A stretch of 32,154 nucleotides of DNA from a virus: IMG/VR virus record IMGVR_UViG_3300035704_000385, positions 1 through 32,154 of that record; one strand, 5' to 3'. Of this stretch, positions 1 to 32,154 are shown piece by piece (the stretch's first letter is position 1; each line of letters begins with the position of its first letter). The translations under genes and the position numbers were made by a program. Below the pieces are notes generated by a model. The model did not search any database and was not told where the DNA came from. It saw nothing but the letters and a program-made list of their open reading frames with translations.

Positions 1-828
1 TCAGCCCGCCATCCGGATGCCGCGGCCACCCGCATAATTGGCGAAATAGGCGTCAATTGAGCCGGTGAGCCGGTCTGCGATCAGTTGTCGGTGCGACGCA
101 CTTTTCAGCACCCGCTCATCGAGCGGGTTCGACAGGCACCCCATCTCCAGCAGGGCGCTGGGCACGGAAGGATCCCGCAAGACGGCGAAATTGGCGCTGC
201 GATGCGGATCGGGCAGCATCGGCACGATGCCGGTGAAAGAGCGCTGGATATCATCAGCCAGTGTCGCCGAGCCGATCCGTGTGGCCCGCGTCTCGAGGCT
301 GGCGAGAATGTTCGCCACCTGCGGCGATACCCCGGAAAAATGCGGCCCGGCGAAGCGGTCGGCACTGTTTTCATCCGCCGCGACGCCGGCCGCGAGCCGG
401 TCAGAGGCCTTGCTGGAGAGGGTGAAAATCGAGCTGCCGCGCAGATCCGCCTCGGGCAGGTGATCGCAATGCAAAGAGAGAAACAGGTCCGCTTTGGCCG
501 CGACAGCATCGGCGACGCGACCTTCCAGCGTGACATAGACGTCGGTCGAGCGGGTCATCTCCACCCGATAGCGGCCGGTGCGCGACAGCGTGCGATAGAG
601 CAGGTGCCCGGTGGCAAGGGTGATGATCTTTTCATATAGGCCATCAGGCGCGATGGCGCCGGGATCCATGCCGCCATGACCGGGATCGATCATCACCACA
701 GGGAGGTTTTGCTTGATGTGGCGGGCCCGTGCGGGCCAGGGCAAGGCGGTGGCGACCAGGCTGGTTGCGGCCAAGCCGAGGGCTAATTTGGCAAACCCGC
801 GGCGTCCGACGGAGCAAATCTCGCACAT
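1..828 (-). CDS. N-acetylmuramoyl-L-alanine amidase, AmiA/AmiC type (Amidase_3)
   Basis: A 275-aa periplasmic zinc amidase that would cut the bond between MurNAc and the stem peptide of peptidoglycan, usually during daughter-cell separation. The N-terminus has a twin-arginine signal (GRRGFAKLALGL at about residues 8-19, then a hydrophobic stretch ending near ALP), so Tat export is expected, as for AmiA and AmiC of other bacteria. The zinc-ligand pattern is visible: His51 in DPGHGG, Glu66 in LYEK, His120 in SLHCDH, and the catalytic-type Glu228 in LLEMGCLSN. No AMIN domain is present before the catalytic domain, so it is the short form. The ATG at 828 follows a weak AGG about 11 bases upstream. 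It reads away from the tRNA gene and the phage region, and is most likely a host housekeeping gene rather than a phage lysin. Confidence 0.93.
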   Translation of the reverse strand: MCEICSVGRRGFAKLALGLAATSLVATALPWPARARHIKQNLPVVMIDPGHGGMDPGAIAPDGLYEKIITLATGHLLYRTLSRTGRYRVEMTRSTDVYVTLEGRVADAVAAKADLFLSLHCDHLPEADLRGSSIFTLSSKASDRLAAGVAADENSADRFAGPHFSGVSPQVANILASLETRATRIGSATLADDIQRSFTGIVPMLPDPHRSANFAVLRDPSVPSALLEMGCLSNPLDERVLKSASHRQLIADRLTGSIDAYFANYAGGRGIRMAG

Positions 829-930
829 GCGGAAGCCTACCAGGAAACCTGCGGTTTTGGCTAGGAGCTATTGAAAAATATAAGTTTTTGGCGCGAAGGT
901 TTGGGCGCTGACTTAATTGTGCCGGAGATC

Positions 931-959
931 TTGCGGTGGCGGCTCAGCTTGGCTATAGG
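931..959 (+). promoter_or_regulatory. Sigma70-type promoter for tRNA-Pro
   Basis: TTGCGG at 931-936 and TATAGG at 954-959 are separated by exactly 17 bases. The -10 box ends 9 bases before the first base of the tRNA at 969, a normal distance for a stable-RNA promoter. This is seen by eye only. Confidence 0.55.
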
Positions 960-968
960 GTCGCGCAA

Positions 969-1046
969 CGGAGTGTAGCTCAGCCTGGTTAGAGTACTGT
1001 GTTCGGAACGCAGGGGCCGGAGGTTCGAATCCTCTCACTCCGACCA
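969..1046 (+). tRNA. tRNA-Pro, anticodon CGG
   Basis: A full cloverleaf can be drawn. The acceptor stem is CGGAGTG (969-975) with CACTCCG (1036-1042), followed by discriminator A1043 and an encoded CCA at 1044-1046. The D arm is GCTC/GAGT, with a G-T closing pair. The anticodon stem CTGTG/CGCAG carries loop TTCGGAA, giving anticodon CGG, which reads CCG proline codons. The T arm is GGAGG/CCTCT around TTCGAAT. A C1-G72 pair with A73 is the known identity feature of bacterial tRNA-Pro. Its 3' end is the kind of place where tyrosine integrases insert, but no integrase and no second copy of the 3' end is visible in this window. Confidence 0.96.
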
Positions 1047-1145
1047 TTAATCCGCTGAAAATGCTGGGGCGCTTGCAAAGGTTCGGCACTGCGAGGGTGC
1101 CGGGGCATGGCGCTGCGCGACTGATGCTGTGCGCGGCACGGCGCG

Positions 1146-1430
1146 TCATTCGGTCAGTCGTCGGTCGCGGATGAAATCGGCCCGCGTGGCCAGGGTGTCG
1201 CGCGCGTCGTTAAAATTTTTCTCGTCGGCATAAGCTTGGATTTTGCCCTGCGCGGCTGCGTCTGTCAGGGGCGCCATGTGCTCGAGTTCGTCGGTGACAT
1301 CCTTAAAATCATAGCCGGGAGCCGTGAAATAGTCCGGCTCACCGATCGCCTCGAGTTCCGCTTTCGCCTGGCGCAGCACCTCGGCGATGCGCGCGTTCTG
1401 GGCGAGGATGGTGGCGCAACGATCGCTCAT
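1146..1430 (-). CDS. Small unknown protein, helical and acidic
   Basis: A 94-aa ORF between the tRNA and the phage control region. I do not recognise it. The first 30 residues (MSDRCATILAQNARIAEVLR and on) look like one amphipathic helix. The middle holds a PDYFTAPGYDFKDVTDELEH segment, and the C-terminal third is charged and again helical. There is no signal peptide or membrane segment. No clear Shine-Dalgarno precedes the ATG at 1430. Codon usage looks like that of the neighbouring GC-rich genes rather than the AT-rich control region to its right, so it may be chromosomal. It could equally be a leftmost phage gene if the element is inserted at the tRNA. Confidence 0.55.
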   Translation of the reverse strand: MSDRCATILAQNARIAEVLRQAKAELEAIGEPDYFTAPGYDFKDVTDELEHMAPLTDAAAQGKIQAYADEKNFNDARDTLATRADFIRDRRLTE

Positions 1431-1535
1431 TGGGCGAAGGTCGACAGGTCCGGAACGGACGAGGCGGCGGTCGCGTCGGGTCTCGGTATGTTAGTAGAGT
1501 AGACCAATAGGTTTCTATAGTTGACAAACATCTCC

Positions 1536-1560
1536 GCGGTTCCGTGCCTGAGTGAACCGC
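1536..1560. repeat. 7-bp inverted repeat upstream of the control region
   Basis: GCGGTTC (1536-1542) and GAACCGC (1554-1560) form a perfect 7-bp inverted repeat with an 11-base loop. It lies just before an AT-rich stretch and just after a TTGACA hexamer at 1521. No good -10 partner was found for that hexamer. It could be an operator or a weak terminator; the sequence does not decide. Confidence 0.3.
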
Positions 1561-1583
1561 TTATATCAATAAAAAATGCTTTT

Positions 1584-1605
1584 AATCAAGAAAAAATAAT
1601 TGATT
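1584..1605. promoter_or_regulatory. Candidate operator, AATCAA-N10-TTGATT
   Basis: AATCAA at 1584-1589 and TTGATT at 1600-1605 are inverted halves separated by 10 bases. The left half extends to AATCAAGAAAAAA, the same 13 bases found at 2226-2238 beside the repressor gene. The right half runs into the first possible start codon of the small gene at 1604, so a bound repressor would cover its start. This is an inference from motif recurrence near a repressor gene. Confidence 0.45.
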
Positions 1606-1936
1606 GACGATCAAAACGATTGACGTTAAATCTCTTCACAGGAAAGGTAGCAGAACTAAACTTACAGAAAGGTTGCTTTCCGTGGCACAAGAATATCAAG
1701 AAATCGTTGAAGAATTGTTCGGCTTGTCCGAAGCGTTGGAAATTTTCGGCAATGCCGCGGTCTCCGGTGTGACCCCGACGGCTGCCACCTCGCTTCTGGT
1801 GGTCAGCAGGCGGCTTGGCAACATCGCGGACAATATTAGCAAAGATCTTTATGGTTCTGCTAAGATAGATTCAGAAGCTGGTGAATCCATTGCGGCAGGC
1901 CGGACGGATCCCCGCAATATATCCAGTCTAGAGTGA
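1604..1936 (+). CDS. Small unknown protein convergent with the repressor
   Basis: An ORF of up to 110 aa that starts with TTG directly after an in-frame stop at 1601. I do not recognise it. It has a basic N-terminus (KSLHRKGSRTKLTERL), then a helical, acidic stretch (EYQEIVEELFGLSEALEIF) and a second helix (LVVSRRLGNIADNISKDLYG). There is no membrane segment and no clear HTH. The start is uncertain: GTG at 1682 has AAAGG 9 bases upstream, a better ribosome site than the TTG, and would give an 84-aa protein. Its 3' end overlaps the repressor gene on the other strand by 77 bases (1860-1936), so transcription of one would be antisense to the other. Its place suggests a small phage regulatory or antirepressor-like role, which is unproven. 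Confidence 0.45.
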   Translation: MTIKTIDVKSLHRKGSRTKLTERLLSVAQEYQEIVEELFGLSEALEIFGNAAVSGVTPTAATSLLVVSRRLGNIADNISKDLYGSAKIDSEAGESIAAGRTDPRNISSLE

Positions 1937-2135
1937 CGCCGTACAAGCGATGCAGTTGGCACATCGCATATTGATCGGGGTAGTTCTTCCCCATTTTCCA
2001 ATTGTTGAAGACGGCGTCTGAAACGCCCAGGAGTTCGGCCAATTTCTTGTTGTTCAGGCCGCGTTCTCGTTCCAAAATATCAGCGATTTGTGCAAGATTT
2101 TCGCAGGACATTTTGCGGTGCTGCAGTTTGTTCAT
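1860..2135 (-). CDS. XRE-family HTH transcriptional regulator (phage repressor type)
   Basis: A 91-aa protein with one helix-turn-helix of the Cro/CI type. Residues about 13-50 carry ENLAQIADILERER, then NNKKLAELLGVSDAVFNNWKMGK, where LAELLGVSDAVFNNWK is the HTH with the recognition helix around VFNNW. The tail LDWIYCGDPSGLP is typical of short XRE regulators of alphaproteobacterial phages and plasmids. There is no cleavable C-terminal peptidase domain, so control by RecA-driven self-cleavage is not expected from this protein alone. The ATG at 2135 is preceded by GGGAGGGA, a strong ribosome site. It is divergent from the phage genes to the right, the normal layout for a lysogeny repressor, with an inverted-repeat operator between them. 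Confidence 0.88.
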   Translation of the reverse strand: MNKLQHRKMSCENLAQIADILERERGLNNKKLAELLGVSDAVFNNWKMGKNYPDQYAMCQLHRLYGVTLDWIYCGDPSGLPQWIHQLLNLS

Positions 2136-2210
2136 GTAAATCCCTCCCTGTGTCTCGTCTGATGATGGGGTTTTTGCTGCGGAAAGATCATGTTTGCAAA
2201 CTTAGTGCAT

Positions 2211-2247
2211 TTTTTTTCTTGATTCAATCAAGAAAAAAATCTTGATT
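2211..2247. promoter_or_regulatory. Candidate operator: 14-bp perfect inverted repeat centred on GATTC
   Basis: TTTTTTTCTTGATT (2211-2224) and its exact reverse complement (2226-2239) flank a single C at 2225. A third half-site, CTTGATT, follows at 2241-2247. The site lies between the divergent repressor (start 2135) and GcrA-like gene (start 2280 or 2262). The centre contains GATTC (2221-2225), a GANTC motif, the target of the CcrM methylase in alphaproteobacteria. The placement fits binding by the XRE protein; the methylation idea is an inference. Confidence 0.6.
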
Positions 2248-2279
2248 ATTTTTGCTTTTTTATGCTCAGGGCGGGGGTT

Positions 2280-2681
2280 ATGGCAAAAGTGAATCAACGG
2301 CGCTGCCATTTTGGGCGTTCTGACGTGGCGTCACCAAAATGCCCGGACCGAACCGGGGGAACCGGCTATACCGGAGAGGGGGCGGGGGAACGGCCCGCCG
2401 CCAACCGCGCCTGCGGCGCGGGCGGGTTCGGCATGGCGCCGGCCCCCGCTGACGCTGGGCCGTTGGAAACATCCATCCGGAATATTCTGAACGTACCTGA
2501 CATACCGTTTGAGCCCGGCCCGCGGCCGCGGACCTGCCAATGGGTCACCAGCGAGGGGGCGCCCTGGACGTTTTGCGACGCACCCGTGGCGCATGCCGGC
2601 AGCTCGTTCTGCGCGCACCATCATGCGCGCGCCTGGTACATTCCGCCGCCCAAAGCGCCAGGAAGCGCCCCTTCGGCGTGA
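2280..2681 (+). CDS. GcrA-like protein, C-terminal domain only
   Basis: A 133-aa protein whose last 50 residues match the C-terminal part of GcrA, the alphaproteobacterial cell-cycle regulator. RTCQW (about 85-88), then PWTFCDAPV with Cys99, then SSFCAHHHARAW with Cys111 and His113-115. In GcrA this region binds the sigma70 region of RNA polymerase. The N-terminal HTH of GcrA (W-T-x-E-R-V type) is absent; instead residues 1-60 are low-complexity, Gly/Ala/Pro-rich and probably disordered. I chose ATG 2280, which follows a G-rich ribosome site, over ATG 2262, which has only T-rich sequence upstream. The true start could even be ATG 2433. It is the first gene of the rightward operon, so it may steer host RNA polymerase to phage or host promoters. 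The family assignment of the C-terminus is fairly secure; the role is inferred. Confidence 0.75.
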   Translation: MAKVNQRRCHFGRSDVASPKCPDRTGGTGYTGEGAGERPAANRACGAGGFGMAPAPADAGPLETSIRNILNVPDIPFEPGPRPRTCQWVTSEGAPWTFCDAPVAHAGSSFCAHHHARAWYIPPPKAPGSAPSA

Positions 2682-2736
2682 GCGGGCAGCGCGCCGGGTG
2701 GGGCGACGCCAACAATTAACTCAAGGGAGTGATGTG

Positions 2737-3276
2737 ATGCCGGACAAGGAAAGCTTTGTGCCGCAGGGCTGTGTGGCCCGGAGGCGGCGTGGAACCATGA
2801 CTTTGCAGCTGACCGCGGATTATATCGGCCGGCGGATTGAGCATGCCGGCGCCGTCATGCGCTGTCTGTGCGTGAAGCATCCGAGCACGCTGCTCGCGCA
2901 AGGGCGCGCGCTGATGGTCCGTGAGGCGCTGGAGGGATATGCAGCCAGCGGCGATTCGCGCGCCTATCCCATGCCCAGCGCACGTGATGTATCGCTCATG
3001 GATGAGGCGCTGTCTTGGATTTTGTTGATTCCCAACCAGACGAAGCGCCGCGTGGTGTCGCTGCGCTCGCAATATCATCCGCTCCGCGAGCGCCACGTGA
3101 TGAGCTGGCGTGCCTGCGGAGAAAAATTGCGGATCTCGGACAAAAGTGCGCAGCGCTGGCACGCTGAGGCCTTGATTCTTTTGCAAGCGGCGCTGGCGGG
3201 ATGGGAGGTGAAAAATCCCGCCGGCTGCCGTGTGCTGGCGGAGCACATCAGTTTGGGGTGGTTGGAGGAGGGCTGA
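2737..3276 (+). CDS. DUF6362-like HTH protein
   Basis: A 179-aa protein starting at ATG 2737 with AAGGGAG about 8 bases upstream; the longer frame upstream has no ribosome site and overlaps the GcrA-like gene. Residues 81-152 (ARDVSLMDEALSWILLI, then SWRACGEKLRISDKSAQRWH) resemble DUF6362, a family of small phage proteins with a sigma-region-4-like HTH. The HTH lies at about 122-145. A second possible start, Met21 at 2797, coincides with where many family members begin (TLQLTADYIGRRIEHAGAVM). It sits between the GcrA-like regulator and the terminase, so a late-gene activator or packaging-related DNA-binding role is plausible. The family call comes from recognition, not a search. Confidence 0.65.
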   Translation: MPDKESFVPQGCVARRRRGTMTLQLTADYIGRRIEHAGAVMRCLCVKHPSTLLAQGRALMVREALEGYAASGDSRAYPMPSARDVSLMDEALSWILLIPNQTKRRVVSLRSQYHPLRERHVMSWRACGEKLRISDKSAQRWHAEALILLQAALAGWEVKNPAGCRVLAEHISLGWLEEG

Positions 3277-3382
3277 CGGGACGGGGCTCTGGCCTCGGCG
3301 TTGCTTAATCAGCCGCTGGTGACGGCACAAGCGGAAGTATCAAGAATTATTTCTAGAAACCTTGTTAAATGGTTTTTGGTTA

Positions 3383-3406
3383 TCACGGAATCGTGAAAAT
3401 TTTTTT
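3383..3406 (+). terminator. Weak hairpin with T run; terminator or GANTC-centred operator
   Basis: TCACG (3383-3387) and CGTGA (3392-3396) pair around GAAT. Four bases later comes a run of seven T (3400-3406). The stem is only 5 bp, weak for a rho-independent terminator. The sequence is also a 14-base palindrome containing GAATC (3388-3392), a GANTC site, so it may instead be a regulatory palindrome. Confidence 0.3.
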
Positions 3407-3479
3407 GTCGCAAATTCAGCAAGATTACGCTACAAAGTGATTATTCTGATGTTTCTTGCGGGCGTGAGTTCAAGGAAAA

Positions 3480-3489
3480 TTTCTTGATT
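3480..3489 (+). promoter_or_regulatory. Third copy of the TTTCTTGATT motif
   Basis: TTTCTTGATT here is identical to the left half of the operator at 2215-2224 and to the reverse complement of 1584-1593. It lies 90 bases before the small terminase start. It is a half-site only; no inverted partner is seen within 30 bases. It may let the XRE repressor silence the late operon as well. Confidence 0.4.
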
Positions 3490-3579
3490 ACATGCCCGGC
3501 CGTTCGCCAAGAATGCTGCATCCGAGCCGCGACCGCGGCCGGAGCCAAAAGCTTTTGAGAGGCACAGGCTTCACGCTCC

Positions 3580-4191
3580 ATGCCATCATCACGATCCATC
3601 AGGGGCTCGCCGTCGGGCCGCGTTCGCATGTCACAGTGTGGGGGGACGGATGCCCCGGATGAGGCCCGGAGTGCCGTGGTGGCGCGGGCCGGACGGCCGG
3701 AATGGCTCGCGCTGTTGGCGCAGGTGGCGCCGGACGTGGCCCGCTTGCTGGCGCCGTCGGCGCCACCGGCACTGGACCAGGACAAAACCTTGCGTGACCG
3801 GCGCACCGAAGAGCTGATCGCCCTGCTGGATGACGGATGGTTTCTGGTGGACATCGCCCGTTTATGGGGCTGCGGCCGCAGCGGGTTGAACGCCTGGATC
3901 GCCCGGGACAGTGAACGCGTCGCGCGCGCCCGGCTGTCGCGCAAGCAGGTCTCGGACCTGTGGGCGAAAGCGGGTATGCAGATGCTGGTGTGGGCGGCGT
4001 CAGATAAAAACGAGCTCAAACGTGCGATCGAGATTGCCAATTACTGCAAATGGATGGCGAGCAAGTTCGATCCTGACGCGTATGGCACGCGGGTGGCGGT
4101 GCAGAATGAGGATGAGCGGACGGCGCGTGAGTTGACCACGGCGGAGCTGATGATCATCGCCAATGGCGGGACTCTCAAAGCCAAACCTTAA
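3580..4191 (+). CDS. terS: Phage terminase small subunit
   Basis: A 203-aa protein directly before the large terminase. The middle (LRDRRTEELIALLDDGWFLV and DIARLWGCGRSGLNAWI, about 71-107) is an HTH of the DNA-recognition type. The C-terminal half follows the pattern of Terminase_5-like small subunits: a long helix (SRKQVSDLWAKAGMQML), then LKRAIEIANYCKWMASKFDP and DAYGTRVAV, where the W-MASK-DP-YG signature is the most recognisable part. The small subunit binds the packaging start site and regulates the large-subunit motor. The start is uncertain: ATG 3580 gives the longest form, while ATG 3628 removes 16 low-complexity residues; neither has a strong ribosome site. It is separated from terL by a palindromic repeat. 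Confidence 0.85.
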   Translation: MPSSRSIRGSPSGRVRMSQCGGTDAPDEARSAVVARAGRPEWLALLAQVAPDVARLLAPSAPPALDQDKTLRDRRTEELIALLDDGWFLVDIARLWGCGRSGLNAWIARDSERVARARLSRKQVSDLWAKAGMQMLVWAASDKNELKRAIEIANYCKWMASKFDPDAYGTRVAVQNEDERTARELTTAELMIIANGGTLKAKP

Positions 4192-4210
4192 GTCTTCTGA
4201 GCCGCCCTGT

Positions 4211-4269
4211 CTTCACCGGCACGAGCCAGACTAACAAAAGCTTTTGCGCCGCTTTTTTTAAAAAGCGGC
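4211..4269. repeat. Composite palindromic repeat, copy A (partial)
   Basis: The right end is the palindrome GCCGCTTTTT (4248-4257), TT, AAAAAGCGGC (4260-4269), preceded by the linker CTTTTGC. The left part GCCAGACTAACAAAA matches GCCCAGACTAACAAAG in copy E (30046-30061). Copy A therefore joins the left half of the central module straight to the end palindrome and appears rearranged. It fills the terS-terL gap. Confidence 0.75.
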
Positions 4270-4287
4270 CACTTTCTGACACTGACG

Positions 4288-5718
4288 GTGGGGGATTGGT
4301 TCGTGGTGGTTTCTCGCGAGGAAGCGGCGCGCCTGGTGTTGGAACGCAAGGCTGCCGGGGAGACTCTTGAAGGCTATTGCCGGGCAGTTTTGAAGGAGCT
4401 TGGGCAGGCGCCGGCGGCGCATCACTTGCGGCTGATCGCGGAACTTGACGATGTGGTGACGGGGCGGGCGGACCGGCTGCTGGTGACCATGCCGCCCGGC
4501 TCCGCCAAGTCCACTTATGGCTCCGTGCTTCTGCCCGGCTATTTTTTTATGAAGCGGCCGGGGGCGATGATGATCGGGGCTTCGCACACGGCCTCGCTGG
4601 CGGAATTGTTTTCGCGGCGGGTGATGGCGACGATCCGGGAGCAGAGGCTGGTGCTCAGCTATGGCCTGCGCAGCGAGGCCGCCGCGGGTTGGTTGACCAC
4701 GAACGGGTGCGAATATTTGGCGGCCGGCGTGCGTGGCCCGATCATGGGGCGGCGCGCGGACCTTGCGGTGATCGATGACCCGGTGAAGTCGGCTGAGGAA
4801 GCGGAAAGCCTCACCATCCGAAACAAGGTGTGGAATTGGTACTGGTTCGACCTGCTCACGCGCCTGCGGCCCGGTGGGCGCGTGGTGTTAATTATGACGC
4901 GGTGGCACGAGGACGACCTTGCCGGGCGACTGCTGGAAAACGAGTCCGGCTGGAAGGTGCTGCACATTCCGGCAGAGGCTGAGGAGAACGATCCGATCGG
5001 CCGCACGCCGGGAGAATTTTTGTGGGGCGACCAGGCGGGATTCGATTACGCTCGCGATTTGCAGCGCAAGAAAGCAGCGTATGCGGCGGCGGGACAGATG
5101 CAGGTGTGGCACGCTTTGTTCCAGGGTGCGCCGCGGACGCCAGACGGTAACATTTTTAAGGTCGCGCACATGACCACCATCGCGGCGTGTCCGGCGGGGT
5201 GCAAATGGGTGCGCGCCTGGGATTTGGCGGCGACCGCCAAGAGCGGGGACTATACGGTGGGCGCGCTGCTGGGGCGTGGGCCTGACGGAAGATTCTGCAT
5301 TGGCGACATTGTGCGTTTGCAAGGCGGCCCTGAAGAGGTGGAGCGTGTGCTCCTGGCCACGGCTTCGCGCGATCGTGCCGAGTTCGCGAATGTAACGATT
5401 TCGCTGCCGCAGGATCCCGGTCAGGCCGGGAAAACGCAGGTTGCTTATCTGACGCGCCTGCTCGCCGGTTCTCACGTCGTGTCTTCGCCGGAAACTGGCG
5501 ATAAAACGCAGCGCGCCACGCCGCTGGCGAGCCAGGTGAACGCCGGAAATGTTTCGATGGTGGCGGCGCCGTGGAACCGGGTGTTGCTGGATGAATTAAG
5601 CGGCTTTCCGAGCGCCAAGCATGATGACGCCGTGGACGCGCTGAGCCGCGCCGCGGGCGAGCTGATGGCGCCACCGACGCCGACCAGGCGCGTGCCAACA
5701 TCGTATATGATGAGGTGA
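4288..5718 (+). CDS. terL: Phage terminase large subunit (ATPase and nuclease)
   Basis: A 476-aa packaging motor. The ATPase domain has Walker A MPPGSAKS (68-75), Walker B LAVIDDP (159-165) and the coupling motif MTRWHEDDLAG (203-213). The C-terminal RNase H-like nuclease has the acidic residues Asp312 (RAWDLAAT), Asp321 (SGDYT), Asp376 (LPQDPGQAGK) and HDDAVDAL (445-452). It translocates DNA into the prohead at the portal and cuts the concatemer. The start is GTG 4288 and lacks an obvious ribosome site because the repeat lies just upstream; GTG codons at 4303 or 4306 are alternatives. All catalytic motifs are intact, arguing against simple decay of the element. Confidence 0.96.
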   Translation: MGDWFVVVSREEAARLVLERKAAGETLEGYCRAVLKELGQAPAAHHLRLIAELDDVVTGRADRLLVTMPPGSAKSTYGSVLLPGYFFMKRPGAMMIGASHTASLAELFSRRVMATIREQRLVLSYGLRSEAAAGWLTTNGCEYLAAGVRGPIMGRRADLAVIDDPVKSAEEAESLTIRNKVWNWYWFDLLTRLRPGGRVVLIMTRWHEDDLAGRLLENESGWKVLHIPAEAEENDPIGRTPGEFLWGDQAGFDYARDLQRKKAAYAAAGQMQVWHALFQGAPRTPDGNIFKVAHMTTIAACPAGCKWVRAWDLAATAKSGDYTVGALLGRGPDGRFCIGDIVRLQGGPEEVERVLLATASRDRAEFANVTISLPQDPGQAGKTQVAYLTRLLAGSHVVSSPETGDKTQRATPLASQVNAGNVSMVAAPWNRVLLDELSGFPSAKHDDAVDALSRAAGELMAPPTPTRRVPTSYMMR

Positions 5719-5721
5719 GTC

Positions 5722-7182
5722 TTGGACATACTTTCCCTGCGCGCCGGCATGAACATGGCGGATTCCGATTATCCAGGCCGTGTGGAACGGTTGATTTTCC
5801 TCGCACGGGTGCGCGACGGCCAGCAATACGACCACATCCCCATCCCGTTTTCTTGCGAGCGGACGCCCGGCGGGGCCTATATCAAGCTATGCGACCGGCG
5901 CCCGAGTGTGCGCACCGGGTTGTGCCGGACGGTGGTGGATGACTCTGTGTCTCTGTTGTTCAGTGAAGCGCGCTTCCCGGCGATTTATTCCAAAAACGAG
6001 ACGTTGCGCGGCGCTGCGCAAGCGCTGGTGACGGAAAGCGCGCTCTGCGAGCTGATGAATGAAGCGGCGGTGAAGGGTAGCATCGGTTCGGTTGCAATCC
6101 TGATGCGCGTGCTGGGCGGGCGTGTGTTCTTCGAGGTGATGGACAGCACCTATCTGACGCCGATCTGGACGCCGCAGGCGCCGGACACGCTGCTGCGCGT
6201 GACGGAACGCTACAAGGTGAAAGGGGCTGAGCTCACGGCGCTGGGCTATGAGGTGGATGAAGCCGAGACCTATTGGTTTCAGCGCGTCTGGGATGCCCGT
6301 GCGGAGATGTGGTTTTGGCCGATCTCGCTGGCCGATGCGGCCGATGGCAAGAAAGCCGCGCTGGATGACGGCCGCACGGTGACGCATGGGCTTGGCTTCG
6401 TGCCGATGGTGTGGATTCGTAACCTTCCCGGCGGCGACAAGGTCGACGGCGTTTGCACGTTCGAAGCCGCGATCTCCACGGTGATGGAGATGGATTATCA
6501 GTTTTCCCAGGCGGGAAGGGGGCTGAAATATGCCGCGGACCCGACACTGCTGATCAAGGAGCCCGCGGCGGCCGAGGGTGATGCCCTGATCCGCTCTGCC
6601 TCCGAGGCGTTGGTGGTGTCGGAAAAAGGCGATGCAAAGCTTCTGGAAATCAGCGGCACGGCCGCTGCCGCGGTGATCGAGTATGTGCGCCAGTGCCGCG
6701 AAATCGCGCTGGAATCCATGCATGGCAACCGCACCAATGTGGATAAGCTGAACGGCGCGCAGTCCGGCCGGGCTTTGGAAATGATGAACCAGGGCTTGAT
6801 CTGGCTGGCCGATAAATTGCGCATCAGCTATGGCCAGCGCGGATTTCTGTGCCTGGTGAAAATGGTGTTTGCCGCGGCGCGGCAGCGTGAGATCAGGGTC
6901 GCGGGTGCGCCCTTGGCGGCGTTCGAGACGTCCGATTTGTCGCTGATCTGGCCACGCTATTTTCCGCCGACCTATAACGAAAAATTTCAGGAGGCGCAGG
7001 CCTATCGCACGTTGTTCGAAGGCGGCTTGATCTCACGGAAGCGCGCGGTTGCCAAGATGGCGTCCGACAATGACGTGGAGGACGTGGCCGAGGAAGAAAA
7101 ACTGATCGATGCCGATATCGCTGCCCGAACAGCCCGCGAGAAGGCGCAGACCGCGCAGGTGCAGGTGAGGGAGGCGGGTTAG
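5722..7182 (+). CDS. Phage portal protein (SPP1 gp6-like)
   Basis: A 486-aa protein right after the large terminase, the normal place and size for a portal. Supporting segments are the early RPSVRTGLCRTVVDDSVSLLF with the acidic SEARFPAIYS region, the central VMEMDYQFSQAGRGLKYAADP, and the long helical stretch QCREIALESMHGNRTNVDK then GAQSGRALEMMNQGLIWLAD, typical of the portal stem and wing. The tail has an Ala/Glu-rich helix. It forms the dodecameric DNA channel and nucleates the prohead. The start is TTG 5722 with GAGGTGAG just upstream; ATG 5749 and 5755 are alternatives without a good ribosome site. It begins 3 bases after the terL stop, implying translational coupling. Confidence 0.9.
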   Translation: MDILSLRAGMNMADSDYPGRVERLIFLARVRDGQQYDHIPIPFSCERTPGGAYIKLCDRRPSVRTGLCRTVVDDSVSLLFSEARFPAIYSKNETLRGAAQALVTESALCELMNEAAVKGSIGSVAILMRVLGGRVFFEVMDSTYLTPIWTPQAPDTLLRVTERYKVKGAELTALGYEVDEAETYWFQRVWDARAEMWFWPISLADAADGKKAALDDGRTVTHGLGFVPMVWIRNLPGGDKVDGVCTFEAAISTVMEMDYQFSQAGRGLKYAADPTLLIKEPAAAEGDALIRSASEALVVSEKGDAKLLEISGTAAAAVIEYVRQCREIALESMHGNRTNVDKLNGAQSGRALEMMNQGLIWLADKLRISYGQRGFLCLVKMVFAAARQREIRVAGAPLAAFETSDLSLIWPRYFPPTYNEKFQEAQAYRTLFEGGLISRKRAVAKMASDNDVEDVAEEEKLIDADIAARTAREKAQTAQVQVREAG

Positions 7183-7189
7183 GAAAGTG

Positions 7190-7277
7190 GCCGCTTTTTA
7201 AAAAAAGCGGCGCAAAAAATTTTTGAAGTAGGGCCTGCGGCGGTAACACCACAACGGATTAACGCCGGGTTTTTTTG
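7190..7277. repeat. Composite palindromic repeat, copy B
   Basis: It starts with GCCGCTTTTT (7190-7199), AA, AAAAAGCGGC (7202-7211), followed by GCAAAAAATTTTTGAAG, then a diverged central part (GGGCCTGCGGCGGTAACACC) and a final GGGTTTTTTTGT. It has the same module order as copies D and E, opposite to copies A and C. It lacks the TACTTTTTG palindrome. Confidence 0.75.
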
Positions 7278-7289
7278 TAAAGGAATCAC

Positions 7290-7817
7290 ATGTCTGGAGA
7301 GGATCAAAAAAAGGACGCTGGGTTGACGTCTGTGCCTGACCTGGCCGCGAAGCTGGCGACGAGCGCGGATGGCGAGACCAAGACGTTTCTCGCGGCCGTG
7401 CTGAAAGCGTCTGAGGCGCAGGCGGCCGAACTTGCCGCCGTGCGGAAAAGCCTGGAAGCCAGCGAAGCCGAGCGCAAGACCGCCAAGACGGAAGCCCGCG
7501 ATAAAATGTTGCGCGCTGACCTGCGCGCCGCGGCAAAGGAGGCCGGCGCGGTGAACGCCGCCGATCTTCTCGCGTTCGTGGATTTTGCGGGGGTGACGTT
7601 TGGCGCCGACGGCGCGCCGATCAACCTTGCCGATCTGGTCAAGGGCGTGAAGGAGGCCAAGCCATATCTGTTCGCTGCGGCCAACACCTCCGCGACTCAC
7701 ACGCCGCCGCCGGCAAAGACCGCCGAGGCCAGGCACGCCAGCGAACTGAAGGCCGCGGAATATAACGCACGGCTGCGTGAGCTGGGCGTCGATACCACCA
7801 AGATCCGCCGGCGCTAA
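7290..7817 (+). CDS. Phage scaffolding protein
   Basis: A 175-aa acidic-then-basic, strongly helical protein just upstream of the major capsid gene, the classical position of a scaffold. Residues 30-85 (KTFLAAVLKASEAQAAELAA through ARDKMLRADLRAA) form an uninterrupted predicted coiled coil. A small mixed domain follows (AADLLAFVDFAGVTFGADGA), then a Pro/Ala linker (HTPPPAKT) and a short basic C-terminus (TTKIRRR) that would contact the capsid shell. This resembles the GP20-type scaffold family. The ATG at 7290 follows AAAGGAAT. No protease motif is seen in it, so removal of the scaffold would need another mechanism. Confidence 0.8.
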   Translation: MSGEDQKKDAGLTSVPDLAAKLATSADGETKTFLAAVLKASEAQAAELAAVRKSLEASEAERKTAKTEARDKMLRADLRAAAKEAGAVNAADLLAFVDFAGVTFGADGAPINLADLVKGVKEAKPYLFAAANTSATHTPPPAKTAEARHASELKAAEYNARLRELGVDTTKIRRR

Positions 7818-7839
7818 AGGAAGAAAAAGGAAGGGAAGC

Positions 7840-7951
7840 GCTACTTTTTGTGAACAAAAAGTAGCAAAAAAACGTTGTTAACTTGGGCCGTGCTGGTTTC
7901 GCTGCCTCAGGCCAAGTTAAAAGAATTTTACGCCGCTTTTTTAAAAGCGGC
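7840..7951. repeat. Composite palindromic repeat, copy C (complete)
   Basis: All three modules are present. Module 1 is GCTACTTTTTGT (7840-7851), GA, ACAAAAAGTAGC (7854-7865), a perfect 12-bp inverted repeat followed by seven A. Module 2 is TTAACTTGGGCC (7878-7889) pairing with GGCCAAGTTAA (7910-7920), with GTGCTGGTTTC in the loop side. Module 3 is GCCGCTTTT (7932-7940), TT, AAAAGCGGC (7943-7951). Its orientation is opposite to copy E. Confidence 0.85.
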
Positions 7952-7987
7952 CACTTCCCCGCAAGTGACCAAAGAAAAGGAATCAAA

Positions 7988-9361
7988 ATGGGTATTCAGA
8001 ATTTTCCTGCTTCGTTGCAGCCAATCATCCAGCAGGGTTTTCTCGAACGTGAGTTCGAGCAGGCGCTGCGATCTCAGCTGGCTTATCGAGAAGTCGCGGA
8101 CCGTGAGGACATTGCGGTGGGCATTGGTGAGACCGTTACCAAGACCCGCGCCGGACTTATGCCCACAGTGACCACACCGCTTACGCCTGCTAACAACACC
8201 AATCTGGATAACGGCCTGACAACCGGCAATTGGTCAGTCGAGCAGTACACGCTCAGCATGAATTTCTATGCGGCAACCATCGATCTTAACATGGTCACCA
8301 GCCGCGTGGGCATCGCCAATCAGTTTCTGCAAAATGCCTATGCGAATGGCGAGCAGGCCAAGCGCTCTTTGGATGAGCTGGCCCGCAACGCGCTGTTTGC
8401 CTCCTATTTCAATGGCAACACCCGCGTGCGCACCACGCTGGGCAGCGCGGGCCCGACGATTGCCGTTGACGATATTCGCGGCTTTAAGCAGGCGCCGAGT
8501 GTGGCCGGCTTTACGTCGGCCGCGGCCGCCATCGCCGCCGGCGTGCAGCCGACCTGGGCGCCGATTTCGAGCAGCAACACCATCAGCGTGGTGGTTGGCA
8601 GCGACACTTACACGCTGATCGGCGCGACTGTGGACGCCACCAATGTATCCAGCACGCCGAACGGGGTGTCCGGTACGCTGACATTCTCGGGCAATGTGAG
8701 CGTGGCGGACGGCACCGCCGGCAACACGGTGATCGCGGCAAACGCCTCCGCCATCAAGCGCCCGAGCGGGCGCAGCAATACCAGCCTGCTGCAGGCCACC
8801 GATACGCTGACCATGAGCGTGTTGCTCGATGGCGTGGCGGCGATGCGCGCCAACGCCGTGCCGGGTGTCGGCGGGGGGCCGATGTATAACTGCTACCTGG
8901 ACCCGGTTTCTTCCCGCCAGCTGTTCGCGGACCCGGATTTCAAGCAGCTGTTCCAGGGCGTGGGGCTGACCACAGAATTTGCCGCGGGCACGCTGGGATC
9001 GCCGTTCCTGGGCTTGCGCTTCCGCCCGACCACCGAGGCCTATGTGCAGCCGCATCCGAGCCTCCCTAACCTGTATGTGCGCCGCCCGATTATTTGCGGC
9101 CAAGGAGCGCTGATCGAGGGCGACTTCGCCGGTATGGCGGCCTCCGACGTGGCGCCGAAGGATTCCATCGTCAGCATTGTCGATGGCGTGGCCATGGTCA
9201 CCCGCGAGCCGATCGACCGCTTGCAGCAGATCATCGCGCAGAGCTGGTATTGGATCGGCGGCTTCTGCACGCCCTCCGATGTGACGACAACACCGACCAC
9301 CGTGCCGACCGCGACCAGCGCCTTGTACAAACGCGCGGTCATGATCGAGCATATCGGTTGA
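7988..9361 (+). CDS. Major capsid protein, HK97 fold
   Basis: A 457-aa shell protein. The start at ATG 7988 is set by AAAGGAATCAAA immediately upstream; upstream in-frame sequence is repeat DNA. The N-terminal part (FEQALRSQLAYREVADRE, then VGIGETVTKTRAGLMPT) and the helix with GEQAKRSLDELARNALFASY fit the N-arm and spine helix of HK97-like capsids. The A-domain part MYNCYLDPVSSRQLFADPDF and KQLFQG is characteristic. Residues about 165-258 are Ser/Thr/Gly/Ala-rich with beta-type spacing (NTISVVVGSDTYTLIGAT and on) and look like an inserted surface domain. It is unprocessed as far as can be seen, since no delta domain precedes it; the separate scaffold gene takes that role. Confidence 0.9.
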   Translation: MGIQNFPASLQPIIQQGFLEREFEQALRSQLAYREVADREDIAVGIGETVTKTRAGLMPTVTTPLTPANNTNLDNGLTTGNWSVEQYTLSMNFYAATIDLNMVTSRVGIANQFLQNAYANGEQAKRSLDELARNALFASYFNGNTRVRTTLGSAGPTIAVDDIRGFKQAPSVAGFTSAAAAIAAGVQPTWAPISSSNTISVVVGSDTYTLIGATVDATNVSSTPNGVSGTLTFSGNVSVADGTAGNTVIAANASAIKRPSGRSNTSLLQATDTLTMSVLLDGVAAMRANAVPGVGGGPMYNCYLDPVSSRQLFADPDFKQLFQGVGLTTEFAAGTLGSPFLGLRFRPTTEAYVQPHPSLPNLYVRRPIICGQGALIEGDFAGMAASDVAPKDSIVSIVDGVAMVTREPIDRLQQIIAQSWYWIGGFCTPSDVTTTPTTVPTATSALYKRAVMIEHIG

Positions 9362-9609
9362 TGATGAGTCCGGTGCAGAAACGTGCGGCGCGGGTGGCCA
9401 AGCCCGCGCCGGCAGTTCGGGAGGCGGGCTTGCACGCCTTCGTGGCCCGGGCATTTTTCAGCGTGGCGCTGAACGGGCAGATTGTCTCATTCCACCCGAA
9501 CCAGCGCTATGTGGTCGATGAAGCGGCCAAAGCCATCATCGCCGCCACCAGTGCGAACGTGACGTGGGAAATTCAAGACGTGAGAAACTCAAGGGGAGAA
9601 TTGACATGA
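9361..9609 (+). CDS. Small head-module protein, unknown
   Basis: An 82-aa protein whose ATG shares its A with the TGA of the capsid gene (ATGA overlap), so it is translationally coupled to it. The first 20 residues are basic (PVQKRAARVAKPAPAVRE); the rest is a small mixed fold (FVARAFFSVALNGQIVSFHP, then NQRYVVDEAAKAIIAATSAN). I do not recognise a family. Its position between the capsid and connector genes suggests a minor head or capsid-associated protein. Confidence 0.7.
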   Translation: MMSPVQKRAARVAKPAPAVREAGLHAFVARAFFSVALNGQIVSFHPNQRYVVDEAAKAIIAATSANVTWEIQDVRNSRGELT

Positions 9610-9794
9610 GCGAAATGACGACGGTTCAACCGTCTCGCCAGGTCCCGCTGGTGCCGGCGGATGTGGGGCAGAGCGGTGGCGCTGACCTGCCGGTGTTGCC
9701 CCACGATGTTTTTCCCGAGGAATGGTATGGCCCGTACAACGGCCAGCTCCCCGCCTTCCTCAAAGCGCAACGCGCACTTATCAAAGAGGTGTAA
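9606..9794 (+). CDS. Small acidic head-module protein, unknown
   Basis: A 62-aa ORF with a good ribosome site (AAGGGGAG about 9 bases before ATG 9606) and a 4-base ATGA overlap with the previous gene. It is Pro-rich in the first half (SRQVPLVPADVG, LPVLPHDVFPEEW) and ends in a short helix (QLPAFLKAQRALIKEV). There is no recognised family. The coupling on both sides and plus-strand placement in the head block support it being real. Confidence 0.65.
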   Translation: MSEMTTVQPSRQVPLVPADVGQSGGADLPVLPHDVFPEEWYGPYNGQLPAFLKAQRALIKEV

Positions 9795-9795
9795 C

Positions 9796-10089
9796 ATGGC
9801 CACGGGCAGCATTTCGCCTTTTTCCCCCATCAGTACCACGACCATTGCGGCCTCCGATGTATCGGCCAGCGGCACTGTGGCGGCGGGCGACGCCTTGCTG
9901 GTTTATAACGCCACGGCGGCGACGGCGTTCGTCGCGCTTGGTGGTGTTGCCAGCACGGCCTCGACACCGATCCCGCCTGGTGGACGGCAACTCTTCGCGT
10001 CGAATCCGTTCATCACCACGGTCTCGGTCGTGCTCGCGAGTGGCGCGGGCAATGTGTATGTTACCGCGGGCAGCGGCACCGCTTATTAG
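9796..10089 (+). CDS. Small beta-rich head or decoration protein
   Basis: A 97-aa protein starting at ATG 9796, one base after the previous stop, with AAAGAGG upstream. It is rich in Ser, Thr, Ala and Gly with alternating hydrophobic residues (DALLVYNATAATAFVALG, then FITTVSVVLASGAGNVYVT), pointing to a small beta-barrel or beta-sandwich. Small beta-rich proteins encoded after the major capsid gene are often capsid decoration proteins. That role is inferred from size, composition and place only. Confidence 0.65.
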   Translation: MATGSISPFSPISTTTIAASDVSASGTVAAGDALLVYNATAATAFVALGGVASTASTPIPPGGRQLFASNPFITTVSVVLASGAGNVYVTAGSGTAY

Positions 10090-10107
10090 AGCAGATTAAA
10101 GAAAGAT

Positions 10108-10196
10108 GCCGCTTTTTGAAAAAAGCGGCGCAAAAACCTTTGCCGGTTTGGGCTTGTGGCGTGGAAACCAGCGCGGCCCAAACTAACAAAGTTTTC
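10108..10196. repeat. Composite palindromic repeat, copy D
   Basis: The end palindrome lies at 10108-10129 (GCCGCTTTTT, G, AAAAAAGCGGC). It is followed by GCAAAAACCTTTGCC and a clear central stem, GTTTGGGC (10146-10153) with GCCCAAAC (10176-10183), then TAACAAAGTTTTCC. It has the same orientation as copy E and is very similar to it, but the third palindrome is missing. Confidence 0.8.
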
Positions 10197-10228
10197 CTTG
10201 TCCTTCCTCACTCTTACGAAAGCGTGTC

Positions 10229-10666
10229 ATGAGCGGCAGCAATCCGGTAACGCCGGTCTTCCCCAGTGATCAATACAGCACCGCTGCGTTTTCGGATGAT
10301 GAGAAGACGCAGATTCGCCGGTACTGCGGCTATCCCGCTTACGGCGCAGGTCCGGCTGGATTTCAGGGGTGGCGATTTTTTCAGGCCTATGGGCTGATGG
10401 AATTTCGACTGAATAATTTGTCGGCCGCGGAATATGCGGTGGTGCGCCAATATCTGGCCACGCTCTATGCGCTGGAACTGGCGATCCCGGCCGCCGGGGA
10501 CAATCTTATGACCGATGCGGCGGCAGCGTGGCAGCATAACAAGGACGAGGTGGCGCAACGCGTGGCGCTCTACGACACGTGGCGGCGGCGGCTCTGCGGA
10601 TTTCTGGGCCTGCCGCCTGGGCCTCATTTTGGTGCCGGTGGCAACAATATCGCGATGGTGGTGTGA
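10229..10666 (+). CDS. Putative head-tail connector/adaptor protein
   Basis: A 145-aa mostly helical protein in the connector position after the capsid genes. The segment DDEKTQIRRYCGYPAYGAGP near the N-terminus, followed by the long helix LMEFRLNNLSAAEYAVVRQY and the C-terminal VALYDTWRRRLCGFLGLPPG, is a pattern I associate with small phage proteins at the head-tail junction. I cannot name a specific family. ATG 10229 follows GAAAGCGTGTC. Its stop overlaps the next start (ATGA-type, sharing base 10666). Confidence 0.65.
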   Translation: MSGSNPVTPVFPSDQYSTAAFSDDEKTQIRRYCGYPAYGAGPAGFQGWRFFQAYGLMEFRLNNLSAAEYAVVRQYLATLYALELAIPAAGDNLMTDAAAAWQHNKDEVAQRVALYDTWRRRLCGFLGLPPGPHFGAGGNNIAMVV

Positions 10667-11307
10667 TGTCGGAAAGTGCGATCGCGGCGGCCATCAATTT
10701 GGGTCTGGCTCAGACAGCCAGCGTGCTTGGCATCCAGCATGGCTGGTATCGCCCGCAGGGGCCGGGGCCGGTGATTGGGCCGGGCAATTTGCGCGGTAGC
10801 GTGATGGCCTACGTCAGCAGCACCGCAAATCTGACGCCGCAGCCGCCTGCCTGGGGAAAGGCGGACCGGTTTGGCGCCTTCGATGCGGCCGGCTTTTTGG
10901 CGGGCGACTATCTGGTGGCGCGCGAAACCTATTTTTTGACGGAAATCGTGCCGTTGGCGAGTTCGTTGCGCCTGGTGCTGTGCAATGAGGTTTTTACGTG
11001 GTCGCAGGTGCAACGCACGGCGGCGGGGCCCGGCAACCGTGCCGGGGCGTTGATCGCGGTGCCGCAGGCGACGGGCTGGCCCGGCTGGCTGCAGACGAGC
11101 GAGCGCCGCACCGTGCCGGACATGCACCTGCCGGGTACGGTCGATCAGCCGAACGCGCAGCTTTTGTTGCCGGCCTCGTTCCCCGGGCAGGTCATGCGCG
11201 GTGACCAGCTGATCGCCTCTGCGACACAGCCGGCAACCTGGACGGTGCAGTCGGCGGTTCTTTCCGCCAGTGGCTGGCAGATTACAGCGATCCGCGCGGG
11301 AGCTTGA
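10666..11307 (+). CDS. Phage neck/head-completion-type protein, unknown family
   Basis: A 213-aa protein coupled by a 1-base overlap to the preceding connector gene. The N-terminus is helical (ESAIAAAINLGLAQTASVLG), followed by a beta-rich region with repeated short hydrophobic strands (DYLVARETYFLTEIVPLASS) and an Ala/Gly-rich end. There is no signal or membrane segment. I do not recognise the family. It lies between the connector and tail-completion genes, so a stopper or minor head role fits its place. Confidence 0.6.
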   Translation: MSESAIAAAINLGLAQTASVLGIQHGWYRPQGPGPVIGPGNLRGSVMAYVSSTANLTPQPPAWGKADRFGAFDAAGFLAGDYLVARETYFLTEIVPLASSLRLVLCNEVFTWSQVQRTAAGPGNRAGALIAVPQATGWPGWLQTSERRTVPDMHLPGTVDQPNAQLLLPASFPGQVMRGDQLIASATQPATWTVQSAVLSASGWQITAIRAGA

Positions 11308-11310
11308 ACG

Positions 11311-12291
11311 ATGGCGACCATTGACGATGTGGAGCAGGGCGTGTGCAACGCCCTGGCGGGGTTACTGTATCCCGGCACTAACTATCAGTTCGGGGAGGTG
11401 GGGACTTGTGTCGCGCCATGGCTCGGTGCGCCCGGCGCGCCGATGCTGACGATGCAGACCCGGCTTTATATCGGTGAGCCGAGCAGCGCCGAGCTTGAGG
11501 AAGACATCGCGGCGAACGTCAGCAATGTGGGCGTCATGCGGATTCAAGGCATGACCCGCAACGCCACGCAGTTCTTGCCGCATTGGCAGCAAGTGACCCG
11601 GGCCGTCCCGGCTTTCACGGCCGCGATTGGCGGGCCTGGTGTGGTGTTCGGCGGTATCGCCGGGCCGGGCATGGTGGTGGGTGTGACCACGAACAAGGTT
11701 TGCTATGCGCGGCGTCTCTGTGCCGCCGATACGCCGGCGAGCGTGGCGGCTTCCTTCGCGGCGATGATCCCCGGCGCGAGTGCCACAGGGGCGGCTCTCG
11801 CCTGCGGACCGATCGCGGCGGCGCGGGTGGTGGCCGACCAGGCTGCTTTTTACGCGACTGGCCAGCAGGAGACGGTGATTTCCGTGACCATCCTGGCGAC
11901 GGCCGGGCAGGGCGAGAATGGTTACCTGAAACGCGCCGCGCTCGGGCGCCTTGTCGCCGGGTTGAAATCCTTGCTGACGCCGGAGGGAAACCTCACGCGC
12001 TTCATCGGCCTGGCGGATGGGACCAGTGCACGGATTCTCGCCGAAGACGAGCGCGACGACGACACGCCGAAGCGTGACGACATATGGCGCCGCTGGTTTT
12101 CGTTCCGCTGCCTGTTCGATGAAGGCGTGCTGCAGATCCAGCCGAGCGCGTTGGCGCCGCTGCTGCTGGTTGGCACGGGCGCCGGGCAGATTTTCTGGGC
12201 CGGAGATGGGCCAAGCATGGGCCGCGTTTTAACGGACGGGGCTGGCAACGTGATCGGCGACCTTGCAGGCACGATATTGGGAAGTTTTTGA
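11311..12291 (+). CDS. Phage neck or tail-completion-type protein, unknown family
   Basis: A 326-aa protein that begins 3 bases after the previous stop. It has a helical N-terminus (ATIDDVEQGVCNALAGLLYP), a long mixed alpha/beta centre with Gly-rich loops, and a C-terminal part with RRWFSFRCLFDEGVLQIQPS and a Gly/Ala tail. The size and place just before the fibre cassette suggest a neck or tail-terminator-associated protein. I recognise no defining motif. The next gene overlaps its stop (ATGA). Confidence 0.55.
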   Translation: MATIDDVEQGVCNALAGLLYPGTNYQFGEVGTCVAPWLGAPGAPMLTMQTRLYIGEPSSAELEEDIAANVSNVGVMRIQGMTRNATQFLPHWQQVTRAVPAFTAAIGGPGVVFGGIAGPGMVVGVTTNKVCYARRLCAADTPASVAASFAAMIPGASATGAALACGPIAAARVVADQAAFYATGQQETVISVTILATAGQGENGYLKRAALGRLVAGLKSLLTPEGNLTRFIGLADGTSARILAEDERDDDTPKRDDIWRRWFSFRCLFDEGVLQIQPSALAPLLLVGTGAGQIFWAGDGPSMGRVLTDGAGNVIGDLAGTILGSF

Positions 12292-13055
12292 TGACCAATT
12301 CCATTACGGTTTCGGCCAACGGTTCCGGAGCGGTTGGCGCGGCACTGGCGGTGACCGGCACGGTCTCCCCTGCTGGCGACACGGTGCAGGTGCAGCTTTC
12401 GACCAGCGCCACCACCCTGCCATCCGGCGCCTGGACCACCGCGAGCACCGCGAACGGCACGTTTGCCACCACCCTGACGCCCGTGGCGGCCGGGACGTGG
12501 TATGTATGGGCCTATGACCCGATCACCGGCGCGCAGGCGGTAAGCGCGCCCGTGCTGGTGGCCTCGCCCGCCCTGCAGACCGTGGCCGCCTTGCCCATCC
12601 CCACCGCCGTGGTGGCGAGCCTGCTGGGCGGCAGCGCCGCCGGCGAGACGCCGGACGAATTGCCGGCCGCCGCGCCCCCGGCGGGCAGCGACACCGCTTT
12701 GGTGGCGCAGAGCGGCAAAGCCATTCTGGCGCAGCCTTTCAGCGCCATTGCGCAATGGCTCGCCGCGCAACTGCCGGGTTTTCTGCTCCCCTCCGTTCCC
12801 GTCACCGCGTCCGTGGCGCTGGAAAACGGGGTGCATAATCAGCGCCTTCTGGTGGTGGAGGCGGCCGGGGTCACTTTGTCGCCCTTGTTGACCTCGCTCG
12901 GTGATGGCTTCGCCTGCACGGTCGTCAATACCTCTGGGGCGACGGTGGCGCTGTCTGGCATGACCTCGAACACCGGTGCCACGCAGATCGCGGCCGGCGG
13001 CATCGCGCGCATTTATGCCTATGGCAGCCCCCCCACGGTGGTGGCGGCGCTGTGA
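12291..13055 (+). CDS. Ig-like domain virion surface protein
   Basis: A 254-aa protein. Residues about 5-90 form an Ig-like beta-sandwich of the kind common on phage particles: TVSPAGDTVQVQLSTSATTL, AWTTASTANGTFATTLTPVA, AGTWYVWAYDPITGAQAV. The same domain occurs in the gene at 17069. A Pro/Ala linker with PDELPAAAPPAGSD and a C-terminal beta-rich domain (NQRLLVVEAAGVTLSPLL, ending IARIYAYGSPP) follow. The linker plus QSGKAILAQPFSAIAQWLAA looks like an attachment helix. It probably decorates the particle or helps bind the cell surface. ATG 12291 overlaps the preceding stop. Confidence 0.65.
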   Translation: MTNSITVSANGSGAVGAALAVTGTVSPAGDTVQVQLSTSATTLPSGAWTTASTANGTFATTLTPVAAGTWYVWAYDPITGAQAVSAPVLVASPALQTVAALPIPTAVVASLLGGSAAGETPDELPAAAPPAGSDTALVAQSGKAILAQPFSAIAQWLAAQLPGFLLPSVPVTASVALENGVHNQRLLVVEAAGVTLSPLLTSLGDGFACTVVNTSGATVALSGMTSNTGATQIAAGGIARIYAYGSPPTVVAAL

Positions 13056-13915
13056 CGGGGCAGATCATCACGGCGGGGCGGTTGCTGCTGGTCCGCCCTG
13101 GCCTGGCGCTGGTGACGGCGAATGCGCCCCAGGGTGGGGGGTCGAGCGGGGGGGCGAGCGGGCTTGCAAACCTGTCTCTGTTTGGCCACGGCCAGAGCAA
13201 TGCGGCCTATGCCAACGATGAGGACGGGGCGCTGCTGGCCATGGCGCAAGCCATCTCGGCCTATCTCGGGGCGACCGGCACGCCGGCGAAGATTTCCAGT
13301 TTTGACTCGGACGTAAGCGGGGCGGGCGTTTATGCCGGCGTTGCTGGCTATGGCTCGTTCCTCATCTATGGCGGGGATACAGCGGCGGCGGCGAGCGCTG
13401 CCGCTTACGGCGCCGATGGCACTGCCATGCTGGCCATGATCGCGGCGCAGACGCAGGCGGCGCGCGCCGCGACTTTGGCCGCCATTCTCTATTGGGGCGA
13501 GACGGATAGCGCGCTCACCGCGTTCAGCGGCGGCTTCAGCTATGCGGACAAGCCCGTCTATAAGGCGGCGCTGCTGAACGATATCGGGCAGATCCGCGCC
13601 GCGTTCGGAAAAAATGCGAACGCGATGACGATTGGTCTGTTCGGCCCCCCGTATGGCACGGCGGCGGGATCGGCCATGGTGCGCGAGGCGTGGGTGGAAC
13701 TGGCCGCAGATCCAGCCAACAATGTGGTCTGGGCCGTGCCGCAGACTTACGATTCCATCACGCGCGGCGACAACTGGAATGCCGCCACCGGCGTTGAGAC
13801 CACAGGCACGCCGAATCCCGGCCATCGCGACCCGGCAGATAATATGGCGTTCTACCGCCGCGGGGCGCTGGTGATGGCCCGCGCGATCCTGGCCAGCAAC
13901 GGTTTGGCCGCTTGA
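13052..13915 (+). CDS. SGNH/GDSL-type hydrolase, sialate-O-acetylesterase-like
   Basis: A 287-aa putative esterase starting at GTG 13052 with a 4-base GTGA overlap. After a Gly/Ser linker (28-37) comes LFGHGQSN with nucleophile Ser49 in GQSN, the block I form used by carbohydrate O-acetylesterases (SASA/CE6). WGETDS (148-153) fits the later conserved block. Near the end NPGHRDPADN contains the candidate catalytic His258; the residue three before it is Asn255, where Asp is usual, so Asp260 or another residue may complete the triad. A phage enzyme of this type would remove acetyl groups from surface polysaccharide. It lies within the tail-fibre cassette and probably acts on the virion. Confidence 0.78.
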   Translation: MTGQIITAGRLLLVRPGLALVTANAPQGGGSSGGASGLANLSLFGHGQSNAAYANDEDGALLAMAQAISAYLGATGTPAKISSFDSDVSGAGVYAGVAGYGSFLIYGGDTAAAASAAAYGADGTAMLAMIAAQTQAARAATLAAILYWGETDSALTAFSGGFSYADKPVYKAALLNDIGQIRAAFGKNANAMTIGLFGPPYGTAAGSAMVREAWVELAADPANNVVWAVPQTYDSITRGDNWNAATGVETTGTPNPGHRDPADNMAFYRRGALVMARAILASNGLAA

Positions 13916-13961
13916 ACGCCTTCAACATGATCTTGAACTTTCGCAATAAGGAACCGACCAT

Positions 13962-14345
13962 ATGGCCGCTCTGTCCACCTATCTGGCTGACAAACTCATC
14001 GACCATATTCGTGGTGTCGCCTCTTACACGATGCCGACCGTCTATATCGGCCTCGCCACCACGCTGCCGACCGCATCAACGCCGGGGACAGAGCCAACTT
14101 ATACCGGCTATGCGCGCGTCCCTCTGGCTGGCCTGTTGGCCGCAGCTTCAGCCGGTAGCGGCAGCAATTCGAGCATCATCAATTTCGGTGCCGATACCAG
14201 CGGCAGCGCGAACATTGTTGCGCTCCAGACATGGGACGCCGTGACTGGCGGGAACATGCTGGAGTTCGCGCCGTGTTCGCTGTCGGTCTCTGCCGGCATC
14301 ACGCCGCAATTCGCTGTCGGGGCATTCACCACGACGATGAGCTAA
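13962..14345 (+). CDS. Small phage tail-fibre-type protein
   Basis: A 127-aa protein of a widespread phage family. It starts with a helix that ends in a lone aromatic step (STYLADKLIDHIRGVASYTM), then TVYIGLATTLPTAS and YTGYARVPLAG, then paired strands (IINFGADTSGSANIVALQTW) and the closing GGNMLEFAPCSLSVSAGITP. This layout is shared by small proteins often named phage tail fibre or virion surface protein. ATG 13962 has AAGGAA 9 bases upstream. It sits between the esterase and the larger fibre, supporting an adhesion or decoration role. Confidence 0.7.
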   Translation: MAALSTYLADKLIDHIRGVASYTMPTVYIGLATTLPTASTPGTEPTYTGYARVPLAGLLAAASAGSGSNSSIINFGADTSGSANIVALQTWDAVTGGNMLEFAPCSLSVSAGITPQFAVGAFTTTMS

Positions 14346-14428
14346 GCCGCGCCCCAGACCTACGCAGCTGTACAAGTGGCGGTGGCCTCTCGCGGTGACG
14401 CCCGCACGAAAATCCGAAAGGAACAGGC

Positions 14429-15391
14429 ATGACCATTTTTTACGCGCCACGGGTGTGGGAAGTCGGCACAATTACCGGGGCAGGCCCATACAATGTACCG
14501 GGCGCAGCTTATACGGGGCCATACCAGACATTTGCGGCCTCTGGGATAGCGAGTGGCGCCACGGTTTGGGTGAATATCCAAGACACCGAGACAAATTCTT
14601 GGGAGTTGTCCCTTTTCACCTATACTGCGGGATCACCCGGCATCCTGACACGACTTCAATTTGGTTGGTCATCAACCGGCGCGGCGATCACTTTCGCTGG
14701 CAATAGCTGCAATATCGCCATCGACATCCCGCCACCGGGCGTGGAGAGCGCAGGTGCGGCGAGCGCGGGGCTGATCCCGGCGCTTGGCCCCAGCGGTGTG
14801 ATTGATGCGTCTGTGTTGGGGCAGGTTCCAGGCGCGCCATATTATATCCCAGGCATGTGGTACGACAACGCAAGCGCTGGCGGGGTGGCTTTCAGTGCCC
14901 GCACCAGCACTTATGTATATTCGCCAATCTATGTAGCGGCCGACCACACTTTCACGGGGTTAGCTACCTACTGCATGACCGCTCCCACAGCGGCGTTTAC
15001 AATGCGTCTTGGCGTGTATCTAGATAATGGCGCTGGCGCTCCGGGGGAATTGGCGATTGATGCCGGCAATGTTTCTGTATCGGCGGCTGGACCTTACGCC
15101 CTAACCGGCCTGTCATTTCTCTTACCGCGTGGCTACAACTGGCTCTGTCTCGGCACGCCAAGCACCTTGAACAGCGGCGCCATGATAGGTATTTCGCAGT
15201 CTGCGCAGGGCAGTGACATTACATGCTTAACTGGCAAAACCACACCCTTTGAATATCGGCAGTCTGGCTATTATCTGGAAAACCTAGCCGCTGGCGGATA
15301 TGCGGGCGGAGCATTGCCGGCAACAGCGCCTACACCGAATGTTAGCACCTACGGCAACGCAGGCAGCTATGCAGGAGCGCTCTTAGCATGA
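14429..15391 (+). CDS. Tail fibre / receptor-binding protein
   Basis: A 320-aa protein. The N-terminal 100 residues (VWEVGTITGAGPYNVPGAAY, TFAASGIASGATVWVNIQDT, WELSLFTYTAGSPGILTRLQ) follow a domain frequently found at the virion-attached end of phage fibres. A short linker (GPSGVIDASVLGQV) precedes a C-terminal beta-sandwich (from about 150) with MRLGVYLDNGAGAPGELAID, which resembles carbohydrate-binding jelly-roll folds. It probably recognises a host surface glycan. ATG 14429 follows AAAGGAAC. It overlaps the next gene by 4 bases (ATGA), pairing the fibre with a chaperone-like partner. Confidence 0.75.
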   Translation: MTIFYAPRVWEVGTITGAGPYNVPGAAYTGPYQTFAASGIASGATVWVNIQDTETNSWELSLFTYTAGSPGILTRLQFGWSSTGAAITFAGNSCNIAIDIPPPGVESAGAASAGLIPALGPSGVIDASVLGQVPGAPYYIPGMWYDNASAGGVAFSARTSTYVYSPIYVAADHTFTGLATYCMTAPTAAFTMRLGVYLDNGAGAPGELAIDAGNVSVSAAGPYALTGLSFLLPRGYNWLCLGTPSTLNSGAMIGISQSAQGSDITCLTGKTTPFEYRQSGYYLENLAAGGYAGGALPATAPTPNVSTYGNAGSYAGALLA

Positions 15392-15933
15392 CGCCATACC
15401 CCGGATACATCGAGCAGCCTGGATTACAAGCGGCGCTCGCGGCTGCCGGCATCACCTTCTGGTGGCAAAACGGCGAGGCGCAAGTTTCCGATCTTGCTGC
15501 TGCGCAGGCTGTCGTAGCGGCCTACAACCCGTTGCCGGCGATGCAAGCGGCTGCGACGGCGCAGGTCAAAGCGCAGCTCGCCAAGTTGATCGCGGCTGGC
15601 TGCACCTATCAAGGCGTGCTTGTCGCCATCGATGCGGACGGGCTTACCAACATCAATTCCTGGCAGGCGAGAGCACTCGCAAATCTGCAAGCCACGACCT
15701 TGGGGTTGACGGTGGCGGCATGGTCCGCATCGTTTGTGTGGTTGCCGCAGGGTGATGGCGCAACCCTGCCGCTTTCCACCGCTCAAGCGATGGTCGAATT
15801 TGCTTCGGTCGTGACTCAGTATGTCAGCGACATCATCGTTTGTGCGAACACACTGGAAAGCCAGATCGCGGCGGCGGACAGTGTGGCCGCGCTGCAGGCA
15901 ATCAACCTAACGTCCAACTGGCCGAGCAGCTAA
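15388..15933 (+). CDS. DUF4376-like tail fibre assembly protein
   Basis: A 181-aa protein that follows the fibre gene with a 4-base overlap. The N-terminus is short and Pro/Gly-rich; residues about 55-175 match the DUF4376 pattern: QVKAQLAKLIAAGCTYQGVL, then VAIDADGLTNINSWQA, then VAAWSASFVWLPQGDGATLP and an all-helical end. DUF4376 occurs at the ends of tail-fibre assembly proteins and fibres, where it helps fold or trimerise the fibre. The same layout (fibre, then helical chaperone) is repeated at 27057-28993. Confidence 0.72.
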   Translation: MTPYPGYIEQPGLQAALAAAGITFWWQNGEAQVSDLAAAQAVVAAYNPLPAMQAAATAQVKAQLAKLIAAGCTYQGVLVAIDADGLTNINSWQARALANLQATTLGLTVAAWSASFVWLPQGDGATLPLSTAQAMVEFASVVTQYVSDIIVCANTLESQIAAADSVAALQAINLTSNWPSS

Positions 15934-17040
15934 ATGCCGATCGCAGCGGGCAGTTCTATTGGCGTACTTCCGGTTGGGGCGGTGGCTGGGGACACCGGCA
16001 GCGCGTCTGGATCGGCGACCGCCACGTCATCCGCGAGCGGCACGCTGACGGGAATCGCCAAGGCCACGGGCGCGGCGAGTGCCGCCAGCACGGCCACGGG
16101 CGCTCTGACGGGTGAGGGCGCGCTCATGGGTGACGCGGACGCCAGATCCGTGGCCACGGGCACGCTGACTGGCCAGCAACCTGGGCTGTCCGGCACGGCC
16201 GCCGAAGCAGCGAGCGCGCGCGGAACCCTGACGGGAACTGGTGCGATCGAGGCTGCGGCGGATGGTGCCGTGACCGCGAGAGGCACGCTCAGCGGCGCAG
16301 GCGCTCTTGCGGGCACGGCGGAAACTGGTGCCACGATAACCGGCACCCTCACCGCCGCGCAACCTGGGCTGTCCGGCACGGCCGCCGCGAAAGCTTCCGC
16401 CGGCGGGACTTTGACCGGGGCAGGCGCGCTCAACGGAGCGGCGGCGGCAGTTTCGACGGCAAAGGGCACGCTCGCCGCCACGGGCACGTCGCCAGCTTCA
16501 CTGCTGCCCGCTTCGCTGGGCACCGGGATCGGGCCGCAGATTGTCGCGGCCACGCTTGCGGGGGCGCTGGTGGTGCTGACCATCCGGCATGATGGCGGCA
16601 CCGATCTGGTGGTGCCGGCGCTGAGTTCGCCGAATGGCACGGCCGCGCCGCTACCGGCCCAAGGGGTGGGGTTCAGCGTCATGGATGGCGGCAGCATCAC
16701 CGCGCCGGGACCGATTATCCAGGCCGTGGCATGCGTCAGGCTCGATGCGACGCATTTGCAACTCACGCTGGCGAACGCCCCAACGAACGCCGCCAGCGCC
16801 TGCCGCCTGTTCTATCCATGGCCGGGCGAAATGTGGGCGGATCAGCCGCTCACCGAGATCGGCCGTGGCTGCGCCGTGACCGATAATTTCGGGCAGATCG
16901 CGGTGCCGGCGGCTTATGACTTGAATCAGAGTCTCGGTTCCGGCTGGCGCGTGAATATGCCGCTGGCTTCGCCCATGACCGTGACCGGCAGCGGTGCTGC
17001 GGCCAGCGCGGCGTTTGGGATTGCGCTGTCTCCAGCGTGA
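15934..17040 (+). CDS. Repeat-stalk virion protein with hydrolase-associated C-terminal domain
   Basis: A 368-aa protein starting directly after the previous stop. Residues 36-177 are seven tandem repeats of 20-21 residues, each opening with GTLTG or a close variant, in the order 20-20-21-20-20-21-20, so there is a 61-residue super-repeat. An Ala/Ser-rich flexible linker leads to a C-terminal domain (about 200-368) with VVLTIRHDGGTDLVVP, LQLTLANAPTNAASACRLFY and RGCAVTDNFGQIAVP. That layout recalls the C-terminal beta domains that follow SGNH hydrolases in other phages, whereas here the SGNH enzyme is a separate gene at 13052. It is probably a stalk or fibre that holds a binding domain away from the particle. 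The function is inferred. Confidence 0.62.
   Translation: MPIAAGSSIGVLPVGAVAGDTGSASGSATATSSASGTLTGIAKATGAASAASTATGALTGEGALMGDADARSVATGTLTGQQPGLSGTAAEAASARGTLTGTGAIEAAADGAVTARGTLSGAGALAGTAETGATITGTLTAAQPGLSGTAAAKASAGGTLTGAGALNGAAAAVSTAKGTLAATGTSPASLLPASLGTGIGPQIVAATLAGALVVLTIRHDGGTDLVVPALSSPNGTAAPLPAQGVGFSVMDGGSITAPGPIIQAVACVRLDATHLQLTLANAPTNAASACRLFYPWPGEMWADQPLTEIGRGCAVTDNFGQIAVPAAYDLNQSLGSGWRVNMPLASPMTVTGSGAAASAAFGIALSPA
16039..16464 (+). repeat. Seven in-frame 60/63-bp repeats coding GTLTG units
   Basis: The DNA encodes the 20- and 21-residue units described for the gene at 15934. A 29-base segment starting GCAACCTGGGCTGTCC is exactly duplicated at 16176-16204 and 16359-16387, 183 bases (61 codons) apart, indicating a recent duplication of a three-unit block. 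Confidence 0.85.
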
Positions 17041-17068
17041 CGTCCTTTTTAAGTTTTAAGGAGTTTCC

Positions 17069-17872
17069 ATGGTTTTTTCACCTACGCCGCCGGTGAACAA
17101 GTCCGGCGCGACACCGTTTTCGTTCGCGGCCATCGAAGCGCTGGCCGCCGCGGCGGCTGGCACCTCCGTGGTGACGGCGGCGGCGATCGCGCTGACCAGC
17201 CCACCGACCGCCGGCGCGGTGGGCACCGTTTTGGCGATTGCTGGCGTGGTGACGCCGAGCGGTAGCGTGGTGCAGGTGGGACTCTCCAGCTCCGCGACCG
17301 TGGCGCCGACCTCATGGACGGCGGCGACCGTGAACGGGGGCACCTGGAGCGCCATCATCACGCCGAGCGCCGCCGGCACCTATTACATCTGGGCCGAGCA
17401 GACCAACAACACCAACGTGCGGGCTGTCTCCGCCGCCGTGAACGTTAGCGGGGGCACCAGCGCGCCGACCATTACAAACACCTATGGGTCAACTTATACG
17501 TGGGCCATCAATCCGGCCTTTGAGCCGGCGACGACTTATTCCGCGGCGACCAATGGCGCGGCCGCCTATGGGACGCCGACCACCTCGATTCCCGTGCAAT
17601 TCACGCTCACGCCGGCCGACGCCACCAGCGGTGACACCGCGCATATGTTCTGGACCACGACCGCGCCCACCACGATCCCCACCAGCGGCGAGAGCGGCGT
17701 GGCCTACGGTAACGGTGGCAATACCGCCGCCCTGATCAATAGCGGCAGTGCCCTGGCGGCCTATGCCTGCGCGCCGAATGTTGCCGGTACGTATTATTTG
17801 TCCGCCTGGATCAAATCATCGAGCGGCACCGTGCAGGGCGGCATCGTGCTCTCGCCGATTACAGTGACGTAG
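17069..17872 (+). CDS. Ig-like domain virion surface protein, paralogue
   Basis: A 267-aa protein with a strong AAGGAG site before ATG 17069. Residues about 40-130 form an Ig-like domain clearly related to that of the gene at 12291: VVTPSGSVVQVGLSSSATVA, TWSAIITPSAAGTYYIWAEQ, NVRAVSAAVNV. The C-terminal half is a second beta-sandwich rich in Thr and Gly (FTLTPADATSGDTAHMFWTT through GTYYLSAWIKSSSGTVQGGI). It is placed immediately before the sheath gene. It is likely a particle-surface adhesion protein; the ancestral duplication is inferred from sequence likeness. Confidence 0.62.
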   Translation: MVFSPTPPVNKSGATPFSFAAIEALAAAAAGTSVVTAAAIALTSPPTAGAVGTVLAIAGVVTPSGSVVQVGLSSSATVAPTSWTAATVNGGTWSAIITPSAAGTYYIWAEQTNNTNVRAVSAAVNVSGGTSAPTITNTYGSTYTWAINPAFEPATTYSAATNGAAAYGTPTTSIPVQFTLTPADATSGDTAHMFWTTTAPTTIPTSGESGVAYGNGGNTAALINSGSALAAYACAPNVAGTYYLSAWIKSSSGTVQGGIVLSPITVT

Positions 17873-17927
17873 AAGCGGGATCTTCCCGCACCCGTCGAAA
17901 CCTTCCTGTTTCACAAGGAACTCATTC

Positions 17928-19490
17928 ATGCCGATTGTCCAAAGTGGCGCCCTCAACACCACGGCGCTGATCGTTCCAGATCTCTATGTCGTGATTGTTC
18001 CCCCTTCCGTCACGCAGCTGAACGGCGTGCCGACCGATGTTTTGGGCATTGTCGGCACCGCCACCTGGGGGCCGGTCGGCGTTCCCACCGTGATCGGCGA
18101 CATGTCTGATTATGCCGCGGCTTTTGGCCCGGTGATGCCCCGCACCTATGACATGGGCACCGCGGCCGCGATTGCCGTGCAGCAGGGGGCCCAGAACTTC
18201 CGCTGCGTGCGCGCCACGGATGGCACCGACAGCAAGGCCAGCGTGAGCATCCTCTCGGCGCTGACGCTGACCGCGAAATATACCGGCACGCTCGGCAACA
18301 ACATCGTGGCCACGGTTTCCGCCGGCTCGGCCGTCAACACCTGGCGCATCACCCTCTCCATTCCCGGCTTCACGCCGGAGGTGTTCGACAACATTCCGGG
18401 CACCAGCAGCACGGTGTGGGCGAACATGGCCAAAGCGATCCAGAACGGGTGCAGCGCGCTGCGCGGCCCGTCGCAGATCGTCAGCGCGACCGCCACCGGC
18501 ACGGCCGGAACCATTGCCGGCGCCACTTACGCCTTTACCGGCGGCACCGATGGCGTGGCGAATATGACCGACACGCTGATGCTGGGTGTGGCCACCCCGC
18601 CTTACAGCGGCATGTATGCGCTGCAGGGCCAGGGTTGCGGCGTCGCGATGCTGGCGGACGTGACCAGCCCCGTGACCTGGGCCACGCAGATCGCCTTTGC
18701 GGTGGCCGAAGGGCTTTACATGGTGATGACCGACCCGGCGGGCGAGGTGCTGAATGCGACGGGGATCAACACGGCGGTGGCGAACAAGCAGGCGGCCGGC
18801 GTGGACTCGCCCTGGGCGAAGCTGATGTTCGGGGATTGGGTGTATTGGCAGGATACCGCCAACAACGTGCTGCGTCTGGTCTCGCCGCAAGCCTTCGTGG
18901 CGGGGCGCCTCGCCAACCTGTCGCCCGAGCAGTCCTCGCTCAACAAGCCGCTTTACGGCGTGGTCGGCACGCAGAAATCCGGCGTTCCCGGCACCGGCCA
19001 GCAGAGCGCCTATGCCAGCGCCGATTTGTCGGTGCTGTTCCAGAACGGGTTTGACGTGATCGCCAACCCGCAGCCGGGTGGCGCCTATTGGGGCGTGCGC
19101 GGCGGCTTCAATACCTCGTCCAATGCCGCCATGAACGGCGACAATTACACGCGCCTGACCGACTATATCGCCGCCACGCTGCAGGCCGGCATGGGCGTTT
19201 ATGTCGGCCAGGTGGTGAACGCGCAGCTGTTCCTCAACATCAAGGCGACCTTGCTGAACTTCCTCAGCGGTATGCTGGGCCAGGGCCTGCTGGGCAGCAC
19301 GGACGGCTCCCTGCCGTTCTCGGTGGTGTGCGATACCAGCAACAATCCGGAGTCGCGCACCGCGCTGGGTTACGTGCAGGCGGACGTGCAGATCCAATAC
19401 CAGGCGATCAACGAGAAATTCATCGTCAATGTCGAGGGCGGCCAGACGGTGACCATCTCGTCTTCGTCCAGCACCAACCAGGCATCTTAA
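17928..19490 (+). CDS. Contractile tail sheath protein
   Basis: A 520-aa protein. The opening VPDLYVVIVPPSVTQLNGVP and DVLGIVGTATWGPVGVPTVI, followed by YDMGTAAAIAVQQGAQNFRC and VRATDGTD, is the standard start of tail sheath proteins. The centre is the variable surface domain, and the end contains FNVDV-like segments (ALGYVQADVQIQYQAINEKF then IVNVEGGQTVTI), the extended C-terminal arm that links sheath subunits. Its presence defines a myovirus-type contractile machine. ATG 17928 has AAGGAA upstream. It is followed 15 bases later by the tube gene, the usual order. Confidence 0.93.
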   Translation: MPIVQSGALNTTALIVPDLYVVIVPPSVTQLNGVPTDVLGIVGTATWGPVGVPTVIGDMSDYAAAFGPVMPRTYDMGTAAAIAVQQGAQNFRCVRATDGTDSKASVSILSALTLTAKYTGTLGNNIVATVSAGSAVNTWRITLSIPGFTPEVFDNIPGTSSTVWANMAKAIQNGCSALRGPSQIVSATATGTAGTIAGATYAFTGGTDGVANMTDTLMLGVATPPYSGMYALQGQGCGVAMLADVTSPVTWATQIAFAVAEGLYMVMTDPAGEVLNATGINTAVANKQAAGVDSPWAKLMFGDWVYWQDTANNVLRLVSPQAFVAGRLANLSPEQSSLNKPLYGVVGTQKSGVPGTGQQSAYASADLSVLFQNGFDVIANPQPGGAYWGVRGGFNTSSNAAMNGDNYTRLTDYIAATLQAGMGVYVGQVVNAQLFLNIKATLLNFLSGMLGQGLLGSTDGSLPFSVVCDTSNNPESRTALGYVQADVQIQYQAINEKFIVNVEGGQTVTISSSSSTNQAS

Positions 19491-19505
19491 GGAAAGGGCC
19501 AGCCC

Positions 19506-19928
19506 ATGCCGCAATTTACCATTGGTGAAAATGTCCGCGCGACGATGATCGGCCCTTACGGGGCGATCACGGTGCCGGAGATGACGCAGGTTACCACGAA
19601 CCCGAACCAGAAACGGGTTGACGTGCAGACGCTGAATGGCGTGACCAATTCGCTGGTGGTGATGCGCGGCCCCACCGGCACGATCGAGTTTGCCAGGGTG
19701 AACAACCAGATTGAGCAGCTTTACGAGCAGATGTTCCAGGCCTGGAAAGTCGGCGCGGCGATTCCCACCGGCTCGCTCACCTTGACCATCTGCGAGTTGA
19801 ACGGCACGCAGACGACGCAGCATTTTTCGACCGTGACGTTCACGATCACGGATATTGGCCGGTACGAGCCGGGCCGTTCGGTGTTGCAGAAAATCGAGTG
19901 GGCTGCCGAGAGTTACAGCAACGCATGA
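19506..19928 (+). CDS. Tail tube protein
   Basis: A 140-aa protein directly after the sheath, of normal size for a tube subunit. The beta-rich core is visible: QVTTNPNQKRVDVQTLNGVT, SLVVMRGPTGTIEFARVNNQ, the helix IEQLYEQMFQAWKVG, and the closing strands HFSTVTFTITDIGRYEPGRS. It forms the rigid inner tube through which DNA passes. There is a good ribosome site (AAGGAAAGG). It overlaps the next gene by 4 bases (ATGA). Confidence 0.88.
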   Translation: MPQFTIGENVRATMIGPYGAITVPEMTQVTTNPNQKRVDVQTLNGVTNSLVVMRGPTGTIEFARVNNQIEQLYEQMFQAWKVGAAIPTGSLTLTICELNGTQTTQHFSTVTFTITDIGRYEPGRSVLQKIEWAAESYSNA

Positions 19929-20503
19929 GCACCGTAACCCTGGATGATGGCCGGATTCTGGAACTGAATCCGGTTGAACCGCATGAGGCGATGCGGCTGG
20001 CCGAGGGCGTGGATGCGCCTGGCACCGGCCGTGACCAGAAGCTGAGCGGCAACCGCGTCTGGTGGAATCGGGCGCTGCAGGCCGCCGCGGTGCGCAGCAT
20101 CAACGGGATTCCCAACCCGTTCCCGTTCTCGCGGACGCATATCCGCGGGATGGTCGGGGATTTGGGCATGGAGGGCATGAACAAAATTGCCGAGGCGTTG
20201 CGCGAGGTGGTGGTGGCGCCGGAGACACGCGCCATCGAGGTGTCGCCCCTTTCCGCTGTGGAGGAACTCGATCTGTTCGAGGTCGCCGGTGACTATGCCG
20301 ACGTGCCGGGCTGGGTCGCTTCCGCCTATCTCGCAGCACAGGTGCGGAAAGTGGATGGCGCGGCGCTGGCCTTTCCGGCAACCCAGGATGATTTGCGCGC
20401 ACGGGTGGAACAGCTCGGCGCTGCGGGTCTGCTGGTGGCGTTCAACGCGATCCACCAGGCCGGGCCGGAGCCGCCATTGAGCGAGGTGGCGGCAAAAAAC
20501 TAG
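19925..20503 (+). CDS. Tail assembly chaperone, unshifted product
   Basis: A 192-aa protein between the tube and the tape-measure-position gene, exactly where P2 gpE or lambda gpG lies. The sequence starts DDGRILELNPVEPHEAMRLA and is helical afterwards, with FEVAGDYADVPGWVASAYLA. It ends SEVAAKN then TAG, and the last three sense codons form the slippery site A AAA AAC. A -1 frame stays open for 61 more codons. By analogy with known systems, the short and long forms bind the tape measure protein and keep it soluble during tail assembly. Confidence 0.85.
   Translation: MSTVTLDDGRILELNPVEPHEAMRLAEGVDAPGTGRDQKLSGNRVWWNRALQAAAVRSINGIPNPFPFSRTHIRGMVGDLGMEGMNKIAEALREVVVAPETRAIEVSPLSAVEELDLFEVAGDYADVPGWVASAYLAAQVRKVDGAALAFPATQDDLRARVEQLGAAGLLVAFNAIHQAGPEPPLSEVAAKN
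20494..20500 (+). other. Programmed -1 frameshift site A AAA AAC
   Basis: The zero-frame codons GCA AAA AAC TAG place the heptamer AAAAAAC as A AAA AAC right before the stop, the canonical X XXY YYZ arrangement. Slippage by one base lets translation pass the TAG and enter the frame beginning CTA GCC AGC. The stop directly after the slip site is common in such switches. Confidence 0.88.
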
Positions 20504-20685
20504 CCAGCCGCCCGGCGTTGCGGGAGGCGGTGTTCCTGGCGATGGCCGGGGCCGCCCCCTCGATCGAGGCCGCGCTCGCCATGAGCGCGACACGCCGGGC
20601 GGCCGTGGTGATGATTGTGAAAGGGCTTGAGGCGCAGCGGGCGCGCGCCTGGCTGCGGGTTTTGGCGCCCGGCACGGAGGGGTGA
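20500..20685 (+). CDS. Tail assembly chaperone frameshift extension
   Basis: A 61-codon open frame reached by -1 slippage, encoding LASRPALREAVFLAMAGA and then the helical SIEAALAMSATRRAAVVMIV and KGLEAQRARAWLRVLAPG, ending TGA at 20683. The joined protein would be 253 aa (192 + 61). It has no start codon with a ribosome site of its own, as expected for the GT-type or E+E'-type extension. It fills the gap between the chaperone and the tape-measure-position gene, which would otherwise be 250 bases without a gene. Confidence 0.85.
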   Translation, partial: LASRPALREAVFLAMAGAAPSIEAALAMSATRRAAVVMIVKGLEAQRARAWLRVLAPGTEG

Positions 20686-20756
20686 AGGCGGCTTGTCAGT
20701 TGTCGCCGTTACCGCAGCGATTCACCGCTTCCATCAGTCGGGCTGGAAGGCGAGCG

Positions 20757-21986
20757 ATGTCTGAGATCGACCTTTACGAACTTGGCGTGAAATTACTGGG
20801 CGATAAGCCGACCGGAACCGCTATCCGGTTGGGAACACTGCAAGGCGTTATCGATCAGGTCAATGCCGCGCTGGCGCAGAGTCGCGCGCAAGGGGCGGCG
20901 ACAGCGGCCGGCGGTGCGGATCCGGGGGCGCTGATGCCGGCGCGCGCCGCGCTGCACCAGCCCCGCCTGGGGCGCCCCATGGGCGGCATGAGGGGACAGG
21001 CGGCGGCCAACGTGGCGGCACGCCCCTTGCGGCCGGACGCCGCGTCATCTCCTGACCTTACGCTGGCGGCGGTGCCGGTCATCCATGCCGCTCACGGGCC
21101 AAGCCGCAGCGTGCCTCCGCCCGTGCCGGTGGCCCAGCATCTGGCATCGGGCAAGCCGTTGCCGGAGCGCCAGCGTGCCGGAGCAAAAACGCATGCTGAC
21201 CGGGTCACCGCGCCAGAGTTGCCGAGCCTGCTGGCGAAGGCCATGCCAGATGGCATGAGGGACGAGCACGCCCTGCCTGCGGTGTTCACCCGCGCCACCC
21301 ACGATCGGCGGCACAAGACGCCAGGCAAATCGGAAGAGTTTCGCGCCGGCATCCCAACCGGAGCCGAAGCGCGTGCGGCTCTGGGGCACAGGCCCGCGAG
21401 CAGCCTGCGCAATGTCGGGAGTTTCGCCCCCACCGGCGCAGGTCCATTGATGGGCCAAGACGATAAGGCGCGGAGTCATCTCGTTAAGCCCGCCGCGATG
21501 TCGGGCGTGGCCGGCATGGGGTGGGATGGCAAGACGCCGGTCGGCGCGGTGATCGAGGGGACGTGGCGGCGGATGCAAAGGCCGGGCGGAAAGGCCGACG
21601 CTATCGCCACGGACATTACATATTCGGGCGCGGCCGGTGGTGGCGCCGCGGATGGCCTTGGGGTGATCGGCGCGATCGTGACGGCGACACTGGCGGTTGC
21701 CACCGAGCAGCTGGCGGCGCGGGAACAGCCGCCGGGCCGGGACTCATCGCAACTTGGTGGCATGCCTGGGCCAGGGGCGACGCCTGATCGCCCGCTTTAC
21801 ACCAGGATGGTCACCGACCAGTCGCCGATTCCGATAATGGTGACAAATCATGACGCGCTGACCAGCGCGACCGTCAACATGCTGGCGCAGCATCATGCTT
21901 CCATGCCGACCGCACCCATCGGGCTCAACAATCACCTCGTGCCGCCGGCACCGGGTATTCCCGCGCCAGGATCGTATCACCCATGA
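20757..21986 (+). CDS. Tape-measure-position tail protein, unusually short
   Basis: A 409-aa protein in the slot normally held by the tape measure gene (after the chaperone, before the gpU-like gene). I chose ATG 20757 with GGAAGGCG upstream; an upstream in-frame GTG at 20682 would overlap the chaperone stop. The N-terminus is helical (SEIDLYELGVKLLGD, then RLGTLQGVIDQVNAALAQSR), but most of the remainder is Pro/Gly/Ala-rich and low-complexity, not the long coiled coil usual for tape measures. One hydrophobic stretch, ADGLGVIGAIVTATLAVATE, lies near residue 310. If it is the ruler, the tail would be short. No lytic domain is seen. Confidence 0.6.
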   Translation: MSEIDLYELGVKLLGDKPTGTAIRLGTLQGVIDQVNAALAQSRAQGAATAAGGADPGALMPARAALHQPRLGRPMGGMRGQAAANVAARPLRPDAASSPDLTLAAVPVIHAAHGPSRSVPPPVPVAQHLASGKPLPERQRAGAKTHADRVTAPELPSLLAKAMPDGMRDEHALPAVFTRATHDRRHKTPGKSEEFRAGIPTGAEARAALGHRPASSLRNVGSFAPTGAGPLMGQDDKARSHLVKPAAMSGVAGMGWDGKTPVGAVIEGTWRRMQRPGGKADAIATDITYSGAAGGGAADGLGVIGAIVTATLAVATEQLAAREQPPGRDSSQLGGMPGPGATPDRPLYTRMVTDQSPIPIMVTNHDALTSATVNMLAQHHASMPTAPIGLNNHLVPPAPGIPAPGSYHP

Positions 21987-22840
21987 GCATAGGCATGAGC
22001 ATGAGTATAAGCGGTTCGGTTCTGTCCGCCGTGCAGGCCGCCGGGCAGATGTTCGGCGGTTACGGCCTGCTGACCATCGGGCCGGTGCAGCTCTCCGGCC
22101 TGGAGTTGCCGGAAGCCATGCCGGTTGGAGGCAAGCAGCTGATTGGCATCCAGACGATGGCGGGTGGCGGCCTCTGCCTCGATGCGATGGGCGCCATCGA
22201 GAACAGTATCTCATGGAGCGGCAAATTCACCGGGCCGAACCGTTCTGTGCGTGCGCGCTTGCTCGATAGTATCCGCAAAAGCGGCGCGGTGGTCACGCTC
22301 GCCTGGGACGTGTTCAGCTATGAGGTGATCGTGTCTGAGTTCGCCGCTGACACGAGATCGGTCGATCCGGTTCCGTACCGGATCACCTGCATCGTGTTGC
22401 AGGACAATTCGGCGCCGCTGGGTGGCGTGGTGACAGCGCTGGTTACCCAGCTGGTGGCGGACGTCGCCAGCGGCAATGTGGTGGTCGCGCTGTCCGCTGC
22501 CTCCGCCGGGGTGGCGGCGCCGATCAGCGCGGTAGCCGCGGCGGTGGCGGTGCCAGGCGCCACCACGTTAGGCACCAGCGCCTATCATGGGGCGGTGAGT
22601 GCGGTGAACGGTGCCGGCAGCGCTATTAATTTGGCGCTCGGTAACGCCAACACGGCTCTGGGCCAAAACGGCGCCAGCCTGCTCGCCAGCAGCCAGGCAG
22701 CCACCATGCCGGCCTCGATTTCCGCAATGTCTGCCGCGGTTAATGGCGCGGCGAGTTCCGCCGGCGATGTCGCCAATCTCGCTTCAGCCGCCGGCTATTT
22801 CGGCCGTGCGAGCGTCAACCTGCAAAATGCGAGCGCATAA
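21983..22840 (+). CDS. Baseplate/tail protein, gpU-like
   Basis: A 285-aa protein with a 4-base overlap to the gene before. Residues about 30-140 (LLTIGPVQLSGLELPEAMPV, GGKQLIGIQTMAGGG, ISWSGKFTGPNRSVRARLLD, VVTLAWDVFSYEVIVSEFAA) fit a family of phage tail proteins related to gpU that join the tube to the baseplate hub. The C-terminal half (145-285) is Ala/Ser/Val-rich, helical and low in charge. The following 65-aa gpX-like gene, two bases downstream, is the expected partner. Confidence 0.72.
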   Translation: MSIGMSMSISGSVLSAVQAAGQMFGGYGLLTIGPVQLSGLELPEAMPVGGKQLIGIQTMAGGGLCLDAMGAIENSISWSGKFTGPNRSVRARLLDSIRKSGAVVTLAWDVFSYEVIVSEFAADTRSVDPVPYRITCIVLQDNSAPLGGVVTALVTQLVADVASGNVVVALSAASAGVAAPISAVAAAVAVPGATTLGTSAYHGAVSAVNGAGSAINLALGNANTALGQNGASLLASSQAATMPASISAMSAAVNGAASSAGDVANLASAAGYFGRASVNLQNASA

Positions 22841-22842
22841 CG

Positions 22843-23040
22843 ATGCAGCAAGTCACCGTGACCGGCACCACGCTTTACGCGCTGGCGGCCAAATATCTGG
22901 GCGATGCGACGCAGTGGCTGCGCATCGCCCAGCAAAATAACTTCGCCTACCCCGCCGACCCGCAGATCAGCGGGCCGCCCGTCACGCTGCTGATCCCCGA
23001 CCCTGTCCGCAACGTCACCGGCGGGGCATCCCAGCCATGA
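22843..23040 (+). CDS. Tail protein X, LysM-like (gpX)
   Basis: A 65-aa LysM-fold protein: TLYALAAKYLGDATQWLRIA followed by QQNNFAYPADPQISGPPVTL and a closing IP-D. The pattern (T-L-Y-x-L-A-x-x-Y-L-G-D then W-x-x-I-x-x-x-N) is that of P2 gpX and T4 gp53 N-termini. It is small because phage tail X proteins have a single LysM. Its place between the gpU-like and gpD-like genes is the standard one. It overlaps the hub gene by 4 bases. Confidence 0.87.
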   Translation: MQQVTVTGTTLYALAAKYLGDATQWLRIAQQNNFAYPADPQISGPPVTLLIPDPVRNVTGGASQP

Positions 23041-24152
23041 GCCAGAGCATTGCCAGCATCGCCCGTTCCCCCCGTGTTCAGGTGCTTGCCAACGGCCAGG
23101 CGCTCAGCGGTCTGCTTGCGGTGCATTGGCGTGATCCACGCGCTTATCACGCGGGCAGCTTCATGATCGCCAAAAGTTTTACACCGGCGGACCCGAATGG
23201 CACGGCCTGGTGGAGCGACACCGCGAACCAGCTGATCAGCATCGAAATCGGCCTGGCGCTGGTGGAGACCGACTATGTGCCGATGTTCGTCGGGCAGGTG
23301 GACCGCCATATGCTCGACCCGTTGCGGCAGACCATCACGCTGCACGGGCGCGACATGGCTTCAATATTTCTTGATACGCGCATCACCGGGACGTACCAGA
23401 ACCTGACCTCCTCGGAAATTGCCACGACCCTGGCGCAGGCCCATGGCATGACAGCGCAGGTGAGCGAGACCAGCACACTGGTCGGGCGTTATTACCATGC
23501 CGATTATGATACGACCGCCGCCGGCGGGTTCTCGCGCGCGGTGAATGAATGGGATCTGCTGTGTCTGCTCGGCCAGCGGGAAGGCATTGTGCCTTACGTG
23601 CAGGCAAGCACGCTCTATTTCCAAATTCCGGTGGCGCCGCCAGCTTCCTACGCTTTGTGGGTGGGCCAGAATGCGGATGGCGTGATGATAAGCAATTGCA
23701 AAACGCTTAGCTGCGAGCGCGCCATGACGATGGCACGGGATGTGAATGTCACCGTGAATTCCTGGCACTCCGGCAAGAAAACCGTGGTGACAGGATCCGC
23801 CGTGGCGAGGAGCCAGACTCCGCCTGCCATCCCCGTGCCGCCGACCAATTACGTGTTTGAGATTCCCAACCTGACCAGCGCTCAGGCCGATACGGCGGCG
23901 CAACGCCTGGCGCTGGACATCGTGCAGCATGAGCGTGTCATCACCGCCAGTCTACCGGGCATTGCCACGCTGACGCCGCAAACCGTGTTCACGCTGACCG
24001 GCACCGGCACGGATTATGATGGGATTGCTTATATTCCCGCCAGCGTCACGCACAGCGTGACGCCCAAAGGCGGCTTTGAAACCTGCATCCTGGCCAAGAA
24101 TTCCTCGCCGTTGTCGCTCTATGACGGCGCCAGCGGAGCGCTGATCAGATGA
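23037..24152 (+). CDS. Baseplate hub protein, gpD-like
   Basis: A 371-aa late-control gpD-type hub (T4 gp27 relatives). Recognisable parts: SPRVQVLANGQALSGLLAVH near the start, DYVPMFVGQVDRHMLDPLRQ and TITLHGRDMASIFLDTRI in the first domain, and EWDLLCLLGQREGIVPYVQA in the second. It forms the trimeric hub on which the spike sits. The order gpX, gpD, gpV, gpW, gpJ, gpI that follows matches P2-like baseplate modules. It overlaps both neighbours by 4 bases. Confidence 0.88.
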   Translation: MSQSIASIARSPRVQVLANGQALSGLLAVHWRDPRAYHAGSFMIAKSFTPADPNGTAWWSDTANQLISIEIGLALVETDYVPMFVGQVDRHMLDPLRQTITLHGRDMASIFLDTRITGTYQNLTSSEIATTLAQAHGMTAQVSETSTLVGRYYHADYDTTAAGGFSRAVNEWDLLCLLGQREGIVPYVQASTLYFQIPVAPPASYALWVGQNADGVMISNCKTLSCERAMTMARDVNVTVNSWHSGKKTVVTGSAVARSQTPPAIPVPPTNYVFEIPNLTSAQADTAAQRLALDIVQHERVITASLPGIATLTPQTVFTLTGTGTDYDGIAYIPASVTHSVTPKGGFETCILAKNSSPLSLYDGASGALIR

Positions 24153-24790
24153 GCATGAGCATACTTATGGCGGCGCAGGCGCGCGGCGTGGCCGGGCAGG
24201 TGAGCCAGTTCGGCGCACCGCGCTGCGGTCTCGTTTCGTCCTTCAATCCGCAGACTTACTGCGCGAAGGTCATGATCCAGCCGGAGAACACGCTCACCGG
24301 CTGGTTGCCGATTCTCTCCAGCTGGGTCGGGCCGGGCTGGGGCTGTGTGGCGCCGCTGCCGCTCGGCGTGCAGGTGCTGGTGTTGCCGGATCGCAATGAT
24401 GCGCAGCAGGGCGTGATTGCCGGCGTGTTGTATTCCGATGTTGATACGCCGCCTAACAGCGCCGCCGCTGGTGAGATATTGTTCCGTCACCAGAGCGGGG
24501 CTTACCTGACTCTGAAGAATGACGGCACGCTGTCCGTTAACGGCCAACTTGAGATCGATGCGACTGCGCCAACGATCAACGTCACGGCGACGACAGCTGT
24601 GAATGTGACCGCGCCAGTGATCAGGCTCGGAAGATCCGCTGCAGATTCCTTGCTGGGCTTCTGCACATCGATCTTCAAGCAATGGGCGGATTCGCACATT
24701 CACAGCAATGGCAATAACGGCGGAAATACCGGCGCGCCGACAACAACCGCCAACGCCGGGGCGCTCACAACAGTGGTGCAGGGGGAATAG
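24149..24790 (+). CDS. Baseplate spike protein, gpV-like, with HxH tip
   Basis: A 213-aa membrane-piercing spike. Residues about 15-97 make the OB-fold domain (GLVSSFNPQTYCAKVMIQPE, LPLGVQVLVLPDRNDAQQGV). A beta-helix follows, with repeated strands (TLSVNGQLEIDATAPTINVT, ATTAVNVTAPVIRLG). The tip contains FKQWADSHIHSNGN with His183 and His185, the HxH motif that holds an iron ion in known spike tips, followed by the Asn/Gly-rich apex. This is the part that touches the host membrane on contraction. Confidence 0.9.
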   Translation: MSMSILMAAQARGVAGQVSQFGAPRCGLVSSFNPQTYCAKVMIQPENTLTGWLPILSSWVGPGWGCVAPLPLGVQVLVLPDRNDAQQGVIAGVLYSDVDTPPNSAAAGEILFRHQSGAYLTLKNDGTLSVNGQLEIDATAPTINVTATTAVNVTAPVIRLGRSAADSLLGFCTSIFKQWADSHIHSNGNNGGNTGAPTTTANAGALTTVVQGE

Positions 24791-25156
24791 GTGAACGACA
24801 TTTCCCACGCCTTCGGAAGCGATCTCGCTTTAAGCGCCACCGGCGACCTGCTGGTGGTGAGCGGCGATGCGCTCACGCAGCAGCGCGTGCTGCGCCGCCT
24901 GCTCACCAATGCCGGCGATTATATCTGGCATCTCGCTTACGGCGCCGGGCTCGGCCAGATGGTGGGGCAACCGGCCAACGCCGCAGCGATTGAGAACATC
25001 ATTCGCAGCCAGATCTTTCGCGAATCCTCTGTCGCGCAGGTGCCGGCCCCCATTGTGACCACCACCGCGAACACAGACGGCACGGTGACGGTGACGATCC
25101 AATATGCCGACGCCGTGACCGGTGCCGGTTCAACGCTCACATTTCAGGTCAAGTAA
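24791..25156 (+). CDS. Baseplate wedge protein, gpW/gp25-like
   Basis: A 121-aa protein of the gpW/T4 gp25 lysozyme-like-fold family that starts sheath assembly. DISHAFGSDLALSATGDLLV, then DALTQQRVLRRLLTNAGDYI with the highly conserved Q-R-V-L-R-R-L-L-T-N, then YGAGLGQMVGQP. The start is GTG 24791 directly after the spike stop. The ATG of gpJ overlaps its stop by one base. Confidence 0.92.
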   Translation: MNDISHAFGSDLALSATGDLLVVSGDALTQQRVLRRLLTNAGDYIWHLAYGAGLGQMVGQPANAAAIENIIRSQIFRESSVAQVPAPIVTTTANTDGTVTVTIQYADAVTGAGSTLTFQVK

Positions 25157-26301
25157 TGGAACTCTCCCTTCAGACCTTCTCGACCATGCTCAACGGCATG
25201 GCCGCCGCCGCGCAGGCTGCGGCCAGCCAGGCGCTTGACCTGCTGGTCGGCTCGACGCTGCGCGCCATTTTCGAGGCCGTGGCCGGGCTCTGCCTGTGGC
25301 TGCAATGGCAGAATGTGCAGGTGCTGCAAATGGCGCGCCTGACCACCGCGAGCGGCACGGATTGCGACAGCTTCGTGGGCGACTTTCCGCTGTTCGGCGG
25401 GCGGTTGAGCGGTGTGGCCTCGTCGGGCCCGGTGACGCTCGGCCGCTACACCGCGACGCAAGCTGTGCAGGTGCCGGTCGGCACGCTGGTGAAGACCAAT
25501 GACGGCACGCACAGTTTCACGGTCGATCTCGATACCAGCAATGCCGCCTATCAGGCGGACCCGAGCGGCGCGACGCAGGGCTGGTTCAACCTGGCCTCCG
25601 GCGTGGCGACGCTGAATGTCGCCGTCACCAACAATGCGGTGGGCACGGCGGGCAATGTGCTGGCCGGCACGATCGGGCTGATCGCCAGTTCCGCGCCGGG
25701 CCTCGACACGGTGACCAATGCCAACGCCTTCACCAATGGCATGAATGCCGAAACCGATGCCGCGCTGAAAGCGCGCTTTGGCCTCTGGTTCAGCGCGCTG
25801 AGCAAGGGCACGCCGGCGGCGATTAATGCGGCGGTGGCCGACGTGGCGCAAAACCTCACTTGGGCGCAGGTGAACAACACCGATGCCGGCGGCAATTATG
25901 CGCCGGGCACGGTCACGGTGGTGGTGGATGATGGCGGCGGTGCCACGCCGTCCAGCACAATCGCCCTGGTGGCCACGGCAGTGCAGGCGGTGCGGGCGGC
26001 GACGATCAACGCCTATGTGGTCGCGGCGACCCCGCTGGCGGCCAATATCAGCATGACCCTGACCACCGCCGCCAACACCAGCCACGCCGCCGCGGTGGCG
26101 GCGGTGCAGGCGGCGCTGGCGTCTTATATCGGCGCGCTCGGTGTCGGCACGCCGCTACCTTACACGCGCCTGGCCCAACTCGCCTATGATTCCAGCAGCG
26201 CCATCACCAACATTTCCGGCCTCACCTTGAACGGGGGCACCGCCGACCTGGTGCCGACCGACTTTCAGGTGGTGCGCGCCGGCTTCATGACGGTGGCGTG
26301 A
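25156..26301 (+). CDS. Baseplate wedge protein J (gpJ-like)
   Basis: A 381-aa baseplate J protein. It begins with a helical pair (LQTFSTMLNGMAAAAQAAAS, LDLLVGSTLRAIFEAVAGLC), then ARLTTASGTDCDSFVGDFPL, the typical early motif, then the beta barrel QVPVGTLVKTNDGTHSFTVD and the helix-turn part NAETDAALKARFGLWFSALS, GTPAAINAAVADVAQ. Near the end is the repeated-strand domain common to the family. It makes the six-fold wedge ring with gpW and gpI. The stop overlaps the next gene. Confidence 0.93.
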   Translation: MELSLQTFSTMLNGMAAAAQAAASQALDLLVGSTLRAIFEAVAGLCLWLQWQNVQVLQMARLTTASGTDCDSFVGDFPLFGGRLSGVASSGPVTLGRYTATQAVQVPVGTLVKTNDGTHSFTVDLDTSNAAYQADPSGATQGWFNLASGVATLNVAVTNNAVGTAGNVLAGTIGLIASSAPGLDTVTNANAFTNGMNAETDAALKARFGLWFSALSKGTPAAINAAVADVAQNLTWAQVNNTDAGGNYAPGTVTVVVDDGGGATPSSTIALVATAVQAVRAATINAYVVAATPLAANISMTLTTAANTSHAAAVAAVQAALASYIGALGVGTPLPYTRLAQLAYDSSSAITNISGLTLNGGTADLVPTDFQVVRAGFMTVA

Positions 26302-27047
26302 TGGCGACGGGAGATCAGGCTGATTTCCAGGTGCGGTTGCGCGGGCTGCTGCCCGCCAATTGGTTCGCTGACACGACGCCGGTGCTGGACTTCGTGCTGG
26401 CCGGCATCGCCAATGCGCTGGCCGCCCTCTATCTGCTCATCGCCTTCACCCGCGCGCAGACGCGCCTTGCCACCACGCAAGGTGGCTTCGTGGATCTGTG
26501 GGCCAATGATTATCTCGGCGCATCGATCATCCGCCTGCCCCAGGAAACCGATGCTGCCTTCAAAGCGCGGACGCAATGGACGATCACCGCGCCGCGCGGC
26601 ACCAAGCCGGCCCTGAAGGAAATGCTGGAATTCTTGACCGGCAATGCGCCGCTCGTGATCGAGCCGGCCAATACCGGCGACACCGGCGGCTGGGCCGGGC
26701 CGCTCGGCACCGAGGGCGGCGGCCTGTTCGCGTGGGATGATGGCAGCGGCACGGTAGGTGCCGGCGCCTGGGGCAGCTTGGCTCTGCCCTATCAGCTGTT
26801 CATCACCGTGTATCGGCCGGCGCTGCAGGCCTCGGCGAGCCTGGGTGGCTGGACGGGCCCGCTGGGCACTGAGGGTGATGCGCTCGGCGGCTGGAGTGGG
26901 GCGGCGCCCTATACCAGCGGCAGCGGCTCGCTGGCTTTCACCGATGACGACATGGTGGCGCCGACGCTCACCGACGCGTTCCTCATCGCTGCCGTCTATG
27001 CCTGGATGCCCGCCGGTTCCATCGCGTGGGTCAATCTCTCAAATTGA
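26301..27047 (+). CDS. Baseplate wedge protein, gpI/YmfQ-like
   Basis: A 248-aa protein in the gpI place. It opens with QVRLRGLLPANWFADTTPVL, the usual start of this wedge component, and continues with LATTQGGFVDLWANDYLGAS and FKARTQWTITAPRGTKPALK. The C-terminal half has an exact-type internal repeat, GGWAGPLGTEG (129-139) and GGWTGPLGTEG (182-192), each heading a Gly-rich beta unit. A GTG three bases earlier could also start it. It links the wedge ring to the fibres that follow. Confidence 0.75.
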   Translation: MATGDQADFQVRLRGLLPANWFADTTPVLDFVLAGIANALAALYLLIAFTRAQTRLATTQGGFVDLWANDYLGASIIRLPQETDAAFKARTQWTITAPRGTKPALKEMLEFLTGNAPLVIEPANTGDTGGWAGPLGTEGGGLFAWDDGSGTVGAGAWGSLALPYQLFITVYRPALQASASLGGWTGPLGTEGDALGGWSGAAPYTSGSGSLAFTDDDMVAPTLTDAFLIAAVYAWMPAGSIAWVNLSN

Positions 27048-27056
27048 GGATCTTGC

Positions 27057-28457
27057 ATGAATCGCACCATCGCCTATCCCGGCTCCCTTCCCAAATCCGC
27101 TGACTTTCTCAATGCGCAGCGCAACGCCATGATTTCTGACGGCGCGATTCTGCAGGCGGTGTTCGGCACCGCACCGGTTGCCTCCGGCTTTACCTGTGCG
27201 CCGCTCGCGGTGCCGGGCATGGGGGTGCAGGTTTCCGCCGGCGCGCTGACGCAATACACCACTGTGGACGCCACCGCCTATGGAGAGCTGGCCGCCGATC
27301 TCACTGAATTCTGCGTCAAGCAGGGGATCAATCTCGATCCCACCACCGTGAGCATGGCAGCCCCCAGCACCGCAGGCCGGTCGATCGCTTATCTGATCGA
27401 GGCGACGTTTGCGGAGACTGATGGCACGCCCGTGGTGCTGCCGTATGTGAACGCCGCCAACCCGAGCCAGCCTTATGCGGGCCCGACCAATAGCGGCGTG
27501 GCGCAGAACACGACGCGCAACCAAACCGTGACGCTGGCGGTGAAGGCGGGCGCGGCGGCGGCCACGGGCGCGCAAGTTCCGCCGGCGGCCGATAACGGCT
27601 ATGTGCCGCTGTTCGTGGTGACCGTTGCTTACGGGCTCAGCGCGATCACCGCGAGCAACATTGCGCCGCACCCGAACGCGCCGTTTCTGCAGGCCAATCT
27701 CGTCAGCATGCCGTCGCGTCTTCCCGCTGTGGTGAGCAGCGCGCGCAATGCCCGAATGTCAGTGACCACAGCGTCGTCCACCGCGACCTTCGCCGCCGAC
27801 GAGGTGATTGTTGCCACGGCGCTTGGCGGCGTTCATTGGTGCCTGGCGAATTTCAGCCAAGCGATCAACCTGGGCACCACCGGCGCGGGCGGCTTGGACG
27901 TGTCAGGCGGGGTCTACAGTGGCTATGTCGCGCTTTATGCGATCTATAACCCGACCACGGGCGCCACGGCGCTGCTGGCGACAAACGCGACCGCATCGGT
28001 CGCACCGAGTGTCTATGGTGGCACCGCCATGCCGTCCGGCTATACCGCCTCCGCGCTGGTGAGCGTGTGGCCGACGAATGCGAGCGGCCTGTTGGTTGCC
28101 GGCTCACAGCTCGACCGGTCGATCTCGATTGGCCTGACCAACGCCATGAACTCCAGCACCATCTATGCGACCTATACGAGCCTGAGCCTTGCTGGCGTGG
28201 TTCCGCCCAACGCAAAATCATGCGCGGGGAGCGTGGCGGTACAGTCCACAGCATCCTCCAACCTCACATTCAACGTAGCGCAATTTGCAAATGGCGTCGG
28301 CGCATTTGAAGCCTTCGGCACATCCACCCCAGGGGGGATCTCAATCGGTTGCGCCTTTTCCATGCCGCTCGGGGTCAAACAAACAATTTATTACAATAAC
28401 GGAAACACAGGCGGCACGCCGCTTTTCGTGATCAACATCAGTTCCTATACATTCTGA
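27057..28457 (+). CDS. Second tail fibre-like protein
   Basis: A 466-aa protein with GAGGATCTT before ATG 27057. It begins AYPGSLPKSADFLNAQRNAM, a pattern seen at the baseplate-attached end of phage fibres, then PLAVPGMGVQVSAGALTQYT. The middle is beta-rich with Ala/Thr/Ser repeats (NQTVTLAVKAGAAAATGAQV), and the end is a Gly-rich beta domain with SIGCAFSMPLGVKQTIYYNN that may be the receptor-binding tip. It lies right after the baseplate gene gpI, where P2-like fibres normally are. This makes two separate fibre loci in one element. Confidence 0.72.
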   Translation: MNRTIAYPGSLPKSADFLNAQRNAMISDGAILQAVFGTAPVASGFTCAPLAVPGMGVQVSAGALTQYTTVDATAYGELAADLTEFCVKQGINLDPTTVSMAAPSTAGRSIAYLIEATFAETDGTPVVLPYVNAANPSQPYAGPTNSGVAQNTTRNQTVTLAVKAGAAAATGAQVPPAADNGYVPLFVVTVAYGLSAITASNIAPHPNAPFLQANLVSMPSRLPAVVSSARNARMSVTTASSTATFAADEVIVATALGGVHWCLANFSQAINLGTTGAGGLDVSGGVYSGYVALYAIYNPTTGATALLATNATASVAPSVYGGTAMPSGYTASALVSVWPTNASGLLVAGSQLDRSISIGLTNAMNSSTIYATYTSLSLAGVVPPNAKSCAGSVAVQSTASSNLTFNVAQFANGVGAFEAFGTSTPGGISIGCAFSMPLGVKQTIYYNNGNTGGTPLFVINISSYTF

Positions 28458-28465
28458 GGCTTCGC

Positions 28466-28993
28466 ATGACAAACATCAACGTCCAGTTTTCGGCTTCGAC
28501 CGAGACAGCAATTGTCGCCGCCTTTAATTGTCCTCAGGATGAAACGGCATATCCAAATCAGGGAACCGTGGCCGCCTCCGATGCACGGTGGGCGGCCTAT
28601 TATGCCACGCTCCCCGCTGCCGTGCAGGCGGCTTTCCCGCCGCCGACGACGCCGGTCGCACCGCCGCTCGCACTGCAGGCCACAGCGTATCTTGCCGCTG
28701 GCGTGGCCGTGACATTTGCCACCAGCACCGCGCTGAGCGCAACCTATGCCACGACGCTGGCGGCGCAGGTCAAAATCATGGCCGAGGCCAACTGGCTGAT
28801 CAAGAACAACACGTTCATCAATGGCACGACGACGCTGCTTCTGGTGGATGCAACCGGCACGCCGCGCTCCTTCACGCCGACTCAATTCGCGGCCTTCGAG
28901 GCGGCATATGCGCCTTATGTCTCGGCGCTCGATCTGGTGGCGGACAGCAACCAAGGCACGCTGCCGGCGGCCACGCTGACGGTGAACGCGTAG
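28466..28993 (+). CDS. Tail fibre assembly-like protein
   Basis: A 175-aa protein after the second fibre gene, with GAGG before ATG 28466. There is a disordered Pro/Ala linker (AFPPPTTPVAPPLA) in the middle. The C-terminal half (LSATYATTLAAQVKIMAEAN, NNTFINGTTTLLLVDATGTP, SFTPTQFAAFEAAYAPYVSA, then LPAATLTV) is the pattern of helical fibre-chaperone domains similar to DUF4376. It is likely the assembly partner of the fibre at 27057. Confidence 0.65.
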   Translation: MTNINVQFSASTETAIVAAFNCPQDETAYPNQGTVAASDARWAAYYATLPAAVQAAFPPPTTPVAPPLALQATAYLAAGVAVTFATSTALSATYATTLAAQVKIMAEANWLIKNNTFINGTTTLLLVDATGTPRSFTPTQFAAFEAAYAPYVSALDLVADSNQGTLPAATLTVNA

Positions 28994-29001
28994 CGCGCTA
29001 C

Positions 29002-29024
29002 GCGCCGTTTTTTGCAAAAAGCGC
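29002..29024. repeat. Short palindrome related to the composite repeat
   Basis: GCGC (29002-29005), CG, TTTTTT, GC, AAAAA, then GCGC (29021-29024). The stem is like the GCCGCTTTTT module of copies A-E but degenerate. It lies between the fibre module and the lysis region and may be a remnant or a weak terminator. Confidence 0.4.
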
Positions 29025-29054
29025 TTCCTTTTCTTTTCATGTTCGAGGTTTTGC

Positions 29055-29552
29055 ATGGCCAACTTTCCAGGAGAGTCGGACGCGTTTGCACGTGCCTGGG
29101 ATGCCGTCCGCGCCTTCATCCATGGCCGTCTCGCGCAACTCCGTATTTTGCTCGTTCAAGCCGGCATATGGGAGGATCGTGTTCTCAACGTGATCGATCT
29201 CGGCGGCGACGCGAACATGACCGTCTCCACCCATACTGCGCTCGCCGCAGGCTACCGGCCCCATGATGTGCGCTTGCCTTTACCGGAGCGGAAATGGTGG
29301 GGCTGTGTCGGCTGCCGCATGCTCTCGTTTCTCGTGCAAAACGCACATTGCTGGAAGGTGATGAATCACGTGCCGATGACGGCCCAGAATTATCTTCGGG
29401 CCAGCCTATGCATCTCATGGGTTTTGCTCGGGCCTTTTTGCTTTCATTGGTGGGCATTCGCCGTGGATGGCGTCGTGATCCTGCCGTTCGCGGTGAGGGA
29501 GCAGATCAGCCGGTGGAGCCCGAAACGCGCGCCGGACCAGAGGGCACAATGA
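29055..29552 (+). CDS. Unknown protein with one long hydrophobic segment
   Basis: A 165-aa protein that I do not recognise. Residues 1-50 are amphipathic helix (RAWDAVRAFIHGRLAQLRIL). The centre is Cys/Trp-rich (KWWGCVGCRMLSFLVQNAHC). Residues about 115-146 (ASLCISWVLLGPFCFHWWAF and on) form a likely membrane segment, followed by a basic tail. GAGG precedes ATG 29055. It starts the likely lysis region and overlaps the next gene by 4 bases, so it may be a membrane partner of the lysis proteins. Confidence 0.55.
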   Translation: MANFPGESDAFARAWDAVRAFIHGRLAQLRILLVQAGIWEDRVLNVIDLGGDANMTVSTHTALAAGYRPHDVRLPLPERKWWGCVGCRMLSFLVQNAHCWKVMNHVPMTAQNYLRASLCISWVLLGPFCFHWWAFAVDGVVILPFAVREQISRWSPKRAPDQRAQ

Positions 29553-29962
29553 GCCAGCCCATCAATGGCGAAACGTCGGAAAAGCGCAAGCGCGTACCGA
29601 GGGGAAGGGAGATGGGGGTGGAGCGGGAGGTCGGTGAGTTACGTGGCGACGTGAATGGATTGTTGCTGCGCCAGCAGAGCACTGACGCATCGATCGTCGA
29701 GCTTTTCAACCAAAACCGACAAATGCTTAAGATCTTTCATGACGGGCAAACCGATGCCCAGAGAGACCGTGAAACGCTGGGCCGGACTCTCGGCGCCATG
29801 ATGGCCGATAGCGCCAAACGGCAGGAGGAGCGCCACGAGCAACTGGCGCAACAGCTCGCCATGCAAAAAGGCACGTTCGGCACGTTTCGCTGGATTGTTG
29901 ACAGCCTGGTGCTGCTTTGTGGCGGTGCTCTGGCCGGCATGGTCACGCATTTTGTTCGTTAG
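29549..29962 (+). CDS. Coiled-coil protein with C-terminal membrane anchor
   Basis: A 137-aa protein. There is a basic N-terminus (EKRKRVPRGR), then a long charged helix (25-105, EVGELRGDVNGLLLRQQSTD through RQEERHEQLAQQLAMQ), and one C-terminal transmembrane helix (114-135, RWIVDSLVLLCGGALAGMVT). The tail-anchored layout is seen in some phage holin-like or spanin-like proteins next to lysis genes. There is no specific family hit by eye. Its ATG overlaps the previous stop, and copy E of the repeat follows. Confidence 0.65.
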   Translation: MSQPINGETSEKRKRVPRGREMGVEREVGELRGDVNGLLLRQQSTDASIVELFNQNRQMLKIFHDGQTDAQRDRETLGRTLGAMMADSAKRQEERHEQLAQQLAMQKGTFGTFRWIVDSLVLLCGGALAGMVTHFVR

Positions 29963-29977
29963 AATGTAAAGAAAGCA

Positions 29978-30094
29978 GCCGCTTTTTGAAAAAAGCGGCG
30001 CAAAAACTTTTGCTCCTTTGGGCCGATGGCGGTGAAACCAGCACGGCCCAGACTAACAAAGTTTTTTTGCTACTTTTTGTTCACAAAAAGTTGC
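29978..30094. repeat. Composite palindromic repeat, copy E (complete)
   Basis: Module 3 is at 29978-29999 (GCCGCTTTTT, G, AAAAAAGCGGC). Module 2 is the stem TTTGGGCC with GGCCCAGA and GAAACCAGCACGG in its loop, then ACTAACAAAG. Module 1 is GCTACTTTTTGT (30069-30080), TC, ACAAAAAGTTGC (30083-30094), with one mismatch. Read on the minus strand it matches copy C over nearly its whole length. Confidence 0.88.
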
Positions 30095-30126
30095 CTTCTT
30101 CTTCCTATTCCCTAAGGAAATCATTG

Positions 30127-30363
30127 ATGAAGACGCTGATTGCTCGGTTTTCCGAGCCAAGTACCTATGCCGGCATCGCTGCGATTCTGGCCGGTCTTGG
30201 CTATGCCATTCCGCCCGGTACTGGCCACGATCTGATGCTGGCCGGGCTCGTCCTATCCGGCCTCGGCGCGGCTATTCTCAAGGAAGGCTGGCGCCGGGCG
30301 TTGACCTCCGGCGATGCCGCCGCCGCGGTCGAAACTGCCGCAACTGAAATAAGGAAACGCTGA
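30127..30363 (+). CDS. Small two-helix membrane protein, holin candidate
   Basis: A 78-aa protein with CTAAGGAAAT before ATG 30127. Two hydrophobic helices are visible: STYAGIAAILAGLGYAI (12-28) and LMLAGLVLSGLGAAIL (36-51), joined by PPGTGHD, with a charged C-terminal tail (KEGWRRAL through TEIRKR). Size, topology and place three genes before the endolysin fit a class II-type holin that makes holes in the inner membrane for lysin release. Family unrecognised. Confidence 0.72.
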   Translation: MKTLIARFSEPSTYAGIAAILAGLGYAIPPGTGHDLMLAGLVLSGLGAAILKEGWRRALTSGDAAAAVETAATEIRKR

Positions 30364-30366
30364 AGC

Positions 30367-30903
30367 ATGACCATTTCCCGTCGCCATCTGCTGACCACCG
30401 TGCCGCTGATGGGCACAGCCGTGTTCCTCGGTGCCTGCTCGATTTCGACTGTTAACGGCGTGACAACGATGACACTCAACCTCAACACGTTGCAGGCCTA
30501 CGCCACCGCCGCGAAGAACGGCGTGACCACGCTGCTGAGCGTGCCAGTGATCAGCACAACGCTGGGCGCGGCCCAGGTTGAGGAGATCAACACCGTTGTC
30601 GCCGATATGGCGGCGCAGGTCGCGGCGCTGAACACGGCGAACAAGGGTGTTGCCACGCTGACCTTCAGCGTCAGCAGCGTGCCCGCCGCTGTCACCGCGT
30701 TCGAGAGCGACTCCAAATCCCTGATGAACGACGTGGTGGTGGTGGCGACGAGTTTGGTAGGTTCGTTGGCCGCCAACATCGTCACCACCGTGGACGCGCT
30801 GCAGACCGTGCTGGCGCTCGGCGAGGCCGTTTCGGCCGTCAGCGTTGGCGCGGTCAAGCCGAAGATGAGCGCGAGCCAGGCGCTGAAAGTGTTGGGTGCC
30901 TGA
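30367..30903 (+). CDS. Twin-arginine lipoprotein in the lysis region
   Basis: A 178-aa lipoprotein. The N-terminus SRRHLLTTVPLMGTAVF ends in lipobox LGAC, with lipidated Cys24, and Arg5-Arg6 suggest Tat-type or Sec export. The mature part is Ala/Thr/Val-rich and helical (ATAAKNGVTTLLSVPVISTT through VVVVATSLVGSLAANIVTTV). It does not look like a Pro-rich outer spanin. It could be an unusual spanin, a superinfection-exclusion lipoprotein or a lysogen-expressed factor; the sequence does not tell. It begins 3 bases after the holin candidate. Confidence 0.75.
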   Translation: MTISRRHLLTTVPLMGTAVFLGACSISTVNGVTTMTLNLNTLQAYATAAKNGVTTLLSVPVISTTLGAAQVEEINTVVADMAAQVAALNTANKGVATLTFSVSSVPAAVTAFESDSKSLMNDVVVVATSLVGSLAANIVTTVDALQTVLALGEAVSAVSVGAVKPKMSASQALKVLGA

Positions 30904-30904
30904 C

Positions 30905-31579
30905 ATGCTGCTTCCTCACCAGCTTGCGGCGATGAAATTGGGGTGCCGGTGGCACGGGGCGCCTGAGCCTGGCTCCCGGCGCGCCGCAATGGTTCTGCCG
31001 CCGGCGGCTTACAGCCGGATTTTGGGCACGCCGCGCGTGGCCGGGCATAATGACGTCATCGGCGATTGCGTGGAAACCACCGCCTGCAATGCCGTGCAGA
31101 CGGCGATGGCCAGGGCCGGCGTTTCCGGGCCGAAAATCTCCAATGATCTCGCTGTGGCGCTCTACAGTCAGATCACCGGTTACACGGCGCTCCACCCCGC
31201 CACTGACCGAGGGACTGATCCGGAGGCGCTGTTCGCATGGTGGCGCAAAAACCCGATTGCGTCCTATAGGCTGAAGCAGGCAACTCCAATCGATCCGCAA
31301 TCCGAAGCGGATATTCGTCATGTCGTCAGCAGTGCAGGCGGCATTTTTCTGGTTCTGGCGCTGGGCCTTGCGCAGCAGAATCAGCTCGTATGGGCGGCGG
31401 GCGGTACGCCTGGTTCGTGGGGCTATCACGCCGTTTGGGCCGACAATTACGACGGCGCGTTGACCACATGCACATCGTGGGGCGAGGCGAAGCTTATGCA
31501 CCGCAGTTTCTTCGCCGCCGGCTTTGTCGTCGCCGCCTATGCGCTGGATCTCACGAAACAAGCGGAAACCTGCTTATGA
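30905..31579 (+). CDS. Papain-like cysteine peptidase candidate
   Basis: A 224-aa protein starting at ATG 30905, one base after the lipoprotein stop; GTG 30896 is an alternative. The segment GDCVETTACNAVQTAMA puts Cys55 at the start of a helix, as in papain-fold enzymes. WGYHAVWADNYDG gives His175, and TCTSWGEAKLMHRSFF resembles the N-S-W-G block, although Thr190 stands where Asn is usual. Thus two of three catalytic positions look right. There is no signal peptide. It overlaps the endolysin gene by 4 bases, so it may be part of lysis, or cleave a bound partner after infection. The family call is tentative. Confidence 0.55.
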   Translation: MLLPHQLAAMKLGCRWHGAPEPGSRRAAMVLPPAAYSRILGTPRVAGHNDVIGDCVETTACNAVQTAMARAGVSGPKISNDLAVALYSQITGYTALHPATDRGTDPEALFAWWRKNPIASYRLKQATPIDPQSEADIRHVVSSAGGIFLVLALGLAQQNQLVWAAGGTPGSWGYHAVWADNYDGALTTCTSWGEAKLMHRSFFAAGFVVAAYALDLTKQAETCL

Positions 31580-32154
31580 ATTTCAATGCCTGTATCGGCT
31601 TCACGCTGCGCTGTGAGGGCGGGTTCACCATGAATCCGGAAGATCGCGGCAACTGGACCGGCGGCGAGATCGGCGTCGGCCTTCTCAAAGGCACGAATTT
31701 CGGCCTCTCGGCGGCTTCCTATCCGCATCTGAATCTTCGTGACCTCACGCCAGAGGCAGCGGATGCGATCTACCGGCGCGATTATTGGCAGCCGGTCAGC
31801 GGTGACGAGCTGCCTGCCGGCCTTGATGTCATGGTGTTCGACCAGGCGGTGAATGCCGGGGTTGGGGCGAGCGTGCGGCTGTTGCAAGCGGCGCTCGCGG
31901 TTGCGGTGGATGGCCAAATGGGGCCGCGCACGCGCCTGGCTGCCCGCCGCGCCGACGCGCGGGGGGTTATCCTGCGGCTGAGTCAGGCGCAGAGGGCGGT
32001 CTGCGAAGCCGGCACGGAGAAAGTTTTTCAGCATGGCCTGATCCGGCGTGTGGCGCTGCGCACAGACGCCGCTCTGGCAATGTGTGGCGACGGAAGGGCT
32101 AATCCTGAGGCGGGCAAACCTGAAACCGGCTGGAAAATCAGCTGTGATATGTGA
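31576..32154 (+). CDS. Endolysin, GH108 lysozyme
   Basis: A 192-aa glycoside hydrolase family 108 lysin that cuts the glycan chain of peptidoglycan. The catalytic Glu14 is in RCEGGFTMNPED, the family start, followed by GGEIGVGLLKGTNFGLSAAS and the NLRDLTPEAADAIYRRDYWQ region. The second half (VMVFDQAVNAGVGASVRLLQ, AVDGQMGPRT) is a peptidoglycan-binding type 3 domain. There is no signal peptide, so it needs a holin. The stop TGA is the last codon of the window, and genes to its right are not visible. Confidence 0.92.
   Translation: MNFNACIGFTLRCEGGFTMNPEDRGNWTGGEIGVGLLKGTNFGLSAASYPHLNLRDLTPEAADAIYRRDYWQPVSGDELPAGLDVMVFDQAVNAGVGASVRLLQAALAVAVDGQMGPRTRLAARRADARGVILRLSQAQRAVCEAGTEKVFQHGLIRRVALRTDAALAMCGDGRANPEAGKPETGWKISCDM

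Follow-up and report, generated by a model that had tools for sequence, protein, structure and literature searches.

GcrA is a sigma2-binding cofactor of sigma-70 with two separable parts, a DNA-binding domain (DBD, residues 1-45) that reads methylated promoters and a sigma-interacting domain (SID, residues 108-173) (PMC7403470), and it has been proposed to engage sigma-70 before acting at methylated promoters (PMC7987155). Phage GcrA homologues are already known: phiCbK gp222 carries an HTH-like half (PMC3556154), and by eye we found such an N-terminal half in the GcrAs of Caulobacter phage DMCA_084, Pseudanabaena phage Pam5_57, and Synechococcus phage Ssp-JY42. Small proteins that retune the host sigma-70 polymerase include AsiA, Gp39, and P7, which target sigma4, and the sigma activators RbpA and Crl, which are cellular and target sigma2 (PMC7403470). 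Among the sigma repressors covered by a 2020 review, all but one were phage proteins and all acted on sigma region 4 (PMC7403470).

We analyzed a 32,154-nucleotide viral sequence (the whole of positions 1 to 32,154 of IMG/VR record IMGVR_UViG_3300035704_000385; hereafter the window) that encodes a small protein related to the GcrA SID. Like the HTH-bearing phage GcrAs, which often lie in an early operon after a repressor (DMCA, Pam5), it is phage-encoded with the SID at its C-terminus, whereas the HTH-like half belongs to those examined (164-235 aa) alone. It would be a small retuner of the host polymerase as well, with a proposed sigma2 target unlike that of AsiA, Gp39, and P7, and is unrelated in sequence to RbpA and Crl. 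What is new is a SID-only form that recurs in phages; we found no description of SID-only GcrA versions in the literature searched, which covered journals readable without subscription.

Gene order and the early control region

The left end of the window is apparent host DNA, with an Amidase_3 gene (1-828) and a tRNA-Pro (969-1046). Rightward from the left edge, terminase, portal, scaffold, and capsid genes lead to a Baseplate_J gene, tail fibre, and endolysin. Few genes separate the left edge from the terminase small subunit gene: the repressor, the SID-only ORF, the DUF6362 gene, and some unassigned ORFs. The features of this region are as follows.

1584..1593, minus strand: operator half-site TTTCTTGATT, from the half-site search
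1860..2135, minus strand: repressor of the XRE/CI type, transcribed away from the SID-only gene (HTH_3 3.5e-6, Phage_CI_repr 1.5e-5)
2211..2239, no strand: probable repressor operator, TTTTTTTCTTGATT-c-AATCAAGAAAAAAA, a perfect palindrome (arms of 14 bp) that is conserved in the relative L002
2280..2681, plus strand: SID-only GcrA-like ORF, 133 aa plus stop (ATG at 2280, stop ending at 2681)
2280..2486, plus strand: N-terminal part of that ORF, a MAK..RR..F..SDVAS box and then a low-complexity stretch of variable length; HTH not found
2490..2651, plus strand: conserved SID-like core, residues 71-124, with ligands C86, C99, C111, and H114
2797..3276, plus strand: DUF6362 protein, 159 aa, with a predicted sigma region 4-like domain; start set from homologues
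3480..3489, plus strand: operator half-site TTTCTTGATT upstream of terS, from the half-site search
3580..4191, plus strand: terminase small subunit (terS), from library matches
4288..5718, plus strand: terminase large subunit (terL), from library matches

The palindrome sits 41 bp upstream of the SID-only gene, between it and the divergent repressor, and its half-site was strongly over-represented in the window (7 sites with at most one mismatch against 0.87 expected; 0/100 shuffles reached 7). This layout is probably that of a CI-type operator, at which the XRE/CI repressor would bind, and thus puts the SID-only gene at the head of the lytic genes, in the place that corresponds to cro in lambda. 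The prophage is temperate and contractile-tailed, from an Acetobacteraceae-like host, and its lytic operon runs rightward from this gene. Expression of the gene probably starts, as at induction, when the repressor leaves the palindrome. We rejected another palindrome, TGACGtggCGTCA at 2321, as the operator: it had one exact copy and, with one mismatch allowed, was not above chance. Dispersed intergenic repeats of ~70-130 bp occurred in both orientations (4212-4283, 7185-7253, 7830-7951, 10096-10195, 29969-30104) and were also present in the related loci L001 and L002.

The SID-only ORF has a second possible start, an in-frame ATG at 2262. We favored 2280 because L002 has the same ATGGCAAAAG with AAGGAG, which resembles a Shine-Dalgarno sequence, ahead of the matching ATG.

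The C-terminal block and the GcrA SID

Searches with the single sequence returned little. The window protein had no match, neither HTH nor GcrA, by hmmscan against Pfam (E<=10), PHROGs, and NCBIfam, and as a direct query it retrieved nothing in phage tblastn or an IMG/VR scan. It likewise fell below the curated cut-off of the Pfam GcrA family (PF07750, 26.9 bits), with no match at E<=10 or, in a repeat run, at E<=1. An HMM built from the SIDs of 33 bona fide GcrAs reached it only at E=0.32. Close relatives in IMG/VR were L002 (full length; 11.3 bits against PF07750, cut-off 26.9) and L001 (C-terminus only), which together with the window protein form a three-member family (profile A1). A PDB sequence search with this profile gave no match, and AlphaFold2 modeled the family at a pLDDT of 32, too low to read a fold from.

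Comparison of families gave a clearer picture. The three-member profile matched the 33 GcrA SIDs at P=7.4e-6 over ~45 aligned columns, and 0/200 column shuffles that preserved the Cys/His columns reached its score, compared with 1/200 when the window sequence was used alone. The A1 profile also led to two bridge sequences, G317 (3.8e-8) and G163 (1.8e-4), both from Acetobacteraceae genomes and the latter itself a Pfam GcrA at 1.3e-9. The window block reads C-x12-C-x11-C-x2-H with W88, F98, and F110; its four Cys/His positions all align to the GcrA SID (PF07750; PDB 5yix, 7ye1), as do most of the aromatic ones, and the spacing of C-x-W, aromatic-Cys, aromatic-C-x-x-H, and A-aromatic is shared. 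Because of the profile-profile comparison, the Cys/His-preserving shuffles, and the bridge sequences, homology of the C-terminal block to the GcrA SID is well supported, and the C-terminal Cys/His block of GcrA named in the preliminary description is present as C86, C99, C111, and H114.

The resemblance is real but, judged from sequence alone, weak. The window protein keeps 8/18 of the positions conserved in canonical GcrA SIDs, which places it among the most diverged SIDs; its first inter-Cys loop is two residues shorter than in the canonical form, and the signature W-P-x-G-[DE]-P (WPxGDP) is missing, with C-Q-W-V-T-S-E-G-A in its place. The N-terminal DBD that reads m6A in GcrA is absent. 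Since it fails on the DBD, the Pfam cut-off (gathering score), and the WPxGDP motif, we classed it as a SID-homologous, SID-only protein and not as GcrA. It had also been claimed that low-complexity sequence replaces the HTH half. No HTH family was found in the window protein or L002 (hmmscan against Pfam; window at E<=10), and the N-terminal region is indeed of low complexity and GC-rich. It is poorly constrained, differs in length by 20 aa from that of L002, and carries frame-shifting indels between the two within the N-terminal/linker region, so that 'absent' may describe the HTH better than 'replaced'.

Codon comparison with L002 points to purifying selection on the SID core (dN 0.045, dS 0.65; dN/dS about 0.07), where 2, 1, and 17 differences fell at codon positions 1, 2, and 3. 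L001 and L002 differed in the core by silent changes only, with zero amino-acid changes. Constraint was far weaker over the first 18 codons (dN 0.24, dS 0.48), and the N-terminus is not clearly under purifying selection. The functional part is thus predicted to be the C-terminal ~62 residues, given selection there and both weak constraint and frame-shifting indels N-terminally.

SID-only genes and DUF6362 in other genomes

We searched sampled alphaproteobacterial and Acetobacteraceae genomes with the Pfam GcrA and SID profiles. Predicted stand-alone SIDs recurred in several unrelated alphaproteobacterial prophage loci, frequently with a CI/XRE repressor next to them. A SID-only ORF of 68 aa, unannotated, lies in the early region of the isolated Komagataeibacter phage phiKM1 (LC644974 10281-10484, equal to L136 3992-4195), where it overlaps, at its start, the end of phiKM1_180. 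It has relatives at eight IMG/VR loci, seven close (L138-L144) and one more distant (L145). The phiKM1 ORF and its prophage relatives L138-L144 are like the window gene in being SID-only, in an early operon, and from Acetobacteraceae phages; the phiKM1 ORF differs in length, linker, and neighbors, with no DUF6362.

At three further loci (L157, L165, and L198) the SID-only gene came first, with an S24-type CI repressor transcribed away from it. Two of these loci, L157 and L165, may be chromosomal instead of prophage loci; the L157 protein lies above the Pfam GcrA cut-off, and that of L198 has a canonical SID (15/18 positions, Pfam 8e-12). In L208/L183 the gene lies beside repressor and Cro-like genes. 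In L130 (in G317) the SID-only gene is part of an early operon with an HTH_31 repressor nearby; after it come an RMF-domain gene, a replication-type gene, and a terminase small subunit. In L128 (4910-5961, in G448) the SID-only gene begins right where a sigma-factor gene (Pfam r2, r3, r4) ends, a possible sigma and SID pair. In L131 (5611-8451, in G163) a SID closes a phage-like open frame of 947 aa; it may be fused to that protein or be a small gene of its own, in the same frame and starting at GTG. Short SID-only ORFs in L125, L126, L127, and L129 had no clear phage context. By eye, the N-terminal extensions of L198, L130, and L131 share a motif resembling W-x-[WFY]-P-x2-HS-x-LQRLR before the SID. 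Apparent SID-only or DBD-only matches in Rhodopila (L084, L086) and G003 (L085) lay at contig ends and were set aside as split genes, and those in L046, L010, and L068 were judged chance on inspection.

A profile of seven SID-only proteins recovered GcrA in 373/397 sampled Acetobacteraceae and 224/385 sampled class genomes; two of the seven were themselves matches to GcrA, so this recovery is not independent. Almost all members of the inferred host family, Acetobacteraceae, carry GcrA, and a target for a decoy therefore exists. The recurrence of SID-only copies suggests that phages may use the SID to take over or unhook the host transcription machinery.

DUF6362 (PF19889) matched the neighboring protein at E 9.7e-7 and 29.5 bits, just under the 31-bit cut-off, in a run on the longer frame from 2737. 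From 12 homologues AlphaFold2 modeled the protein in part (mean pLDDT 68, with ~82-93 across most of positions 60-130). Residues ~60-135 of the model can be aligned to sigma region 4; for SigD4, Z was 8.4 and the rmsd 1.6 A across 62 residues. The best Z in the fold comparison was 8.6 and all 50 matches listed were sigma or sigma-like chains, with the limit that a Z near 8 is only moderately specific for a small helical domain; Foldseek matches were weak (E > 0.5). The modeled protein looks like a sigma region 4 domain, and its position before terS would suit a late-gene regulator, making DUF6362 a candidate family of such regulators. Among 78 DUF6362 loci (the window, L001-L012, and L015-L079; 29 with at least 1.2 kb of upstream sequence), a SID-only gene lay beside DUF6362 in only the window, L001, and L002, and in L002 an ssb-like gene (1699-2109) that the window lacks separates the two. 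The complete phage phiKM1 has the SID-only gene and no DUF6362, and the 43-kb DUF6362 record G781 has no SID. On this co-occurrence we rejected a SID-only/DUF6362 partnership as a general rule. Upstream of DUF6362 on the minus strand, L003-L007 encode a small conserved Cys4 protein (MIWxCKFCRCxN...CARCGE) that resembles a RanBP2 zinc finger and occupies the place of the repressor and SID gene in the window.

Possible roles at the host polymerase

Sequence, position, and selection show the window protein to be a real phage protein of the early region: a diverged homologue of the GcrA SID that stands alone, with no DNA-binding domain. In the mechanism that we propose, the SID-only gene would be expressed early, when the divergent XRE/CI repressor leaves its operator, and the zinc-knuckle-like SID would bind host sigma-70 region 2 at the site of GcrA's own SID. 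Without a link to methylated DNA it would occupy this site non-productively or non-specifically, so that host GcrA would be competed off the polymerase or the polymerase retuned. The sigma-70 holoenzyme would then be freed from the m6A/GANTC cell-cycle programme, to the benefit of phage promoters. We regard sigma2 docking with GcrA competition as the likeliest of the readings, tentative and somewhat short of an even chance. The divergence of the window SID counts against it, and the phage GcrAs that retain the HTH-like half mean that phage use of GcrA need not be a decoy. It is possible, if doubtful, that stand-alone SIDs form a recurrent class of phage sigma2-docking proteins, placed by a CI repressor and early in lytic growth, that uncouple sigma-70 from the host GcrA/CcrM circuit in Alphaproteobacteria.

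The main competing explanation is a GcrA-derived CCCH zinc knuckle that has lost sigma binding and now engages something else, be it the repressor, a different host protein, RNA, or DNA; it could, for instance, serve beside CI as an antirepressor or as an accessory of the Cro kind. The loss of WPxGDP, the strong divergence, and the repeated placement beside CI/Cro would fit such a change, and weak Pfam matches of other SID-only proteins to the CCCH knuckles zf-TRM13_CCCH and WRC mean that the window knuckle may have another binding target. Comparably placed SID-only proteins nonetheless retain canonical SID features, as in L198 and L157, and we regard a new partner as rather unlikely. Less probable still is a co-activator, modeled by analogy on two-part phage sigma appropriation, in which the SID-like protein would bind sigma2 and DUF6362 would supply promoter recognition, directing host polymerase to phage late promoters. 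The two genes are adjacent, on the same strand, and both ahead of terS/terL, the DUF6362 model resembles sigma region 4, and the L128 gene directly follows a sigma-factor gene. Set against this are the moderate specificity of the fold match, the ssb-like gene intervening in L002, the three loci among 78, and the separate occurrence of the two genes in phiKM1 and G781. Cooperation with DUF6362 at late promoters, as first suggested for this locus, is accordingly possible for this phage, whose DUF6362 is sigma4-like by prediction, but not for the class.

Chance resemblance of a small Cys/His-rich protein would account for the absence of matches in curated libraries and for E=0.32 in the single-sequence HMM search, yet the profile-profile test, shuffles, and bridge sequences make it very unlikely. 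A functionless, decayed remnant of a full-length phage gcrA minus its HTH would explain a low-complexity N-terminus with frame-shifting indels. The frame is open in two genomes, however, and in a third as far as sequenced, and the pattern of selection (dN/dS about 0.07 in the core; zero amino-acid changes between L001 and L002 despite silent ones) disfavors decay, which we consider very unlikely as well.

If sigma2 docking is true, the region-4 sigma repressors would have an equivalent at region 2, in the form of a phage protein built on the part of GcrA that binds sigma2, and a lysis-lysogeny switch would be tied to the control of the cell cycle by methylation found widely among Alphaproteobacteria. 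The idea is directly testable because SID-only genes occur in the isolated phage phiKM1 and in Komagataeibacter prophages. GANTC was depleted in the window (69 vs 99.8 expected, sd 9.1), as expected if the host methylates GANTC. One GANTC (2221-2225) lies at the center of the palindrome at 2211-2239, 59 bp before the ATG of the SID-only gene, and its methylation might alter repressor binding.
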